Below are positions 1-64,000 of a DNA stretch of 64,000 bases, in pieces; position 1 is the first letter of the stretch, and each line of letters begins with the position of its first letter. The stretch is from assembly GCF_900116565.1 (NCBI RefSeq), contig NZ_FPCJ01000001.1:2476540-2540539 (forward strand). Reading direction: 5' to 3'. The translations under genes and the position numbers were made by a program. Origin of the DNA: Thermoflavifilum thermophilum (GTDB lineage: Bacteria > Bacteroidota > Bacteroidia > Chitinophagales > Chitinophagaceae). Below the pieces are notes generated by a model. It was not told where the DNA came from, made no database searches, and saw only the letters and a list, made by a program, of their open reading frames with translations.

Positions 1-228
1 GCCACCGGCGTACACAACGGCGTTTTGCCCGACCGGATTGACTGGAATCAACCCATTGCACTGGTACTGGGATCCGAAGACAGTGGCTTACCCAAGCCCT
101 GTATGGAACAGGCCGATGCAGTGGTTACCATTCCCATTCATCCCGATTTCGACTCCCTGAATGTATCGGTGGCTGCAGGTATTTTGCTGTATCAGGCTGC
201 GATGCAACGCCAAACCTTTCACCAATAA
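1..228 (+). CDS. SpoU/TrmH-family rRNA 2'-O-methyltransferase, C-terminal part (partial)
   Basis: The reading frame is open from the first base of the window, so the gene begins upstream and only its last 75 codons are seen. It carries the two C-terminal signature blocks of the SPOUT fold: GSEDSGL, which belongs to the trefoil knot that binds S-adenosylmethionine, and a later IPIHPDFDSLNVSVA block with the conserved Asn-Val-Ser. Members of this family methylate ribose 2'-OH groups in rRNA or tRNA. The closest well-known relative is RlmB (23S rRNA G2251), but the window lacks the N-terminal part needed to separate RlmB from TrmH-like paralogues. Confidence 0.88.
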   Translation, partial: ATGVHNGVLPDRIDWNQPIALVLGSEDSGLPKPCMEQADAVVTIPIHPDFDSLNVSVAAGILLYQAAMQRQTFHQ

Positions 229-325
229 CAATTGCGAAAAGCATGCATGTTTTGTAATAAATGCAGACGAAGCGCAGCAGAAACCTTGTGCACGGCTGAG
301 TTGAGAAATTTTGTATTTTCATTTC

Positions 326-1186
326 ATGTCAAATCAAAATCGAGTTATCATCACCGAATGTCCGCGTGATGCCATGCAGGGATGGCCACGCCTGATTGCT
401 ACGGAGCAAAAGATCCGTTATCTGAATGTCCTGATGCGGGTGGGCTTTGATGTGCTTGATTTTGGAAGCTTTGTCTCGCCGAAAGCCGTGCCGCAGATGG
501 CCGATACAGATGAAGTGTTGAAGGGTCTGGAAAAACGCGGGGGTACACAATTGCTGGCTATCATAGTCAATGAACGAGGAGCGGAGCGGGCGCTGGCTTA
601 TCCGCAAATTGATCTGCTGGGTTTTCCGTTTTCGCTTTCTGAAACATTTCAGCAACGCAATGCCCATCAAACCATGCAGCAGGCGCTGGAACAGGTGAAG
701 CATATCCAGGCAATGCTGGAGGGCACGCAGGCCCAAATGTTGATTTACCTTTCCATGGGCTTTGGCAATCCCTATGGAGATCCCTATCATGAAGATTGGG
801 TATATGCCTGGATTGATCGTTTGGCTGCGTTGGGTATTCGATATTTTGCGCTGGCTGATACGGTAGCGCTGGCTCATCCGGACCTCATCCGGCGCATCTT
901 CCAGCGGGTATTACCCGCTTTTCCTGAACTGCATATTGGTGCCCATCTGCATGTGACGCCCCACAACTGGCAGCAAAATTTGCAAGCTGCTTTTGAAAGC
1001 GGATGTCGGCGATTTGACAGTGCATTGGGAGGCTATGGCGGTTGCCCCATGGCTGCAGACCAACTGACCGGCAACCTGGCAACGGAACAGTTGATTGAAT
1101 ACCTCAAAAACCAGTCTGTACCATTATCCATTCACCAGGAATGGTTGCAAAAGGCCCGGCAAATGGTAGCGGAAATATTTGTATGA
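326..1186 (+). CDS. Hydroxymethylglutaryl-CoA lyase-like enzyme
   Basis: This 286-residue protein belongs to the HMGL/DRE-TIM barrel metalloenzymes. The active-site entry motif reads TECPRDAMQ (Arg14, Asp15), where typical HMG-CoA lyases have EVGPRDGLQ. A metal-binding HLHVTPHN block lies around residue 210, and a GGCP block with the conserved active-site cysteine, followed by TGNLATE, around residue 240. HMG-CoA lyase splits HMG-CoA into acetoacetate and acetyl-CoA in leucine and ketone-body breakdown. The ATG at 326 is preferred over an in-frame TTG at 311. The gene stands alone, with no leucine-degradation neighbours, and the altered first motif leaves room for a related aldolase-type activity. 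Confidence 0.82.
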   Translation: MSNQNRVIITECPRDAMQGWPRLIATEQKIRYLNVLMRVGFDVLDFGSFVSPKAVPQMADTDEVLKGLEKRGGTQLLAIIVNERGAERALAYPQIDLLGFPFSLSETFQQRNAHQTMQQALEQVKHIQAMLEGTQAQMLIYLSMGFGNPYGDPYHEDWVYAWIDRLAALGIRYFALADTVALAHPDLIRRIFQRVLPAFPELHIGAHLHVTPHNWQQNLQAAFESGCRRFDSALGGYGGCPMAADQLTGNLATEQLIEYLKNQSVPLSIHQEWLQKARQMVAEIFV

Positions 1187-1213
1187 AATCCGGTCATGAT
1201 GCCAAAACATTTA

Positions 1214-1244
1214 TTTGAAAAATAAAATCAAACTGCTAACTTTC
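1214..1244 (+). promoter_or_regulatory. Bacteroidota-type promoter of the ECF sigma gene
   Basis: TTTG at 1214-1217 is followed after 19 bases by TAACTTTC at 1237-1244. This matches the primary-sigma consensus of Bacteroidota (TTTG, about 19-21 bases, TAnnTTTG) with one mismatch. Transcription would start near 1250, about 40 bases before the sigma-factor ATG. Confidence 0.6.
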
Positions 1245-1288
1245 GCGTGTTACCCTGACAATTTCATTAGCCTGAAACCCACTACCAG

Positions 1289-1849
1289 ATGAAACATAAA
1301 ACTTTACACTGCCTTCAGCAACAGATTGCCCGCGGGGATGAACAGGCATTTGAAGCACTGATGCATGAAACGATGCCTCTGTTGCATGCTTATGCTTTCC
1401 GCTTGCTGCGCCACGAACAGCTGGCAGAAGAAGCGGTGATGGATGTCTTTGTAAAATTGTGGGAACGCCGCACCAGCTTTGGCGAAGTTCACAATCCCGT
1501 TTTTTATTTGTTAAAAGCTGTAAAAAACACGGCTCTGAATTATCTTAAACTCAATTCCAAAGCACCATTGGCCACAGAAGCTGAGCTGCAGGAAGATTAT
1601 TTTGCTTTGCAAATCACCCCTGAAGATACTTTGATTTCCAAAGAACATATACAACAAATTCAGCAGGCATTGGATGAACTGCCTCCTCGCTCCCGGCAGG
1701 TGCTCCTGCTCTGCAAGGAATACCGGCTCAGCTATGCTGAAGTGGCTGAACTGCTGGGCATTTCGCAGGCTACCGTCAATGTGCACATGACGCAGGCATT
1801 GAAAAAGCTCTGGAAAACGCTGGAAGCTCTTCATCTCGTTTCTTCCTGA
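1289..1849 (+). CDS. ECF RNA polymerase sigma factor (FecI-like)
   Basis: This 186-residue protein has the two-domain layout of extracytoplasmic-function sigma factors. Region 2 spans about residues 25-95, with AEEAVMDVFVKLWERR in the core-binding and -10-recognition part. Region 4 spans about 125-180 and has a helix-turn-helix around LSYAEVAELLGISQATVNVHM. Region 3 is absent, as expected. It is followed by a FecR anti-sigma gene, a SusC gene and a SusD gene. That order is the standard one in Bacteroidota for trans-envelope control of a glycan uptake locus. Its own promoter looks like a housekeeping one, so the sigma factor is probably made constitutively and held by FecR until substrate binds SusC. 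Confidence 0.92.
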   Translation: MKHKTLHCLQQQIARGDEQAFEALMHETMPLLHAYAFRLLRHEQLAEEAVMDVFVKLWERRTSFGEVHNPVFYLLKAVKNTALNYLKLNSKAPLATEAELQEDYFALQITPEDTLISKEHIQQIQQALDELPPRSRQVLLLCKEYRLSYAEVAELLGISQATVNVHMTQALKKLWKTLEALHLVSS

Positions 1850-1964
1850 ATTGCTATTTCGATAGGCAGGTGCCCATATCGGGTAAGACAAAACAATCCA
1901 CCATCATTTTTCTCCGCTAATTGTTTTTTCCTCAGCAATTGTCTTTTTATAGTTGGCAGCCTAT

Positions 1965-3092
1965 ATGTTTAATCGCATGGATGAATCTATCTGGGAATTG
2001 ATTGTCAAGATGTTTAGCGAAGGCCTCGATGCTGAAGAGCAGGATAGGCTGCAGCAATGGTTTCTGGAGCATCCGGAATCGTGGATCAAAAGCGGCATAT
2101 TGCAAAAAGCAAGATTGGTGTTGATACACGATCTTGACGAAGAACGCCGACAAGCCATGATAGCAAAAGTGAAACAACGGATTCAGGAGGAAGCAACAGC
2201 TGAAAACGCTGTGTTACAGGATACCCGTACCGGAAGTTTTTGGCAAAAAGGCAAAACGCTGGTTTGGGGGATGCTGGGTGCTGTCCTTATCATCGGTGTG
2301 GGTATCACCTGGTGGGTGCACACTCAGGGGAACAGGCATTCAGCTGAAAAGGTATGGAAGACCATCAGTACAGCACCGGGTGTGAAATCCATGATCAGCC
2401 TACCCGATGGAAGTACTATCTGGCTGAATGCCGCCACCACCCTGAAATATCCGGAAACTTTTTCGAATAGCATGCGCGAAGTGTTCTTAACGGGTGAGGC
2501 TTATTTTAAAATTGTGCATCGCACCCATCAGCCTTTTGTAATTCATACCCGCGAAATGGATATTCGCGATTTGGGTACAGAATTCAATGTGCGAGCCTAT
2601 CCGGATGAAGATTTTACGGAAACCGTATTGATTTCTGGTGCAGTAGCCATCAAACTGCATGAGCAACAAGGTAAGGATCAACTGATTTATTTGAAGCCTG
2701 ATCAGAAAATTATTTTCCGGAGGCGACATGCTGAGACACCAGCCGAGCCCGCATCTCCTCAAAAACCATTAAAAACCCTTCCTGCTCCTGAGCAAGAACA
2801 GGTAAAGCTTGTACCCCTGCAACCCCTTGCCGATCATTTGATTCCGGAAATCGCCTGGAAAGATAACCAACTGGTATTTGAAGATGAAAGTTTTGTTGAA
2901 CTGGCGCAGCGTCTGCAGCGCTGGTATGGTATTCCGTTTCATATTGAAAGTGAAGCGCTGGCCCATCAGCGGTTTACAGGGCGGGCCGATAATGTGTCGT
3001 TGACCCAGCTGTTGCAGATTTTGCAGAAAATTAAACCGTTCCGGTACCAGATTACCGATACGGCAGTGTTTATTCAATCCTTTACACCATGA
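1965..3092 (+). CDS. FecR-family anti-sigma factor
   Basis: The protein has a cytoplasmic N-terminal part of about 95 residues that would bind the sigma factor. A single membrane helix follows at about residues 98-118 (GMLGAVLIIGVGITWW). Next is a periplasmic FecR domain at about 140-235, seen as LPDGSTIWLNAATTLKYP and VFLTGEAYF. The C-terminal domain at about 305-372 resembles the short STN-like domain common in Bacteroidota FecR proteins, with FEDESFVELAQRLQRWYG. It would relay a signal from the STN domain of the SusC encoded next. The ATG at 1965 is chosen; an upstream TTG (1953) and a later ATG (1977) are also in frame. Confidence 0.9.
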   Translation: MFNRMDESIWELIVKMFSEGLDAEEQDRLQQWFLEHPESWIKSGILQKARLVLIHDLDEERRQAMIAKVKQRIQEEATAENAVLQDTRTGSFWQKGKTLVWGMLGAVLIIGVGITWWVHTQGNRHSAEKVWKTISTAPGVKSMISLPDGSTIWLNAATTLKYPETFSNSMREVFLTGEAYFKIVHRTHQPFVIHTREMDIRDLGTEFNVRAYPDEDFTETVLISGAVAIKLHEQQGKDQLIYLKPDQKIIFRRRHAETPAEPASPQKPLKTLPAPEQEQVKLVPLQPLADHLIPEIAWKDNQLVFEDESFVELAQRLQRWYGIPFHIESEALAHQRFTGRADNVSLTQLLQILQKIKPFRYQITDTAVFIQSFTP

Positions 3093-3174
3093 AAAACAAA
3101 GGCATCAAACACGGCATAAAAAAATACTGGCAGCCTCCCTGAGCTTACACGGGCTTTTATCCGGAATAAAAAAA

Positions 3175-3198
3175 CGGAGGATATGGGGGTATCCTCCG
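3175..3198 (+). terminator. Perfect 9-bp hairpin between anti-sigma gene and susC
   Basis: CGGAGGATA (3175-3183) and TATCCTCCG (3190-3198) form a perfect 9-bp stem with a 6-base loop, TGGGGG. The following bases (CGACCGGAAC) are not a T-tract, so it is not a classical intrinsic terminator. On the opposite strand it is followed by TTTTTTTATTCC. It could still attenuate read-through from fecR into susC or protect the susC mRNA 5' end, since susC starts 60 bases further on. Confidence 0.5.
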
Positions 3199-3257
3199 CG
3201 ACCGGAACAACCGAAAAATGAATTCCGATTTGTTCACGATTTAAACCTTTGCAAAAT

Positions 3258-6200
3258 ATGAAAAAATTACCTACGCAGGTTCTATCCCGCGAATATTCAC
3301 TTGCACGAAAGGTATGCCTTATGTCAAAGTTTACTGTGCTGTTGTTGCTGGCGTTTTTACAGGTTTCTGCCTCAGGATATTCACAAAACACCTTTACGCT
3401 CCATTTTCGCAAAACGAGCGTTGAGCGGATTTTGCGTTATGTGGAAAAACATTCCGACTATGTTTTTTACTATACCAACGACGAACTGGAATCCCTTCCC
3501 AGCCTGGATCTCGATTTAAAAGATATTACCCTGCCCGAGCTGCTGGACAGCCTCAGCAGCCGATTGGGAATCGGATATCAGATCCTGGACAACAAGCTGG
3601 TGCTGATCGGGACTCATTTGCATGCCATGCAGGACAGGCGCATTACCGGAAGGGTTACCGACAGCACGGGTAAGCCCCTGGCGGGTGTAACGGTTCGGGT
3701 AAAAGGCAAGCAGATAGGTACCGTTACGGATGCGGATGGGCGTTTTTCCCTTGTAGTGCCCGATGATGCCGTGCTCGAATTCAGCGCTATTGGCTATAAC
3801 AGGGTTGAGATGCCTGTCGGTGACAGGCAAACGATTGCCGTGAGTTTGCACGAAATATCCAGTGCACTCAACGAAATTGTGGTGGTGGGCTATGGCACGG
3901 AAAAGAAGGCTACCCTGACGGGTTCCATCAGCAGCGTGAAAGGATCAGATATTGTGAAATCACCGGCGGTGAATGTGAGCAACAGCCTGGTGGGCCGTTT
4001 ACCCGGGCTCACTGCCGTGCAGAGCAGTGGCGAGCCTGGTTATGATGGGTCAACTATTCGCATCAGAGGTATCAACTCTTTCAATAACAACGATCCGCTG
4101 GTAGTAGTGGATGGTATTCCGTATCGCAGCCTGGAACGCATAGATCCGAACAGCATTGAAAGCATCACCATTCTGAAAGATGCTTCCGCAGCTATTTACG
4201 GTTCAGAAGCGGCCAATGGTGTTATTCTCATTACTACCAAAAGAGGAAGAGTGGGGAAACCCCAGATTGGTTTGAGTCTCAATTATGGCTACAACCAGCC
4301 CACTCGCATTCCCAAGATGGCTGATGCAGCTACCTATGCTACCATGCTCAATGAAATCGCCGACTATGCCGGCACACCAGAACCTTATTCAGCCGATGAT
4401 ATCAAAAAATTCAAGGATGGATCTGATCCCTGGCTGCATCCCAATACCGATTGGTTTAAGGAAGTGATTAAAAAATGGTCAGATCAGTATGCCGGTGATA
4501 TCAGTATTTCAGGAGGTACAGAATCTATGCGGTATTATGTGTTGGTTGGTACTAAATTTGAAGATGGTAATTACCGTCGCAGTGCTACTTTTTATCGTCA
4601 GCACAATTTTCTTGCAAACCTGGATGCGCACATCAATAAGGATGTGCATGTAGGGGTGGATTTGAGCGGCCGGGAAGAATACCGACATTTTCCCACTCGC
4701 GGCGCGGGAGAAATCTTTCGGTTTGTGATGCGGGGTAAACCCACCATGAATGCTTATTGGCCCAACGGCTTACCGGGTCCGGATATTGAATATGGCGATA
4801 ATCCGGCCGTCATTGTTACATCGGCTACAGGATATGATAAGGACTTGCGGTATTATCTGAACAGCAATTTGCATCTCGACATCAATATTCCCTGGATTAA
4901 AGGATTATCCATAACCGGCAATGCTGCATTTGATAAAGGATTTCAATTCCGTAAGCTTTGGCAAACACCCTGGTATCTCTATACCCTGCAGGGCTTTGAT
5001 TCGGCCGGCAATCCTATCCTCATCAAGGGCCAACGTGGATATGATAAACCCCAGCTTACCGAATGGGCGGCCGACAATACCACCATCACTTTAAATGCTT
5101 TATTGAATTACGAACATCGCTTTGGGTTGAATCATGATTTTAAATTCATGGTCGGTACGGAATCCATCAAAGGCTATGGGAATAATTTCAATGCTTTCCG
5201 CCGGTTCAACTCCACAGCTATTGATCAACTCTTTGCAGGTTTGCAGGATGCATACCTGAACAACGGGGGATCGGGCTATATCAATGCTCGATTAAATTAT
5301 TTCGGCCGGGTCAATTATGGTTACAAGGAAAAATACCTGTTGGAGTTTGTATGGCGCTACGACGGCTCATATATCTTTCCAGAAAATCACCGGTTTGGTT
5401 TCTTCCCCGGCGTATCGGCCGGATGGCGAATCTCTCAGGAAAACTTCTGGCAAAAGGCCCTGCCTTTCATCAGCGATTTCAAGCTCCGCGCTTCTTACGG
5501 GCAAACGGGTAATGACCGCATTGATGAATGGCAATACCTCGCCACTTACTCTTTAGGCAACTGGTTTAACGGCAATTATGGCTATGGCTCATTGAGTTTG
5601 AGTTATTATCCTTTTGTAACGAATGGGAATGTAGAAAATCAAACTTTGTATGAATCCCGAATTCCCAATCCCAATGTAACCTGGGAACGTGCCAATCAAA
5701 CGGATGTGGGCTTTGATGCCACCTTGCTGAGAAGCAAGCTTTCCGTAACGTTTGATTATTTCAGTTATATCCGGTCAAAAATTCTCTGGTACCGGAATGC
5801 AACCGTGCCTTTATCAACCGGTTTGGCTTTGCCACGAGAAAACATTGGGAAAGCTGGTAACCGAGGATTTGACTTTGCAGTAAATTATCAGGATCAAGCT
5901 GGTAAATTGCATTATCAGGTGGGCGTAAACGGGGGCTACGCGCGCAATCGTGTCATTTACTGGGATGAGCCACCCGGTGCACCCAAATATCAACAAACTA
6001 CCGGTCATCCATTCCCCTCATCGGGGTTGTATTATGTGGCCATCGGGGTCTTTCATAATCAGGCTGAGATCGATAAATATCCGCACTGGCCAGGTGCCCG
6101 GCCCGGTGATATCATTTTCAAGGATGTCAACGGCGATGGGAAAATTGATGGTAATGATCGGATCAGGAGTTACAAAAATAATATACCCCGGTTTACGGGT

Positions 6201-6653
6201 GGCTTAACCGCGCAGCTGCAATATGGCCCATTTGATCTGTCATTCTTGTTGCAGGGGGCTGCAGGAGCTGAAAACTATGTGTTTACAGAGTCCGGAGAAA
6301 TTGGAAATTTTCTGGAAAGCTTTGCTGATGGCCGTTGGACACCTTCTAACCCCAACGCCAACAAGCCTCGTACTTTCAATCGTAGCAATGAATACTGGGC
6401 TTCCCAGGCCAATACCTATTTCCTGCATAGCACGGATTATCTGCGTTTGAAGAACCTGGAACTGGGATATTCTTTACCTGCACATGCCCTGCAGCGGTTG
6501 GGCTTTCAACAATTCCGGATTTATGTGAGTGGATACAACTTGCTTACCTACAGTCCGCACTATAAAGATTTTGATCCGGAAGCATCAGCTGGCAGCGGGC
6601 AAAGCTACCCCTTGCAACGAATTGTGAATGTGGGCTTGAATGCTAGTTTTTAA
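3258..6653 (+). CDS. SusC/RagA-family TonB-linked outer-membrane receptor with STN domain
   Basis: This 1131-residue protein would import glycan fragments across the outer membrane with its SusD partner. A signal peptide around residues 20-45 (FTVLLLLAFLQVSASGYSQ) precedes an STN domain at about 48-118, the part that signals to FecR. A carboxypeptidase-like regulatory domain follows at about 125-198 (GRVTDSTGKPLAGVTVRVKG), then a TonB-box-like EIVVVGYG near 210 and a plug domain to about 330 with the family-typical RIRGINSFNNNDPLVVVDG. The remainder is the 22-strand barrel, and DVNGDGKIDGND near residue 955 is the calcium-loop-like motif usual in this family. The ATG at 3258 follows an in-frame TTG at 3249. 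The presence of STN fits the adjacent sigma/anti-sigma pair. Confidence 0.95.
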   Translation: MKKLPTQVLSREYSLARKVCLMSKFTVLLLLAFLQVSASGYSQNTFTLHFRKTSVERILRYVEKHSDYVFYYTNDELESLPSLDLDLKDITLPELLDSLSSRLGIGYQILDNKLVLIGTHLHAMQDRRITGRVTDSTGKPLAGVTVRVKGKQIGTVTDADGRFSLVVPDDAVLEFSAIGYNRVEMPVGDRQTIAVSLHEISSALNEIVVVGYGTEKKATLTGSISSVKGSDIVKSPAVNVSNSLVGRLPGLTAVQSSGEPGYDGSTIRIRGINSFNNNDPLVVVDGIPYRSLERIDPNSIESITILKDASAAIYGSEAANGVILITTKRGRVGKPQIGLSLNYGYNQPTRIPKMADAATYATMLNEIADYAGTPEPYSADDIKKFKDGSDPWLHPNTDWFKEVIKKWSDQYAGDISISGGTESMRYYVLVGTKFEDGNYRRSATFYRQHNFLANLDAHINKDVHVGVDLSGREEYRHFPTRGAGEIFRFVMRGKPTMNAYWPNGLPGPDIEYGDNPAVIVTSATGYDKDLRYYLNSNLHLDINIPWIKGLSITGNAAFDKGFQFRKLWQTPWYLYTLQGFDSAGNPILIKGQRGYDKPQLTEWAADNTTITLNALLNYEHRFGLNHDFKFMVGTESIKGYGNNFNAFRRFNSTAIDQLFAGLQDAYLNNGGSGYINARLNYFGRVNYGYKEKYLLEFVWRYDGSYIFPENHRFGFFPGVSAGWRISQENFWQKALPFISDFKLRASYGQTGNDRIDEWQYLATYSLGNWFNGNYGYGSLSLSYYPFVTNGNVENQTLYESRIPNPNVTWERANQTDVGFDATLLRSKLSVTFDYFSYIRSKILWYRNATVPLSTGLALPRENIGKAGNRGFDFAVNYQDQAGKLHYQVGVNGGYARNRVIYWDEPPGAPKYQQTTGHPFPSSGLYYVAIGVFHNQAEIDKYPHWPGARPGDIIFKDVNGDGKIDGNDRIRSYKNNIPRFTGGLTAQLQYGPFDLSFLLQGAAGAENYVFTESGEIGNFLESFADGRWTPSNPNANKPRTFNRSNEYWASQANTYFLHSTDYLRLKNLELGYSLPAHALQRLGFQQFRIYVSGYNLLTYSPHYKDFDPEASAGSGQSYPLQRIVNVGLNASF

Positions 6654-6667
6654 TGTATTAAAACGAA

Positions 6668-8485
6668 ATGACTATGAAACGCATCCTATATTTATTGCTC
6701 AGCATATGGATCCTTTCTGGCTTTTATGCCTGTAACAAGGATTTTCTCAATGTCTCGCCCAAGGATCAATATTCGGATAATGCCGTATGGAATGATCCCA
6801 ATTTGATTCAAGCTTTTGTGGATAATATCTATGGAGGCATTCCCCACGGGTTTGATATTTTGATGATGTCTTCCCTAAGCGATGAAGCCGTGTTTACGCC
6901 CGACTGGGGTGCAGAAAATGTGAATCGGGGATTGCTTACACCCAGTGATCTGGAAATCTTTGATCCAGGATTTTGGGGATCCGTGCAAACGGTGATCCGA
7001 AGCTGGAAAACGCAGTACAAATACATTCGCGCTTGTAACCTGTTTTTTTCCAAGATTGATCAGGCACCCATTGATGCAAGCCTGAAGCAGCGCATGAAGG
7101 GCGAAGTTCATTTCCTGCGGGCATATCTTTATTTCCAGTTGGTGGAAATGTATGGCGGAGTACCCATCATTACACAGGCTTATACCCTCACAGATAGTTT
7201 TAACGTCCCCCGGAATACTTTTGCCGAATGTGTGGATTTCATCACCAAAGAATGTGATTCTGCTGCTGCTCTCTTGCCTTTGCAGTATTCAGGCGATAAT
7301 ATTGGCCGTGCTACCAAAGGTGCTGCACTTGCGTTGAAAGCGCGTATGTTGCTGTATGCAGCCAGTGATTTGTTTAATTCACAGGCCTCCTGGGCTCCCG
7401 GATATGCTCATCCCGAGCTGGTGAGCTATGTGGGTGGCGATCGGATGGCGCGCTGGCAGGCGGCTAAAGATGCGGCCAAAGCGGTGATGGATTTGGGTAT
7501 TTATGATCTATATAAACCCAATCCACAGTCGGCTCAAGAGGCGGCACAGAATTATCAGCAGCTATTCCTTCAGCAATCCACGCCCGAAGATATCTTCGTA
7601 AAGTTTTTCACCCAGAAGGTGAATGAGAACTGGATGGGTTACAGTCCTGGCCAATATTGCCAGCCCAATGGATGGCATTGCTGGGGCAACAATACGCCCA
7701 CCCAGCAAATGGTGGATATGTATGAGATGGCCGATGGTACACCATTCGACTGGAGCAATCCCGCAGAAGCAGCCAATCCGTATGCCAACCGCGATCCTCG
7801 TTTTTATGCCAGCATCCTGTATAACGGTGCTCAGTGGCGGCCCCGGCCCTCAGATGTGGCCCCCCTCGATCCGAATGGCATCGTGCAAACAGGCTACTGG
7901 GCCAAATGGAATCCACAAACCAACAGCGTGGATACCATTCCCGGCCTCGATACCCGCAAGAGCCCGTTTGAAAACTGGAATGGCACCTATACGGGTTATT
8001 ACATGAAAAAATTTATGGATCCAACCGTAGATGCCCAGTTTGTCCACCAAACCGTGCCCTGGCGCTACATCCGTTACACCGAGATTTTGCTGGACTACGC
8101 AGAAGCCTGCCTGGCTCTGGGTCAGGAAACGGAAGCCAAGACCTACATCAACATGATCCGCCAGCGGGCTTATATGCCCCCCATCACCTCTACCGGTCAG
8201 CAACTCATTAACGATTATCGGCGGGAGCGGGAAGTGGAACTGGCATTTGAAGATCAGCGCTATTTCGACGTACGGCGCTGGATGATTGCCGATTCGGCCT
8301 ACCAGAATGCCAAGGGGATTTTGATTATTTACCCTATGTTACCCGATCACACCACTTCGCCTACGCCGACTTACAAGGTGTATTCGGCGATTCCCCGGGC
8401 CTGGCAGCCGCATGCCTATTTCCTGCCCATTCAATTGGATGAAATCAACCGCAATCCCAAGCTGATCCAAAATCCCGGATATTGA
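6668..8485 (+). CDS. SusD/RagB-family glycan-binding lipoprotein
   Basis: This 605-residue surface lipoprotein would form the lid of the SusC transporter encoded 14 bases upstream. Its lipoprotein signal is clear: a basic start, a hydrophobic stretch (ILYLLLSIWILSGFYA) and a cysteine followed by NKDFLNVSPKDQ, the usual SusD beginning. TPR-like helices typical of the family appear (EVHFLRAYLYFQLVEMYGG around residues 138-156, and GAALALKARMLLYAA). The C-terminal region has RYTEILLDYAEA and the near-invariant RREREVELAFEDQRYFDVRRW. Translation may start at 6668 or at the second ATG, 6674. No catalytic function is expected. Confidence 0.95.
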   Translation: MTMKRILYLLLSIWILSGFYACNKDFLNVSPKDQYSDNAVWNDPNLIQAFVDNIYGGIPHGFDILMMSSLSDEAVFTPDWGAENVNRGLLTPSDLEIFDPGFWGSVQTVIRSWKTQYKYIRACNLFFSKIDQAPIDASLKQRMKGEVHFLRAYLYFQLVEMYGGVPIITQAYTLTDSFNVPRNTFAECVDFITKECDSAAALLPLQYSGDNIGRATKGAALALKARMLLYAASDLFNSQASWAPGYAHPELVSYVGGDRMARWQAAKDAAKAVMDLGIYDLYKPNPQSAQEAAQNYQQLFLQQSTPEDIFVKFFTQKVNENWMGYSPGQYCQPNGWHCWGNNTPTQQMVDMYEMADGTPFDWSNPAEAANPYANRDPRFYASILYNGAQWRPRPSDVAPLDPNGIVQTGYWAKWNPQTNSVDTIPGLDTRKSPFENWNGTYTGYYMKKFMDPTVDAQFVHQTVPWRYIRYTEILLDYAEACLALGQETEAKTYINMIRQRAYMPPITSTGQQLINDYRREREVELAFEDQRYFDVRRWMIADSAYQNAKGILIIYPMLPDHTTSPTPTYKVYSAIPRAWQPHAYFLPIQLDEINRNPKLIQNPGY

Positions 8486-8510
8486 CGTACGGGCAATGGA
8501 TTTGCTTTGC

Positions 8511-8545
8511 AACGACGGCAGCCTACGGGTTGCCGTCGTTTTTCT
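8511..8545 (+). terminator. Strong intrinsic terminator after susD
   Basis: AACGACGGCAGCC (8511-8523) pairs with GGTTGCCGTCGTT (8528-8540) to make a 13-bp stem with one G-T pair. It is capped by a four-base TACG loop and followed by TTTCTTTACTTTT. Stem length, loop and T-rich tail make this a textbook rho-independent terminator. It separates susC-susD from the fucosidase gene that begins 39 bases downstream. Confidence 0.85.
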
Positions 8546-8583
8546 TTACTTTTAAGCTGCTGATTTCGCATGTACATAACTTT

Positions 8584-10065
8584 ATGAAACGAGCCATCCT
8601 TCTGCTGATAACTGTTTTCTGCAGCTTCCAGTCTGCTCTTTCGCAACAGCTGCGAGCTTTGGATCCGCTGCCTACAGCCGCACAGCTGCATTGGCAATCC
8701 CTGCAGATGATTGCGATCATCCATTTTGGATTAAATACTTTTACCAACCAGGAATGGGGATACGGCGATGTGTCGCCCAATACATTTCATCCGGCCCGTT
8801 TTGATCCAGATCAGATCGTGGAAGCAGCGAAAGCAGCCGGCATTCGGGGCATCATCCTGGTAGCCAAGCATCACGATGGGTTTTGCTTGTGGCCTACGAA
8901 GACTACCGATTACAGCGTGCGGGCTTCTTCCTGGATGCAGGGGCAGGGCGATGTGGTGAGGGCTTTTGCGGAAGCCTGCAGGAGAGCTGGATTGGCTTTT
9001 GGGATTTATTGCTCGCCCTGGGACAGGCACAGTGCCGATTATGGCAATTACCGATATGTGCAGTTATACCGGCAGCAATGGCAGGAACTGGCCACTCAAT
9101 ACGGACCGTTGTTTGAATGCTGGTTTGACGGGGCCAACGGAGGAACGGGATATTATGGAGGAGCCCGTGAAAAACGCATCATCGATCGTTCGCATTACTA
9201 CGGCTGGGATACCACCTGGGCGCTGATTCGCCATTGGCAGCCGGGAGCGGTCATTTTCAGCGATGTGGGTCCGGATGTGCGCTGGGTAGGCAATGAACGC
9301 GGTTATGCAGCCGACAGCACCTGGGAAACCTTCACCCCCCAAAGTCCCGATAATCAGCCGCCAGCACCCGGCCATGTATTGACCCGTTATTCACCTTATG
9401 GTACTGCAAATGGCAAATTCTGGATGCCCACTGAATGTGATGTGCCATTGCGTCCCGGCTGGTTTTATCACCCGGAAGAGGAAGGCAAGCAAAAAACGCC
9501 TCAGCAGCTCTGGGAAATTTATGTACACAGTGTAGGCCGTGCAGGGGTCATGAATCTGGGATTGGCCCCCACACCCGATGGGATACTCGATACGCAAGAT
9601 GTACGCATCCTCCGGGCTTTCGGTACTTTCCTGAAACAGGTATTCGATACCAATCTGCTAAAAACAGCTCGCCTCACAGGCCCTGAAGGTATGAGCAAGG
9701 CCAATGCCGCCCGCCTGTTGCAGCGCCTGACCGATGGCCATGATACCACCGGCTGGCTCACACCGGCCACATGGCACAGTGCCAACCTCGTGTGTACCTG
9801 GCCTCGACCTCAGACTTTTCGGTTGATCCAACTGAAAGAAGATATTCGCTTCGGTCAGCATATCCGGCAGGTGAGGGTGGAAGCGATGACTTCCAAAGGA
9901 TGGGAAACGCTTGCACGGGTTCGCGGCATAGGTGCCAACCGATTGATTGAACTACCTACGCCGGTAACCACGCGTGCCTTGCGTTTTCACATTGAAACAA
10001 AACAAGGGTTTGCCTTAAGTGAAATGGGTATTTATTCGTATTTTCAACCTCCCACATTTCCATAA
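8584..10065 (+). CDS. Alpha-L-fucosidase, glycoside hydrolase family 29
   Basis: The 493-residue protein has a signal peptide (MKRAILLLITVFCSFQSALSQ) and so acts in the periplasm or at the cell surface. The N-terminal TIM barrel carries the family hallmarks: HFGLNTFTNQEWGYG near residue 45, AKHHDGFCLWPTKTTDYSV near 96-114, and WFDGANGG with Asp182 in the position of the catalytic nucleophile. The C-terminal part, from about residue 390, looks like a beta-sandwich accessory domain. GH29 enzymes remove terminal alpha-L-fucose with retention. Its place after the SusC/SusD pair points to a fucose-containing substrate. The ATG at 8584 is chosen because it starts the signal peptide; the open frame upstream runs through the terminator. 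Confidence 0.9.
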   Translation: MKRAILLLITVFCSFQSALSQQLRALDPLPTAAQLHWQSLQMIAIIHFGLNTFTNQEWGYGDVSPNTFHPARFDPDQIVEAAKAAGIRGIILVAKHHDGFCLWPTKTTDYSVRASSWMQGQGDVVRAFAEACRRAGLAFGIYCSPWDRHSADYGNYRYVQLYRQQWQELATQYGPLFECWFDGANGGTGYYGGAREKRIIDRSHYYGWDTTWALIRHWQPGAVIFSDVGPDVRWVGNERGYAADSTWETFTPQSPDNQPPAPGHVLTRYSPYGTANGKFWMPTECDVPLRPGWFYHPEEEGKQKTPQQLWEIYVHSVGRAGVMNLGLAPTPDGILDTQDVRILRAFGTFLKQVFDTNLLKTARLTGPEGMSKANAARLLQRLTDGHDTTGWLTPATWHSANLVCTWPRPQTFRLIQLKEDIRFGQHIRQVRVEAMTSKGWETLARVRGIGANRLIELPTPVTTRALRFHIETKQGFALSEMGIYSYFQPPTFP

Positions 10066-10067
10066 AC

Positions 10068-10550
10068 ATGGCCGTTGCCTATCAGCAGTATCTGTTTACA
10101 TCGCTTGGCTGGCTGCATATTCGGGCTACAGACCAGGCTCTGACGGCTATCCAATTTTCTGAAAAACAGGGAACAGACCAACCTAACGAATTGACCTTTC
10201 GGGCAGCCTGTCAGTTAACGGAATTCCTGGAGAAGAAAAGAACGAGTTTTGACTTGCCTTTGGAATTTCGAGGTACCGATTTTCAGAAAAAAGTTTGGCT
10301 TGCGCTGCAACGCATCCCTTATGGTCATACCATCACCTATACAGAGCTGGCATTGTGGCTGGGCGACGAAAAATGCATCCGGGCTGCTGCACATGCCAGT
10401 GGTACCAATCCGCTGCTGATTCTGGTCCCCTGCCATCGGGTAGTGGGCAGCCATGGCCATCTCACAGGCTATGCAGGTGGCCTCTGGCGCAAACAAAAAC
10501 TATTGGAACTGGAAGGAGCTTTAGCCATGCAGGCCGAAATTTCCTGGTAA
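10068..10550 (+). CDS. ogt: Methylated-DNA-[protein]-cysteine S-methyltransferase
   Basis: This 160-residue suicide repair protein transfers alkyl groups from O6-alkylguanine in DNA to its own cysteine. The active-site signature PCHRV is present, with Cys122 as acceptor. It is preceded by RAAAHASGTNPL and by an FQKKVWLALQRIPYG helix-turn-helix segment that inserts into the minor groove. The C-terminal LTGYAGGLWRKQKLLELE is also typical. The length matches Ogt-type enzymes without an AraC-like regulatory domain. It starts 2 bases after the fucosidase stop, so it may be co-transcribed with it, though the functions are unrelated. Confidence 0.93.
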   Translation: MAVAYQQYLFTSLGWLHIRATDQALTAIQFSEKQGTDQPNELTFRAACQLTEFLEKKRTSFDLPLEFRGTDFQKKVWLALQRIPYGHTITYTELALWLGDEKCIRAAAHASGTNPLLILVPCHRVVGSHGHLTGYAGGLWRKQKLLELEGALAMQAEISW

Positions 10551-10593
10551 TCGGCCATTGCAGGGCGTGTTTTCACCGAAATCATTGCTTGAT

Positions 10594-11178
10594 ATGCCCA
10601 TCAACATTGAACTCAATTCGATATTCGATCAGGCTAAAGCCTGGAAAAAAGAAATGCAGCTCTTGCGCAATATCGTACTCGATTTCCCGCTGCAGGAAGA
10701 AAAAAAATGGGGCTGGCCTTGCTATACTTACGATGGCAAAAATGTGGTGCTCATCCACACTTTTAAAACATATTGTGCGCTGTTGTTTTTCAAGGGTGCT
10801 TTGTTGAAAGATCCTTACGGCTTGCTGCTGCAGCAAACGCCCCATGTACAGGCAGCCCGGCAAATGCGCTTCCGCCAAGCAGCAGAAATACTTCGGCTGG
10901 AGCCACACATTCGCGCCTATATCCAGCAAGCCATAGAAGTGGAAAAATTGGGCATGCAGGTGAAACGCAAACCAGCAGAAGCATATCCGATGCCGGAAGA
11001 GTTTCAACAAAAACTCCAGGAAAATGCGCAGCTGAAACAGGCATTTGACAAGCTCACGCCAGGCCGCCGAAAAGCTTATCTGCTGTATTTCGCAGCTCCC
11101 AAACAATCCAAAACCCGGATAGCCCGCATAGAGAAATACATTCCTCAGATCTTGCAGGGGAAAGGATTGCAGGATTAA
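10594..11178 (+). CDS. YdeI-family protein (DUF1801 plus OmdA-like C-terminus)
   Basis: This cytoplasmic protein of 194 residues has an N-terminal DUF1801-like half (WGWPCYTYDGKNVVLIHTFKTYCALLFFKGALL, in two overlapping blocks). The basic C-terminal half contains FDKLTPGRRKAYLLYFAAPKQ followed by KTRIARIEKYIP, the pattern of YdeI / bacteriocin-protection-like proteins. The exact role of this family is not established. The ATG at 10594 fits the family start; a TTG at 10558, 8 bases after ogt, is in frame. No enzymatic residues can be named with confidence. Confidence 0.78.
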   Translation: MPINIELNSIFDQAKAWKKEMQLLRNIVLDFPLQEEKKWGWPCYTYDGKNVVLIHTFKTYCALLFFKGALLKDPYGLLLQQTPHVQAARQMRFRQAAEILRLEPHIRAYIQQAIEVEKLGMQVKRKPAEAYPMPEEFQQKLQENAQLKQAFDKLTPGRRKAYLLYFAAPKQSKTRIARIEKYIPQILQGKGLQD

Positions 11179-11242
11179 ATCCAATTTCATGGCAGCTCCG
11201 CATTTTTCTTTCATCTGAAAATTGTTATTTCGTCGCAAAAAA

Positions 11243-12001
11243 ATGCGTGTTGTTGCCATTATTCCTGCCCGCTATGCTTCAACCCGGTTTCCTGGGAAGC
11301 CACTGGTAGATATTGCGGGTAAATCGATGATCAGGCGGGTATATGAACGCGTATCAGCAGCTGCCGGCATACAGGAGGTATGGGTAGCCACAGATGATGA
11401 AAGAATTTATAATCATGTAAAAAGCTGGAATGGGCAAGTGATGATGACGGCTGTTCATCATCAGAGCGGTACGGAACGCTGTGCGGAGCTGGCGGGCAGG
11501 TTAGATCCTGCGCCCGACATTGTGGTGAATGTGCAGGGCGATGAACCTTTTATTCAGCAGGCCCATTTGCATGCACTGGTGGCATGTTTCAATGATCAGG
11601 AAGTGATGATTGCCTCTTTGATGAAGCGCATTCTGAATCCGGAAGAATTGATGAGTCCGCATCTTCCGAAGGTAATCGTGAATCAGCAAAATGATGCCCT
11701 GTATTTTTCCCGGCAGCCGGTGCCTTATTTGCGTGATGTTCCGCAAAGCGAGTGGCTTGCTCATCACATGTATTACAAGCATGTGGGCATTTATGCATTT
11801 CGGATGCATGTATTGCAGGAGCTGGTGCGATTGCCTGCTACTCCATTGGAACAGGCCGAAAAGCTGGAACAGTTGCGCTGGCTGGAACATGGCTATCGCA
11901 TTCGAATGGCTGTTACACATGCCGAACAATTTGCCATCGATACACCGGAAGATTTGCAGCGCTGTCTGGAAAGGTTAGATGAGCTGGAAGCAAACATGTA
12001 A
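11243..12001 (+). CDS. kdsB: 3-deoxy-manno-octulosonate cytidylyltransferase (CMP-Kdo synthetase)
   Basis: The 252-residue enzyme activates Kdo with CTP for assembly of the lipopolysaccharide inner core. The N-terminal nucleotide-binding motif IIPARYASTRFPGKPLVDIAGK is complete (read in two parts, residues about 6-27). It is followed by VWVATDDERI, a TAVHHQSGTER block and NVQGDEPFI, all diagnostic for KdsB. ALYFSRQPVPYLR and HVGIYAFR match later conserved segments. The protein has normal length and is cytoplasmic. Its presence shows an LPS-bearing outer membrane. The next gene is convergent and the two share a hairpin terminator. Confidence 0.95.
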   Translation: MRVVAIIPARYASTRFPGKPLVDIAGKSMIRRVYERVSAAAGIQEVWVATDDERIYNHVKSWNGQVMMTAVHHQSGTERCAELAGRLDPAPDIVVNVQGDEPFIQQAHLHALVACFNDQEVMIASLMKRILNPEELMSPHLPKVIVNQQNDALYFSRQPVPYLRDVPQSEWLAHHMYYKHVGIYAFRMHVLQELVRLPATPLEQAEKLEQLRWLEHGYRIRMAVTHAEQFAIDTPEDLQRCLERLDELEANM

Positions 12002-12002
12002 A

Positions 12003-12026
12003 AGGCCTCCATGGGGTAGGAGGCCT
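12003..12026. terminator. Bidirectional hairpin between kdsB and aconitase
   Basis: AGGCCTCC (12003-12010) and GGAGGCCT (12019-12026) form a perfect 8-bp stem with an 8-base loop, immediately after the kdsB stop codon. It lies between two convergent genes and could stop transcription from both sides. T-rich sequence follows only loosely. Confidence 0.6.
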
Positions 12027-12059
12027 GGAATTGAAATTCTTTAGAGTTATTTAGATAAT

Positions 12060-14852
12060 TCAGTTTTTCTCAGCCTTCAAAAACTGCCGAAGCACGTATT
12101 GCAAGATGCCGCCGTGGCGGTAGTATTCCACCTCAATCAGTGAATCGAGCCGGGCGATGGCTTCAAATTGCACTTGCTGTCCGTCTTCTTTTTGGGCGAT
12201 GATTTGCAGCTTTTTCAGGGGTTCAATATTCGCAATACCTTGAATGGTAAATATTTCCCTGCCGGTGAGGCCCAGTTTTTCGGCATTTTGGCCCTCCATG
12301 AATTGCAGGGGCAGCACGCCCATGCCCACCAGGTTGCTGCGGTGGATGCGTTCAAAGCTTTCGGCCAGCACGGCTTTGATGCCCAGCAGGTAGGTGCCTT
12401 TAGCGGCCCAGTCGCGTGAAGAGCCGCTTCCATATTCTTTTCCGGCCAGCACAATCAGGGGTGTGCCATTGGCTTTGTATTGCATGGCGGCATCATACAC
12501 CGTCATTTCTTCGCCGGTGGGCAGATAGGTGGTGTAGCCCCCTTCGCGGCTGGCCAGTTTGTTTTTGATACGCACATTGGCAAAGGTGCCTCTCACCATC
12601 ACTTCGTCGTTGCCCCGGCGGGAGCCATAGGAATTGAAATCTTCTTTCTTCACGCCTTTGCTGAGCAAATACTGGCCGGCAGGCGAATTTTCGCGGAATG
12701 AGCCGGCAGGCGAAATATGGTCGGTCGTGACGCTATCGCCCAGCACCAGCAATGCTCGCGCACTTTTGATATCCTGCAGAGGGGCGGGTTCTTCCGGTAA
12801 ATTGTGGAAGAAAGGTGCTTCTTTGATGTAAGTAGATTGCGGATTCCACTGGAAGAGCTTGCCAGAAGGCACCTGCAGGTTACGCCAGATGTCGTTGCCC
12901 TGGAAGATTTCGTTGTAGGTTTTTTCGAAATCGTGGCGATCCACTACTTTTTGCATCAAGGCCACAATCTCATCGTTAGTGGGCCAGATATCTTTCAGGT
13001 ACACGGGTTTCAGGTTGGGATCATAGCCTATGGGTTCGTGGGTGAGGTCAATATCAATTCTTCCGGCCAAGGCATACACAATCACCAGCATGGGCGACAT
13101 GAGGAAGTTCATTTTGACCTGCGGGTGGATGCGGGCTTCGAAATTGCGGTTGCCGGAAAGTACGGAAGCCACCACCAGGTCGTTTTCTTCGATGGCTTTG
13201 GCGATGGGTTCGGGCAGGGGTCCCGAGTTGCCGATGCAGGTGGTGCAACCGTAGCCTACCACGTGGAAGCGCAGTGCTTCGAGGTCTTCCAGCAAATCGG
13301 CCCGCTGCAAATAGCTGGTCACCACTTTGGAGCCGGGGGCCAGCGAGGTTTTCACCCAGGGTTTCACGTCGAGTCCAAACTCACGCGCCTTCTTAGCCAC
13401 CAGTCCCGCCCCCAGCATCACATAGGGATTGGAGGTATTGGTGCAGGAGGTGATGGCGGCAATCACTACGGCCCCGTCCGACAGGAGGAACTTTTCCGGT
13501 CCCACGTGTACCCACACGCGTTTCATGCCATTGGTGATTTCGGGTTCTATATCCACTTCCACCGGGGCTTCTACTGGTTGGGTAACAGCAGCCGTTTCCA
13601 CCTGATCGCCCCCTTCACTGTTCCAGCGTTCCAGCTGGGTGTCGCTGATGGGCGTGTATTTGCGGTTGTAGGTCTTATCCAGCAAGCTGATGAAGGTTTG
13701 CTTGAATTCGCGCAACAGGATTTTGTCTTGCGGCCGGCGTGGCCCGGCTACGGTGGGTTCTACGGTCGACAGATCGAGTTCCAGCACGTCGGTGTACTCG
13801 ATCTGTTCATTGCCGGTACGCCAGAGCAGGTTTTCCTTGCAATATTGTTCCACCGTCAGCACTTGCTCCTCAGGCCGGTTGGTGCTGCGCATGTATTCCA
13901 GCGTTTTGTGGTCAATGGGGAAATAGGTGATGGTGCAGCCAAATTCGGGCGACATATTGCCGATGGTAGCCCGGTCGGGCACGGTGAGATGATCGAGACC
14001 CGGGCCAAACACTTCCACAAATTTGCCCACCACGCCATACTTGCGGAGCAGGGCTGTGATGGTGAGTACCAGATCTGTGGCTGTGGTGCCCATTGGCAGT
14101 TTTCCCGTAAGCTTCAGGCCAATGACTTCGGGTACGATGAAATAAATGGGCTGCCCCAGCAAAGCAGCTTCGGCTTCGATGCCTCCTACGCCCCATCCCA
14201 CTACGCCGATGCCATTGACCATGGGCGTGTGGCTATCGGTGCCTACCAGGGTGTCGGGAAAGATTTCCCCATCGCGTGTGATCACTCCTTGCGCCAGGTA
14301 TTCCAGGTTCACCTGGTGGCAAATACCCATGCCTGGTGGTACCACACTAAAATTGTTGAAAGCCTGCTGAGCCCATTTCAGCAGCTCATAGCGTTCTTTG
14401 TTGCGTTCGTATTCCTTCTCTACATTTTTTTCATAAGCATATTCAGTACCGAAATAATCGACCTGTACCGAATGATCTACGACCAGGTCAACCGGAATCA
14501 GCGGATTGATTTTTTCCGGATTTTTCCCTTTGCGGGCCATTTCATCGCGCAGGGACGCAATATCTACCACGGCGGGTACACCCGTAAAGTCTTGCATCAA
14601 TACCCGGGCCGGCTTAAAGGGAATATCTTTATCCATGCCGCGAGGCTGCCAGTGGAGTAGGGTTTCTACCTGATCGCGCGTGATGGCAAAATCATCAAAA
14701 TTTCGGAGTGCATTTTCCAGCAAAATCCGGATAGAAAAGGGCAACCGTTGAATGTTGTAGCCTTTTTTTTCCAGTTCACGCAGGTTGTAATAATCAAATT
14801 TGCCTTTGGGAGTGTCTAATGTTTTCCGAATGGAAAAAAGGTCTTTTCTCAT
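12060..14852 (-). CDS. acnA: Aconitate hydratase (AcnA type)
   Basis: The 930-residue enzyme interconverts citrate and isocitrate in the TCA cycle with a [4Fe-4S] cluster. Cluster-ligand regions are visible: SCTNTSNPYVMLGAGL near residue 477 supplies the first cysteine, and GCTTCIGNSGPL near 540 the other two. Substrate-binding blocks include DSHTPMVNGIGVVGWGVGG and, in the C-terminal swivel domain, YGSGSSRDWAAKG. The length and the N-terminal SIRKTLDTPKGKFDYYNLREL match the AcnA/IRP1 class, not AcnB. A linker around residues 395-440 (EAPVEVDIEPE) is variable in the family. The gene is monocistronic and convergent with kdsB. Confidence 0.96.
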   Translation of the reverse strand: MRKDLFSIRKTLDTPKGKFDYYNLRELEKKGYNIQRLPFSIRILLENALRNFDDFAITRDQVETLLHWQPRGMDKDIPFKPARVLMQDFTGVPAVVDIASLRDEMARKGKNPEKINPLIPVDLVVDHSVQVDYFGTEYAYEKNVEKEYERNKERYELLKWAQQAFNNFSVVPPGMGICHQVNLEYLAQGVITRDGEIFPDTLVGTDSHTPMVNGIGVVGWGVGGIEAEAALLGQPIYFIVPEVIGLKLTGKLPMGTTATDLVLTITALLRKYGVVGKFVEVFGPGLDHLTVPDRATIGNMSPEFGCTITYFPIDHKTLEYMRSTNRPEEQVLTVEQYCKENLLWRTGNEQIEYTDVLELDLSTVEPTVAGPRRPQDKILLREFKQTFISLLDKTYNRKYTPISDTQLERWNSEGGDQVETAAVTQPVEAPVEVDIEPEITNGMKRVWVHVGPEKFLLSDGAVVIAAITSCTNTSNPYVMLGAGLVAKKAREFGLDVKPWVKTSLAPGSKVVTSYLQRADLLEDLEALRFHVVGYGCTTCIGNSGPLPEPIAKAIEENDLVVASVLSGNRNFEARIHPQVKMNFLMSPMLVIVYALAGRIDIDLTHEPIGYDPNLKPVYLKDIWPTNDEIVALMQKVVDRHDFEKTYNEIFQGNDIWRNLQVPSGKLFQWNPQSTYIKEAPFFHNLPEEPAPLQDIKSARALLVLGDSVTTDHISPAGSFRENSPAGQYLLSKGVKKEDFNSYGSRRGNDEVMVRGTFANVRIKNKLASREGGYTTYLPTGEEMTVYDAAMQYKANGTPLIVLAGKEYGSGSSRDWAAKGTYLLGIKAVLAESFERIHRSNLVGMGVLPLQFMEGQNAEKLGLTGREIFTIQGIANIEPLKKLQIIAQKEDGQQVQFEAIARLDSLIEVEYYRHGGILQYVLRQFLKAEKN

Positions 14853-15001
14853 GACTTTTTATTTAAGGCTTTGGAATGATTGGCAAAAGCAGGTTACCTA
14901 TTGGTAAACAGGCTGTAAAATTACCACTTTGCCTGTTGTTTAGCAAAGCTTTTAAGCGGAGATGCAGGAATGCGAGTGTGGATGCTATACGATGGTTTTA
15001 T

Positions 15002-16417
15002 TCACTGGAAAAAATGTTCCGGAATCGTACGATTCATTTTCCAGGCAGCAGGATAACAATTATTGATACGATGCCCTATGGATTTGATCCATCCCAACGG
15101 AAAACGATGGTATGTAACCAGATACCATCCGGGAGTTAAAGGATGGGCGTCGGGACTATGTTTTTGCAAATAACGCAAGGCCTGTTCGCGATTCAATTCT
15201 AAAGTAGGTAAGTCTTCCCGCAGCCCGATCTGCAAAGACAGGGCATGGTCGGGTATCCATTCTTTGTTGAATTTGCCCACACATAAACCGGCCATGCGTA
15301 TGGGCACACGGCGGGCAAGCTCATGAAGTGCAGGTATTTGTGCTGTGGGGAAAAGATAGGTTTTCTCTTCGTATTGAATTACACTCACATCAGCATTTTT
15401 CGGTAGATAAGCTTCTGGCCATTCGTTTTTCAGTTGACCAAATTCGAAAATCCGGTGCTTTTTTAAAAATGCCGAACGCGGTTGTATGGTTTGGTGATCA
15501 GACTTGCGGAGCACGGCCAGGAAAAAGCCTTCGCCTGCCAGCCGATCGGGGTAAAAACGATATACAGGCGCCCGGTGTTGAGGAGTGAATGTGTGTACAA
15601 TGCCCCAGCTATCGGGAATCTGCAGATGCAAAGGTTCAGCCTGGGTTTGGGCAATCAATGCATCCACGACCTGTTCGTCTTCTTCCATTGAAAAAGAACA
15701 GGTGCTGTAAATCAGCCATCCGCCGGGCTTCAGCGCCGGCCAGATGTCGGTCACCAAATGTTGTTGCTTTTTGCTGCAGGCAGTCACGCTACCGGGTGTC
15801 CACAACCTACACATCTGGCGATCTTTACGGAACATACCCGATCCGGAACAGGGCGCATCTACCAGAATCAGGTCAAAACCCATCGGCAGGCTTTGAAAAT
15901 AATGAGCCTCGGCTTGTGTAAGCACTATCTGCGGATATCCCCACCGGATCAGGTTTTCCTGCAGGATTTGCCCGCGCTGAGGCACGGTTTCGTTGTTCAC
16001 CAGCAGGTCATCGGGTTGCAGATGATCGAGCAGAATGGTGGATTTACCGCCCGGTGCGGCACAGAGGTCGAGCAACAAAGCCGCTGTGGAACGGCGTTGG
16101 GCACTCCATTGTTTCATGACGAAATCCACGAACATCGAGGAAGCTTCCTGTACATAGTAAGCGCCGGCATAAAACAATGGATCAAACAGGAAGGAAGGCC
16201 TTTCCCGAAGATAATATCCATTGGCCGACCAGGGCACGGGTGAGTCAATTGGTAGAAGAGTGTCAGGCTTCAGGCCTGGTGCCCACTTTTTCCATTTCAC
16301 CGGATGCAGCCGGATGCTTACCGGAGCCGGTTGCTGATGTGCGTCCAAAAAGGCCTGCACATCCACACCAGGCAAAGAAGACAAAGATTTCAGAAAATCT
16401 TCAGGAAGGGAAGTCAA
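15002..16417 (-). CDS. rRNA (cytosine-C5-)-methyltransferase, RsmF/NOL1/NOP2/Sun family
   Basis: The 471-residue protein uses S-adenosylmethionine to methylate cytosine C5 in rRNA. The SAM-binding motif I reads LDLCAAPGGKS near residue 115. Motif IV, DAPCSGSGMFRKD, carries one catalytic cysteine, and motif VI, STCSFSMEEDEQVV, carries the nucleophile. The N-terminal segment is the usual RsmB/F-type RNA-binding region. The C-terminal 150 residues (ALRYLQKHSP and TYHRFPLGWIK) match the RsmF/YebU-like PUA-type extension. Bacteroidota often have one such enzyme of about 460 residues. The exact rRNA target cannot be read from sequence. Confidence 0.9.
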   Translation of the reverse strand: MTSLPEDFLKSLSSLPGVDVQAFLDAHQQPAPVSIRLHPVKWKKWAPGLKPDTLLPIDSPVPWSANGYYLRERPSFLFDPLFYAGAYYVQEASSMFVDFVMKQWSAQRRSTAALLLDLCAAPGGKSTILLDHLQPDDLLVNNETVPQRGQILQENLIRWGYPQIVLTQAEAHYFQSLPMGFDLILVDAPCSGSGMFRKDRQMCRLWTPGSVTACSKKQQHLVTDIWPALKPGGWLIYSTCSFSMEEDEQVVDALIAQTQAEPLHLQIPDSWGIVHTFTPQHRAPVYRFYPDRLAGEGFFLAVLRKSDHQTIQPRSAFLKKHRIFEFGQLKNEWPEAYLPKNADVSVIQYEEKTYLFPTAQIPALHELARRVPIRMAGLCVGKFNKEWIPDHALSLQIGLREDLPTLELNREQALRYLQKHSPDAHPLTPGWYLVTYHRFPLGWIKSIGHRINNCYPAAWKMNRTIPEHFFQ

Positions 16418-16496
16418 CTTTCCAGGGATTTGATTCGATCCATTTTACAAAAATACGAGCCCTGTGCGGAACGGGAAAATACAAAACGTGGGCTGG

Positions 16497-17288
16497 ATGC
16501 TATATGCTTGCATTTTTTTTATGCATACACTTGAGGCCCAGCAAATGGCGGCTTTCCGGACGGAAAATTCTACGGCTGCATTGTTTCAACATACGGGTGT
16601 TGCAAAGGATATAAATCAAGGCTTACCTGACCGATGGTTTGACAAGCCCATAGTCAAGGATGGGCTGGTGCCAGGCTTATTGATAGGCGATGGCCTTGCC
16701 ACTTATGACCATCACAAATTCTTGTTCAGCAGTGCTGGGCTGAAAGGGGAGATTGTGGAAGATTATCCGCATTTTCACACTTCGGTTGATAACTATTTGC
16801 AGTATGTGCCAGCAGTTGAGACATTTACCCTTCGATTCACCCATCTGCAGCCTGCACACGATATAAAGCATCAGTTAGCTTTGTTTTTCACTACTACATT
16901 GATTCAGGGCATAGTCGTGACCAGCCTGAAATATGCCGTGCATGAACAAAGACCCGATGGAAGTGATTTTCATTCCTTCCCTTCGGGGCATACCACCACG
17001 GCTTTTGGTGGGGCTATGTTTTTATATGAGGAATACAAAAACAGTCCACATCACTGGGTGGCATATACGGGATTTCCGGTAGCTGCTACCACCGCAGCCC
17101 TCCGGTTGTATAACAACAGGCACTGGTACTCCGATGTGGCGGTAGGTGCTGCTTTAGGCATACTTTGCACAGAAGCCTCCTATGCAATTTTACCTGATAT
17201 AGACCGCTGGTTTCATTGGAAACACCCAGCCCCTGATGTGGCAAAAGAAAACCTGCCCTGGCTGTTTTTAAGTAAGCAGGGCAGGTAG
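16497..17288 (+). CDS. PAP2-family phosphatase, exported
   Basis: The three-part PAP2 signature is intact: KYAVHEQRPDG (KX6RP type), FPSGHTTTAFGG with the catalytic PSGH, and a later RLYNNRHWYSDV with the catalytic His and Asp. Such enzymes dephosphorylate lipid phosphates or undecaprenyl pyrophosphate, or act as nonspecific acid phosphatases. The ATG at 16497 starts a short hydrophobic segment (LYACIFFMHTLEAQ) that looks like a signal peptide. Membrane segments are weak, so the protein may be periplasmic or peripheral. The last 30 codons also encode the stem of a terminator used by the convergent receptor gene. Confidence 0.85.
   Translation: MLYACIFFMHTLEAQQMAAFRTENSTAALFQHTGVAKDINQGLPDRWFDKPIVKDGLVPGLLIGDGLATYDHHKFLFSSAGLKGEIVEDYPHFHTSVDNYLQYVPAVETFTLRFTHLQPAHDIKHQLALFFTTTLIQGIVVTSLKYAVHEQRPDGSDFHSFPSGHTTTAFGGAMFLYEEYKNSPHHWVAYTGFPVAATTAALRLYNNRHWYSDVAVGAALGILCTEASYAILPDIDRWFHWKHPAPDVAKENLPWLFLSKQGR
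17252..17285 (-). terminator. Terminator of the TonB receptor gene, embedded in the PAP2 coding end
   Basis: CCTGCCCTG (17252-17260) and CAGGGCAGG (17277-17285) form a perfect 9-bp stem with a 16-base loop. On the minus strand the stem is followed by TTTTCTTTT, which gives a normal intrinsic terminator for the receptor gene ending at 17308. The stem lies within the last codons of the convergent PAP2 gene. Confidence 0.65.
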
Positions 17289-17307
17289 TAATTTTACCAG
17301 GAGGTTA

Positions 17308-20136
17308 TCAAAACACATTATATCCTACAGACACATAATATAAAGCTCCTATTTTGGGATTGCCAAATGCGTTTTGATAATAATGATTCAGGATATTGGT
17401 GCCGCCCAGCTTGAACAAGAGTTTTTGCCTGACCAGCCGATAGCTAATAGCTGCATCCAGGGTACTGAAAGCAGGTACTTGTCCTACGGCAAAACTGCCT
17501 TGATACAAAAATGCATTTTGATATCTCCAGTGTATATCAAATCCCCAGCCATGAAATACATCCGGATTGCTGAAACCCATATTGGCTTGATAGTCGGGTG
17601 TATTAAATTGGGTAAAGAATCCGGCAGGAGCACCATTGAGTTTGTTGTAGGACAGATTGCCGCTTAGCAAATAATGATGCGGAAGTTGATAATCCACACC
17701 TATGGCCCAGCCAAAAGTTTTAATTCGCCCTTCGCTGTTCACCGTTACCTGATATACGTTTCGGGTTTGATCGCTGGCCAGCTGCGGACCGTAGTATTTA
17801 TTAGGATCCTGGGGAATGATTTGCTGCGGGCCGTTTTTAGCCTGAATTAAAAATACGGAGCCGAAGAAATCTTTGTAATTAGCTGCATACACATAAGCAT
17901 CAATCATCAAAACCTGATGGATGATGCCGCGGTAGCCCAGTTCATAGGAATAAACCGTTTCTGGCTTGAATGTTTTGAAAACATAGGGCTGAAGTACTTT
18001 TTCTGCTGTTACGGCAGCATTGTATTGTGCTTGTTGCTGAGATTGTCCCTGTTGCAGGTTGGCAATATAGGCAGCCTGATAAGCAGCGGCATATTGATTT
18101 ACATTGTCTACCGTAAATCCTGGATTATTGATTAAGTTGTATTTATTGATGAATTGGGGCAATCCGCCAATTAGTCGTGCCCGTCCCACATTTAAATCAA
18201 TATATTGATTCTGGTTGGTGGGCAGTTTATATCCCGTCTGATAGGACAAGCGAATGGTATTATTGGGCGCAACGGTAATCACGGCTGCAAAGCGTGGTGT
18301 GAGTTTCCCTTCAAAATTCTGATTCTTGTCATACCGTGCAGATGCAATCAGTCGCAAGCGTTCGTGTATCAACTTACGTGAGGCCTGCAGGAAAAATCCG
18401 TATTGGTCAATGGTGAGTTTTTTACTTTGATCATCGAACAAGGTACCCTTTGAGTTCAGATGATAGCGATTGTAGCTGATGCCGGCCTGCAGGTCTACCA
18501 CCTGTTGTGTGAGATAGGAAAAGTCATAGAAACCTTCATAATGCCAGAGGCTGGAGTGTTCTATAAATCTGGATCCCTGTGGAATCGGAGAGCTGTTTAC
18601 CTGATCTTTATATTGTCCGAAGTTTACATCGGTAGGAGCTGGCATGCCCTGGTCGGCGTAAGCCCTTGCTATTTGAAATGCCAGTGCATCGGGGGCGCCC
18701 TGTTGTTTAGCTTGCAGGTAGGCACCTACAAATTGAGGATACCAGGTTGTGCTGGGTTTCCAGGCTTCATTGATCAATTCACCCAATACGGTGGCATTGT
18801 AGCTTTTGCCGGCATCTTCCTGGGTGGTATAACCAAACAGATTGAAATGTTCGCCTTTGATTTGGGCTTTATACATGCCGATGTGGAAATGATTCAAGGA
18901 ATAACGATCTGAGCCGGTATATACAGTCGTGCCGGAGCCATAATAAGCCGTCAGCGAAGCTGTAATTTTCGGAGTGATTTTATAGGCCAGCATACCACTC
19001 AGTTTCAGGTTGTAGGTATTGTAGTCGACCAGGTATTTTTCTCGATAGCCGGTGCGGGTTACGTTCTGGTTGGGTACCTGGCTGGCGGCCTGCGGAGAAA
19101 TGACGCCGGCTTGTGCCATTTGCTGGGCCACATCATGGATATTGACGGTGATTTCATCGCCATATACGTTCACGCCATCGTATGCGGGATCGGTAGCTCG
19201 GCTGCCGGCTTTCACAGTAAAGTTTTGTGCATCGTAATTGCTGGTATCGTCGGCAATCCAGTCATAGCCTTTGATGTAATCAAAGTTTAGTTTAAAAGCC
19301 CATTTGTTTTGAAAAGCCTGGGCGTAGCGGGCTTCATATTCTTGGAAAAGCGTAGCACCATGTTCCGGATCATTCACATGCATCACTCCTTCTTTTACCA
19401 ACGCACTGATACCCTGATACAGAAAGGGATCTTTGCTGGTGATTAAAATGGTACCGTTGGTACCGCCTGCACCATAAAGGGCAGAAGCCGCTCCGGGCAG
19501 GAGCTCCACGTTGTCCAGATCCAGGTCATTAACCCCAATCACATTGCCTACCGAGAAATTCAATCCCGGGGCTTCGGTATTCATACCATCCAGAAACTGA
19601 TTCACCGAGGTATTGCCACTGGCTGCAAATCCGCGTGTGGTGAGTGTAGGAAAGAGCAGTCCCGAGTTCACCACATTCACGCCTTTCAGGTTACCGATGG
19701 CATTGTAAAAATCAGGAGCAGCTGCTTGTTTCAGCTGTACGTTGTTCAGCCTTTCAATAGAAACGGGTGATTCGATGATGCGTTCGGGCACGCGGCTGGC
19801 TGAGATAATGGTTTCTCTACCGAGGATTTCCGTGGGTACCAGCTGGATGTTTAGCGAGGTTTGCGGCTCCTGAAGCGTGATGTTTTGGGTTTTGTATCCT
19901 ACAAATGAGATGACCAGTGTGAGGGGAAAGGCATGATGGGTGGTTAGGGTAAAATGACCCGTGCGATCGCTAATGGTGCCTTCGCCGCTGCCCTGGATAT
20001 ATACCGAGGCATTGCTGAGGCTTTCTCCGGTAACCTGATCCACGATCTGACCTTTGATCGTGCTTTGTGCGATAGCAACAGATGTGCAGAATAGGCACAA
20101 CAATGTGCCAAGGTAGCGGATAGTAAAGGAGTACAT
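17308..20136 (-). CDS. TonB-dependent receptor with carboxypeptidase-like regulatory domain
   Basis: The 942-residue outer-membrane receptor starts with a signal peptide (YLGTLLCLFCTSVAIAQ). A carboxypeptidase-D-like regulatory domain follows (GQIVDQVTGESLSNASVYIQG, split here, residues about 27-110), then a plug domain around 120-250 (LLPGAASALYGAGGTNGTILITSK) and a long barrel ending in an aromatic residue (YYVSVGYNVF). There is no STN domain and no SusD partner, so this is a stand-alone receptor, unlike the SusC at 3.3 kb. Gln/Ala-rich loops in the barrel (QQGQSQQQAQYNAA) are unusual in composition. The substrate cannot be told from sequence. Confidence 0.92.
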   Translation of the reverse strand: MYSFTIRYLGTLLCLFCTSVAIAQSTIKGQIVDQVTGESLSNASVYIQGSGEGTISDRTGHFTLTTHHAFPLTLVISFVGYKTQNITLQEPQTSLNIQLVPTEILGRETIISASRVPERIIESPVSIERLNNVQLKQAAAPDFYNAIGNLKGVNVVNSGLLFPTLTTRGFAASGNTSVNQFLDGMNTEAPGLNFSVGNVIGVNDLDLDNVELLPGAASALYGAGGTNGTILITSKDPFLYQGISALVKEGVMHVNDPEHGATLFQEYEARYAQAFQNKWAFKLNFDYIKGYDWIADDTSNYDAQNFTVKAGSRATDPAYDGVNVYGDEITVNIHDVAQQMAQAGVISPQAASQVPNQNVTRTGYREKYLVDYNTYNLKLSGMLAYKITPKITASLTAYYGSGTTVYTGSDRYSLNHFHIGMYKAQIKGEHFNLFGYTTQEDAGKSYNATVLGELINEAWKPSTTWYPQFVGAYLQAKQQGAPDALAFQIARAYADQGMPAPTDVNFGQYKDQVNSSPIPQGSRFIEHSSLWHYEGFYDFSYLTQQVVDLQAGISYNRYHLNSKGTLFDDQSKKLTIDQYGFFLQASRKLIHERLRLIASARYDKNQNFEGKLTPRFAAVITVAPNNTIRLSYQTGYKLPTNQNQYIDLNVGRARLIGGLPQFINKYNLINNPGFTVDNVNQYAAAYQAAYIANLQQGQSQQQAQYNAAVTAEKVLQPYVFKTFKPETVYSYELGYRGIIHQVLMIDAYVYAANYKDFFGSVFLIQAKNGPQQIIPQDPNKYYGPQLASDQTRNVYQVTVNSEGRIKTFGWAIGVDYQLPHHYLLSGNLSYNKLNGAPAGFFTQFNTPDYQANMGFSNPDVFHGWGFDIHWRYQNAFLYQGSFAVGQVPAFSTLDAAISYRLVRQKLLFKLGGTNILNHYYQNAFGNPKIGALYYVSVGYNVF

Positions 20137-20172
20137 ATGCTTAGATTTTGGGTGCTGGAAGAAAAACAATCA

Positions 20173-20203
20173 GAAAGATAACGACTAAATCTCAGATTAA
20201 CAA
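20173..20203 (-). promoter_or_regulatory. Promoter of the TonB receptor gene
   Basis: On the minus strand TTG (20203-20201) is followed after 20 bases by TATCTTTC (20180-20173), close to the Bacteroidota consensus. Transcription would begin about 30 bases upstream of the ATG at 20136. Confidence 0.5.
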
Positions 20204-20230
20204 CAAGTTCCCAGAAATCTGCAGGAAGAG

Positions 20231-20262
20231 AAAGAAATAAAAAAGCCTGCCAGCTGGCAGGC
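20231..20262 (-). terminator. Terminator of the tRNA operon
   Basis: GCCTGCCAGCTGGCAGGC (20245-20262) is a perfect 18-base palindrome. Read on the minus strand, it is followed by a run of six T and then ATTTCTTTC. It lies 21 bases beyond the 3' end of tRNA-Leu(CAG) and would end the tRNA transcript. Confidence 0.8.
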
Positions 20263-20282
20263 AAAGTCGTTTCAGAAGGGGG

Positions 20283-20366
20283 TGCCCAGGACTGGATTCG
20301 AACCAGCATGCCCTTGCGGGCGCTGCGACCTGAACACAGTGCGTCTACCAATTTCGCCACCTGGGC
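20283..20366 (-). tRNA. tRNA-Leu (anticodon CAG)
   Basis: The minus strand folds into a class II tRNA. The acceptor stem pairs GCCCAGG with CCTGGGC and has discriminator A. The D arm contains AAATTGGTAGACGC. The anticodon stem CTGTG/CGCAG closes the loop TTCAGGT, which gives CAG. There is a long variable arm (GCCCGCAAGGGC) and a T loop TTCGAAT. The 3' CCA is not encoded. Confidence 0.95.
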
Positions 20367-20429
20367 AATTGTTATTTTAAAGAACATTTTTCATAGCCTT
20401 TCATGGCAGCAACCTGCCCTGTGAAGAGG

Positions 20430-20515
20430 TACCCGGGACGGGACTTGAACCCGTACAGCCATTGCTGGCCACAGGATTTTAAGTCCTGCGTGTCTACCAA
20501 TTCCACCACCCGGGC
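20430..20515 (-). tRNA. tRNA-Leu (anticodon TAA)
   Basis: This is a second class II leucine tRNA on the minus strand. The acceptor pairs GCCCGGG with CCCGGGT (one G-T pair) and has discriminator A. The anticodon stem CAGGA/TCCTG encloses CTTAAAA, so the anticodon is TAA. A long variable arm (GGCCAGCAATGGCTG) and the T loop TTCAAGT are present. CCA is not encoded. Confidence 0.95.
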
Positions 20516-20672
20516 AGGCCTGCCTGCTGGTGAGCAGGATGCAGGTCATACCGGAAACGCCGGCAGACATAAACTGAAAGAACTCAATTCATTCCTACCT
20601 GTCGGCAGGCAGGGCTGGCCATCCCGGCTAAAAAACAATGCTTTTAATTCTTAAAAGAACTTTTGAATGCTG

Positions 20673-20745
20673 AGCGGAAGACGGGACTCGAACCCGCTAC
20701 CCCAACCTTGGCAAGGTTGTGCTCTACCAGATGAGCTACTTCCGC
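20673..20745 (-). tRNA. tRNA-Gly (anticodon GCC)
   Basis: This class I tRNA on the minus strand pairs GCGGAAG with CTTCCGC and has discriminator T. The anticodon stem CAACC/GGTTG holds the loop TTGCCAA, which gives GCC. The D arm (AGCTCATCTGGTAGAGC) and T loop (TTCGAGT) are standard. It is the promoter-proximal gene of the three-tRNA cluster. Confidence 0.96.
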
Positions 20746-20807
20746 TTAAAGAACCTGATGGATGATACTTGCTTCTCCCTGTGCAGGCTTGCAAGCAAAT
20801 GGGATGG

Positions 20808-20840
20808 CAAAAATAAGGAATAGTTTGATTTTCTGCCAAA
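20808..20840 (-). promoter_or_regulatory. Promoter of the Gly-Leu-Leu tRNA operon
   Basis: On the minus strand TTTG (20840-20837), a 21-base gap and TATTTTTG (20815-20808) match the Bacteroidota promoter consensus exactly. The predicted start near 20801 is about 55 bases upstream of tRNA-Gly. Confidence 0.7.
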
Positions 20841-20859
20841 GCCTTTCCAAACTTTTTTC

Positions 20860-21711
20860 TCAATAAAAATCATACACATATTCCACACTGCCGATAAAGG
20901 TTTTCCCATCTGCCAGGCATCTTTCGATCTGAACCAGATGCCGTTCATCATAGGCGTATGTCCAAACTGTTGATCCTCCGTTGCCACCGGCAATGACCGT
21001 CATCTGGCTGATTTGCCCATCTCCATCGTAATCCAGCTGCAAGGTGGTGATAGCTTTCTGCTGCGATGAATCATATCGCGAAATAGTTTTCAGCCAGCCT
21101 TCCGGGGTGTAAGTAAAATAGAAATGCTGTATGCGTCCGTCCAGGCTATCGGTTTCCTGGATTATCCTGCCGTTTGAATCTGTAATAAACCGAGCTATAC
21201 TGGTGTCTGTCTGGTTTTTGATTTTCCACATCCGTGTGGGATGTCCGGCAGAGTCATATTGAAATATATGGGTTTCTGTGAGCATGGTTTCACCGATGGC
21301 AGTAGAGGGGGTCCGGGAAACGATATCAATTTCCTTCAACCTTCCGGCCGAATCATACCGATATTGGGTGAGGTTAATGGCAAAATCAGAACTATCCAGG
21401 CTTTCCGTAATCCTGTATTGGCTATCATAGCGGCTGATGAGCCAGGAATCACCATTTACCAGCGAATGGGTAGTTGAATTCAGCTCCCGGTAATCCGAAG
21501 AAAATTGTTTTTCTACCGAAAAACTATTATCACGTTCATGGTTGGCATCATAGCTGTAGATCTGAATTTTCTTCACCTTCCATTGTCGGTAAAGCTGCTG
21601 TTTGGTATTGGTTTGCCAGGTGGAATACAAATCCTGATAAAAATATTGTGCATGCAGCGGGTAACAGCTCCCAATCAATATCATGAAACTGGCATATCTG
21701 ACCCAGGTTCT
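20860..21711 (-). CDS. Exported YD-repeat-like protein of unknown function
   Basis: I do not recognise a named family. The protein has an apparent signal peptide (VRYASFMILIGSCYPLHAQ). Repeated motifs follow, such as YRYDSAGRLKEI, FQYDSAGHPTRM, TDSNGRIIQE and LDYDGDGQISQM, which resemble the YD repeats of RHS/wall-associated proteins but in a short protein of about 283 residues. No toxin or core domain is attached. The GTG at 21711 is favoured because a TATATTTG promoter element sits just upstream and gives a leader of about 11 bases. An ATG at 21684 would cut into the signal peptide, and a longer in-frame extension to 21825 would add a basic tail and overrun that promoter element. Confidence 0.7.
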   Translation of the reverse strand, partial: RTWVRYASFMILIGSCYPLHAQYFYQDLYSTWQTNTKQQLYRQWKVKKIQIYSYDANHERDNSFSVEKQFSSDYRELNSTTHSLVNGDSWLISRYDSQYRITESLDSSDFAINLTQYRYDSAGRLKEIDIVSRTPSTAIGETMLTETHIFQYDSAGHPTRMWKIKNQTDTSIARFITDSNGRIIQETDSLDGRIQHFYFTYTPEGWLKTISRYDSSQQKAITTLQLDYDGDGQISQMTVIAGGNGGSTVWTYAYDERHLVQIERCLADGKTFIGSVEYVYDFY

Positions 21712-21728
21712 CACTTTTATTTTTTGCA

Positions 21729-21736
21729 CAAATATA
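21729..21736 (-). promoter_or_regulatory. -7 element upstream of the YD-repeat gene
   Basis: TATATTTG on the minus strand matches TAnnTTTG exactly. A good -33 element is not seen at the right distance. It supports a start codon at 21711 over the upstream candidates. Confidence 0.4.
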
Positions 21737-22049
21737 ATGGCCCTCTCAACAAGCCTTTTTCCAATCCGGGTTTTTAACGCTGTTTTTTTATTCCCGTGGT
21801 GAGTCGTTTTCAACAAATTTTTCAAAAGGGCAGGGGAGTCCTGGCGGATTTTCAGGATATTTGTTGCTAATATTTTTAGACGAGAAATCGCTTGAAATAC
21901 GGGAATTGAAATACTAATTTATTTAGTTGACTTATTAATATAAATAACTGATTTACAGTGTTTTACTATTTTTGTATTGATTTTTTATTGAAAAATTTTT
22001 CACCTAAAATTTGCTCTGATTTGTTCATGCAATCAAAATAACTGTCAGT

Positions 22050-22703
22050 ATGTCATCAACGCTTTCTGATAAGAATTTACTAATTGATTTACAATGTGTT
22101 CCATCTATTTCTTACATGAAAATGTTAATTGAATATTCCCGATGGTTATTTGACATTAATTTGTATCACGAGAAGAAGAGTTATGCCAATCGGTTTTATT
22201 TGGCAGGTCCGAATGGACGGATCTTGATCAGCATCCCATTGGAGAAAGGAAAACACCAGCACACCCCCATCAAGGATATCCGGATTTATAACCGGGAATC
22301 CTGGCAGGCACATCATTGGAAGACGCTTGTATCGGCATACCGGCGCAGTCCCTGGTTTGAATATTTTGAGGATGAGCTACGGGTGTTTTTTGAAAAGCGC
22401 TATGCATTTTTGGTTGATTGGAACCGGGATTGGCTGGAATGGATCAAAAAAGTGCTTGGAATAGAGGCAGAAATCCATTTTACGGATCGCTTTATACCGC
22501 CGGCTGAGGCTGCTGGTTTGGCTGCTGTGGACTATAGAGGCCGGATTCAGCCTCCACCGGGTAATACAGATCCGGAGATCCGCTATCATCAGGTATTTGA
22601 AGACCGAACCGGATTTTTGCCGGATTTGAGTATCTTGGATCTCATCTGCTGTGAAGGCCGGAAAGCTCGCAGTTTCTTACAGGGAACAGCCGAAAACGGA
22701 TAG
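22050..22703 (+). CDS. WbqC-like family protein
   Basis: The 217-residue cytoplasmic protein matches the WbqC-like family through LQCVPSISYMKML near the start, a central KSYANRFYLAGPNGRILISIPLEKG (two adjoining blocks) and WQAHHWKTLVSAYRRSPWFEYF, which are the recognisable conserved stretches. WbqC is linked to O-antigen or surface-polysaccharide gene clusters, but its reaction is not well defined. In Bacteroidota a WbqC-like gene is often a stand-alone housekeeping gene. A TATTTTTG element at 21967-21974 lies 76 bases upstream and could be the promoter. xerD follows 7 bases later and is probably co-transcribed. Confidence 0.8.
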   Translation: MSSTLSDKNLLIDLQCVPSISYMKMLIEYSRWLFDINLYHEKKSYANRFYLAGPNGRILISIPLEKGKHQHTPIKDIRIYNRESWQAHHWKTLVSAYRRSPWFEYFEDELRVFFEKRYAFLVDWNRDWLEWIKKVLGIEAEIHFTDRFIPPAEAAGLAAVDYRGRIQPPPGNTDPEIRYHQVFEDRTGFLPDLSILDLICCEGRKARSFLQGTAENG

Positions 22704-22710
22704 CTTTTCC

Positions 22711-23619
22711 ATGATCTGGGACTCGTACATACAGGGCTTTGTGGCTTACCTGAAGCTGGAAAAGGATTTGTCAGCTCATTCCATTGAAGCCTACCGGCAT
22801 GATGTGCGGCTATTTGCCCAATACTTGGAAGATACAAGACGAACAATACATCCGGATGACGTACAACTCAGCGATTTGCAGGATTTTGTGCGGGCGATCA
22901 GCGAAATAGGGCTGGCGGCCACTTCTCAGGCCCGCATCATTTCGGGCTTGCGCATGTTTTTCCATTTTCTGCTCCTGGAAGAAGTCATCACCCAAAATCC
23001 TGCTGCTTTGCTGGAGCTACCCAAAATCAAGCGTAAGCTCCCCGATGTGCTGACGGTGGAAGAAATTGACCGCATGATAGCCGCCATTGATCTCAGCAAG
23101 CCGGAAGGCATGCGCAACAAAGCCATGCTGGAAACTTTGTACAGTTGCGGTTTACGCGTTAGTGAACTCATCGGCCTGCGCATATCAGACTTATATCCGG
23201 AAGTGGGTTTTATCCGTGTTATCGGCAAGGGCAATAAGCAGCGGCTGGTGCCCATCGGGAAATTAGCCCTGAAATATATTGATCTTTATCTTCAGCATGT
23301 GCGGGTACATCTTTCGCCTCAGCCCGGCGATCGGGATATTTTGTTTCTTAACCGGCGAAGCCAGCCGCTTACGCGGGTGATGGTGTTTCATATTGTGAAA
23401 TCGCTGGCGCAAGCCGCTGGTATCCGGAAAAATATTTCGCCCCACACCTTCCGTCATTCTTTTGCTACCCATCTGCTGGAAGGTGGTGCCGACCTAAAAG
23501 CTGTGAAAGATATGCTGGGGCATGAAAGCATTACGACCACAGAAATTTATACCCATATTGATACAGGCTATCTGCGGGATACGCTCGACCGCTTTCATCC
23601 GCATTTTCATGCGATTTAA
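22711..23619 (+). CDS. xerD: Tyrosine recombinase XerD
   Basis: The 302-residue recombinase has an N-terminal SAM-like core-binding domain (residues about 5-90, with YLKLEKDLSAHSIEAYRHD) and a catalytic domain from about 110. The catalytic residues are visible: Arg in YSCGLRVSEL, Lys in VIGKGNKQR, His-x-x-Arg in HTFRHSFATHLLEGG, His in LGHESI, and the nucleophile Tyr in TEIYTHI. XerD and XerC resolve chromosome dimers at dif. Its length and position outside any element suggest the housekeeping enzyme, not an integrase. The ATG at 22711 gives the standard N-terminus. Confidence 0.92.
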   Translation: MIWDSYIQGFVAYLKLEKDLSAHSIEAYRHDVRLFAQYLEDTRRTIHPDDVQLSDLQDFVRAISEIGLAATSQARIISGLRMFFHFLLLEEVITQNPAALLELPKIKRKLPDVLTVEEIDRMIAAIDLSKPEGMRNKAMLETLYSCGLRVSELIGLRISDLYPEVGFIRVIGKGNKQRLVPIGKLALKYIDLYLQHVRVHLSPQPGDRDILFLNRRSQPLTRVMVFHIVKSLAQAAGIRKNISPHTFRHSFATHLLEGGADLKAVKDMLGHESITTTEIYTHIDTGYLRDTLDRFHPHFHAI

Positions 23620-23737
23620 TCTGTTCCAAACACAAATTTTACCGAAAACTTGTATGTTCGATCAGAACTTATTAAATTGTTCTACGATTGATTTTCGTTT
23701 GATTTTCATCCAATAGAAATCGAGTTAAGTTTTTCGC

Positions 23738-25156
23738 ATGGAAGTATTGCACGTAAGCGCGGAATGTTATCCGGTGGCCAAGGTAGGTGGATTGGGAGAT
23801 GTGGTGGGAGCCTTGCCGAAATATCAGCAACGGCAGGGGTGGATTGCCAAGGTGGTGATGCCTTGTTACCGCACCCGGTTTTTGATTGAACATGAGTTTG
23901 AACTGGTGCATCAGGGTGGGCTTTGGCTGGGACCTACATGGTATCATTTTAATGTAATCCGGGAAAAACATAACCTGCTGGGATTTGATTTGTATTTGCT
24001 GGAAATCCCGGGATTGATTGAAGGAGATCAGGTATATGGTTGTTTTAATGACCTGGAACGATTTACAGCTTTTCAGATTGGGGTGATGGAATGGCTCAAC
24101 AGCTGGCGTCATCATCCGGATGTGGTGCATTGTCATGATCATCACACGGGACTGATTCCCTTCATGATGAATTATTGTTACAAATACGATTACCTCCGGC
24201 AGATCCCTACAGTCTTTACCATCCACAATGCCCAGTACCAGGGGCAATTTGGCTGGGATAAGGCCTATTACCTGCCAGCTTATGATCCCTGGAAGGCGGG
24301 CATGCTCGACTGGAATCATCTGATTAATCCGATGGCTGCCGCCGTCAAATGCAGCTGGCGGGTAACCACGGTTTCACCTCATTACCTGGATGAACTGTGT
24401 ACGTCGGCTGCCGGGCTGGAGGCGCTTTTCAGGCAGGAACGACACAAGGCTTCAGGCATTTTGAATGGTATTGATACGGAAACCTGGAATCCGGCAACAG
24501 ATCCGCGCATCATGCATCATTATGATGTGCAAACAGTCAGGGAAGGGAAAGCAGCCAACAAAACCGATATCTGCAGGCGCTTTCAGCTGGATGAAACAAA
24601 ACCCTTGTTTGTATTCATTGGCCGGCTGGTGTATGAAAAAGGAGCTGATTTGCTGCCCGATGCGGTAGCCCGGAGTTTGTATGAGTCGCAATATGCGTTG
24701 AATTTTATTTTTCTCGGCAGTGGTGATCCGCATATGGAATGGTTGTTAAGGCAGTCCGAATATCATCATCACACGAATTGCAAATCTTACATTGGTTACG
24801 ATGAAAATCTTTCCCATCAGCTGTATGCCGCGGCAGATTTTCTGCTGATGCCATCTCGCATAGAGCCCTGTGGCCTGAATCAGATGTATGCCATGCGGTA
24901 TGGCACCATACCTATTGTGCGGGCGGTGGGTGGTCTGTACGATACAGTCATCGATATTGGCGATCCTGGTGGCTATGGCCTTCGTTTTTTGCAACCCTCG
25001 GTATGGGATATTACCCATGCCATTTCCCGTGCGATGGAATTGTATCAGCATCCGCAGCAGATGCTTGAGTTGCAGCAACATATCATGCAGCTTGATTTTT
25101 CATGGGATAAATCTGCACAGGAATATTTACATTTATATGCCCAATTAAAACCGTAA
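23738..25156 (+). CDS. glgA: Glycogen synthase (ADP-glucose type)
   Basis: The 472-residue GT5 enzyme adds glucose from ADP-glucose to growing alpha-1,4-glucan. The N-terminal KVGGLGDVVGALP motif (Lys15) binds ADP-glucose. The C-terminal Rossmann fold has GRLVYEKGADLL, and the ESEPCGL-like segment reads SRIEPCGLNQMYAMRYGTIP, with the conserved glutamate and the cysteine-glycine. Length is normal. It begins a two-gene unit with glgC, which starts 4 bases after its stop. No branching enzyme or phosphorylase is nearby. Confidence 0.93.
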   Translation: MEVLHVSAECYPVAKVGGLGDVVGALPKYQQRQGWIAKVVMPCYRTRFLIEHEFELVHQGGLWLGPTWYHFNVIREKHNLLGFDLYLLEIPGLIEGDQVYGCFNDLERFTAFQIGVMEWLNSWRHHPDVVHCHDHHTGLIPFMMNYCYKYDYLRQIPTVFTIHNAQYQGQFGWDKAYYLPAYDPWKAGMLDWNHLINPMAAAVKCSWRVTTVSPHYLDELCTSAAGLEALFRQERHKASGILNGIDTETWNPATDPRIMHHYDVQTVREGKAANKTDICRRFQLDETKPLFVFIGRLVYEKGADLLPDAVARSLYESQYALNFIFLGSGDPHMEWLLRQSEYHHHTNCKSYIGYDENLSHQLYAAADFLLMPSRIEPCGLNQMYAMRYGTIPIVRAVGGLYDTVIDIGDPGGYGLRFLQPSVWDITHAISRAMELYQHPQQMLELQQHIMQLDFSWDKSAQEYLHLYAQLKP

Positions 25157-25160
25157 GTAT

Positions 25161-26432
25161 ATGCAGCCGTCTGTTATTTCCCTCATTCTGGGTGGTGGCC
25201 AGGGCACAAGACTTTATCCCCTCACCAAAAGCCGCTCCAAGCCTGCGGTTCCAATTGCCGGAAAATATCGCCTGGTGGATATTCCCATTTCGAATTGCCT
25301 GAATTCAGGCCTGAAGCGCATTTTCGTGCTTACGCAATACAATTCTGCATCTTTGAATCGACACATTAAAAACACCTATCATTTTGATCATTTCAACAGC
25401 GGTTTTGTAGATATTCTCGCTGCCGAGCAAACACCTGAAAATCCTACGTGGTATCAGGGTACGGCCGATGCCGTAAGACAATGTTTGCATCACCTGGAGG
25501 GATTTGAATTTAATTATGTATTGATTCTTTCCGGCGATCAGCTGTATCAGATGGATTATCAACTCATGATCAATGATCACATCGAGAAGCAGGCCGACAT
25601 TACCATTGCCACTACGCCTGTAAACTTTCAGGATGCCTCTTCATTTGGCATCATGAAAACCGATGCCGATCACAATATCACCGCTTTTGTGGAAAAACCC
25701 AAAGGCGATGCCATTCTGGAATGGGCTTCCGATACAGGCGAAGAAATGAAAGCTGCCGGCCGCATTTACCTGGCTTCCATGGGCATTTATTTGTTTAACA
25801 AAGAAGTGTTGTTTAAAATTCTTCGGGAAGACCTGGTTTCCACAGATTTTGGAAAGGAAATCATTCCTCAGGCCATCGGAAAATATAAAGTGGTAAGTTA
25901 TCAGTTTGAAGGATACTGGACAGATATCGGAACGGTACCCTCATTTTTTGAAGCGAATCTGGAACTCACCAACGAAATTCCGAAGTTTAATTTGTTTGAT
26001 AACGAACGCAATATCTATACCCGTCCTCGTATGTTGCCACCCACCAAGATTTCGGGTACAACCCTTGAAAAAACCGTGATTGCCGATGGCTGCATTATTA
26101 TGGCCAGCCGATTGGAGCATACGCTGGTGGGCATTCGCACACGCATCGGCCGGGGTACCACATTGGTGAATTGTTATGTGATGGGGAATGATTATTATCA
26201 AACCCTTGATGAAATCAACGCTTCCTATAGCAAGGGCATACCACCGCTGGGTATTGGAGAACGCTGTTACATCAAAAATGCCATCATCGATAAGAATTGC
26301 CGGGTGGGCAATGATGTGCGTATCAACGGCGGCCCGCATCTGGCCGATACGGATCATCCGCTTTATACGGTGAAGGAAGGAATTGTGGTTGTGAAAAAAG
26401 GAAGTATTTTACCGGATGGTTTTAGCATTTGA
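25161..26432 (+). CDS. glgC: Glucose-1-phosphate adenylyltransferase
   Basis: The 423-residue enzyme makes ADP-glucose from glucose-1-phosphate and ATP, the committed step of glycogen synthesis. The pyrophosphorylase motif GGGQGTRLYPLTKSRSKPAV is at residues about 10-29, followed by YRLVDIPISNCLNSG. Later blocks include YQGTADAVRQ, FVEKPKGDA and a left-handed beta-helix tail (VLENAVI-type repeats seen as EKTVIADGCIIM and CYIKNAIIDKNCRVG). It directly follows glgA and supplies its substrate. Allosteric-site details cannot be judged. Confidence 0.95.
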   Translation: MQPSVISLILGGGQGTRLYPLTKSRSKPAVPIAGKYRLVDIPISNCLNSGLKRIFVLTQYNSASLNRHIKNTYHFDHFNSGFVDILAAEQTPENPTWYQGTADAVRQCLHHLEGFEFNYVLILSGDQLYQMDYQLMINDHIEKQADITIATTPVNFQDASSFGIMKTDADHNITAFVEKPKGDAILEWASDTGEEMKAAGRIYLASMGIYLFNKEVLFKILREDLVSTDFGKEIIPQAIGKYKVVSYQFEGYWTDIGTVPSFFEANLELTNEIPKFNLFDNERNIYTRPRMLPPTKISGTTLEKTVIADGCIIMASRLEHTLVGIRTRIGRGTTLVNCYVMGNDYYQTLDEINASYSKGIPPLGIGERCYIKNAIIDKNCRVGNDVRINGGPHLADTDHPLYTVKEGIVVVKKGSILPDGFSI

Positions 26433-26548
26433 GATGCATACCACATCGGGTGCATCCACATACAAGTAATCCTTTCAAACCACTGGAATTACGCGGTTTC
26501 CCAGATCATTACCTGTTTACAAAGGGAAGCGACCCGTCTGTTTTTTTA

Positions 26549-27166
26549 TCAACCCTGATGATGAGCATGTAATTGTTGTACAATAGCCAGCGACATCTTT
26601 GCGTGCTGATCCGGAGAAATATGATCAGTTTCAGATGAAAACACAGCTATGATTTCACCCTGAGGACTGATCACAAATGTGGTGCGTGGAATAAAACCAT
26701 GCGTAACCGGTTCACCTCTCACATCTTTTACACCTGGCTGGGGTGGTATAATTTTTAATCCATACAAAGCAGCTATTTTTCCCTGCGGATCAGAAGCTAC
26801 CGGGAATTTGCCTGCACAATAATTGGGATCAGAGGAAAATGATTTCAACCTTGCCAAATCATCTGCAGATACACCAATGATAGTAGCACCGGCTTGTGTG
26901 AATTGTTCTTTCAGTTCAGAAAAAGTATGTGCCTCCAGATCACAACCACCGGTATAGGCTGCAGGATAGAAATACACTACCACCGGCCCTTTTGCCAGAG
27001 CATTTTTCAGCGAAAAATCAAATGTTTTTCCGGCCAAACAAGCCCTGGCAGTAAATAACGGAGCTTTATCGCCTTTTTTCAGTGGATTGGATTGTGCCAT
27101 GCTTTTTTGTGCAAATATTAACCCACTTAAAAGGATTACGGGGATCCATAATTTTTTCTTCCACAT
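26549..27166 (-). CDS. Exported thiol peroxidase of the AhpC/TSA (Bcp-like) family
   Basis: The 205-residue protein has a signal peptide (LWIPVILLSGLIFAQKSMAQ), so it would act in the periplasm. The thioredoxin-fold part has VVVYFYPAAYTGGCDLEAHTF with the peroxidatic cysteine Cys75. The usual Bcp motif is TxxCTxE; here the threonine after the cysteine is aspartate. Another cysteine near residue 121 (DPNYCAGKFP) could act as resolving residue. The rest (VIGVSADD and GFIPRTTFVISPQGEI-like segments) is standard. It probably reduces peroxides using a periplasmic thiol donor. It is convergent with glgC. Confidence 0.85.
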   Translation of the reverse strand: MWKKKLWIPVILLSGLIFAQKSMAQSNPLKKGDKAPLFTARACLAGKTFDFSLKNALAKGPVVVYFYPAAYTGGCDLEAHTFSELKEQFTQAGATIIGVSADDLARLKSFSSDPNYCAGKFPVASDPQGKIAALYGLKIIPPQPGVKDVRGEPVTHGFIPRTTFVISPQGEIIAVFSSETDHISPDQHAKMSLAIVQQLHAHHQG

Positions 27167-27486
27167 AATGGTGTATTTTGATAAATATGGGAAATGAAAA
27201 GTTATTGATTAAGGTAAAACTTATTCGGGAAAATTGTTCATCACAATTGTTATCTTTAACGAAAAATTCACGATTTGGGTGATACCAGATGGGATAATTG
27301 TTGCCTATATTTCGGACCTGGTTGGTGCTTACGGAGAAATAATGAAAAGTAGAAACGATGAGAAAAGGTAGCATCAATAATTTTCACGCAGAGCAAGTAC
27401 CATGCACCTGGAAAAGCATTCGGATTTATTTGCGGGAGGCGTACTGTGAGCATATCTTTTGATTATACATCCATCATTTGTATTGT
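27167..27486. other. Non-coding region between the peroxiredoxin and the small membrane genes
   Basis: This AT-rich 320-base gap separates divergent genes and must hold promoters for both. Open frames on the minus strand here (27268-27453 and 27066-27377) have no recognisable family and a composition unlike the genes around them. I see no convincing RNA fold or repeat. TTATCTTTA near 27250 is a weak -7-like sequence. Confidence 0.4.
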
Positions 27487-27702
27487 ATGCCTTTTTCTTT
27501 TGGAGTTTTGTTTATCGTCCTGATAGTTCTTTTCTGTTTGTTTCTGCTGCTGATATGGATCTGGACGCTTGTGGATATTTTGCGCAGCCGGTTTGACAGC
27601 GATACCACCAAGCTGATCTGGGTTATTGTGATTATTTTGCTGCCTGTTTTAGGAATGATTTTGTACTGGATTGTTGGACGGGAGCAGCGGCAGTCTTCTT
27701 AA
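27487..27702 (+). CDS. Small PLDc_N-type membrane protein, copy 1
   Basis: The 71-residue protein has two membrane helices: VLFIVLIVLFCLFLLLIWI, and VIVIILLPVLGMILYWIVG. Between them is WTLVDILRSRFDSDTTKLIW, the motif found in the N-terminal domain of cardiolipin synthase-like phospholipase D proteins and in many stand-alone small proteins. Its role is unknown. The ATG at 27487 is preferred to the TTG at 27478. A paralogue follows 40 bases downstream. Confidence 0.8.
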   Translation: MPFSFGVLFIVLIVLFCLFLLLIWIWTLVDILRSRFDSDTTKLIWVIVIILLPVLGMILYWIVGREQRQSS

Positions 27703-27742
27703 CACAATCATCTGCTTATTTCACCTCAAACACCTTCAGGAT

Positions 27743-27952
27743 ATGCATTTCATGATATTGTTATTACTTGGCTGGGGCCTCTGGGGCCTGCTGACATTGA
27801 TTCTCTGGATCTGGGCGCTGGTTGATATTATCAAAAGTCGGTTCAATAGTGATACCACCAAAATCATCTGGATTGTGGTCGTGATTTTGCTTCCGCTGCT
27901 GGGCTCCATTTTGTATCTCATCATTGGTCGCAGCCAGCGGGTTTCATCCTGA
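27743..27952 (+). CDS. Small PLDc_N-type membrane protein, copy 2
   Basis: The 69-residue protein is a tandem paralogue of the preceding gene. It shares ALVDIIKSRFNSDTTKIIW and a second helix VVVILLPLLGSILYLIIGR. The first helix (FMILLLLGWGLWGLLTLIL) differs, so the duplication is not recent. The two products might form a membrane pair, but nothing in the sequence shows a function. It ends 2 bases before the convergent hydrolase gene. Confidence 0.8.
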   Translation: MHFMILLLLGWGLWGLLTLILWIWALVDIIKSRFNSDTTKIIWIVVVILLPLLGSILYLIIGRSQRVSS

Positions 27953-27954
27953 TT

Positions 27955-28875
27955 TTATTCTTCCATGAATGGAGTATAGCCGGCCGGTGGCTGCCAATGG
28001 TCGTGTGGTTCAAAATAATGCCAGAGCAGGGCTGATACCTGGCGAATCAGCTCCCAGGCTGCATTGCTGTGTGTCCAGCTTTGATCGGCAATGTCTTTGG
28101 TATCTACGCAGAATACGTAATCGCCATGGGGTGCGTTTACCAGCACTACTTCCGATCGGGAATCATCTACGGCTCCCTGTTTGGATGCTGCCTGCACATA
28201 GGGCGGGATTTGCGAAAGCGCCACATCATCCCAGTAGATATGACACAGGTTGCGATACATGCGTTCGCTGGCTGCCGGTGAAATGATTTCGCCTTTTCTC
28301 AACTGCACCAGAAATTGGGCCATTTCACGTGGTGTGGTCTGTCCCCAGCCATATTGCCGATAGGCAGCTTCCCTTCCGGGGGTGCGGGAGTTGACGCGAT
28401 AATATTGATAACCATGATCGGCCAGCCATTGATTGATAGCTGTACCCCCGCCTGCCAGCGATTGCAACCAGAGGGCCGCTGTGTTGTCGCTTTCCGTAAT
28501 CATCAGCATCACCACTTTGCTCAATTCAATATGGGTGCTGTCTTTGGCCATGCCTAAAATATCTACGCCCGGGTAATAGAGAGAATCTCTGTATAACAAG
28601 TTCTGATGGTATTGCAACTGGCTGTCGGCAATACGTTGAAAAATCACGGCCTGAATAGCCACTTTAATCATGCTGGCAGTGGGAAACAGCGAATCGGCAT
28701 GGATGGCGGCTTCTTTGTTTGTGCCTAATTTGTGTACGTAAATCCCCACGGTTCCCTGAAAGGGCTTCACCAGGGCCTCCAGTTTACGTTGCAGCTTGCG
28801 GTCAATGCGATAATGCTGCGCAAAGCCAGGCAGGCTAAGCAACCCGCATAACAAAACGATGCTGATGCTTTTCAT
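27955..28875 (-). CDS. Exported serine hydrolase with class A beta-lactamase fold
   Basis: The 306-residue protein has a signal peptide (IVLLCGLLSLPGFAQ). It carries the active-site elements of penicillin-recognising enzymes: Ser68-Ala-x-x-Lys-type PTASMIKV (Ser68, Lys71), an SDN loop at 129-131 (TESDNTAA), and SKQGAVDD in the place of the usual KTG triad. The altered KTG (KQG) and the missing classical omega-loop signature argue against an efficient antibiotic-degrading beta-lactamase. A carboxypeptidase, esterase or cell-wall role is equally possible. The neighbouring bshB1 gene runs in the same direction 19 bases upstream. Confidence 0.82.
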   Translation of the reverse strand: MKSISIVLLCGLLSLPGFAQHYRIDRKLQRKLEALVKPFQGTVGIYVHKLGTNKEAAIHADSLFPTASMIKVAIQAVIFQRIADSQLQYHQNLLYRDSLYYPGVDILGMAKDSTHIELSKVVMLMITESDNTAALWLQSLAGGGTAINQWLADHGYQYYRVNSRTPGREAAYRQYGWGQTTPREMAQFLVQLRKGEIISPAASERMYRNLCHIYWDDVALSQIPPYVQAASKQGAVDDSRSEVVLVNAPHGDYVFCVDTKDIADQSWTHSNAAWELIRQVSALLWHYFEPHDHWQPPAGYTPFMEE

Positions 28876-28894
28876 GCGACATACACTTCAAGGT

Positions 28895-29626
28895 TCATAC
28901 AAATACATGCAAATGGCTGACGCCTAATTTTTTCCGGGAAGTGAAGCCTTCGCCATATTGTGTGCCGATGCGGTATCCCCACATTTGAGCGAGATGCACA
29001 ATGTGCTCAAAAAAAGCAGGTGTGGAAATATACGTCTGCAGCGGATCATCGGGATTGGCTAAAAATTGCGAGCGGAAAGCTTTAATGGCCTCCAGCTTTT
29101 TATCCATCACCGGACTGATATCCACAATAAAATCGGGTTCCAGGTCTTCATCCTGAATAAAATGCCAGATGTGGCGAGGCCGCCAGGGTTGCTGGGGTTG
29201 GCCTTTCCAGTGGGTTTCAATTTTGATGAGTCCCGATAGAAAGCAACTTGTCTCCACCAGCTCGGCAGCACGGCCATGATCGGGATGGCGGTCGTGTTCG
29301 GCATTGGTGAGTACGATATCGGGCTGGAAATAGCGGATGAACGGAATCAGCCGCAATTGATGTTCTTGATCATTCCGGAAGAATCCATCGGGAAGGCTTG
29401 CATTTTCCCGTATTTCCACGCCCATGATTTCGGTAGCTTTTCGGGCTTCGGCCGCACGGATTTCCGGCGTTCCGCGTGTGCCCAGTTCACCGGCTGTGAG
29501 ATCGAGAATGCCCACCCGGTGGCCCATTTGTACATGCACCATCAGCGTGCCGGCACAGGAAAGTTCCACATCATCGGGATGAGCCGCAATGGCCAGAATA
29601 TCGAGCTTATGTGTAGCTGCTTGCAT
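28895..29626 (-). CDS. bshB1: Bacillithiol biosynthesis deacetylase BshB1
   Basis: The 243-residue PIG-L-family metalloenzyme removes acetate from GlcNAc-malate in bacillithiol synthesis. Zinc-binding motifs are clear: AAHPDDVELSCAGT (His16, Asp18, Asp19) and HDRHPDHGRAAEL near residue 110. The segment LDLTAGELGTRGTPEIR is typical of BshB1. The ATG at 29626 gives the compact family start; the frame continues to 29686 but overlaps the upstream gene. YpdA at 48 kb, a bacillithiol-disulfide reductase homologue, supports the call. It seems to belong to an operon with the upstream VOC and GlxA-type genes. Confidence 0.88.
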   Translation of the reverse strand: MQAATHKLDILAIAAHPDDVELSCAGTLMVHVQMGHRVGILDLTAGELGTRGTPEIRAAEARKATEIMGVEIRENASLPDGFFRNDQEHQLRLIPFIRYFQPDIVLTNAEHDRHPDHGRAAELVETSCFLSGLIKIETHWKGQPQQPWRPRHIWHFIQDEDLEPDFIVDISPVMDKKLEAIKAFRSQFLANPDDPLQTYISTPAFFEHIVHLAQMWGYRIGTQYGEGFTSRKKLGVSHLHVFV

Positions 29627-29648
29627 GTGCCAAAATTCAGAAAAAAAA

Positions 29649-30185
29649 CTATTCACTCCGAGATTCATGGCCTGAAGATAGTTCACCTAACAGGTTTTCC
29701 AAATCCAGTGCCCGGGTGTACATGTGCAAAGATCCATCGGGAAGAAAAGGCCATTGCTCACGCGGCCTGTCCCAATACAATTCCACACCATTGCCATCGG
29801 GATCGTTTAGATAAATCGCTTCTGATACGCCGTGATCGCTGGCTCCGGTAATCGGGTATTCGGCCAGCAGCAAGCGGTTGAGCACAACAGCCAGGTCTTT
29901 TCGGGTAGGATATAAAATCGCAAAATGATACAAACCCGCTGCATGCAAGGGTGCGGGTGGTGCATGGTGGCTGTACCAGATGTTGATGCCGATATGATGA
30001 TGATAGCCGCCGGCAGAAAGAAAAACCGCCTGATGTCCGTATCGCATGGTGATGTCAAAACCTAACAGATCGTGATAAAAAGAAAGCGAACGTTCCAGAT
30101 CGGCTACTTTCAGATGCACGTGCCCGATACGGGTTTGCGACGGAGCTGTGTAGGGTGGAAGCGTATGGTTCATAAACTCACTCAT
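29649..30185 (-). CDS. VOC-family dioxygenase/glyoxalase-like protein
   Basis: The 178-residue protein has paired vicinal-oxygen-chelate beta-alpha-beta modules. The first is IGHVHLKVADLERSLSFYHDLLGF; the second is YHFAILYPTRKDLAVVLNRL with DHGVSEAIYLNDPDGNGVELYWD. Candidate metal ligands are His29 in GHVHLKV, a histidine in the second module (YHFAILY), and the glutamate in GVELYWD. The layout resembles catechol-2,3-dioxygenase-like CatE proteins. Substrate is unknown. It starts 2 bases after the upstream regulator gene's stop, so the two are surely co-transcribed. Confidence 0.82.
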   Translation of the reverse strand: MSEFMNHTLPPYTAPSQTRIGHVHLKVADLERSLSFYHDLLGFDITMRYGHQAVFLSAGGYHHHIGINIWYSHHAPPAPLHAAGLYHFAILYPTRKDLAVVLNRLLLAEYPITGASDHGVSEAIYLNDPDGNGVELYWDRPREQWPFLPDGSLHMYTRALDLENLLGELSSGHESRSE

Positions 30186-30187
30186 TT

Positions 30188-31204
30188 TCAGTTCAGTTGG
30201 TCTCCGGCTATCTGACCCTGCGATGGCGCAAACCAATGCTTGCCATATCGGTTTCGATATTGCAAAGGCGACAGTCCGGTTATTTTCTTGAAAGCCTCCC
30301 GAAAAGCCTTATGATCCTGATATCCTACGTCATACATCACTTCATAAATGGTACACAGGCTATTTTCCAGTTTTTTCCTGGCAGCTTCCATTCGCACACG
30401 CTGGATATAAGCTCCTACAGTGTAGCCAGTAGCTTGTTTGAACCTGCGTTCCAGATTCCTTCGGCTGATGGCAAACGTTTCGCATAGTTGAAATATGCTG
30501 ATGCGTTGGGCATAATATTGCTCAATAAATGCCTGAGCTTTTTTAACGGTTTCATCAGCATGATGCTTGTATCCCTGAAAAATCATAAATGGAGATTGGG
30601 AATGCCGATCCATATCCACCTGAAACAATTTCACACAATGAATAGCCGCTTCATGACCTATGAATTTTTCGATGAGATATACGATGAGATTGGCAGAAGA
30701 AAAAGCACCACCACTGGTATAAAGGCCGGATTCATCCGTGAGAATGCGGTCGGTTACGACCTGAATATCCGAAAACCATTGTTGAAATAATGGAATAGCC
30801 TGCCAGTGGGTAGCACAGGTTTTTCCGCGCAACAAGCCGGTCGCTGCCAGCAAAAAGGTGCCCAGACAAAGACTGGCAATTTCACTGCCATTTGCATATT
30901 GTGCTTTTAGCCAGGGAATATATTCCTGGTTGCGCTGCAACGTATGGGCGATATCGTGGACTTCACACGAGGGGATAATGATGAGATCGGTATGATGCAA
31001 TTGTTGAATCTGTATATCCGGATGAATCGTAAACAAGCCCTGATCGAGTTCCACTGTGGCATGAAGCCCGGCAGTCTGAACCTGAAAGGCTGGACTTTGA
31101 TTTTGCTGCTCCAGGAAGCGATTGACTTCCAGAAATGCCCGGCGCGGCTGATCCAGGCTGCTTAAATTGCTTCCCTCAATAGCCAGAAGTGTAATGTGTT
31201 TCAT
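30188..31204 (-). CDS. GlxA-family transcriptional regulator (DJ-1/PfpI plus AraC HTH)
   Basis: The 338-residue protein has an N-terminal DJ-1/PfpI-like domain (about 1-185), with the nucleophile-elbow-like segment IASLCLGTFLLAATGLL. A C-terminal AraC-type DNA-binding domain lies at about 225-325 (ISRRNLERRFKQATGYT and YDVGYQDHKAFREAFKKITG). Regulators of this type often control small-molecule catabolism genes. It is first in a minus-strand unit with the VOC and BshB1 genes, and lies back-to-back with the PhnB-like gene at 31.4 kb, a plausible target. The ATG at 31204 fits the family start. Confidence 0.88.
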   Translation of the reverse strand: MKHITLLAIEGSNLSSLDQPRRAFLEVNRFLEQQNQSPAFQVQTAGLHATVELDQGLFTIHPDIQIQQLHHTDLIIIPSCEVHDIAHTLQRNQEYIPWLKAQYANGSEIASLCLGTFLLAATGLLRGKTCATHWQAIPLFQQWFSDIQVVTDRILTDESGLYTSGGAFSSANLIVYLIEKFIGHEAAIHCVKLFQVDMDRHSQSPFMIFQGYKHHADETVKKAQAFIEQYYAQRISIFQLCETFAISRRNLERRFKQATGYTVGAYIQRVRMEAARKKLENSLCTIYEVMYDVGYQDHKAFREAFKKITGLSPLQYRNRYGKHWFAPSQGQIAGDQLN

Positions 31205-31355
31205 AAAAGTTTTTCTTCCGAAGGTAACAGAATTTTGCCGCAATCACACCCCGAAATTGCCTGTTTTACACCCGCAGCATTACCAATGCCTTGTGTAAGT
31301 TTGCTCATGTGTAACAAACTAAAGTAATGTATTCACCCTCTAAAAAACTTTGACC

Positions 31356-31787
31356 ATGAAAGCAATTATTCCTTATTTGAATTTCGATGGCCAGACGGAA
31401 GAAGCCATGCTGTTTTACAAATCTGTATTTGGTGGAGAGTTTATGGGACAGGGCATCATGTACATGGGCGATGTGCCGGGTATGGATAACCTGCCGGAGG
31501 AAGAAAAGAAACGCGTGATGCATGTAACTCTTTCCCTGGGTAATGGATGGATGCTCATGGCCAGCGACACCCTGCCCTCGATGGGTCATAAACTGGTGAA
31601 GGGCAATAATCATTACATCTTGCTTTCACCCGATAGCAAAGCAGAAGCTGACCGCATTTTTCAATTCCTTGCCGAAGGCGGAAAAGTGCAAATGCCCATG
31701 CAGGATCAGTTCTGGGGCGACTATTACGGTATTGTGGTGGATAAATTTGGCATACAATGGATGATCAATTACAGCTCAAATAGTTGA
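31356..31787 (+). CDS. PhnB-like VOC-family protein
   Basis: The 143-residue protein has the single-module PhnB/YjdN pattern: IPYLNFDGQTEEAMLFYKSVFGGEF at the start, VMHVTLSLGNGWMLMASD in the middle, and WGDYYGIVVDKFGIQWMINY at the end. Proteins of this family are often annotated as 3-demethylubiquinone methyltransferase-like, but no methyltransferase activity is supported. It dimerises to form the VOC cavity. The ATG at 31356 follows an in-frame TTG at 31350. Confidence 0.82.
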   Translation: MKAIIPYLNFDGQTEEAMLFYKSVFGGEFMGQGIMYMGDVPGMDNLPEEEKKRVMHVTLSLGNGWMLMASDTLPSMGHKLVKGNNHYILLSPDSKAEADRIFQFLAEGGKVQMPMQDQFWGDYYGIVVDKFGIQWMINYSSNS

Positions 31788-31824
31788 TTTTCATGGCAAA
31801 TGCCATTGTGCATCAAAATATTTA

Positions 31825-32400
31825 ATGACAAACCACATGAGAAAACTAAAACTGCAAGTGCAACTGTCTGTAGACGGTTTTGTGGGTGGGCCCCAAGGTG
31901 AAATGGACTGGCTGGAATGGAACTGGGACGAAAACATCAAACAATATGTGTTGGATCTTACCCGGCCCGTTGATACCATTGTTCTGGGCAGAAAGTTAGC
32001 CGAGGGTTTTATTCCGGCGTGGCAATCCAGACTTTCCGATCCCCATACGGCAGATGATTTTGCACGTAAAATGGTGGAAACACCCAAAGTAATTTTTACC
32101 CGTACGCTCGATCAATCTGTGTGGGAAAATGCGGTGCTTGCAAAAGGTGATCTGATCACCGAAATCACTCGCCTGAAACATCAGAAAGGCGGCGACATCA
32201 TAGCTTATGGCGGTGCCACATTCGTTTCCTCCCTTCTCAGAGCCGGATTGATTGATGAATATTTCTTGTTTGTCAATCCTGTAGCCATTGGCAAGGGATT
32301 ATCCATTTTTCATGAGCTGGACAGGAAATTAAACTTCAGGTTAATAGAAGCTCAACCCTTTGATTGTGGCATTGTGGTGCTTCACTATGTTGTACGCTAA
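31825..32400 (+). CDS. Dihydrofolate reductase/RibD C-terminal-like protein
   Basis: The 191-residue protein belongs to the RibD C-terminal/DHFR-fold family typified by YyaP/YwjB. The start, LKLQVQLSVDGFVGGPQGEMDW, resembles DHFR with its substrate-binding part. IVLGRKLAEGF, GGDIIAYGGATFVSSLL and IDEYFLFVNPVAIGKG are family landmarks. These proteins probably use NADPH as reductases; the substrate is unknown, and it is not the cell's main DHFR by sequence. A second ATG at 31837 is also possible. It lies 37 bases after the PhnB-like gene. Confidence 0.85.
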   Translation: MTNHMRKLKLQVQLSVDGFVGGPQGEMDWLEWNWDENIKQYVLDLTRPVDTIVLGRKLAEGFIPAWQSRLSDPHTADDFARKMVETPKVIFTRTLDQSVWENAVLAKGDLITEITRLKHQKGGDIIAYGGATFVSSLLRAGLIDEYFLFVNPVAIGKGLSIFHELDRKLNFRLIEAQPFDCGIVVLHYVVR

Positions 32401-32438
32401 CAGAAATGCATGATTGGCTTGTATCCATTGAATACGGA

Positions 32439-32471
32439 TTGTTCTTTATCGCAAAAGATATCATAAGTTTA
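32439..32471 (+). promoter_or_regulatory. Candidate promoter of the double-VOC gene
   Basis: TTG (32439-32441), a 22-base gap and TAAGTTTA (32464-32471) resemble the Bacteroidota promoter with one mismatch in the -7 box. It lies 46 bases before the ATG at 32517. Confidence 0.35.
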
Positions 32472-32516
32472 TGGACAAATCCATACACCCCATTTACCCA
32501 CCTGAACCGCTTGCCT

Positions 32517-33428
32517 ATGCATCCCATTGTTCCGCATCTTTGGTTCGACCATCAGGCAAAAGAAGCGATAGATCTTTACTGTTCGCTCATACCTGATTCG
32601 TATGTTACCCATAGCATCACTTTGCACGATACCCCTTCGGGCAATGCGGAGCTTTTTTCTTTTGTTTTAGCCGGACAGCCCTTTATGGCCATCAATGCCG
32701 GTCCCTATTTTCAGTTCAACCCTTCAATTTCATTTTTTCTGAATTTTGATCCCTCACGCGACCGGCAGGCACAGGCCCATCTGGAACACACCTGGGCTGC
32801 TTTGTCGGAGGGTGGTAAGGTGCTGATGCCCCTGGGAGAATATCCCTTCAGCAAATGTTATGGCTGGATACAGGATCGATATGGATTATCATGGCAACTC
32901 ATTCTGTCTAATCCCGAGGGCGATCCAAGACCTTTTGTGGTACCCTGTTTATTATTTACCCGCGATCGGTTTGGTAAAGCTGAAACTGCCCTGCAATTTT
33001 ATCTGTCGGTTTTTCAGCAAGTCAGGGTCGGGCAGTTGGTACATTACAGCGACATGGATACCAATTCACCCTTTGCCCACGCAATAGCGTACGCCGATTT
33101 TCAAATCAACGAAACCTGGATGGCCATCATGGATGGACCGGGCGATCATGCATTTGCGTTCAACGAAGCCATTTCATTTGTGGTAACCTGCGATACACAG
33201 GCGGAAATAGATGCATACTGGCAACACCTATCGGCTGTGCCCGAGGCTGAACAATGCGGCTGGTGCAAGGATTCCTTTGGAATATCCTGGCAGATTACAC
33301 CATCCATCCTCGACAGCATGATGAAGGAAGGTTCGCCTGAACAGATCAAACGCGTTACGCAGGCCTTTTTAAAGATGAAAAAATTTGACATCGCAGCCCT
33401 TCAAAAGGCTTACTCCATGCCTGAATAG
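32517..33428 (+). CDS. Two-domain PhnB-like VOC protein
   Basis: This 303-residue protein is a fusion of two PhnB-type modules. The first runs from VPHLWFDHQAKEAIDLYCSL to YGWIQDRYGLSWQLIL (about 4-130). The second runs from PCLLFTRDRFGKAETALQFY to CGWCKDSFGISWQITP (about 143-265). The terminal part (IKRVTQAFLKMKKFDIAALQKAY) is a helix often found in these proteins. No catalytic role is established. The ATG at 32517 is the best start; the frame is open further upstream but that stretch looks non-coding and contains the candidate promoter. Confidence 0.82.
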   Translation: MHPIVPHLWFDHQAKEAIDLYCSLIPDSYVTHSITLHDTPSGNAELFSFVLAGQPFMAINAGPYFQFNPSISFFLNFDPSRDRQAQAHLEHTWAALSEGGKVLMPLGEYPFSKCYGWIQDRYGLSWQLILSNPEGDPRPFVVPCLLFTRDRFGKAETALQFYLSVFQQVRVGQLVHYSDMDTNSPFAHAIAYADFQINETWMAIMDGPGDHAFAFNEAISFVVTCDTQAEIDAYWQHLSAVPEAEQCGWCKDSFGISWQITPSILDSMMKEGSPEQIKRVTQAFLKMKKFDIAALQKAYSMPE

Positions 33429-33448
33429 CCTTGCTCAAGTATCATGTT

Positions 33449-33817
33449 ATGAACAGCAAAAAAGATATTGCCAAATCGTTTCTCAGGCTGGCTTCCAGCG
33501 GGCGGGTAGATGAAGCCTTTGCTCACTATGTGCATCCCGGTTTCATACACCACAATCCTTATTTCAGGGGCGACAGGGCATCATTTCAGCAGGCTATGGA
33601 AGAGAATGCCCGCCAGTTTCCAAACAAAACGTATGAAGTGCTGCGGGTACTGGAAGATGGCGATTGGGTAGCCATTCACGGCAAGGTGGTGCTCACGGCC
33701 GAATCGCAATGGTCGGTGATTCATATTTTCCGCTTCGAGGATAACCTTATTAAAGAATCGTGGGAAGCTTCGCAGCAGGTCATACCCGATTCACCGAATA
33801 GATATGGGATATTCTAA
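33449..33817 (+). CDS. SnoaL/NTF2-like protein
   Basis: The 122-residue protein has the cone-shaped NTF2-like fold pattern. A helical start (DIAKSFLRLASSGRVDEAFAHYV) precedes PGFIHHNPYFRGDRASF, and strands with DGDWVAIHGKVVL and VIHIFRFEDNLIKESWE close the fold. SnoaL-like proteins include polyketide cyclases and many uncharacterised small-molecule binders or isomerases. The ATG at 33449 fits the usual start. It follows the double-VOC gene by 20 bases. Confidence 0.8.
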   Translation: MNSKKDIAKSFLRLASSGRVDEAFAHYVHPGFIHHNPYFRGDRASFQQAMEENARQFPNKTYEVLRVLEDGDWVAIHGKVVLTAESQWSVIHIFRFEDNLIKESWEASQQVIPDSPNRYGIF

Positions 33818-33878
33818 CGGGCTGTTCATCTCATTGGTTTTTAGATACCTGCTTGCTCAGGATTAAAAGGGATTTGCG

Positions 33879-33886
33879 TATGTTTG
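33879..33886 (+). promoter_or_regulatory. -7 element at the ABC ATPase start
   Basis: TATGTTTG matches TAnnTTTG exactly and ends 4 bases before the ATG of the ABC gene. TTG lies 23 bases upstream, slightly far. If used, the transcript would be leaderless or nearly so. Confidence 0.35.
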
Positions 33887-33890
33887 CTGC

Positions 33891-34655
33891 ATGGCAAACA
33901 AAAAGATGATTGTCGTCCAGGACCTGGTGAAGCGGTATGGCGATCTGGAAGCGGTGAAAGGAATCAGCTTTGAAGTGGAAGAAGGAGAGATTTTTGGTTT
34001 GCTGGGGCCTAACGGTGCTGGTAAGTCCACGACGCTGGAAATCATCGAAACCTTGCGCCCGAAAACTTCCGGCAAGGTATGGGTGAATGGATATGATCTG
34101 GACAAGGAGCCGCAAAAGATTAAACAGATCATAGGCGTGCAATTGCAAAGTGCAGGGTATTATCCTAATCTGAATTTAAAGCAGCTGATCGATTTATTTG
34201 CCGGCTTATACAACCGGCATGTGGATGCCATGGAGCTGTTGCGCAGCATCAAGCTGGAAGATAAGGCCAAAAAAAAGTTTAAGGAGCTTTCTGGCGGCCA
34301 GCAGCAACGTTTTTCTGTAGCCACCACGCTCATCAACGAACCGAAGGTCATATTTCTTGACGAGCCCACCACCGGCATGGATCCACAAGCCCGGCGCAAC
34401 CTCTGGGATCTTATCAAACAAATTCGTGAACGCGGCACCACCGTGGTGATCACCACGCATTACATGGATGAAGCGGAATATTTATGCGACCGGGTGGCTA
34501 TCATTGATCTGGGTCGCATCATTGCGCTGGATAAGCCCGAGCGACTCATCGATGAGCTGGTGAGCTCGGGTTTTGAACGGCATAAGGAAGTGAAAAAAGC
34601 CAATTTAGAAGATGTGTTTCTGCACCTTACCGGTAAGGAATTACGCGAAGATTAA
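33891..34655 (+). CDS. ABC transporter ATP-binding protein (CcmA/drug-export type)
   Basis: The 254-residue ATPase has Walker A GPNGAGKST (residues 39-47), a Q-loop in IGVQLQSAG, the signature LSGGQQQR near 134, Walker B VIFLDEPTTGMDP near 155, and an H-loop in VVITTHYMDEAEYL. The C-terminal tail (NLEDVFLHLTGKELRED) is typical of ABC-2 exporters of the CcmA/DrrA class. These normally sit next to a permease gene, but the next gene here is a broken DinB-family gene and the one after is on the other strand. The partner membrane protein must be elsewhere or lost. Confidence 0.92.
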   Translation: MANKKMIVVQDLVKRYGDLEAVKGISFEVEEGEIFGLLGPNGAGKSTTLEIIETLRPKTSGKVWVNGYDLDKEPQKIKQIIGVQLQSAGYYPNLNLKQLIDLFAGLYNRHVDAMELLRSIKLEDKAKKKFKELSGGQQQRFSVATTLINEPKVIFLDEPTTGMDPQARRNLWDLIKQIRERGTTVVITTHYMDEAEYLCDRVAIIDLGRIIALDKPERLIDELVSSGFERHKEVKKANLEDVFLHLTGKELRED

Positions 34656-34666
34656 TCCATCTCATC

Positions 34667-35211
34667 ATGCAGGAACAGGAATTAGAAGCCTTGCGTTATC
34701 CCATATCGGTCGTTTTCAGCCGCCTCAGCCTATTACGGAAGAAGATATCCGGCGCGCCATTGAATCCGTTGAGCAACTGCCCTCCCTGCTTGAGCAGGCC
34801 GTTTTGAATCTGGATGCAACTCAGCTGCAAACGCCACATCGGCCCGGTGGATGGACGGTTCAACAAGTAGTGCATCACCTGGCCGATGCCCATATGCAGG
34901 TTTATGGACGTTTTAAACTGGCACTAACAGAACATCAGCCTACGGTTAAGCCATTTATCGAAGAACGGTGGGCTGAATTGCCCGATAGTCGCCTGCTCCC
35001 GGTTGAAATATCCATCACTTTATTGCATGCTTTGCATCGCAGGTGGGTTTTTCTAATGCAAAACATGAGCCGTGACGACTGGCAACGAAGCTATTACCAT
35101 CCTGAACAGCAGCGGCTTTTTACGCTGGATTGGGCAGCATGCATGTATGCCTGGCACGGCCGCCATCACCTCATGCACATCGTGAGGCTACGGGAACGTA
35201 TGGGCTGGTGA
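34667..35211 (+). pseudogene. DinB/YfiT-family metal-dependent hydrolase, frameshifted near the start
   Basis: The sequence from 34705 on matches the whole YfiT/BstA-type protein: IGRFQPPQP, GGWTVQQVVHHLADAHMQVY with the first metal histidine, YHPEQQRLFTLDWAACMYAWHGRHHLMHI with the others, and a final RMGW. The natural N-terminus (MQEQELEALRYPI) is also present but begins at the ATG 34667 in a different frame. The two halves would join as RYPIGRF if one AT of the ATAT at 34703-34706 were removed. So a 2-base insertion separates the start codon from the body. This could be a true mutation or a sequencing error; no good alternative start exists in the body frame. Confidence 0.72.
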
Positions 35212-35224
35212 AATACCGGATTGT

Positions 35225-36496
35225 TTACCACCTTTTAAAGCGCTCGTAAGCTGCTTTTTCCAGCCATTCCCGATGATCGGGATGAGCGATCTCAATCAAT
35301 GCTTTTGCCCGCTGGCGCAGGTTTTTGCCAAACAAATCTACCACGCCGTATTCGGTAACCACATAATGCACATGCGCGCGGGTAGTGGTTACACTGGCAC
35401 CGGGTTTCAGGAAAGGAACAATTTTGCTTGCACCATTTTTGGTAACAGATGCCATGGCAATGATGGGTTTGCCACCTTCTGACAAAGCAGCACCGCGGAT
35501 AAAATCCATCTGTCCACCCACACCGGAATATTGATACGTACCAATGGAATCAGCACATACCTGTCCGGTTAAATCAATTTCAATAGCGCTGTTGATAGCC
35601 ACCATTTTGGGATTTTTCCGAATGATACTCGTATCGTTGGTAAATGCTGTTTCTTTCATAGACACGATTGGATTATCATGAATGAAATCATACACTTTTT
35701 TCGATCCCATCACAAAACAAGCCACAATTTTATGGGGAATGACCTTTTTATATTTTCCGGTAATAACTTCCTTTTCTACCAACGGTATCAATCCATCGGA
35801 AAACATTTCGGTATGAATACCCAGATCGCGATGGTGTTCCAGTTGTTCGAGCACCGCGTTGGGAATAGCACCAATGCCGGTTTGCAGGGTTGATCCGTCC
35901 TCAATCAAGGCGGCTATATGGCGACCGATTTGTTGTTCAACAGCTGTTACTGGTTGACTTTGCACTTCATGAATATCAGCTTCATGCCACACAGCAAAAT
36001 CAATATCTTTTTCATGCACGATCCCATCACCGTGTGTACGCGGTACACGAGGATTAACCTGGGCTACAACCCAGCGGGCAGTTTCTACCGCACTGAGGGT
36101 TACATCAACCGAAGGGCCGAGTGAACAATAACCGTGTTTGTCGGGCGGACTAACCTGAATAAATGCCACATCAATTGGCAATATGCGATGGCGAAATAAT
36201 GTGGAAATATCGCTTAAAAAAACAGGCACATAATCTCCGATTCCTTCGGCAAGCGCCTGCCGCATGTTGCTTCCGATAAAAAATGAATTCGGGTAAAAAG
36301 CATCAGCATATTCGGGTTTGCAATAGGGGAGATCACCTTCCGTGTGAATATGCACGATTTCTACATTCCGCAGTTCATGCGATCTGGCAACCAATGCATC
36401 AATCAACACATGCGGTGTCATCGCCACACTGTGAATAAAAACCCGATGACCTGATTGCACGACTGATGCAGCTTCAGCAGCTTGTACCCATTTCAT
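35225..36496 (-). CDS. Acyl-CoA:carboxylate CoA-transferase (acetyl-CoA hydrolase/transferase family)
   Basis: The 423-residue enzyme belongs to the Cat1/Ach1/4-hydroxybutyrate CoA-transferase family. The catalytic glutamate lies in GIHTEMFSDGLIPL near residue 233. Glycine-rich CoA-binding stretches include LQTGIGAIPNAVLEQL and QYSGVGGQMDFIRGAALSEGG (two parts). It moves CoA between acetyl-CoA and another carboxylate such as succinate, butyrate or 4-hydroxybutyrate; the actual pair cannot be told. Length is normal for the cytoplasmic bacterial type. It is convergent with the ABC/DinB genes and has no catabolic neighbours. Confidence 0.88.
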   Translation of the reverse strand: MKWVQAAEAASVVQSGHRVFIHSVAMTPHVLIDALVARSHELRNVEIVHIHTEGDLPYCKPEYADAFYPNSFFIGSNMRQALAEGIGDYVPVFLSDISTLFRHRILPIDVAFIQVSPPDKHGYCSLGPSVDVTLSAVETARWVVAQVNPRVPRTHGDGIVHEKDIDFAVWHEADIHEVQSQPVTAVEQQIGRHIAALIEDGSTLQTGIGAIPNAVLEQLEHHRDLGIHTEMFSDGLIPLVEKEVITGKYKKVIPHKIVACFVMGSKKVYDFIHDNPIVSMKETAFTNDTSIIRKNPKMVAINSAIEIDLTGQVCADSIGTYQYSGVGGQMDFIRGAALSEGGKPIIAMASVTKNGASKIVPFLKPGASVTTTRAHVHYVVTEYGVVDLFGKNLRQRAKALIEIAHPDHREWLEKAAYERFKRW

Positions 36497-36644
36497 GTAT
36501 ATGAAGTTTATTTCAGCCTGTAAAGTAAGATAATCGTACCTATTTGCAGAAATGAGTTTTATCAGCTAAAGCCGGTGATTTTTATCATCCATCAGGAATG
36601 TAAGCGCATCATGTTTTTTCATAAATTGGGGAAAAATTCAGGAA

Positions 36645-37115
36645 ATGCTGGGCTCACTTACCGTTTCACAAATAGATGATTTTTTGCAGCGCCATTCGTT
36701 TGGCAGGATTGGATACCAGATTAATGGCAGAATATACATCATTCCGGTAACCTATCTGTTTGATGGGACTAGTATTATCGCCCATTCAAGGGAAGGAGAG
36801 AAAATTCGGGCATTGCGAAACCAGCAGGAAGTATGTTTTCAGGTTGATGAAATTATGGATCAAAGAAACTGGCTAAGCGTGCTGGTATGGGGATTATATG
36901 AAGAAATTACGGATCCGCAACAACGATATTATGCATTGGACAGGCTGATCCGGAAAATATACAAGCTGGATGTACATCAAGCTGCTGAAAAGCCCATGGA
37001 ACTGGACGTACAGCCCGATCAGCTGCTGGCAGAAGGAGCCATGAACATTGTGTACCGGATTAGAGTGCTTGAAAAAAGCGGCCGGTTTCAACGATATGAG
37101 CCGAAACCTTCATAA
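36645..37115 (+). CDS. Pyridoxamine 5'-phosphate oxidase-like flavin-binding protein
   Basis: The 156-residue split-barrel protein matches the PNPOx-like/NimA-related flavin-binding family. Landmarks are HSFGRIGYQINGRIYIIPVTYLFDG and IIAHSREGEKIRALRNQQEVCFQVDE, each read in parts, followed by WLSVLVWGLYEEI. Such proteins bind FMN or F420 in a dimer interface and reduce small molecules. Its true substrate is unknown. It lies 40 bases before the ribonucleotide reductase gene. Confidence 0.82.
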   Translation: MLGSLTVSQIDDFLQRHSFGRIGYQINGRIYIIPVTYLFDGTSIIAHSREGEKIRALRNQQEVCFQVDEIMDQRNWLSVLVWGLYEEITDPQQRYYALDRLIRKIYKLDVHQAAEKPMELDVQPDQLLAEGAMNIVYRIRVLEKSGRFQRYEPKPS

Positions 37116-37155
37116 GCCTGCAGCATAAGTTGCATTTACGATTATCATTTCTTAT

Positions 37156-38940
37156 ATGGAACTAACAGCCAATGCGCGCATTGTTTTGGAGTCGCGCTAT
37201 CTGCGCCGCGATGAGCAGGGCAAGCTTATAGAAACTCCCGAACAAATGCTGGAGCGTGTGGCTCTGGCTGTGGCCGAAGCCGAATTGTATTGGGGGCAGG
37301 CAAAGGATGTACAGCAAACGGCATCTTTGTTTTTTGATTTGATGAATGAAAAACTTTTTCTGCCCAATTCACCTACGCTTATGAATGCAGGCACACCTTT
37401 AAGCCAGTTAAGTGCATGCTTTGTGTTGCCTGTGGAAGACGATATGTCGGCCATCTTTGATACTTTGAAACTGGCGGCTCTGATTCAACAAAGCGGTGGA
37501 GGCACCGGCTTCAATTTCAGTCATCTCCGACCCGAAGGCAGTTATGTGTCTTCTACGGGTGGTACGTCATCGGGACCTGTAGCTTTTATGAAAATATACA
37601 ATGCTGCGACGGAAGAAATTAAACAAGGAGGGAAACGAAGAGGTGCCAACATGGGTATTCTCAACATCAATCATCCGGATATCCTGACGTTTATCAATGC
37701 CAAGGAGGATGCGCATCAACTCAATAATTTCAATATTTCGGTAGGTATAAAGAATGATTTTTTCAAGGCTTTGGATACAGGAAAAACCTATACCCTGCAT
37801 TTCTCAGATGTACATGGAAAAACCATCGAACGAGAAGTTTCGGCTGCAGATCTTTGGCAGAAGCTCGTTCATGCAGCCTGGGCAACGGGTGATCCCGGGT
37901 TGATATTTCTGGATACCATTCAGCAATTCAATCCCACACCGGGAATCGGAACAATTGAAGCCACCAATCCATGTGGAGAAGTGCCTTTGTTACCTTACGA
38001 ATCCTGCAATCTGGGCTCAATCAACCTCAGCAAGATGCTGCAAAAAAGAGAAAATCAGGATTGGCAGGTGGATTGGGAAAAGCTGCGCCGAACGATACAC
38101 CTGGCTGTCCGTTTTCTCGATAATGTGATTGAAATCAATCGCTATTTGCATCCGGAACTGAAACGAATGGCAACCGGGAACCGTAAGATTGGACTGGGTG
38201 TAATGGGATGGGCTGAAATGCTTATCCGCATGGGCATTCCGTATGATTCACAGGAAGCCTTGCAATTCGGATCGCAGTTGATGCAGTTTATTCAGCATGA
38301 AGCTCAAATAGCTTCGGCATCGCTTGCTGCACAAAGAGGTTCCTTTCCGTTTATTATCCAAAGCCAATTTTCCAGTCAACAACGCCGCAATGCTACATTG
38401 ACCAGCATTGCACCTACCGGCACCATTTCACTTATAGCAGGCACCAGTTCATCTATTGAACCATTATTTGCCATTGCCTACAAACGCGAACATGTATTGA
38501 ACAACCAAACCTTGTTTGAAATCAATCCTGCTGCATTGGAAATCTTATCCCGCCAGCAACATTTCAGTGAACAAATGCTCGATGAAATAATCCTGAAAGG
38601 AAGCGTGCAGCATATCCGGCAACTTCCGGAATCGGTGAGACGCCTGTTGAAAACTTCGCTGGAAATTGACTATACCTATCATATTGCTCATCAGGTAAGT
38701 TTTCAGCGATATACGGATAATGCTGTATCCAAAACCATCAACATGCCGGCTTCGGCCACTATAGCCGATGTGGAAAATGCCTACCGGATGGCCTGGCAGC
38801 AAGGGGCCAAAGGCATCACCATATTCCGATACGGATCAAAGGCCGAACAGGTGCTGCATGCCGGTCTGAAAAAAGAAGATGAAATTGTACGCGTGCTGGA
38901 GTCAGAAATTCATGACTGCAAATCCAGCTGCCATCTTTGA
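37156..38940 (+). CDS. nrdJ: Adenosylcobalamin-dependent (class II) ribonucleotide reductase
   Basis: The 594-residue enzyme reduces ribonucleotides to deoxyribonucleotides using a radical from coenzyme B12, so it works with or without oxygen. Active-site residues are present: Cys88 in LSACFVLPV, Cys273 in NPCGEVPL for the thiyl radical, and SCNLGSINL. IQQSGGGTGFNFSHLRP, IAPTGTISLIAGTSSSIEP and SKTINMPASATI are NrdJ hallmarks. The C-terminus ends CKSSCHL, a CX3C pair (Cys588, Cys592) that can relay electrons from thioredoxin. No NrdA/NrdB-type subunit is nearby, and no cobalamin riboswitch is visible in the 40-base gap upstream. Confidence 0.93.
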   Translation: MELTANARIVLESRYLRRDEQGKLIETPEQMLERVALAVAEAELYWGQAKDVQQTASLFFDLMNEKLFLPNSPTLMNAGTPLSQLSACFVLPVEDDMSAIFDTLKLAALIQQSGGGTGFNFSHLRPEGSYVSSTGGTSSGPVAFMKIYNAATEEIKQGGKRRGANMGILNINHPDILTFINAKEDAHQLNNFNISVGIKNDFFKALDTGKTYTLHFSDVHGKTIEREVSAADLWQKLVHAAWATGDPGLIFLDTIQQFNPTPGIGTIEATNPCGEVPLLPYESCNLGSINLSKMLQKRENQDWQVDWEKLRRTIHLAVRFLDNVIEINRYLHPELKRMATGNRKIGLGVMGWAEMLIRMGIPYDSQEALQFGSQLMQFIQHEAQIASASLAAQRGSFPFIIQSQFSSQQRRNATLTSIAPTGTISLIAGTSSSIEPLFAIAYKREHVLNNQTLFEINPAALEILSRQQHFSEQMLDEIILKGSVQHIRQLPESVRRLLKTSLEIDYTYHIAHQVSFQRYTDNAVSKTINMPASATIADVENAYRMAWQQGAKGITIFRYGSKAEQVLHAGLKKEDEIVRVLESEIHDCKSSCHL

Positions 38941-38947
38941 ATTTATA

Positions 38948-39760
38948 TTACCAGTGTGAAATAAACAACGGAATCGGCAACATTTTCATCAGATGCAAGG
39001 CTTCACTTTTATGCAGCATCTGCGATAGCAGGCTTCTCCCGAAAGACCCCATGACACCCATAATTTGTTTGTTTCTCCGATAACTTGTCAAGAAACTATC
39101 CAGCAATTTTTCTTCAGTTTCTTCATAATAAGCTTCCATGTAATGTGCATTTAGCCAGTCAATCAATAATTTCTTATCCTGCATTTTTTCCGTTTCCTGT
39201 GCATAGATTGCCCGAACAGGTTTATCCATGAACTGAGGAAACAGATAGGAAAATTGTTTGATCGCAAAAACAGAAGAAGGCGTGCCATTATAGGCAAACA
39301 AGATTTCATCAATATGATCTATGCTGTCAGAAATCAGCATCACCGGGCATTCCCCATACATCAGAATATCTCTGAAAAATTTATATCTGACAATATCTTC
39401 CGAAGGATTGTTAAGTGAATGAATATCGAGCAAAAGCAGATCGGAATACCTCATGTGTTTGAAAAACAACTCTTTTGTGGAAGTGCCATCCTCAAAAGAT
39501 TTAACCAGCAATCCTTTTTTGTCGGCCTCCTCAAGTAGTTTCTGAAAATTTTTCTCAATAGCCTCGTATCTTTCTTTTTCTGCTATTTGTCCGGGTATTG
39601 TAACAAATGATCGCTGATCATACCAAAGTGCCGTGTTCAGCATATCATCCAGATATACTTCTAAGATTTTGGTATGGGTAAGATGTGCCAGATAGGCCGG
39701 GAAATTGAGTATTTCAGGTTTGAAATACATGCCGTCGGTATAAAACAATATTTTTAACAT
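38948..39760 (-). CDS. Universal-stress-protein-like protein
   Basis: The 270-residue protein has two weak UspA-like halves. It begins LKILFYTDGMYFKPEI. Around residue 103 is FKHMRYSDLLLLDIH, followed by YGECPVMLISD, the usual end of a Usp domain. The second half begins IDEILFAYNGTPSSVFAIKQF and ends IMGVMGSFGRSLLSQML with LPIPLFISHW. The ATP-binding motif G-2X-G-9X-G-S/T is only partly kept, in the second half (GSFGRSLLSQM). It may be a nucleotide-binding or sensory relative. It ends 8 bases from the convergent nrdJ stop. Confidence 0.68.
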   Translation of the reverse strand: MLKILFYTDGMYFKPEILNFPAYLAHLTHTKILEVYLDDMLNTALWYDQRSFVTIPGQIAEKERYEAIEKNFQKLLEEADKKGLLVKSFEDGTSTKELFFKHMRYSDLLLLDIHSLNNPSEDIVRYKFFRDILMYGECPVMLISDSIDHIDEILFAYNGTPSSVFAIKQFSYLFPQFMDKPVRAIYAQETEKMQDKKLLIDWLNAHYMEAYYEETEEKLLDSFLTSYRRNKQIMGVMGSFGRSLLSQMLHKSEALHLMKMLPIPLFISHW

Positions 39761-39848
39761 GGCAAAAAATTTAAAAGTTATGAATTAAAGTTATCCGTTC
39801 ATGTAAGTTGAATCATAGGTTTATTTATCAGCTGTTGTGTGTTGAAAA

Positions 39849-39876
39849 GGAGAGGCCTTTTCGATAAGGCCTCTCC
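39849..39876 (-). terminator. Terminator of the YceI/porin operon
   Basis: GGAGAGGCCTT (39849-39859) and AAGGCCTCTCC (39866-39876) form a perfect 11-bp stem around a 6-base loop. On the minus strand TTTTC follows. It lies about 130 bases beyond the porin-like gene's stop, in an otherwise featureless 249-base gap. Confidence 0.65.
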
Positions 39877-40009
39877 GCTACCAGCCTGTTAAGCATCAAC
39901 CTCCAACTGCTTGCATGAAGATGCAGGGTTTTCTAAGATTTTGCTGATAAAAACATTTTTTCACGAATAGTTGTTTTGATAATTTGATGAATGGATAATG
40001 AATTTTAAA

Positions 40010-41302
40010 TTAAAATCCAACCGTTCCTTCCAGCATCAATCCATGGAACTGACCTCCGTAATTGATATTGTTTGTAGGATAATCATGATAGCGTTGATTC
40101 ACATATTCGGCTTTTAGCAACACAGTGGGTGCAATATACCATCCCAATGCAGCCTGTACGCGATCAATATTCACAGCTTGAGAAATGCCTGGTAATTCAC
40201 CTTTTACCCAATCGTAGCGTACACCGAGATAAATGTTTTGTTTCGGGCCGAAGTAGTACAGCAAGTCGCCCACAAGCTGATCTGCTTTTCTGTTGGATGT
40301 TTCTGCACCTGTTCTTCCCTGTGCATGTTCATAGGTACCAAAGAATACCAAACCCCGATATTGAATAAAGGGATTAATCATGATACTGGTCACATGATTG
40401 CTGAATTGCGGATTGTATTCACCCGACCATGCATTGTTAGAAATGGTTGCTTGTGTATTTTCCATCACCAGATAATAGCGTGATCCGCCTCTGTCGCCAT
40501 TATACAGCTGATTGCCGGGCGATTTGCGATTGGTATAGATTGAACCGGTGAGCCGAAAACGAAAATCGGGTGTGAGTTGCTTATCGAATCCTAACTTACC
40601 ATAGATAGCTGGTCCGCGGCCTGATGGATTGGTGACAGTGGTATTCACCTGGCTGCCGGCTACACCGATCATACCAATCCAACCCTTGCTCATTACATAA
40701 GCTTCACCACTGATAGCCGTCATGAAAGCATCCATGATATAGTTACCAACGAAAGGATTTTGAATAGCCTGTCCATTGTCGGTTCTGCGGAAATGAGCGT
40801 CACCATAGTTGATTTCAAAATCACCTACACGAAAACGCACATTATTCATCAGATGATCAATGGTCTGATTATGCAGGAAGCTTAATTTGTCGATTTGCAA
40901 ATAACCACCTTTTACCCAGGTATCGTTGTGATGACGGGATGAAAGATAAGTAATCACATTTAATTCAATACCATCAGCCAAAGTGGCATCCAGATTCAGG
41001 TTGGCTGTGGCCAGGTTAAAACCATTGCCAATGGTAATGAGCTTATTCTGATCCACACCGTTCACGATGTTGGGCGTGGCTTCGTTGGAATGGCGCAGGG
41101 CCTGAAATTGCTGGGTGAATCCGGCTCCGATTTTCAGTTGCAAATGAGTGAATGTAGCCGTATCGTTTTTGGGTGGCTCAAACATATTGAGTCCTCTTTG
41201 ATCATAAGGCCGCATGTTAGGCAAAATCTTTTGTCCATAGGCCAGATGAACGGAACCTGCCAGGATCATGGTGGTGGCAAAATGAAGCAAATACTTTTTC
41301 AT
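40010..41302 (-). CDS. Porin-like outer-membrane protein
   Basis: The 430-residue protein has a signal peptide (HFATTMILAGSVHLAYGQ). It then has a series of alternating hydrophobic/polar strands ending in an aromatic residue (LMLEGTVGF), as expected for a beta-barrel. Strand-like stretches include FRVGDFEINYGDAHFRRTDNG, GLVFFGTYEHAQG and IYLGVRYDWVKGE. I do not recognise a specific named family; it resembles stand-alone Bacteroidota porins of unknown substrate. It follows the YceI gene in the same direction 35 bases downstream, so a shared operon is likely. Confidence 0.72.
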   Translation of the reverse strand: MKKYLLHFATTMILAGSVHLAYGQKILPNMRPYDQRGLNMFEPPKNDTATFTHLQLKIGAGFTQQFQALRHSNEATPNIVNGVDQNKLITIGNGFNLATANLNLDATLADGIELNVITYLSSRHHNDTWVKGGYLQIDKLSFLHNQTIDHLMNNVRFRVGDFEINYGDAHFRRTDNGQAIQNPFVGNYIMDAFMTAISGEAYVMSKGWIGMIGVAGSQVNTTVTNPSGRGPAIYGKLGFDKQLTPDFRFRLTGSIYTNRKSPGNQLYNGDRGGSRYYLVMENTQATISNNAWSGEYNPQFSNHVTSIMINPFIQYRGLVFFGTYEHAQGRTGAETSNRKADQLVGDLLYYFGPKQNIYLGVRYDWVKGELPGISQAVNIDRVQAALGWYIAPTVLLKAEYVNQRYHDYPTNNINYGGQFHGLMLEGTVGF

Positions 41303-41337
41303 GGCTGTAAGATTTAAATGGTTTACAAATACATTTT

Positions 41338-41973
41338 TTAATTATTGAAAGAAAGTCCGTCATTGGAAAACAGATCTACTTGAAACTGAATGGTAACTTC
41401 TTTTCCTGTTTTCATCAGCCCCATGAATGTGGGTGGTGTAACCTTGTAATCAGTCATGTCAATGGTTTTTTCTCCGGAACAAACAAGCTTTCGGTTACCA
41501 TTTATTTCACAAACAGTGCGCACAGATACGGTATGGGTTACACCAGCGATGGTGAGATTTCCCGTTGCAAGAATCTGATAGGTGTTTCCGCTTTGTTTTA
41601 CCTGACCCTGTGTAGATTTGAAAATAATCTGCGGATGTTGTTCTGCTTTCAACGATTTGTAAGCCTTGCTATCCATCATGGAGCCTTCCGTACTTTTCAG
41701 GCTTTTTACCGGAATAACAAGTGAAAGGTTGCTCAATCCGTTTATCTGATGCTGATTATCTTCAGTAAAGATTACCGAAAGCTGTAGGTCATTCGATTTC
41801 ATCGTCCAATCGTGTAAAGTAGATGTACCTTTTATGACCACATACGATTCAGGTGAAGCTTTAAATACGCTTTGAGCTGAGGCTTTTATCCTGAAAATGC
41901 TTATCAGCAAGGCGATAAGCATGATCATCGTAAAAATTACGATCAAGATTTGTTTTGCATAATCCCGTTTCAT
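41338..41973 (-). CDS. YceI-family lipid-binding protein
   Basis: The 211-residue protein starts with a membrane-spanning signal or anchor (ILIVIFTMIMLIALLISIF), then has the YceI lipocalin-like fold. Family marks are VVIKGTSTLHDWTMKSNDL near the start, STEGSMMDSKAYKSLKAEQHPQI (in two parts) and ATGNLTIAGVTHTVSVRTVC. YceI proteins bind isoprenoid-type lipids in the periplasm. The ATG at 41973 is chosen because it precedes a compact basic-plus-hydrophobic signal; a longer frame to 42057 would put 28 polar residues in front. It is the first gene of a unit with the porin-like gene. Confidence 0.85.
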   Translation of the reverse strand: MKRDYAKQILIVIFTMIMLIALLISIFRIKASAQSVFKASPESYVVIKGTSTLHDWTMKSNDLQLSVIFTEDNQHQINGLSNLSLVIPVKSLKSTEGSMMDSKAYKSLKAEQHPQIIFKSTQGQVKQSGNTYQILATGNLTIAGVTHTVSVRTVCEINGNRKLVCSGEKTIDMTDYKVTPPTFMGLMKTGKEVTIQFQVDLFSNDGLSFNN

Positions 41974-42088
41974 GGCTTTTAGTTTTTGATTTGAATGAAT
42001 GAACATTTCATTGCAAAATTCCTCCGTGTTTTTACCCTGCACGATGATATTCATCAATCCACGTGATGATTCTTATCAAAACGGATGG

Positions 42089-42100
42089 TGACTTTTGTCA
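42089..42100. promoter_or_regulatory. Candidate operator TGAC-N4-GTCA upstream of yceI
   Basis: TGAC TTTT GTCA is a perfect 4+4 palindrome, 116 bases before the YceI start. It resembles the half-sites of Crp/Fnr-family regulators but is shorter than their usual site. It may be chance. Confidence 0.25.
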
Positions 42101-42213
42101 TTTTTCATTCAAACGCGCATCTGTAGAGCCGGATAAGAGTGGCATCAGTATAATGTCTGTGCAGCAGATGATTTTTCAGCGAAAGGACGGGAAGCAAGTA
42201 TATGCATAAAAAA

Positions 42214-42246
42214 ACGTCTCTTCATCTTTCGCTGATGAAGAGACGT
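42214..42246 (-). terminator. Strong terminator of the S9 peptidase gene
   Basis: ACGTCTCTTCATC (42214-42226) and GATGAAGAGACGT (42234-42246) form a perfect 13-bp stem with a 7-base loop. On the minus strand a run of seven T follows, so this is a strong intrinsic terminator 33 bases after the peptidase stop. Confidence 0.88.
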
Positions 42247-42279
42247 GCAGAAAATTCAAATCAGATAAAAAAACGAAAG

Positions 42280-44679
42280 CTATTTCAGGTTGGTTTCGAA
42301 AAGACGGAAGATGCGTTTATATTCGTCTGTCCAGCTGCTGGCATCTTTAAACTCATGATCTTCTAACGGATACACAGCCAGTTCCCAGTTATCTTTTCCC
42401 AGTTCAATCAGTTTTTCGGTTAAACGGACAATATCCTGAAAATGCACATTGGTATCTTCCATGCCGTGACACATGAGGAGGTGATCTTGCAGGCCTGCTG
42501 CAAAATAAATCGGTGAGCTGCGTTTGTAGGCCAGGCTATCGGTGTAGGGTTCATTGAGGATGTTGGAAGTATATCCATGATTGTAATGTGCCCAGTCGGT
42601 TACCGAGCGCAGGGCTGCACCGCATTTGAATACACCGGGTTGGGTAAACAGTGCCATCAGGGTCATAAATCCGCCGTAGGATCCACCCCAGATGCCAATA
42701 TGATGAGCATCCACGTCCAGGCTGTCAACCATAAAGCGAGCTGCATCTACTTCATCATCCAGGTCTTTACCTCCCATGTGTCGGTAGATAGCTGTTCGCC
42801 AGTCTCGCCCATAGCCGGCGCTGCCGCGATAGTCCACATCCATTACCGTGTAACCATGATCGGCCAGCAGATTTTCAAACATGTATTCCCGGAAATAGTA
42901 GTCGCTCCACCATTTCATGGCATCTTGCAGATAGCCGGCTCCATGCACAAAGAGCACACCCGGATGTGTAGGGGCAGGTTGTTTGGGCCTGAACAGCCGG
43001 GCATACACCCGGTAGCCATCGCGGTCGGTGAAGGTAATGATTTCCGGAGCGCGCCAGGGGTAGGAGCGAAACAGTGGGCTTTCGGCCAGATGGGTGATTT
43101 GTTCGGGGCGAGCAGCGGGATCATTGCGCTGGAGAAACAATTCCCAGGGATGATTGCTGAAGGAATGCAGCACAGCCAGCCATTTTTCATCAGGCGAAAG
43201 CTCAACACGATTGCCACCTTCCTGATGGGTAAGTTGCGTTTGTTTCCCCGAAGCGATATCGAGCCGATAGAATTGGGTTTGCCCTGGCTCAACAGCGTTG
43301 GTTGTTATGTAAAATGATTTTGCGTCTCGTGAAAGGATTGCCGATTGTACTTCATATTGTCCGGATGTGAGTGCTCGTTTCTGATGGGTTTGCAAATCAT
43401 ACAAATAGAGATGAGAATAACCTGTGGTTTCGGATTGAAACCAGCAGATATGATCATTGACCCATCCCACATTGCCCATGCTGTAGTTCCATCCGATACC
43501 CGGCCCTGCGATCCAGGCTTCATCGCGCTGGCGATCGATCAGCGTAAGCTTACCTGTTTCCGGATGCATTTCCATGATCCAACGGTCTTTATTGTCTTGC
43601 GAGCGCACAACCACTAAGGCATGAGAGCTGCCATCTGTCGGGGATTCCGGACTCCATAGCGGTCCGTTCACAATGACCTGGCGGAAAGGAGGATGTGCAT
43701 CCCACGCGCTGTCTTCGGAAGGATAATCTTTCAGATAATCCGGTTTGTCGTGAATACCGGGCATATCGTGGGTATCCACTTCATAAGTTGTATCGCGCAG
43801 CCGGTCGTATATCCACATGTGCATCTCTGGCTGGGGAGCGCCCACCTTAGTACGCCCGGGAATGGTTTCAGTATAGCCTGATTGCGTCACGTATTCCGGA
43901 ATGATTGTCCGTTGCACATCACGCGGTTCCTTTACCAATTGATAGGTAATGAAACGACCATCTGGACTGATATTGAGACCTGCTACACGTTGAGATCCGA
44001 TGAAAATGCTATCAGGTAAGTTTCGGAAGCTGTTTAGGTTTTGTTGTGCTTGTTTTTCTTCCGTTATTCGTTGTTTGCGTTGCTGCAGCACCACTGAGTT
44101 TTCCAGGGCATCTTTTTCCAGAAAAGCAGCCTGTGGTGAAAGATGCGATGCTTGTCCGGACTTTTCAGCATGCACAAATAATGTCAGCTGGGAAAGCTCT
44201 CCTGTAGCGGTATCCCAGGCAAACAAATTATCTCCCTGCTGAAATACGATTTTTTGTTCGTGAAATGCAAAAACCGGATGATAAGCCACCTCGGCAGTAT
44301 GGGTAATTTGCCGCAAGCGATGTGTGGCGATATGCAACCAATATATTTGCCCCTGTTGGCTATATACGAGATTTTGAAACTTTCGATCATAAGTCCCGCT
44401 CCGTTGGGCAAGAGCCTGTAAACGCTCGGCAGGAGAAGCCTTTACGGGCTCATGATTCGGGAGTGTGATGTAATAAAGCGAATCTTCCGCTGCTTGTTCA
44501 GGATTCCAGCTGAAGTACAATTTTTGTCCGTCCGGACTCCAGAACGGATCAGAAGGAGAGGTACCGATCCATTTCGGATCGCTCATGATTTGTTCGATCG
44601 TGAGGCTGTCGAGTCTTTGTGCTGAAACACGCAAGCTCAGCGTGCTCAGGCATAATAAAAGGCATATCCATGTTTTCAT
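42280..44679 (-). CDS. Exported S9-family (prolyl oligopeptidase-like) peptidase
   Basis: The 799-residue protein has a signal peptide (WICLLLCLSTLSLRVSAQ). A long beta-propeller part with TolB/DPP-like repeats (DPFWSPDGQKLYFSW, SPDGRFITYQLV, SPDEKWLAVLH) spans about residues 30-520. The C-terminal alpha/beta-hydrolase domain has the catalytic serine in GIWGGSYGGFMTLMAL, a candidate aspartate in HGMEDTNVHFQD and the histidine in YPLEDHEF. It probably trims proline-containing or other oligopeptides in the periplasm. It is monocistronic, with a clear promoter and terminator. Confidence 0.92.
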   Translation of the reverse strand: MKTWICLLLCLSTLSLRVSAQRLDSLTIEQIMSDPKWIGTSPSDPFWSPDGQKLYFSWNPEQAAEDSLYYITLPNHEPVKASPAERLQALAQRSGTYDRKFQNLVYSQQGQIYWLHIATHRLRQITHTAEVAYHPVFAFHEQKIVFQQGDNLFAWDTATGELSQLTLFVHAEKSGQASHLSPQAAFLEKDALENSVVLQQRKQRITEEKQAQQNLNSFRNLPDSIFIGSQRVAGLNISPDGRFITYQLVKEPRDVQRTIIPEYVTQSGYTETIPGRTKVGAPQPEMHMWIYDRLRDTTYEVDTHDMPGIHDKPDYLKDYPSEDSAWDAHPPFRQVIVNGPLWSPESPTDGSSHALVVVRSQDNKDRWIMEMHPETGKLTLIDRQRDEAWIAGPGIGWNYSMGNVGWVNDHICWFQSETTGYSHLYLYDLQTHQKRALTSGQYEVQSAILSRDAKSFYITTNAVEPGQTQFYRLDIASGKQTQLTHQEGGNRVELSPDEKWLAVLHSFSNHPWELFLQRNDPAARPEQITHLAESPLFRSYPWRAPEIITFTDRDGYRVYARLFRPKQPAPTHPGVLFVHGAGYLQDAMKWWSDYYFREYMFENLLADHGYTVMDVDYRGSAGYGRDWRTAIYRHMGGKDLDDEVDAARFMVDSLDVDAHHIGIWGGSYGGFMTLMALFTQPGVFKCGAALRSVTDWAHYNHGYTSNILNEPYTDSLAYKRSSPIYFAAGLQDHLLMCHGMEDTNVHFQDIVRLTEKLIELGKDNWELAVYPLEDHEFKDASSWTDEYKRIFRLFETNLK

Positions 44680-44695
44680 AGCAGGCGATTTGCAT

Positions 44696-44726
44696 CAAAT
44701 TTACTGGCTGCCGCTTAGTTTGTCAA
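44696..44726 (-). promoter_or_regulatory. Promoter of the S9 peptidase gene
   Basis: On the minus strand TTG (44726-44724), a 20-base gap and TAAATTTG (44703-44696) match the Bacteroidota consensus in full. The -7 box ends 16 bases from the ATG, so the leader is very short. Confidence 0.65.
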
Positions 44727-44830
44727 TGAAAATCTGGACGAATGGGAATTCGTGTATATCCTCGTCAATACCACACAATCATCTTGCTTGTTACACGATT
44801 TGTAAAAATCATGCATGTACAGCAATCAAC

Positions 44831-44883
44831 GGACAGGAATGTCCTGCTTTGCATCATAAAATGCCAGGCATGCACATTATGAT
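44831..44883. promoter_or_regulatory. Two adjacent inverted repeats upstream of the phosphatase-like lipoprotein gene
   Basis: GGACA GGAA TGTCC (44831-44844) is a 5-bp inverted repeat. Next is ATCATAA (44853-44859) with its partner TTATGAT (44877-44883), which flank the palindrome ATGCCAGGCAT (44861-44871). The pair sits about 90-140 bases before the ATG at 44975. It may be a binding site or a small structured RNA; no T-tract follows. Confidence 0.35.
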
Positions 44884-44974
44884 AAACCAGTAATTTTACG
44901 CTTCAAGTTTGAAAAGGCCATCAGACAATAAAATTCGAAAGACTTGAGTTGTAAACGGAAAACGATATCATGAT

Positions 44975-45535
44975 ATGAAGGGCAGCAGTTTGAGCATCCT
45001 TTGCGGGGTATGCCTGATGATGGTGGCATGTAAACGTACACCGGAAAACAGCCTGACGAAGATTTATTTAATTCCGCATGCAGAGGCCTATCCGGCTTTT
45101 AATGGTTCACTTACCTGGTATGGACGATTGCGGGCGGGCGATTTGAGGCGTTGGTTGCAAGATTCGGGTGTGCAACGTATTTATTTTAATCCTTTTGCTC
45201 GCTGCGAACATACGGCCGATTCGTTGCGCGCTGCAAAAAACATAGATACCGCTTATTTTCGCTGGGATGATAGTGGTACATCTCTTATGCAGAGCATTGC
45301 CACACATCGCGATTATGGAAAGCATTTGCTGGTGATAGCTTTACCGGAAGAAATTCCCGGCATCCTGCGAGCCTTGGGTGTACATCAGGCGCCGGCACAA
45401 TTTCCGGATACGGCCTTCGATCAGGGTTTTATTATTCAAATAGATCATGGCAGCACAAGCGCAGTGGCTACGCGTTATGGCAGACCACCCTTGCTGCCCG
45501 ATACGATTCGTGTACCTGCAAACTATACCGAATAA
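44975..45535 (+). CDS. Degenerate histidine-phosphatase-fold lipoprotein
   Basis: The 186-residue protein has a lipoprotein signal (SILCGVCLMMVAC, Cys19). It then follows the phosphohistidine-phosphatase (SixA/PGAM-like) pattern: KIYLIPHAEA where active members have a RHGE or RHAE core, LTWYGRLRAGDLRRWLQDSG, and IYFNPFARCEHTADSL, which keeps Arg76. The arginine before the catalytic His35 is proline. The second catalytic histidine, expected near LLVIALPEEI, is absent. So the fold is probably kept but phosphatase activity is unlikely. The role is unknown. Its end overlaps the convergent mgtE gene by 13 bases. Confidence 0.72.
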   Translation: MKGSSLSILCGVCLMMVACKRTPENSLTKIYLIPHAEAYPAFNGSLTWYGRLRAGDLRRWLQDSGVQRIYFNPFARCEHTADSLRAAKNIDTAYFRWDDSGTSLMQSIATHRDYGKHLLVIALPEEIPGILRALGVHQAPAQFPDTAFDQGFIIQIDHGSTSAVATRYGRPPLLPDTIRVPANYTE

Positions 45536-46920
45536 CCCAATACCAGAGCAGCTACGGTGCAATAGATGACAATGCCCGTAACATCCACCAGGGTGGCCAC
45601 AAAGGGAGCCGAAGAAGCAGCCGGGTCGAATCCCAATCGTTTTAATACAATAGGCAGCATCGAGCCGATAAGGCTTCCCCAGAGCACCACGCCAATCAGA
45701 GAAAAGAAAATGGTGATAGCCATCCATATCCAGTGCGGCCCGTAGTTGTAAATATGCATCTTTTGCCAGAGCGTAACTCTCAAAAAACCAATGGCTCCCA
45801 ATATGCAGCCCAGGGAAAATCCGGATATCAATTCCCTGCGCATCACCCGCCACCAGTCGCGCAGCTTCACCTCACCCACAGCCATGGCGCGGATAATCAA
45901 CGTTGAAGCCTGCGAACCACTGTTGCCCCCACTCGACATGATAAGAGGAATAAACAATATCAAATCAGCAAAGCGAATGAAAATGCCGGTTTCCTGATAA
46001 TGCTGCATAGCCGATGCGGTGAGCATTTCACTCAAAAACAAAGCCACCAGCCATCCGGCTCTTTTGCGCACCAGCAAGGGAATAGGTGCATCCAGGTAAG
46101 GCTCATCAAAAGCTTCCGTTCCACCAATTTTTTGGATATCTTCTTCATAAGCTTCATCGGCAATCCACAATACGTCATCAATGGTTACTATCCCGAGTAA
46201 AATGTGTTGTTCATTCACCACTGGCAAAGCCACACGATTATTGAGCCGGAACAACTGAATAGCCTCTTCTTGTTTGTCGTGTGTATGCAGCACAATTGTT
46301 GCCCGGTTATCCATCAGGTCGCGCACACGGGTTTGCGGATCTACCAGCAAAAACTCGCGGATGCGCAGGTCTTCCAGCAAATGACCCTCTTCATCAACAA
46401 CATAAATCACATCAATGGTTTCACTGTTTTTACCATATTGGCGAATGTATTTCAATACTTCTTGCACGGTCCAGTCAGGATATACGGCAATATAATCGGG
46501 CGTCATGATACGGCCCACACTGTCTTCCGGATATCCCATCAAGGAAAGCGTGATTTTTCTTTCCTCATCTGTCAGTAATTTCAGCAATTCGCTTACGGCT
46601 TTGGGAGGCAGCTCTTCTAGAAAAGCCACGCGGTCATCGGGCGGTAATTCGTTCATCAGTTCAGCCACACGCGCTGGTGGCAAGGCACGAATGATATCGC
46701 GCTGCAGGGAAAAATCCAGGATACGAAACACATGCACGGCTCTGTTAAAGGAAAGCAGGGAAAACAATAGCGGAGCCTCATCCGGCATCTCCTGCAGTAA
46801 GGCAGCTACTTCCGAAATGTTCATTTCATCCAGCAAGGTGTGGAGCTGTTGTTTGTCGTCTTTCGATAAAAGCTCCTGCACCTGGTCTTTGAATTCGGTT
46901 AATGTTTCCATTGATGCCAT
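45523..46920 (-). CDS. mgtE: Magnesium transporter MgtE
   Basis: The 465-residue protein has the standard MgtE order. An N-terminal superhelical domain spans about 10-135 (LPPARVAELMNELPPDDRVAFLEELP, in parts). A CBS pair follows at about 140-265 (GRIMTPDYIAVYPDWTVQEV, VNEQHILLGIVTIDDVL), then a plug helix and five membrane helices from about 285. The pore motif PLIMSSGGNSGSQASTL is complete. MgtE is a Mg2+ channel gated by cytoplasmic magnesium through the N and CBS domains. A second in-frame ATG at 46911 is a possible start. It is convergent with, and overlaps, the lipoprotein gene. Confidence 0.95.
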   Translation of the reverse strand: MASMETLTEFKDQVQELLSKDDKQQLHTLLDEMNISEVAALLQEMPDEAPLLFSLLSFNRAVHVFRILDFSLQRDIIRALPPARVAELMNELPPDDRVAFLEELPPKAVSELLKLLTDEERKITLSLMGYPEDSVGRIMTPDYIAVYPDWTVQEVLKYIRQYGKNSETIDVIYVVDEEGHLLEDLRIREFLLVDPQTRVRDLMDNRATIVLHTHDKQEEAIQLFRLNNRVALPVVNEQHILLGIVTIDDVLWIADEAYEEDIQKIGGTEAFDEPYLDAPIPLLVRKRAGWLVALFLSEMLTASAMQHYQETGIFIRFADLILFIPLIMSSGGNSGSQASTLIIRAMAVGEVKLRDWWRVMRRELISGFSLGCILGAIGFLRVTLWQKMHIYNYGPHWIWMAITIFFSLIGVVLWGSLIGSMLPIVLKRLGFDPAASSAPFVATLVDVTGIVIYCTVAALVLGYSV

Positions 46921-47070
46921 ATACGAAGGGTGAAAGGGAATGTATGCAAAGTAAAAAATATTATGCAGGCATTTCTTACCAGAAGTTTATAGATATGCTT
47001 CTGTCCGGTAAAATCCTGATACATTCATATCTGATTATCTTATTTTCGCTTGTCAAAAACAACGGATGAT

Positions 47071-47475
47071 ATGCTGATGATTAAGCCATACCTGCACGTG
47101 AAAAAAATCAAAGGCAAGGGCAGGGGAGTGTTTACCCGGGCCGATATTCCGGCTCGCACAGTAGTGGAAGTATCGCCTGTATTGGTATTATCCAAAAAAG
47201 ATACAAAATATGTGGATAAAACCTTATTGCACAATTACATTTTCCTTTGGGGCGAACGATCAACCCGAACCTGTCTGGCATTGGGTTATTGTTCATTATA
47301 CAATCATTCGTATGATCCGAATTGCATCTATGAAATGGATTTTGAAAAAGAAGTAATGCGCATCATCACGCGCAGAAAAATCAAAAAAGGGGAGGAGCTG
47401 CTGATTAATTACAATGGAGATGTACACGACCATGCACCTATGTGGTTTCCGGTCCGCAATTCAGGAAAGCGATGA
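47071..47475 (+). CDS. SET-domain protein
   Basis: The 134-residue protein is a minimal SET domain. GKGRGVFTRADIPARTVVE is the N-terminal SET motif, LGYCSLYNHSYDPNC contains the NHS-x-x-PN core that binds SAM and forms the pseudoknot, and GEELLINYNGD is the closing motif with the conserved tyrosine. It has no post-SET cysteines. SET proteins transfer methyl groups to lysines; bacterial targets are mostly unknown. The ATG at 47071 is preferred to the TTG at 47050; another ATG is at 47077. It overlaps the next gene by ATGA. Confidence 0.85.
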   Translation: MLMIKPYLHVKKIKGKGRGVFTRADIPARTVVEVSPVLVLSKKDTKYVDKTLLHNYIFLWGERSTRTCLALGYCSLYNHSYDPNCIYEMDFEKEVMRIITRRKIKKGEELLINYNGDVHDHAPMWFPVRNSGKR

Positions 47476-47975
47476 TTATTGGTATTCTTTCTGATACACA
47501 TGGCAGCCTGCCGGCCGATTGGTGGCGATATTTTGATGAAGTGGATGAAATATGGCATGCAGGTGATGTGGGCGATATGCATGTGGTGAATGAATTGCAA
47601 TCGCGCAAACCTTTGCGGGCTGTGTATGGTAATGCGGACGGGCACGACATCCGCAGTCTTTTTTCTGAATCGTTGTTGTTTACCTGTTGTGACCTTACCA
47701 TCTGGATGATTCATATTGGATCTTATCCGCCGCGCTACACACCGGAAATCCGGGCTTTGCTCGATGTATATCATCCTGACATATTCATCTGCGGTCATTC
47801 CCATATCCTGAAGATTATTCCGGATCCTACCAGAAAGTTATTGCATATCAATCCCGGAGCCGCCGGCATGCAGGGCTGGCATCATGTACGTACTGCCGTG
47901 AAACTGTATCTGCAACCGGGTAAAATCGAAAGAGCCGAAGTAATAGAGTGGCCCAGAACCGTATTGAAAAAATAA
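47472..47975 (+). CDS. YfcE/MJ0936-family metallophosphoesterase
   Basis: The 167-residue protein has all the calcineurin-type metal motifs: GILSDTHGSL (DxH), IWHAGDVGDM (GDxx), AVYGNADGHD (GNxD), MIHIGSYPP in the position of the usual GHP, and FICGHSHI (GHxH). Normally the fourth motif is HG; here it is HIG. It is likely an Mn-dependent phosphodiesterase. The start codon overlaps the stop of the SET gene (ATGA), which points to coupled translation. Confidence 0.9.
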   Translation: MIIGILSDTHGSLPADWWRYFDEVDEIWHAGDVGDMHVVNELQSRKPLRAVYGNADGHDIRSLFSESLLFTCCDLTIWMIHIGSYPPRYTPEIRALLDVYHPDIFICGHSHILKIIPDPTRKLLHINPGAAGMQGWHHVRTAVKLYLQPGKIERAEVIEWPRTVLKK

Positions 47976-48041
47976 CCTGTATTTTGACAAATAGATGAAT
48001 AAAAGCCCTGTATTCCTTCCTGCAAGCCGATGTGGATTTTG

Positions 48042-48049
48042 TAACTTTG
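48042..48049 (+). promoter_or_regulatory. -7 element upstream of ypdA
   Basis: TAACTTTG matches the Bacteroidota -7 consensus exactly, 24 bases before the ATG at 48074. The -33 part is poor. Confidence 0.45.
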
Positions 48050-48073
48050 CCATAGTTTCACAAGTGGTGATTC

Positions 48074-49090
48074 ATGATGCAAAAGCAAGTTAGTAACGAT
48101 GTACTGGATGTGTTGATAATCGGGGGTGGTCCCATCGGGATGGCCTGTGGCATTGAATGTGTGAAAAATGATCTTTCTTATTTGATTGTAGAAAAAGGTT
48201 GCCTGGTGAATTCCTTGTACAACTATCCGCTGAACATGACCTTTTTCTCCACTTCCGATCGCCTGGAAATAGGAGGTGTGCCTTTTATTTCTCACAACTA
48301 TAAACCCACGCGCTCCGAAGCACTCGAATACTACCGCCGGGTGGCATTGAGCTGGAAGCTGCACATAAAGCTTTATGAAGCCGTAACATTCACAGAAAAA
48401 GAGGGTGATGTTTTTGTCGTGCATACATCTCGCAATCGTACATATCTTACGCGTGCCATTATTGTTGCTACAGGTTTTTATGATATTCCCAACAAACTGA
48501 ATGTGCCGGGCGAAGACCTGCCCAAGGTGCATCATTATTTCCGGGAAGCGCATCCCTATTTTGGCCAGCGTATAGCCGTGATCGGAGCTGCCAATTCAGC
48601 CGTAGATGTAGCACTTGAAACCTACCGCAAGGGCGCCGCAGAGGTGACCATGATCATACGCGAGGAACAAATCTCTGATCGGGTGAAATATTGGGTTAAG
48701 CCCGATATTGAAAACCGCATCCAAAACGGGGAGATCAAAGCCTATTTTCAATCGCATGTAGTGGCTATCCGGGAAGAGGAAATTGATGTGCAGACGCCGC
48801 AGGGGCTCATTACCCTGCCTAATGATTTTGTGCTGGCTATGACAGGCTATCTTCCCAATTTTGAATTGCTGGAAAATCTGGGCGTGCAGATTCAGGATGA
48901 TGAAATGCGCACACCCGTGTACAACGAAGCTACGATGGAAACCAATCAGCCCAACGTATATCTGGCTGGCGTGGTGTGTGGAGGCCTTCAGACCAACAAA
49001 TGGTTCATAGAAAATTCGCGCGTGCATGCCGTGACCATCATCCAGGATTTGAAACGCAAAAAAATGGCTTTGCAATCACAGTTGGTCTGA
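48074..49090 (+). CDS. ypdA: Bacillithiol-disulfide reductase-like flavoprotein YpdA
   Basis: The 338-residue flavoprotein has an FAD-binding GGGPIGMACGIE at about residues 17-28 and an NAD(P)H-binding IAVIGAANSAVDVALE near 163-178. It lacks the CxxC redox pair of thioredoxin reductases, as expected for YpdA. The segment NYPLNMTFFSTSDRLEIGGVP is characteristic. YpdA reduces bacillithiol disulfide with NADPH. Together with BshB1 at 29 kb it implies bacillithiol use. A second ATG at 48077 is possible. The gene is monocistronic. Confidence 0.92.
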   Translation: MMQKQVSNDVLDVLIIGGGPIGMACGIECVKNDLSYLIVEKGCLVNSLYNYPLNMTFFSTSDRLEIGGVPFISHNYKPTRSEALEYYRRVALSWKLHIKLYEAVTFTEKEGDVFVVHTSRNRTYLTRAIIVATGFYDIPNKLNVPGEDLPKVHHYFREAHPYFGQRIAVIGAANSAVDVALETYRKGAAEVTMIIREEQISDRVKYWVKPDIENRIQNGEIKAYFQSHVVAIREEEIDVQTPQGLITLPNDFVLAMTGYLPNFELLENLGVQIQDDEMRTPVYNEATMETNQPNVYLAGVVCGGLQTNKWFIENSRVHAVTIIQDLKRKKMALQSQLV

Positions 49091-49123
49091 TGCAGGGCAG
49101 GCCGTGGATCAGCCCAGAAAAAT

Positions 49124-49157
49124 TTTGAAATTTTCAATAGTTTTTCCCATAACTTTG
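49124..49157 (+). promoter_or_regulatory. Promoter of the arginine operon
   Basis: TTTG (49124-49127), a 22-base gap and TAACTTTG (49150-49157) make a consensus Bacteroidota promoter. Transcription would start near 49163, which leaves a leader of about 280 bases before the first gene. Confidence 0.6.
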
Positions 49158-49162
49158 CAAGC

Positions 49163-49440
49163 TGCAACAGCAAACTTATTTTTCGTTTCACAACTTTTAA
49201 TGCTGAACAGAAATTGAACCAGCAGACTTCATACCACGGTTTTGATCGGTTTTCCAAACGGGGAAGCGTTCATAAGTCTTTGCTGCAACATGCTTTTCGA
49301 CCCCGACGACCTCGCCGTTGATGCAGCTTATTCCCTTCGGGACAGGCACCAGCTGCATCAGTTCCCTCGCTTCATAGCGGTGCGCCTGAAATCCTTTCGT
49401 TTCAATGTTATCTTTTGGTTCTTTTTAATGCCATACAAAG
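49163..49440 (+). promoter_or_regulatory. Long leader of the arginine operon, with hairpin and candidate leader ORF
   Basis: The leader contains a perfect 10-bp stem, TGATGCAGCT (49319-49328) with AGCTGCATCA (49351-49360). Its 22-base loop itself holds TCCC-TTC-GGGA (49332-49342). A reading frame from the ATG at 49290 runs through the hairpin to 49487, overlaps the first structural gene, and has five arginine codons in its first 40. This is the pattern of an attenuator or riboswitch-type control region, but no terminator stem with a T-tract is obvious. Confidence 0.4.
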
Positions 49441-50208
49441 TTGGAAAACAAACAACCGTTTATCGTACGGGTAGCCACAGCAGATGATGCCCGTTATGCC
49501 GAACAGATTACCGAAGAAATGGCTGCTTCGGCCAAAGCCAGAGGCACCGGCATTGCACGTCGTTCACCGGAGTACATCCGCCAGAAAATGGAGGAAGGCA
49601 AAGCCGTGATTGCGGTCACGCCCGACGGCCAATGGGTAGGCTTTTGCTACATCGAAGCCTGGAGCCATGGTAAGTTTGTGGCCAATTCCGGTCTCATCGT
49701 GTCTCCACCCTTCAGGGGAAGCGGTGCTGCCAAGGCTATCAAGCGCAAAATATTTGAATTATCGCGTCAGAAATATCCTGAGGCCAAAATATTTGGTCTT
49801 ACTACTACATTGGCCGTAATGAAAATCAATTCTGAACTCGGTTATGTGCCGGTTACCTATTCCGAACTAACTGACGATGATGAATTCTGGAAAGGCTGTC
49901 AGAGTTGTGTGAACTATGAAATTCTGATGAGCAAAAACCGAAAAAACTGCCTCTGCACGGCCATGCTGTTTGATCCGGCAGCCCAAAAGAAAAAGGAAGC
50001 AGAGACAACAACTGCTGCCCCTGCTGCATCCACACAAAGAATCAATGGAAAGAAAAGAAGAACCTTTGCTGGAAACTGGAAATTGTTTGAACGCTGGCTG
50101 CGCTTCAAGCGCTATGTGTTGCTCAAGCCCTACCGTAAAAAAGATGAAGCTGCTGTGGCCGGAGGGCCTGTACAGGAAAAAAGAAAGTTTTTCTTGGATC
50201 TGTTTTAA
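49441..50208 (+). CDS. GNAT acyltransferase, likely first enzyme of arginine synthesis
   Basis: The 255-residue protein has a GNAT domain in about residues 8-180. IVRVATADDARYAEQI begins the fold, and the acyl-CoA-binding loop is PPFRGSGAAKAIKRKI near 98. A basic, low-complexity tail follows (KKKEAETTTAAPAASTQ, then GKKRRTF and RFKRYVLLKPYRKK). The gene leads an operon of argG, argC, argD, argF', argB and argE, which lacks another enzyme for the first acylation of glutamate, so an N-acetyl- or N-succinylglutamate synthase role is inferred. The start is a TTG at 49441; no ATG is in frame after the stop at 49426. Confidence 0.8.
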   Translation: MENKQPFIVRVATADDARYAEQITEEMAASAKARGTGIARRSPEYIRQKMEEGKAVIAVTPDGQWVGFCYIEAWSHGKFVANSGLIVSPPFRGSGAAKAIKRKIFELSRQKYPEAKIFGLTTTLAVMKINSELGYVPVTYSELTDDDEFWKGCQSCVNYEILMSKNRKNCLCTAMLFDPAAQKKKEAETTTAAPAASTQRINGKKRRTFAGNWKLFERWLRFKRYVLLKPYRKKDEAAVAGGPVQEKRKFFLDLF

Positions 50209-50217
50209 TTCGAAGTC

Positions 50218-51420
50218 ATGAAGAAAAAAGTTGTTTTAGGATTCAGCGGAGGATTGGATACCTCCTTTTGTGTGAAATACCTGAGTGAAGAAAAAGGGTA
50301 TGAAGTCTATACAGTTACCATTGACACGGGCGGATTTTCACCGGAAGAGCTGCGATCCATTGAACAACGAGCCTATCAATTAGGAGCCGTTCAGCATATT
50401 ACGATTGATGCCGTAAAACCTTACTATGAACGAGTGCTTAAATATCTCATTTTTGGGAATGTACTGAAAAACAATACTTACCCGCTCAGTGTGAGTGCCG
50501 AGCGCATGACTCAGGCTCTGATACTGGTGGAAAAAGCTCAGGAAATACAGGCCGATGCCATAGCCCATGGCAGTACCGGTGCCGGCAATGATCAGGTACG
50601 TTTTGATATGGTGTTTCATGTGCTGGCTCCGGAAAAAGAAATCATCACTCCCATCCGCGATCTGCGCCTGAGCCGGGAAGCAGAAGTGCAATACCTCAAA
50701 GAGCACGGCGTGGATGTTTCGGCTGAAAAGTCGGCATATTCCATCAACAAAGGCATCTGGGGCACTTCTGTGGGAGGGAAAGAAACTCTTACATCGGATC
50801 AGTTTTTGCCGGAATCAGCCTTCCCGCATCAGGTGAGCCGGCACGAACCGGAAGATGTTGTCTTGCAGTTTGAAAAAGGTGAACCGGTGGGATTAAATGA
50901 TGAATCTTATGCTCATCCGGTGGAAGTGATCCGTGCATTGAACGATAAAGCATCTGCTTTTGGTATCGGACGAGATATCCATGTAGGAGATACCATTATT
51001 GGTATCAAAGGCCGGGTGGGATTTGAAGCCGCTGGCCCGTTGATTATCCTGAAAGCACATCATGCACTGGAAAAACATGTGCTTACCAAATGGCAACTGA
51101 TGATGAAAGATCAGCTGGCCATCTTTTACGGCAACTGGGTGCATGAGGGTTTATTGCTTGATCCGGTGATGCGCGATATAGAATCGTTTTTCATTTCTTC
51201 CCAACAAAGGGTTACGGGAAAAGTATTGATCACACTGTTCCCATATCGTTTTCAGGTTAATGGGATTCAATCGCCCTATGATCTCATGCAAAGCAAATTC
51301 GGAACTTATGGCGAGATGAACAACGCCTGGACGGGTGAAGATGTGAGGGGTTTTTCCAAAATCATGGCCAATGGACTCAGAATATGGTATCAGACCCATC
51401 CAAAACAGGAAGCAAAATGA
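50218..51420 (+). CDS. argG: Argininosuccinate synthase
   Basis: The 400-residue enzyme joins citrulline and aspartate with ATP. The N-terminal ATP-binding loop is VLGFSGGLDTSFCVKYL, with SGGLDTS. The citrulline/aspartate part has HGSTGAGNDQVRFD, and SAYSINKGIWGTSVGG is the later conserved block. Length is standard. It follows the GNAT gene by 9 bases and overlaps argC by ATGA (51417-51420), so the genes are translated in a coupled manner. Confidence 0.95.
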   Translation: MKKKVVLGFSGGLDTSFCVKYLSEEKGYEVYTVTIDTGGFSPEELRSIEQRAYQLGAVQHITIDAVKPYYERVLKYLIFGNVLKNNTYPLSVSAERMTQALILVEKAQEIQADAIAHGSTGAGNDQVRFDMVFHVLAPEKEIITPIRDLRLSREAEVQYLKEHGVDVSAEKSAYSINKGIWGTSVGGKETLTSDQFLPESAFPHQVSRHEPEDVVLQFEKGEPVGLNDESYAHPVEVIRALNDKASAFGIGRDIHVGDTIIGIKGRVGFEAAGPLIILKAHHALEKHVLTKWQLMMKDQLAIFYGNWVHEGLLLDPVMRDIESFFISSQQRVTGKVLITLFPYRFQVNGIQSPYDLMQSKFGTYGEMNNAWTGEDVRGFSKIMANGLRIWYQTHPKQEAK

Positions 51421-52412
51421 GCGACGGACAACAAAAAATAAAAGTCGGAATTATCGGTGGTGCAGGTTACACCGGGGGTGAGTTGATCCGTTTGCTGCTG
51501 TATCATCCCAAGGTGCAAATCAGTTTTGTCCACAGCCGCAGCCATGCCGGTGAACCACTTTATCAGGTGCATCGCGACTTGTTGGGCGATACTTCCATGC
51601 AGTTTACAGACCAGCTGGAGGAAGATGCGGATGTGTGGTTTCTTTGTATGGGGCATGGTGAATCATCGCGTTTTTTGCAGGAACATCGTTTACCTGATCA
51701 TATACGGATTATTGATCTGAGTCAGGATTTCCGATTGCAGGAACATGCACGTGATCTGGCCGGGCGGGAGTTTGTATATGGATTACCGGAATGGCAGCGC
51801 GACAGAATCCGGCAGGCACACGATATTGCCAATCCCGGATGCTTTGCTACGGCCATTCAGCTGGGGTTATTGCCCCTGGCCAAGGCCGGGATATTGGCCG
51901 ATGTCCATACAACTGCCATCACAGGCTCCACAGGCGCCGGTCAGAAACTGCAGCCCAGCACCCATTTTTCCTGGCGCGCCAATAATATCAATGCCTATAA
52001 AACCCTTACCCATCAGCATCTCAACGAAATTCGCCAAACGCTGCTGGCCTTGCAGCCTGACTATGACGGACAATTATTTTTCATTCCATGGCGGGGCGAT
52101 TTTACCCGCGGCATATTTGTGAGTTCACAACTGCATTGTACCCTGAGCCAGGAGGAAGTATTTGCGTTGTATGAAGATTATTATGCCTCTCATCCTTTTA
52201 CACATGTGAGCAGGGAAATGGTAGATATCAAACAGGTGGTAAATACCAACAAGGTATTGATCTATCCAGAGAAAGTGGGTGACCAGCTGGTGGTGCATTC
52301 GGTGGAAGATAATCTGATCAAAGGCGCTTCCGGACAGGCTGTGCAAAATCTGAATCTGATGATGGGATGGGATGAAACATTGGGGTTGCGGTTAAAAGCA
52401 AGTGTATTTTAA
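51417..52412 (+). CDS. argC: N-acetyl-gamma-glutamyl-phosphate reductase
   Basis: The 331-residue enzyme reduces N-acyl-glutamyl phosphate to the semialdehyde with NADPH. The Rossmann start KVGIIGGAGYTGGELIRLLL is complete, and the active-site block IANPGCFATAIQLGLLPL holds the catalytic cysteine. HQHLNEIRQTL and VHSVEDNLIKGASGQAVQN (two histidine and active-site blocks) follow. The ATG overlaps the argG stop. The frame also continues upstream into argG, but the family start is at 51417. Confidence 0.95.
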   Translation: MSDGQQKIKVGIIGGAGYTGGELIRLLLYHPKVQISFVHSRSHAGEPLYQVHRDLLGDTSMQFTDQLEEDADVWFLCMGHGESSRFLQEHRLPDHIRIIDLSQDFRLQEHARDLAGREFVYGLPEWQRDRIRQAHDIANPGCFATAIQLGLLPLAKAGILADVHTTAITGSTGAGQKLQPSTHFSWRANNINAYKTLTHQHLNEIRQTLLALQPDYDGQLFFIPWRGDFTRGIFVSSQLHCTLSQEEVFALYEDYYASHPFTHVSREMVDIKQVVNTNKVLIYPEKVGDQLVVHSVEDNLIKGASGQAVQNLNLMMGWDETLGLRLKASVF

Positions 52413-52423
52413 AACATCCAATC

Positions 52424-53596
52424 ATGCCTCTTTTTGACGTATATCAATTGTTACCTATTACGCCTGTACGGGCGGAAGGTAGGTTTATATGGGATGAACA
52501 AGGTAACCGGTATCTGGACCTGTACGGCGGCCATGCCGTGATTTCCATCGGACATAGCCATCCGCATTACATCCAGCGCATAGAGCAACAACTCAGGCAA
52601 ATTGCTTTTTATTCCAATAGCGTCGTCAATCCTTTGCAGGAAGAGCTGGCAGCAAAACTGTGCAGCTTCAGTGGATATGCCGACTATCAGCTTTTTCTCT
52701 GCAATTCCGGTGCGGAAGCCAATGAAAACGCGCTGAAGCTGGCATCTTTTGTTACTGGCCGCAAGCGTGTGGTGGCTTTCCGGCAATCTTTCCATGGCCG
52801 TACTTCCGGGGCCGTGGCTGTAACCGACAATCCGGCCATTCAAGCTCCCTTTAATCAGCAACATGAAGTGAGCTTTGTGCCCCTGAATGATCGGGAAGCT
52901 TTGCAACAGGTCATGGATACAGATGTGGCTGCCGTGATTGTGGAAGGTATTCAGGGGGTGGGAGGCATTCGCTTGCCGGATGATGATTTTCTGCAGTATG
53001 TGGCCGCATTGTGTGAAACTTACCACAGCTTGCTGATTCTGGATGAAGTGCAATCAGGCTTCGGTCGCACGGGTAGGTTTTTTGCCCATCAACATGCAGG
53101 CATCAAGCCACACCTCATTACCATGGCTAAGGGCATGGGCAATGGTTTTCCCATCGGAGGTGTGTTGATTCATCCGGATATTCAACCCCGCAAAGGCATG
53201 CTGGGCACTACATTTGGCGGTGGTTACCTGGCTTGTGCGGCTGCATTGGCCGTATTGGAAATCATGGAGCAGGAAAACCTGATCGGCCATGCTGCACAGA
53301 TGGGTGATTGGCTTATGCAGCAGCTGAGTCAGATACCAGAAATTGAAAACCTGCGGGGAAGGGGGCTGATGATGGGTTTGGATCCCAAACCGGATTTTGC
53401 CGGGCTGCGGAAACACCTGTTGCAGCAGCATCGGATCTTTACCGGAGAGGCCAAACCTCATACCATTCGCCTGTTGCCCCCCCTGAACCTGCAACCAGAG
53501 GAAGCCGAGCTTTTTTTGCAGGCTTTGCGGCAATCTCTGGATGAAATACGCAAGGAAACGTCTGCTGTTTCGTTTCACGAAAAACAAAAAAGTTAA
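52424..53596 (+). CDS. argD: Acylornithine aminotransferase
   Basis: The 390-residue class III aminotransferase uses pyridoxal phosphate to convert N-acyl-glutamate semialdehyde to N-acylornithine. Blocks include YLDLYGGHAVISIGHSHP, FLCNSGAEANENALKLA and ILDEVQSGFGRTGRFFAHQ, then ITMAKGMGNGFPIGGV, where the lysine in AKGMG binds PLP. Length is normal. It follows argC by 11 bases. Acyl specificity (acetyl or succinyl) cannot be assigned. Confidence 0.94.
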   Translation: MPLFDVYQLLPITPVRAEGRFIWDEQGNRYLDLYGGHAVISIGHSHPHYIQRIEQQLRQIAFYSNSVVNPLQEELAAKLCSFSGYADYQLFLCNSGAEANENALKLASFVTGRKRVVAFRQSFHGRTSGAVAVTDNPAIQAPFNQQHEVSFVPLNDREALQQVMDTDVAAVIVEGIQGVGGIRLPDDDFLQYVAALCETYHSLLILDEVQSGFGRTGRFFAHQHAGIKPHLITMAKGMGNGFPIGGVLIHPDIQPRKGMLGTTFGGGYLACAAALAVLEIMEQENLIGHAAQMGDWLMQQLSQIPEIENLRGRGLMMGLDPKPDFAGLRKHLLQQHRIFTGEAKPHTIRLLPPLNLQPEEAELFLQALRQSLDEIRKETSAVSFHEKQKS

Positions 53597-53605
53597 TCGT
53601 ACGAC

Positions 53606-54562
53606 ATGAAACAATTTCTTTCGGTACACGATGTGCAGGATATTGATGCGCTGATTCAAAGGGCCTTGAGTTACAAGGCTGATCCCTGGAAGGATCAGCA
53701 TTTGGGTAAAAACAAACGTGTGGGCTTGCTGTTTTTGAATCCAAGTTTGCGTACCCGGCTCAGTACGCAGATTGCCGCCCGTTATCTGGGTATGGAAGTG
53801 ATTGTGTTTAATGTGGATAAGGAAGGATGGGCGCTGGAATTTGAAGAAGGAGCCATCATGAGTGGCAATACCAGCGAGCATGTTAAAGATGCAGCTCCTA
53901 TCCTGGGAAAATATTTCGATATTCTTTGCATTCGCACATTCCCTACGTTGGTAAACAAAGAAGAAGATTACAGCGAACTATACATCCGTCAATTTGCCAA
54001 ATATGCAGGTGTACCGGTGGTGAGTCTGGAAAGCGCCACCCTGCATCCTTTGCAAAGTCTCACAGACCTCATCACCATGCATGAATTCTGGCCCAACAGC
54101 AAGGCCCGACCTAAGGTGGTGCTGACCTGGGCCCCGCATGTAAAGCCCCTTCCGCAGTGCGTGGCCAACAGCTTTGCCCAATGGGTGAATGCCTGGGGAA
54201 AAGCGGAATTTGTCATTACCCATCCGGAAGATTATGAACTGGATGAAACCTTTACCCGGGGCGCCTCTATCACCTACGATCAAAACGAAGCCTTGCGCGA
54301 TGCCGATTTTGTGTATGTAAAAAACTGGAGCACCTATCGTGATTACGGAAAAATCTATAGCAATGATCCGGCATGGATGCTCACGGAAGATAAATTGTCC
54401 CTTACCCGAAATGCGCGGGTAATGCATTGCCTGCCTGTGCGGCGAAATGTGGAACTGAGCGATGAAATTCTGGATGGTCCGCACAGCATCGTTACCCATC
54501 AGGCAGCTAATCGGGTATGGGCGGCGCAGGCCGTGTTCAGTGAAATATTGCAGCACCTGTAA
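53606..54562 (+). CDS. argF': N-acetyl/N-succinylornithine carbamoyltransferase
   Basis: The 318-residue enzyme transfers a carbamoyl group to an N-acylated ornithine, not to free ornithine. The carbamoyl phosphate motif reads FLNPSLRTRLSTQ; ordinary ornithine carbamoyltransferases have STRTR. HPLQSLTDLITMHEF and the C-terminal MHCLPVRRNVELSDEIL are also typical of the acylornithine branch, known from Xanthomonas (acetyl) and Bacteroides fragilis (succinyl). By phylum the succinyl form is the better guess, but the residues deciding acyl choice were not checked. Confidence 0.9.
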   Translation: MKQFLSVHDVQDIDALIQRALSYKADPWKDQHLGKNKRVGLLFLNPSLRTRLSTQIAARYLGMEVIVFNVDKEGWALEFEEGAIMSGNTSEHVKDAAPILGKYFDILCIRTFPTLVNKEEDYSELYIRQFAKYAGVPVVSLESATLHPLQSLTDLITMHEFWPNSKARPKVVLTWAPHVKPLPQCVANSFAQWVNAWGKAEFVITHPEDYELDETFTRGASITYDQNEALRDADFVYVKNWSTYRDYGKIYSNDPAWMLTEDKLSLTRNARVMHCLPVRRNVELSDEILDGPHSIVTHQAANRVWAAQAVFSEILQHL

Positions 54563-54573
54563 AACAAAATTGT

Positions 54574-55383
54574 ATGACATCCTCATCCAGGCTGTATGTG
54601 ATTAAGATCGGAGGGCAGGTCATTGATGATGAAGCTGCCTGTGCAGATTTTCTGCAGCAGTTTGCCGCATTACCTGGCCTCAAGGTGCTGGTGCACGGAG
54701 GAGGTAAGCTGGCCACTCGCATTGGTGAGCGGCTGGGCATTACCAGTCAATATGTGCAGGGACGCCGGATTACGGATGAAGCCACGTTGCAGCTGGTAAC
54801 CATGGTATATGGTGGGCTCATCAATAGACAACTGGTGGCCCGGCTGCAAGCCCTGGGATGTATGGCTATTGGGCTAACCGGTGCAGATATGGATCTGATG
54901 CGGGCTACAAAGCGGCCGGTAAAAGAAGTGGATTATGGCTGGGTAGGTGATCTTATGGCCGAGGATGTACGTGTGGAGGCTTTTGTGCAATTGTTTGATG
55001 CCGGCCAGGTGCCGGTACTGGCGCCGCTCACACACGATGGACAGGGACATTTGCTGAATACCAATGCAGATACGATTGCCTCCTGTGTAGCTGTGGCTCT
55101 TTCGGCTCATTATCGGGTGCAACTCGTATTTTGTTTTGATCAGAAAGGTGTATTGCGTCGTCCGGAAGATCCGGATTCCGTTATTCCTCTGATCCGGCCC
55201 GCCGATGTGCCGGCACTCATGGAGGAAGGGGCTTTGCGCGATGGTATTTTGCCCAAGCTCGACAATGCTTTTGCGGCCTGCCGGGCTGGTGTGGAACAGG
55301 TGCTTATCGGCCCTGCCCATGCCTTATCGGCTCTTTCCGCATCATCATCCGGGCAAAGCTTTGGTACTATCATCCGCCTTTGA
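54574..55383 (+). CDS. argB: N-acylglutamate kinase
   Basis: The 269-residue amino-acid kinase phosphorylates N-acylglutamate. The start is VIKIGGQVIDDEA; KVLVHGGGKLATRIGERLG gives the HGGG substrate loop, and IGLTGADMDLMRATKR and LLNTNADTIASCVAVAL are ATP/fold blocks. Compared with the common KxGG motif, this family in Bacteroidota has KIGG. It starts 11 bases after argF'. No N-terminal arginine-feedback helix is apparent, so feedback by arginine may be weak or absent. Confidence 0.93.
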   Translation: MTSSSRLYVIKIGGQVIDDEAACADFLQQFAALPGLKVLVHGGGKLATRIGERLGITSQYVQGRRITDEATLQLVTMVYGGLINRQLVARLQALGCMAIGLTGADMDLMRATKRPVKEVDYGWVGDLMAEDVRVEAFVQLFDAGQVPVLAPLTHDGQGHLLNTNADTIASCVAVALSAHYRVQLVFCFDQKGVLRRPEDPDSVIPLIRPADVPALMEEGALRDGILPKLDNAFAACRAGVEQVLIGPAHALSALSASSSGQSFGTIIRL

Positions 55384-55437
55384 ATCAGCCTGCTTATTGG
55401 ATTAAAGCCCTTCTTTTCTAACTTTTAAACGGATTTT

Positions 55438-56520
55438 ATGTGGAATATTTCCCTATACCACGACGCAGTTGCCTTATTGCGTCAGCTGATTGCTACGCCA
55501 TCTTTCAGCCGGGAGGAAGACCAAACGGCTCAATTAATAGCTCAATTTCTGCAATCGCACGGGGTGGCTCCCAATCGCCATCTGCACAATATCTGGGCAG
55601 TCAACCGTTACTTTGATCCGGCCAAACCGGGTATTTTGTTAAACTCCCATCACGATACCGTAAAGCCCAATCCAGCCTATACCCGTGATCCTTTTGAACC
55701 TGCAATTGAAGATGGTAAACTTTTTGGCCTTGGCAGCAATGATGCCGGAGGTTGCCTGGTATCACTCATTGCAGCTTTTATGCATTTTTATGACCGGCCC
55801 GATTTGCCTTATAACCTTATTTTGACTGCTACAGCTGAAGAAGAAATCTCGGGCTTCAACGGCATAGAAAGCATTTTACCTCAGTTACCCGGGTTTGATT
55901 TTGCCATTGTAGGCGAACCGACATTAACCCAGATGGCAGTTGCTGAAAAAGGCCTGCTGGTGCTGGATTGTACAGCCCATGGCAAAGCAGGACATGCAGC
56001 GCGGCAGGAAGGCGAAAATGCGATTTACAAAGCTTTGCCGGATATCGAATGGTTTCGCACGTTCCGGTTCCCGAAGGTTTCACAGATGTTGGGAGAAGTG
56101 CATATGAATGTAACCATGATCCAGGCCGGACAACAACATAATGTGGTACCTGCGTGTTGCCATTTTACCGTAGATATTCGCGTGACGGATGCATATACCC
56201 ATGAAGAAATTCTGGACATTGTGAGCAAACACGTGCAATGCGAGGTAAAGCCCCGCTCCCTGCGTATGCGCAGCTCATCCATACCCATGGATCATCCCGT
56301 GGTGCAGGCAGCCCAGAGGATCGGCAAACAATTGTATGGCTCACCCACAACTTCCGATCAGGCGCTTATTCCGGGTCCATCTGTGAAAATGGGTCCGGGC
56401 GATTCGGCCCGTTCACATAGCGCAGATGAGTTTATTTATCTGGATGAAATCAAAGAAGGAATTGATACCTATATCAGACTGCTGGAAGAAGTCTTTCAGG
56501 AAAAGAAAAAAAGCATGTAG
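55438..56520 (+). CDS. argE: M20-family N-acylornithine/N-acylcitrulline deacylase
   Basis: The 360-residue zinc peptidase removes the acyl group near the end of the pathway. Metal-ligand motifs are NSHHDTVKP near residue 75, GSNDAGGCLVSLI near 100, AEEEISGFNGIES near 136 and GEPT near 160. A dimerisation part follows, then GPGDSARSHSADEFIYLDEI with the last histidine ligand. With an acylornithine carbamoyltransferase upstream, its likely substrate is N-acylcitrulline. It is the last gene of the operon; its stop codon lies in a hairpin. Confidence 0.9.
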   Translation: MWNISLYHDAVALLRQLIATPSFSREEDQTAQLIAQFLQSHGVAPNRHLHNIWAVNRYFDPAKPGILLNSHHDTVKPNPAYTRDPFEPAIEDGKLFGLGSNDAGGCLVSLIAAFMHFYDRPDLPYNLILTATAEEEISGFNGIESILPQLPGFDFAIVGEPTLTQMAVAEKGLLVLDCTAHGKAGHAARQEGENAIYKALPDIEWFRTFRFPKVSQMLGEVHMNVTMIQAGQQHNVVPACCHFTVDIRVTDAYTHEEILDIVSKHVQCEVKPRSLRMRSSSIPMDHPVVQAAQRIGKQLYGSPTTSDQALIPGPSVKMGPGDSARSHSADEFIYLDEIKEGIDTYIRLLEEVFQEKKKSM

Positions 56521-56547
56521 AGACGGCCATCGGATCGTCTCTACATG
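56514..56547. terminator. Hairpin at the end of the arginine operon
   Basis: CATGTAGAGACG (56514-56525) and CGTCTCTACATG (56536-56547) form a perfect 12-bp stem with a 10-base loop. The stem includes the argE stop codon TAG. No T-tract follows on the plus strand, so it may act as a transcript stabiliser or a Rho-independent end of weak type. The GAGACG core is shared with the hairpin at 42214. Confidence 0.6.
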
Positions 56548-56559
56548 AATGAGGGAGCG

Positions 56560-56760
56560 TTAAATGGTGGTATGCATAATCCTGTTGAGGATAGATTTTC
56601 TGGGTTTAAATTGTTTCTGGCATTTCCTCAGGTCTGCATAACCAAATACAGGCTTTCTGTTTTTGTTGGAATTAATTGCCAGTGCTTTTGCCAGTCTTTC
56701 TTCTACAACCAATCCATTCAAATTCACTTCCACCTTCGGTGTTAAGTTTGTTTTTTCCAT
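56560..56760 (-). CDS. Small hypothetical protein
   Basis: I do not recognise a named family. The 66-residue frame has an ATG start and a polar, basic composition (KCQKQFKPRKSILNR at the end). FGYADLRKCQKQFKPR vaguely resembles the short DLxxIxRxxR motif seen near the ends of small Bacteroidota proteins of unknown role. It lies alone between two converging or separated units. It could be a real small gene or a chance open frame. Confidence 0.4.
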   Translation of the reverse strand: MEKTNLTPKVEVNLNGLVVEERLAKALAINSNKNRKPVFGYADLRKCQKQFKPRKSILNRIMHTTI

Positions 56761-56976
56761 AGTATGATGTGTTTTTAAATCCTAATTTTAAAAATAAAGT
56801 GTAAGCAAAACAATTGAATTGATGGTAGGGGAATTTGAACAGTGGAGTTACAAATTGAATTTCATTCAAAAGCTCCGCAAAAATAGTGCAGGATTATGAG
56901 TAAGATTGACATGAAATTGTTAAATCTTCAATCTGAACCCAAAATAATGTGCTGTAATTCAATCCTGTGGCTAATT

Positions 56977-57858
56977 TCAGGCAGATGATGCAATAGGCTG
57001 TTTGGGCATGGATAAAAAAGCACCTACAAATGAACTACATGCAGTTAACAGAAAAAATAACAGGCTCATAGCAATAGCTTGATTCGCCTGAATAGGCAAC
57101 ACAGAAGCTCCCCACACGAAAACCAGCTCCCGTGCTCCCATTCCGCCAATGGTAAACGGAATGACAGCCGCTATAGAACTGCATAAAAACAATATCAGGT
57201 ATAAAACTATTTGCTGGTTCATGCCCAGTCCATGTAACAAGGCCCAGGCAGCCAACAGCTGACAGATTTGTACAACCAGAGCAGCAGCAGCTGTTTGTAA
57301 GAATACAGGACGATAAATCCGGAACAAACCCCACATCAATCCAGCATATATCACACAGGCCCATAGCAATCCCGCCACCAGCATCCGTACATCTGACTGC
57401 CAACTTGCAGATAGCCGCCCGGAGGCCATCAACAGGATAGCCGATAACAACAACATCAGGCCCCATAGCCCCTGCAGCCGATCCAGAAAAGTGGCCGTGA
57501 ACAATGATTTCAGTGATTTTGATTTTTGGCTAAAACGATACAGATAGTGAATTTTATAACCATCTCCACCTATGCCTCCCGGTAAAAACAAATTGTAAAA
57601 CATACCGATGTAATACAATTTGATGTTTTGAGCTAAAGAAAGAGGAATATCCAATGCACGATAAAAGTAAAACAGCCGCCAGGCGCTGCTAAGCTGAGAA
57701 AGATTAAACAATACCCATGCGATGATTAACCAGAGGATGCGCACATGCAGCAATACTTCCCGGGTTTGCGACCAGTTTACTTTCCGGAAGGTGATGTACA
57801 AGGCTGCACCGGTCACCAGTATTTTTAACAACCATTTGATTGCTGTTTTCACCTGCAA
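56977..57858 (-). CDS. Flippase-like integral membrane protein (UPF0104/LPG-synthase TM domain family)
   Basis: The 293-residue protein has about eight membrane helices and the family signature of the MprF transmembrane domain. Marks are FYNLFLPGGIGGDGYKIHYL near residue 88, FLDRLQGLWGL near 123, and PFTIGGMGARELVFVWGAS near 235. Stand-alone members are thought to move lipids or lipid-linked sugars. The start is TTG at 57858 or GTG at 57852; no ATG fits. It follows the GT2 gene in the same direction, so it may flip the sugar lipid made by its neighbours. Confidence 0.82.
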   Translation of the reverse strand: MQVKTAIKWLLKILVTGAALYITFRKVNWSQTREVLLHVRILWLIIAWVLFNLSQLSSAWRLFYFYRALDIPLSLAQNIKLYYIGMFYNLFLPGGIGGDGYKIHYLYRFSQKSKSLKSLFTATFLDRLQGLWGLMLLLSAILLMASGRLSASWQSDVRMLVAGLLWACVIYAGLMWGLFRIYRPVFLQTAAAALVVQICQLLAAWALLHGLGMNQQIVLYLILFLCSSIAAVIPFTIGGMGARELVFVWGASVLPIQANQAIAMSLLFFLLTACSSFVGAFLSMPKQPIASSA

Positions 57859-57912
57859 AAATTATGGATTGAGAAATTTGGCAAATTCTCGATCAGCGAA
57901 GTGATGATCTTT

Positions 57913-58863
57913 TCAAATTTGCTTTTTGGAATCAGGGCCCGAAATAATTTCCCGCACCTGAAATTTACGTTCTGGATGGGAGCCGTAGTAAATGCGCATC
58001 ATGATTTCCATTAAAAATCCGAACAGCACAATCAGCAAACCACTTAGCAACAAGATGACGCCCAGGATCAGCAAGGGTCGTTCGCCAATTTTTTCTCCGC
58101 CGATTTTCAAGATAAACAAATACAGGTTAATGATCAGACCTGCCAGAAAAACAAACAGGCCGATAGGACCAAAAAAATGCATGGGACTGCGGAAATATTT
58201 CTGGAAGAAGACGACCAGCAGCAAATCGCTTATCACTTTAAAAGTGCGGCCCAGCCCATATTTGGAACGGCCATGTATGCGGGGATGATGTCGTACAGCT
58301 ACTTCTGTCATCCTTGCTCCCTGCATGGCTGCCAGCACGGGTATGAAGCGATGCATTTCGCCGTACAAGCCCAGGTTTTTTGCAATCTCGCGGGTAAAGA
58401 GCTTCAGGGTACAGCCGTAATCATGGAGCCGTACGCCTGTCATACGCCTGATGAGCCAGTTGGCCATGCGACTGGGGAGTTTGCGCAGCAGCCAATCATC
58501 CTGCCTGTTGGCCCTCCGGCCGGCTACCACTTCCCAGCCTTCTTGCTGGGCAATCTGCAACAGGAGGGGGATATCAGCCGGATCATTCTGCAAATCGCCA
58601 TCCATGGTTACAATATATTTACCCGAGGCCTGTTGAATGCCGGCTTCCATAGCTACCGTTTGTCCATAATTGCGTTTTAGTACAATCAGGCGGATATGCT
58701 CATCCATGCATGCTTTGATACGCTCCACAGTGCCATCGGTTGAACCATCATCCACAAAAATGATTTCATAGTCCATTCCCTGGAGGGCCAGGGAAAGTTG
58801 CCGGATCAGGGGTTCTATGTTTTCTTCTTCATTCATTACTGTGATTACCACAGAGAGCGTCAT
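57913..58863 (-). CDS. Family 2 glycosyltransferase, polyprenyl-phosphate-sugar synthase type
   Basis: The 316-residue protein has a GT2 catalytic domain in residues 1-230. SVVITVMNEEENI opens it; FVDDGSTDGT and TMDGDLQNDPADIPLLLQ supply the metal and nucleotide-sugar aspartates. Two membrane helices follow (GPIGLFVFLAGLIINLYLFI and LLILGVILLLSGLLIVLFGF), as in dolichyl-phosphate-mannose synthase-like and ArnC/GtrB proteins. It would move a sugar from a nucleotide carrier to undecaprenyl phosphate. It overlaps the GT39 gene by ATGA. Confidence 0.9.
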   Translation of the reverse strand: MTLSVVITVMNEEENIEPLIRQLSLALQGMDYEIIFVDDGSTDGTVERIKACMDEHIRLIVLKRNYGQTVAMEAGIQQASGKYIVTMDGDLQNDPADIPLLLQIAQQEGWEVVAGRRANRQDDWLLRKLPSRMANWLIRRMTGVRLHDYGCTLKLFTREIAKNLGLYGEMHRFIPVLAAMQGARMTEVAVRHHPRIHGRSKYGLGRTFKVISDLLLVVFFQKYFRSPMHFFGPIGLFVFLAGLIINLYLFILKIGGEKIGERPLLILGVILLLSGLLIVLFGFLMEIMMRIYYGSHPERKFQVREIISGPDSKKQI

Positions 58864-60473
58864 GGGTCAATGGATTTGGATGAATACAAAGCGCTGTATT
58901 GAAAACTGAAAGCATCTCTGTCTTTGCGGATCAGCCTGAGCTGAGGCAGGCTGTCGAGCATGGCAAAATCCCTTGCCCGGCGGATGACCCAAAGGGTTGA
59001 ATCGTGCTGCAGACAATTTTTGAGGCTATCAATCTGCCCGATGACAGGGATATTTTGCCGGGCATAAAATACAAAGGCATCATTCATCTGCTGAAAAGCT
59101 ACTATCTTGGGAGCATGGGCTACAAGCGATGCCTGTTTGCGTACGGATGTTTGCCGGTCGAGAGCGGGATATCCGATAAGCATCACCAACAATATACTCA
59201 GGGTAAATCCTGCGCCGATATGCATGAGTGCTTCGGCCTGCAGATTTTTTCGCACATGAAACCAGCCCATCCATCCGCCGATGAGAGCAGGCAGAAACAG
59301 CCATGCCAGCCAGGGCAGCTTCGTAAAAGGCGGAGATGATCGGGCCCAAACATAAATGCCAATAGGGAGGGCAACCACCAGCAAGGCCAGCACAACCCAT
59401 TCTATCCAGTTGTATTTTTCATTTGCTCGTTTCTGCAACACTTCCTGCCAGTAGTAGCCAAGCAATACAGCCAGAAAAGGGTAGGAGGGTGAAGTGTAAT
59501 TGATGAGTTTGGTGTGTGACAGGCTGTAAAAGATGAGGATTACCCAGAAGGCCAGCATCATGAGCCATAATGCATCGGATTCCCGATGTTTGTTCCAGGC
59601 CAGCTTCATGGCCCTGAAACTCCACAGCGAAAAGGGAAACATGCCGCCAAGTATAAAGAGCGCTGTAAGGATAAACGGACCGCCGTGTGCATCCAGAGCT
59701 GACCCGAAGCGATGAAGATTATGGAAAAAGAAGAAATCGCGCAGCCACACACCCTGTGTGTGAATACCTACCAATATATACCAGGGCAGGGCTATGCATA
59801 AAAAAATGACAGCCCCGCTGAAAGGCTTCATCAACCGGATAACCGGCCAGCGGAGTTGCCGACGGGTTAAGAGGAAAAGAAAAATGGTGAGTACCGGCAG
59901 GGCCAATCCTACGGGACCTTTGGCCAGTACGGCAAGGGCGAGCATCGTGTACATCAGCCACCACCATTTGGCTTTGCGATGAATCCAGCCTTCATAAAAG
60001 GCATAAACTGCTCCCGCATGGCTCAGCATCAAATACGGATCAGGCGTGGCCAGCCGACATTGCACAATAAAATGAACGGAACAAATCAAGGCCAGTCCTG
60101 CGTACCAGGCAGCAGTTTGACCCATGTGGCGGCGGGCAAACGTATAGGTCCAGCATACAAGCAATAATCCGCATACGGCCGAAAAAAAACGAGCTGCAAA
60201 TTCATGAATACCAAAAATGTGGTAGGCAAGGATCATGAAAAAATAGGCCAGGGGAGGCTTATCGGTGCGCAGGATGCCGTTGAAAGTGGGCACTATCCAG
60301 TTATGACTGGTCATCATTTCCCGTGCACACTCGGCATTGCGGGCTTCTGCAACCTGAAAAAGACTTTCGGCGCCCAGTCGGGCAAACAGCAGGAGAGCAG
60401 ACAGTCCCAGCAGCAACCAGAAAAATGCAGCGGAGCGACGTTGCATAAGGTTTGCAAAGTAACGCACAAACAT
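58860..60473 (-). CDS. Family 39/ArnT-like membrane glycosyltransferase
   Basis: The 537-residue protein has about 12 membrane helices and the PMT/ArnT pattern: a first periplasmic loop with RNAECAREMMTSHNWIVPTFNG and RTDKPPLAYFFMILAY, where the acidic residue before the second helix (EAR-N-AE) is catalytic in the family. The C-terminal soluble part is about 100 residues. It would use a polyprenyl-phosphate sugar as donor on the periplasmic side, with lipid A, protein or another glycan as acceptor. The neighbouring GT2 gene makes such a donor. The ATG at 60473 is chosen; 60446 is an alternative. Confidence 0.88.
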   Translation of the reverse strand: MFVRYFANLMQRRSAAFFWLLLGLSALLLFARLGAESLFQVAEARNAECAREMMTSHNWIVPTFNGILRTDKPPLAYFFMILAYHIFGIHEFAARFFSAVCGLLLVCWTYTFARRHMGQTAAWYAGLALICSVHFIVQCRLATPDPYLMLSHAGAVYAFYEGWIHRKAKWWWLMYTMLALAVLAKGPVGLALPVLTIFLFLLTRRQLRWPVIRLMKPFSGAVIFLCIALPWYILVGIHTQGVWLRDFFFFHNLHRFGSALDAHGGPFILTALFILGGMFPFSLWSFRAMKLAWNKHRESDALWLMMLAFWVILIFYSLSHTKLINYTSPSYPFLAVLLGYYWQEVLQKRANEKYNWIEWVVLALLVVALPIGIYVWARSSPPFTKLPWLAWLFLPALIGGWMGWFHVRKNLQAEALMHIGAGFTLSILLVMLIGYPALDRQTSVRKQASLVAHAPKIVAFQQMNDAFVFYARQNIPVIGQIDSLKNCLQHDSTLWVIRRARDFAMLDSLPQLRLIRKDRDAFSFQYSALYSSKSIDP

Positions 60474-60482
60474 CGGAAAAAC

Positions 60483-62222
60483 CTATTCCGATGGGTTTGC
60501 ATCATTCGGCGAACGGCCCTGCTGGCCTTTGATCATATCAACAATTTGTTGCATTCTCTTTTCTTCCTTTTTGGTGATTTTGCGTTTCCCATGCAAAGTA
60601 GCAGCGAGCTTCAAGGCCTGGTATGCATTCAGCAAACCACCGGTTTTGGAAAGATCGGAGAATAGGGCTTTACGGTCTGTTCCCGGGATATACACACTGT
60701 CACCTGGCAGCGTGGTTACAGAATGTTCTATCACATATTTGAGCTGACGGGCCGTCAGGTGCGGATAATATTCAAGGATCAATGCAGCAACGCCGGCCAC
60801 CATGGGTGAGGCCATGCTGGTGCCGCTGTACGAAGCATACTGATTGTGGGTTACGGTAGAATAAATATCGTCACCCGGAGCAAACAGATCCACTTCTTTT
60901 TTCCCGTAATTGGAGAAGCTGGCTACGATCAGACTATCCGGACCAGCCGTGCTGGCGCCCACATTGATGAAATTCCAGGCTCTCCGGTGGCTATGTAAAA
61001 AATCGGCATTGGGATAATTGGGCACAGTATCATCATCACTGCTTTCATTGCCAGCAGCATGCACCAGGAGGACGCCCTTTCGTTCGGCATATTTCACGGC
61101 TTTATCCACCCATTTTTTCTGGGGTGAATAAGGCTTGCCAAAACTCATGTTGATGATTTGTGCTCCATTGTCAACAGCATAACGAATGCCCAGGGCCACA
61201 TCTTTATCGCGTTCATCACCGTCGGGTACTACGCGGATAGGCATAATGATTACATTGTCGGCGATGCCATCCATACCGATGCCATTGCCTCGGGTAGCAG
61301 CAATGATACCCGCCACATGGGTACCATGCATGGGATTTCCGGCAGCTACATTGTTATTCCCGTAATTGCGATCGTGAATATCAAAAGGATTATCGCCTAC
61401 GATTTCCCTGCGGAGGGCGTTGGGGTCCTCGTGCAGGGCATCGAGTTTTTGTTTGGTTTGGCGCAGATACTCATCACCTTCGGCAATATAAGATTCAAGT
61501 GATTCATCACTGCCGATTCGGTCGAAAATCCGGTAAGCAATACTCAATGCCCATGCAGCAGCTGAATCCTGTGGCTCGAAGCTGGTCAGACTCAGTTCCG
61601 TTATTGAATCACGATGAAGCGCCTGTTGCAGGATGCTGTCAACCTGATGGAAAACAGTTAATACCCGGGACAGATTCTCGTAAGTTTCGGCATTGTCGGC
61701 CGAATCGGCTTCCCGTTTTGCTTTTAATTTCAGCCAGTAACGATACTCCGACCGTAATTTTTTCTTTACCTGGCTGCTGTCGGTAATCTGGCCGAATATG
61801 GCTGACAGTCGCGCATATTCCCGATCAGCTTCGCTGCTTTCGTTGATGATGTTTTTATTGTTTTTACCGCCAATAAAATTCCATCCATGCACATCATCCA
61901 CATATCCGTTGTGGTCGTCATCGATACCATTATTAGGAATTTCTCCCGGATTGATCCAGATATGTTCCCGCAAATCTTCCTGTGCAGTATCCAGGCCACC
62001 ATCGATGACAGCCACAATCACGGGGTGACTTTTTTTGCCTTTCAGCAATTCCTGATAAGCATTGTTTACGGATGCACCATACACGCTATCCGTAGCAAAA
62101 TCCATCAGCTGCCATCCATGTGGCGGATGGTTGGTAAAAGATTGGGCGAAGCTTGCATGAATCGTTCCACCAATTAAAATAAAAGCAGCGGAATAAAGCA
62201 AAACGCGCGAAAGAAAATGCAT
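60483..62222 (-). CDS. Exported subtilisin-like serine peptidase (S8)
   Basis: The 579-residue protein has a signal peptide (VLLYSAAFILIGGTIHASFAQ). The catalytic triad is complete: Asp74 in VIVAVIDGGLDT, His302 in MHGTHVAGIIAA and Ser469 in YSGTSMASPMVAG. A large helical, charged insertion lies between Asp and His (about 130-280, with KKKLRSEYRYWLKLKAKREAD), longer than in plain subtilisins and typical of a Bacteroidota subgroup. It is secreted or periplasmic. No T9SS sorting domain is seen at the C-terminus, which is basic and ends NDANPSE. Confidence 0.93.
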   Translation of the reverse strand: MHFLSRVLLYSAAFILIGGTIHASFAQSFTNHPPHGWQLMDFATDSVYGASVNNAYQELLKGKKSHPVIVAVIDGGLDTAQEDLREHIWINPGEIPNNGIDDDHNGYVDDVHGWNFIGGKNNKNIINESSEADREYARLSAIFGQITDSSQVKKKLRSEYRYWLKLKAKREADSADNAETYENLSRVLTVFHQVDSILQQALHRDSITELSLTSFEPQDSAAAWALSIAYRIFDRIGSDESLESYIAEGDEYLRQTKQKLDALHEDPNALRREIVGDNPFDIHDRNYGNNNVAAGNPMHGTHVAGIIAATRGNGIGMDGIADNVIIMPIRVVPDGDERDKDVALGIRYAVDNGAQIINMSFGKPYSPQKKWVDKAVKYAERKGVLLVHAAGNESSDDDTVPNYPNADFLHSHRRAWNFINVGASTAGPDSLIVASFSNYGKKEVDLFAPGDDIYSTVTHNQYASYSGTSMASPMVAGVAALILEYYPHLTARQLKYVIEHSVTTLPGDSVYIPGTDRKALFSDLSKTGGLLNAYQALKLAATLHGKRKITKKEEKRMQQIVDMIKGQQGRSPNDANPSE

Positions 62223-62242
62223 GGCTAATTTGGAATAAAGGC

Positions 62243-62275
62243 CAAAGATAAATGATAAAGCAGATTGAGCAGAAA
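62243..62275 (-). promoter_or_regulatory. Promoter of the subtilase gene
   Basis: On the minus strand TTTC (62275-62272), a 21-base gap and TATCTTTG (62250-62243) match the consensus with one mismatch in the -33 box. The start codon is 21 bases from the -7 box. Confidence 0.55.
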
Positions 62276-62427
62276 GAAATTTCTTGATGAAAAGCCTAAT
62301 ATTCTTGGCTTTACATGCGATTAAAGATGTTGATGTAGTTTTGTCCTATAATTTATATTATGTTAAATAAGAAGTTTTTTAGCCAAATCATCTTGTTGTA
62401 AAGCCACTTGTTTGTTGCGAATTGGGT

Positions 62428-63246
62428 TTATCCCCTGCTGCTGGTAATCTGGCTTAATTCGGGCTGGTGTTTATGCTGCGGAAATGCCATTACGTATTGT
62501 CCGGATGCGTCGGTCATGATAACGGGTAATTGATGGGTTTCATTAAAATAGCTATAGGCCTCGCGAAGTGTGGACCATAATTTTTCTGCTTTGGGGTTGA
62601 TGCCGGTAAAATGTGAGAGAAATTCCTCGGAAGCCGGGTTGCCAAAACGTATCGGGAAAATGTGCACGGGTATAAAATCTTGTCCGGCACTATGGGCATA
62701 CAAAGCCAGCAGATATAATTCCTCGATCTGGCTATCTGTGAGTGGAATACAGCCACGCGACACGCAGCTGCCATGAATATAGATATCTCCTCCCGGATCG
62801 CTGGAATGGTCAATAGAAAGCAGATCGGCCGTGTTGGGGTAATTCAGTCCCAGCGACAGATGGTAGCTGCTTTTCGGGTTGAAATGATTGATGTAATAAA
62901 ATCCTTCAGGCACCTGATAATCGCCCTGCATGCGTTTGGGGCCCATCGTGCCGGAAAGCGCACAGATCCGATATACTTTGAAGAGCCGGAAAGTATCGTC
63001 GGGATTGGATTTCACCCATACCTCCAGCTGGCTGTCGTATTTAAATGAGCGGATATACAGATACCGGGGCGGCCAGTTCAGCCCTTTGGCTGCAAATTCA
63101 GCTTTGAGCAAAGAGTCTTTGTTGCGGTAAGCCATCTGCACGGTAGCATATTGCAACTGTTGCTGGAGGAAATTCTGTTGTGCCCATACGGGTGCTGCAT
63201 ATCCGATGAAAATAGATACCACCCAGGCTTTCATCCATCGCTTCAT
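62428..63246 (-). CDS. L,D-transpeptidase (YkuD fold, YafK-like)
   Basis: The 272-residue protein has a signal peptide (MKAWVVSIFIGYAAPVWAQ) and a YkuD domain. The catalytic motif is complete: IYIHGSCVSRGCIPLTD, with the active cysteine in SRGC and the histidine in IHGS. FYYINHFNPKSSYHLSLGLNYP, read in two parts, matches the YafK/ErfK-like fold. It would cross-link or trim peptidoglycan, or attach proteins to it. The ATG at 63246 is chosen; open sequence upstream is not protein-like. Convergence or divergence does not link it to its neighbours. Confidence 0.88.
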   Translation of the reverse strand: MKRWMKAWVVSIFIGYAAPVWAQQNFLQQQLQYATVQMAYRNKDSLLKAEFAAKGLNWPPRYLYIRSFKYDSQLEVWVKSNPDDTFRLFKVYRICALSGTMGPKRMQGDYQVPEGFYYINHFNPKSSYHLSLGLNYPNTADLLSIDHSSDPGGDIYIHGSCVSRGCIPLTDSQIEELYLLALYAHSAGQDFIPVHIFPIRFGNPASEEFLSHFTGINPKAEKLWSTLREAYSYFNETHQLPVIMTDASGQYVMAFPQHKHQPELSQITSSRG

Positions 63247-63287
63247 GTTCTGAAAATATGATGTTTGCAGGTTATTCAAAACTTCCA

Positions 63288-64000
63288 CTAAGCTAACACA
63301 AGTTGTGCTAATTCCTGATTGATTTTTTGGATTTCTCCTTCTGTAAGTGTAAATGTGCCTGCACGGGCATTTTCTTTGGCCTGTTGGGCATTGCGGGCTC
63401 CTACCAGTGCCACGGTGATGCCGGGTTGCTGTAGGGTCCACCTCACCACCAGTTGTGATAGCGTTATGCCCCTGTCCTGTGCAATGGGTTTGATTCGATC
63501 CAGGAAAGCATTGATCCTGCGGATGTTTTCAGGTTTAAAGTAGGGCGTGTCAGGCCGCGTGTCTCCTTCCCGAAATGCATGATCAGGCTGGTATTTACCG
63601 GTGAGTAAACCGCGTTGTAGCGGGCTGTAGGCAAGGATACCCAGCTGGTGTTCCAGGCAATATGGCACCACATCCCTTTCAATATCGCGGCGCACCATGC
63701 TATAGGGCACCTGATCAGAAGCCAGGTCAATTACTGCATGTGCCCTGCGGAGCAGTTCCACCGAATAATTGCAGACGCCGGCATACCGTACTTTCCCCTG
63801 TTCGATCAGCCGTTGCACGGCTTCCATGGTTTCTTCTACTGGTGTGGTACTGTCGGGCCAGTGGATTTGGTACAGGTCAATATAGTCTGTCTGCAAGCGT
63901 CGCAGGCTATCTTCACATTCCTTGATGACGCTTTCTTTACCTGCATATTTGTAAATTTTAATTTCTTTTCCCGAGTTGTCTTTGCTCAAAAATGCGAATT
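63288..64000 (-). CDS. Aldo/keto reductase, partial
   Basis: The frame is open to the window end, so the N-terminal part is missing. The visible 236 codons contain TDYIDLYQIHWPD with the catalytic histidine region, RYAGVCNYSVELLRR, ILAYSPLQRGLLTGKY and a nucleotide-binding VALVGARNAQQAKENARAG. This is a TIM-barrel NADPH-dependent oxidoreductase of the AKR superfamily, likely acting on aldehydes or ketones. The specific substrate cannot be told. Confidence 0.9.
   Translation of the reverse strand, partial: FAFLSKDNSGKEIKIYKYAGKESVIKECEDSLRRLQTDYIDLYQIHWPDSTTPVEETMEAVQRLIEQGKVRYAGVCNYSVELLRRAHAVIDLASDQVPYSMVRRDIERDVVPYCLEHQLGILAYSPLQRGLLTGKYQPDHAFREGDTRPDTPYFKPENIRRINAFLDRIKPIAQDRGITLSQLVVRWTLQQPGITVALVGARNAQQAKENARAGTFTLTEGEIQKINQELAQLVLA

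Follow-up and report, generated by a model that had tools for sequence, protein, structure and literature searches.

Classical attenuators of the trp, his, leu and thr operons carry a short open reading frame (ORF) rich in codons for the end product, followed by alternative RNA pairings. The Bacteroid-trp RNA, for its part, sits before trp operons. It is described as a candidate cis-regulatory RNA of Bacteroidetes (RF01692; PMC2864571), and in Flavobacterium psychrophilum amino-acid biosynthesis operons are reported to show strong clues of leader-peptide attenuation in their upstream regions (PMC9723704). Arginine is the signal in the speF leader of Salmonella, where consecutive Arg codons of the leader ORF orf34 are described as responding to arginine, in an account that involves Rho termination and RNA stability instead of a plain intrinsic terminator (PMC6386406), and in Staphylococcus aureus, where the leader peptide rbfL is described as reading arginine supply with its Arg codons via ribosome pausing (PMC13009471). 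For Actinobacteria, the account of arginine operons in PMC1262725 gives no conserved RNA structures before them, with T-boxes for arginine cited elsewhere. In extracts of the open-access literature, no arginine attenuator is described for Bacteroidota, and an earlier description is possible; within those extracts, the closest prior statement is the general remark on leader-peptide attenuation in Flavobacterium (PMC9723704).

Here, we analyse the leader of the arginine operon in a stretch of 64,000 nucleotides from Thermoflavifilum thermophilum (the window) by comparative genomics and RNA folding. We conclude that this leader is very probably an arginine-specific, ribosome-mediated leader-peptide attenuator of an operon headed by a GNAT-family N-acetyltransferase gene, and that candidate sensors of a similar kind are widespread in the phylum, in genomes that lack the repressor ArgR. 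The operon has the order GNAT-argG-argC-argD-argF'-argB-argE, and a YpdA-type gene upstream of the leader ends at 49090 (Table 1).

Table 1. Features of the arginine operon and its leader (positions are those of the window)
Feature	Position	Strand	Remarks
Promoter upstream element TTTTG	49123..49127	+	Bacteroidota type
Promoter -7 element TAACTTTG	49150..49157	+	predicted transcription start near 49162
Leader RNA of arg operon	49162..49440	+	start predicted from promoter
Leader ORF, TTG start, TGA stop	49214..49321	+	35 residues ending FRPRRPRR
First-pass candidate ORF, +1 frame, ATG start	49290..49487	+	rejected as leader ORF
Arginine block CGA CCC CGA CGA CCT CGC CGT (R P R R P R R)	49298..49318	+	candidate sensor codons
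P1 hairpin, 49319-49328 with 49351-49360	49319..49360	+	predicted; 5' arm begins with the leader stop UGA
P2, P1 loop CAGGCACC 49343-49350 with GGTGCGCCTG 49379-49388, 2-nt bulge	49343..49388	+	predicted; alternative to P1 or pseudoknotted with P1
GNAT-family N-acetyltransferase, arg operon gene 1	49441..50208	+	TTG start at 49441
argG, argininosuccinate synthase	50218..51420	+	TIGR00032 over cut-off
argC, N-acetyl-gamma-glutamyl-phosphate reductase	51384..52412	+	TIGR01850 over cut-off; start codon uncertain
argD-like acetylornithine/succinylornithine transaminase	52424..53596	+	Pfam over cut-off; NCBIfam below cut-off
N-acetylornithine carbamoyltransferase (argF')	53606..54562	+	NF003384 over cut-off
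argB, acetylglutamate kinase	54574..55383	+	TIGR00761 over cut-off
ArgE/DapE-family deacylase	55438..56520	+	Pfam Peptidase_M20 over cut-off; NCBIfam below cut-off

The first-pass annotation of this DNA had placed a promoter at 49124-49157 and the start of transcription about 280 bases before the TTG of the first gene. Both agree with our reading: TTTTG and TAACTTTG together form a promoter of the Bacteroidota type, and the start that it predicts gives a leader of approximately 280 nt up to the TTG at 49441. A generic sigma-70 scan returned no promoter there on the + strand. In 66 of 101 homologous leaders, a TAnnTTTG is found 60-330 nt ahead of the leader stop, compared with 13.6% of mononucleotide shuffles.

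Which reading frame in this leader would sense arginine? An arginine attenuator acting through a leader ORF had been suggested from the start, and the suggestion is well supported in kind, but the ORF is a different one, running from the TTG at 49214 to the TGA at 49321 and encoding LNQQTSYHGFDRFSKRGSVHKSLLQHAFRPRRPRR, in which the TTG would be read as Met. CGA makes up three of the five Arg codons of its terminal block, versus 9 of 140 in eight window genes. Within the genus, four distinct Thermoflavifilum leaders could be compared, too few for covariation; the best match among relatives is a Thermoflavifilum sp. locus (L001), whose leader is identical to that of the same-genus locus L084. 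When the four are aligned, the Arg block differs in L001 only, where AGA replaces CGA as the first codon, which leaves Arg in place, and TGT replaces CGT as the last (Arg to Cys). The start region is invariant in the genus, as are GACCCCGACGACCTCGC.GTTGATG, which comprises the Arg codons and the stop, GCACC.GCTGCATCA, GGTGC.CCT and most of the T-rich 3' stretch; the ORF has diverged in its central part. The window-genus peptide has a pN/pS of 0.86 overall and 0.71 outside the last 12 columns, and third positions are not over-represented among the changes in the three ungapped leaders, whose differences are spread over the codon positions. Given this lack of coding bias in the window genus, we infer translation of the leader there by homology.

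The first-pass annotation had instead proposed the frame from 49290 as a candidate Arg-rich leader ORF. This frame, which starts with ATG, exists and is open, with five Arg codons among its first 40, but its Arg counts across the genus, in four distinct leaders, are 5, 6, 0 and 1, the last in a leader with no ATG for the frame; the ATG is missing from L001 and L084, and its counterpart in L083 ends 15 nt before the gene, compared with approximately 44 nt inside the gene in the window. That it serves as the regulatory leader ORF is thus scarcely credible. Conserved Arg codons, proposed as the feature to look for in the leaders of relatives, were indeed found, although in the frame of 49214-49321 and not in that of 49290.

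To follow the Arg-ended ORF beyond the genus, we collected the regions upstream of the same GNAT gene, using the best 80 of 149 relatives with loci from the best 30 of the matches, and all 61 GNAT genomes of a phylum sample. The resulting 177 loci were reduced to 170 distinct regions by omitting seven (short upstream DNA, N or exact duplication). ORFs were required to start at least 15 codons upstream of their stop and to have at least three of a given residue in the last ten codons, and expectations were taken from dinucleotide shuffles. At least three Arg codons among the last ten are present in 117 of the 170 regions (9.0 expected) and at least four in 76 (1.4 expected), counts in which close relatives are included as non-independent members and a few loci come from a second, weaker GNAT copy in a genome. 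The next highest residues are Leu (28 regions, 31.8 expected) and Ile (16, 11.8 expected). All 19 residues other than Arg are close to expectation or have counts in single digits, a few rare ones being above expectation with four regions each, and Arg alone of the 20 is strongly enriched. A qualifying Arg ORF is absent from 53 of the 170 regions, including seven Bacteroidales MAG loci (L069, L073-L076, L078 and L080). Separately, L145, L150, L152 and L156 share a different short ORF upstream of GNAT (ITSLSRTN.P.TSPEVRML-like), in which Arg codons are spread rather than clustered.

For codon-level comparison, a leader was picked in 101 of the first 110 loci by choosing the most Arg-rich ORF; counts on these 101 leaders lean towards Arg because of that choice, of which the count of 117 in 170 is independent. 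The endings differ by lineage (RRPRI, RPRRGC, RRPHRRIRI, VRR, SRRRPYMPRA and RIPRRR): between lineages the Arg cluster stays and the peptide body varies. Within the last ten codons of the RRPHRRIRI group there are 53 differences, 85% of them at third positions, compared with 32% of 511 elsewhere in the ORF. At the ends of the 101 picked leaders, 146 of 339 Arg codons are CGA, whereas the GNAT genes at these loci use it for 32 of 770, a bias that may owe something to RNA constraint and to shared ancestry.

Sixty Chitinophagaceae genomes were sampled, that of the window among them, and none has a match to ArgR (PF01316), which a control Bacteroides genome does have. Across 148 Bacteroidota genomes, the GNAT operon gene occurs in 61 and ArgR in 55; both occur in two, where the ArgR matches are weak (33 and 27 bits). 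This distribution has a Fisher probability of 2e-14 if shared ancestry is ignored. ArgR genomes also provided a control for the leader ORFs, with 40 of the 55 taken and equal ORF rules applied to both types of locus. In this 148-genome sample, at least three terminal Arg codons are found at 41 of 61 GNAT loci versus 6 of 40 ArgR loci, and at least four at 31 versus 2. The loosest ORF rule gives 42 of 61 versus 16 of 40, and the strictest 41 of 61 versus 4 of 40. In the same sample, scores of argG against TIGR00032 fall into classes, with approximately 490-540 bits in ArgR genomes and two others, approximately 210-290 bits in nearly all GNAT-operon genomes, and 330-460 bits mostly in genomes that have neither ArgR nor the GNAT operon. 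These classes suggest that the arg operons were inherited separately.

The arms of P1, TGATGCAGCT and AGCTGCATCA, form the perfect 10-bp stem that had been recognized at first reading, and its coordinates were exact; the first three bases of the stem are the stop codon of the leader ORF. A stem of this length arises in 6 of 500 shuffles of the leader (1.2%). The smaller hairpin noted inside the stem is present in the window but absent from L001, in which the P1 loop is approximately 15 nt shorter; by reading, the GCACC/GGTGC strands are retained in L001, and so is P1, with a single base bulged out. The leader had also been called structured; as a whole it is not unusually stable (z -0.73; 46 of 200 shuffles fold as well). 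Its 3' part is not clearly more stable than shuffles, and the energy of the stop-codon hairpin in the window is matched by 3 of 20 shuffles. Among 94 leaders, 22 have a stop-codon hairpin stronger than that of any of 20 shuffles (median z -1.05 over the 94), and most leaders of the Cytophagales type or with a VRR ending show no clear sign of one. With the 5' arm of P1 kept unpaired, the situation expected for a ribosome on the stop codon, the loop at 49346-49350 is predicted to pair with 49379-49383, with predicted energies of -6.3 kcal/mol for full P2 versus -13.1 kcal/mol for the P1 stem when its loop is left unpaired. The strands of P1 and P2 are conserved in the genus and hardly vary there, so that they offer no covariation. 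GAACCA at the leader start (49217-49222) could also pair with TGGTTC at 49417-49422, a short way ahead of the GNAT gene; across the genus, the two strands are conserved and do not vary.

These features suggest the following sequence of events. RNA polymerase would start near 49162, and a ribosome would translate the 35-codon ORF. When Arg-tRNA is scarce, the ribosome would slow at the R-P-R-R-P-R-R codons before the stop, whereas with ample arginine it would reach the UGA. Since the UGA lies within the 5' arm of P1, the position of the ribosome would decide between P1 and the alternative P2, and hence set the expression of the operon. The probable direction of the switch is that starvation raises operon expression.

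There is no intrinsic terminator (a GC-rich hairpin followed by a U run) between the leader ORF and GNAT in the window leader, and for this reason we do not class it as a classical transcription attenuator. A hairpin with a U run reaching -10 kcal/mol occurs in 10 of 96 leaders, versus 1.9% of shuffles, so some lineages may use intrinsic termination. In 94 of 101 leaders the spacer has more C than G, which fits Rho; the same holds for 94 of 101 leader ORFs, so the measure does not discriminate. The output step of the arg leader could be Rho-dependent or translational.

Other leaders of the same genome provide a comparison. Upstream of hisG on the - strand (L182) lies a His leader peptide, MKRYVHHHAIRVSPGKPR, with HHH, followed by a strong terminator-like hairpin (AAGGCTTACC...GGTAAGCCTTTTTT), and this locus looks like a textbook his attenuator. 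Upstream of trpE, also on the - strand (L183), a Trp leader peptide, MNFKHVHISWWWHGVKLKSL, with WWW, is likewise followed by a strong terminator-like hairpin, and this leader has no Rfam match to Bacteroid-trp at gathering score. Both fold strongly (z -4.1 for his and -7.7 for trp); their terminator hairpins were read from sequence and folds, and were not flagged by the terminator scan. The arg leader, which has no terminator, therefore differs from both. No Arg leader was found before argH (L178), where a tRNA gene lies upstream, or before carA (L180). No leader was found before ilvB (L185), where the stretch read lies inside the preceding open frame and carries little weight.

Compensatory changes in related leaders, called for at first reading, are found in related genera, but could not be seen within the window genus, which offers four distinct leaders only. 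In 39 loci of related genera (35 distinct, set A1), TGAYAGG...CCTRTCAGTG stands at the leader stop. The A1 set was selected by a pattern that contains both P1 arms, and the 100% P1 pairing in it is thus built in; its one variable P1 pair is C-G in 18, U-A in 14 and U-G in 3. Among the 35 leaders, both-side changes occur at 1 of 8 pairs of P1, 3 of 4 of the inner stem and 5 of 6 of the loop-to-downstream helix, the counterpart of P2. Paired cells amount to 80% in the inner stem, which was not used in the selection, and to 71% in the loop-to-downstream helix. The covariation score is 0.259, compared with 0.029-0.122 when partners are slid, and is reached by none of 500 shuffles; the whole structure has 57 cells with both-side changes versus 23.7 in shuffles. 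The number of both-side pairs (nine) is reached by 42 of 500 shuffles, and that of pair types by 188 of 500. Of 195 family genomes, 58 match a covariance model of the element (R1), and 56 of these have a single match. Twenty R1 loci were fetched, and in the 19 with a detectable GNAT gene the element lies directly upstream of GNAT, at the stop of a frame with an Arg-rich ending (at least RR). The window leader was tried as a member of R1 and rejected, with no window match at E up to 10 and none in its genome or genus. The RNA architecture is thus lineage-specific and the Arg codons general. Many Chitinophagaceae share the sequence CUGAYAGGACGAGC...GCCCCURUCAGUGAA at the leader stop, as at the A1 loci L046, L092 and L099, and it is conserved beyond the needs of pairing; its inner stem covaries, and some of the loci add a contact between the loop and GGAYUGGUNAUCC.

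Such an element invites the reading, also raised by the first-pass annotation, that the leader is a metabolite-sensing RNA (an arginine or ornithine riboswitch) in which translation plays no role. High conservation of CUGAYAGGACGAGC...GCCCCURUCAGUG, covariation of its inner stem and loop contact, and its single-copy occurrence in most genomes that have it all speak for this reading in related genera. However, the element has no match in the window or its genus, and an Arg-ended ORF, common across Bacteroidota, would be superfluous for a pure riboswitch. Neither the window nor 20 related loci have an Rfam match at gathering score; at E up to 5 there are two hits only, both far below threshold, at chance level and on the - strand. 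With no positive support in the window, and with the Arg codons as the feature shared across the phylum, we consider a riboswitch very improbable.

Nascent-peptide arrest responding to arginine is known from the fungal arginine attenuator peptides and the bacterial SpeFL, and here too the leader peptide, beyond its codons, might stall the ribosome in response to arginine. The related-genus THTKQFAFHAPITSGVYAVGFDVFTF peptide lends itself to this idea, as its body is strongly conserved: third positions account for 80% of 318 body differences (8 distinct sequences), with a pN/pS of 0.24 (18 rows) once the last 12 columns are set aside. In the window genus, however, the body is not conserved, and across lineages the peptides share little besides the Arg cluster, which makes arrest an improbable explanation of the window leader, for which attenuation through the Arg codons remains our preferred reading. 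Leaders with THTKQFAFHAPITSGVYAVGFDVFTF, such as L025, L031 and L243, are themselves unlike ordinary attenuators in that purifying selection on the body of the peptide is strong, and the THTKQFAFHAPITSGVYAVGFDVFTF peptide could act as an arrest peptide.

Could a random Arg-rich ORF and a hairpin simply have met in this leader? The modest stability of the window leader, and the shuffles in which an equally long stem appears, would allow for it. Yet the excess of Arg-ended ORFs over expectation, the ArgR-locus control and the conservation of blocks within the genus leave coincidence a negligible probability.

More tentatively, and with some reserve about the scheme as a whole, Bacteroidota might have either an ArgR-type operon or an ArgR-less GNAT-type operon run by Arg leader peptides. 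In the family, the stop codon would be built into a hairpin whose loop pairs downstream (as a pseudoknot or kissing contact), the arrival of the ribosome at the stop would be the switch, and the window genus would work without an intrinsic terminator. Leader-peptide attenuation by arginine would explain the control of arginine synthesis without ArgR in a large part of Bacteroidota. It would also offer a natural series of candidate sensors, in which the number of Arg codons, the codon choice (CGA) and the RNA architecture vary, and would make attenuation testable in a phylum that is not known to rely on Shine-Dalgarno initiation.

In conclusion, the window leader can be set beside the described systems as follows. 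Neither the window nor the 20 arg loci scanned has an RF01692 match at gathering score, which separates them from Bacteroid-trp. F. psychrophilum belongs to the same phylum, and the extracts of PMC9723704 name pheA and hisG among conserved 5' elements and make no mention of arginine. The rbfL peptide differs in that, as described, it acts on translation by blocking the ribosome-binding site of a biofilm regulator and has two Arg codons, one of them rare (PMC13009471). The Salmonella orf34, likened here by its description and not by homology, controls putrescine synthesis rather than arginine synthesis, and its two consecutive Arg codons lie in a conserved domain, whereas the window leader has a terminal cluster of variable sequence (PMC6386406). 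With the classical attenuators, the window leader shares end-product codons, here just before predicted alternative pairings, in a position after the promoter and upstream of a biosynthetic operon. It differs from them in that the end product is arginine, in having no intrinsic terminator, in placing the stop codon inside the first stem, and in using the loop of that stem for the predicted alternative pairing.
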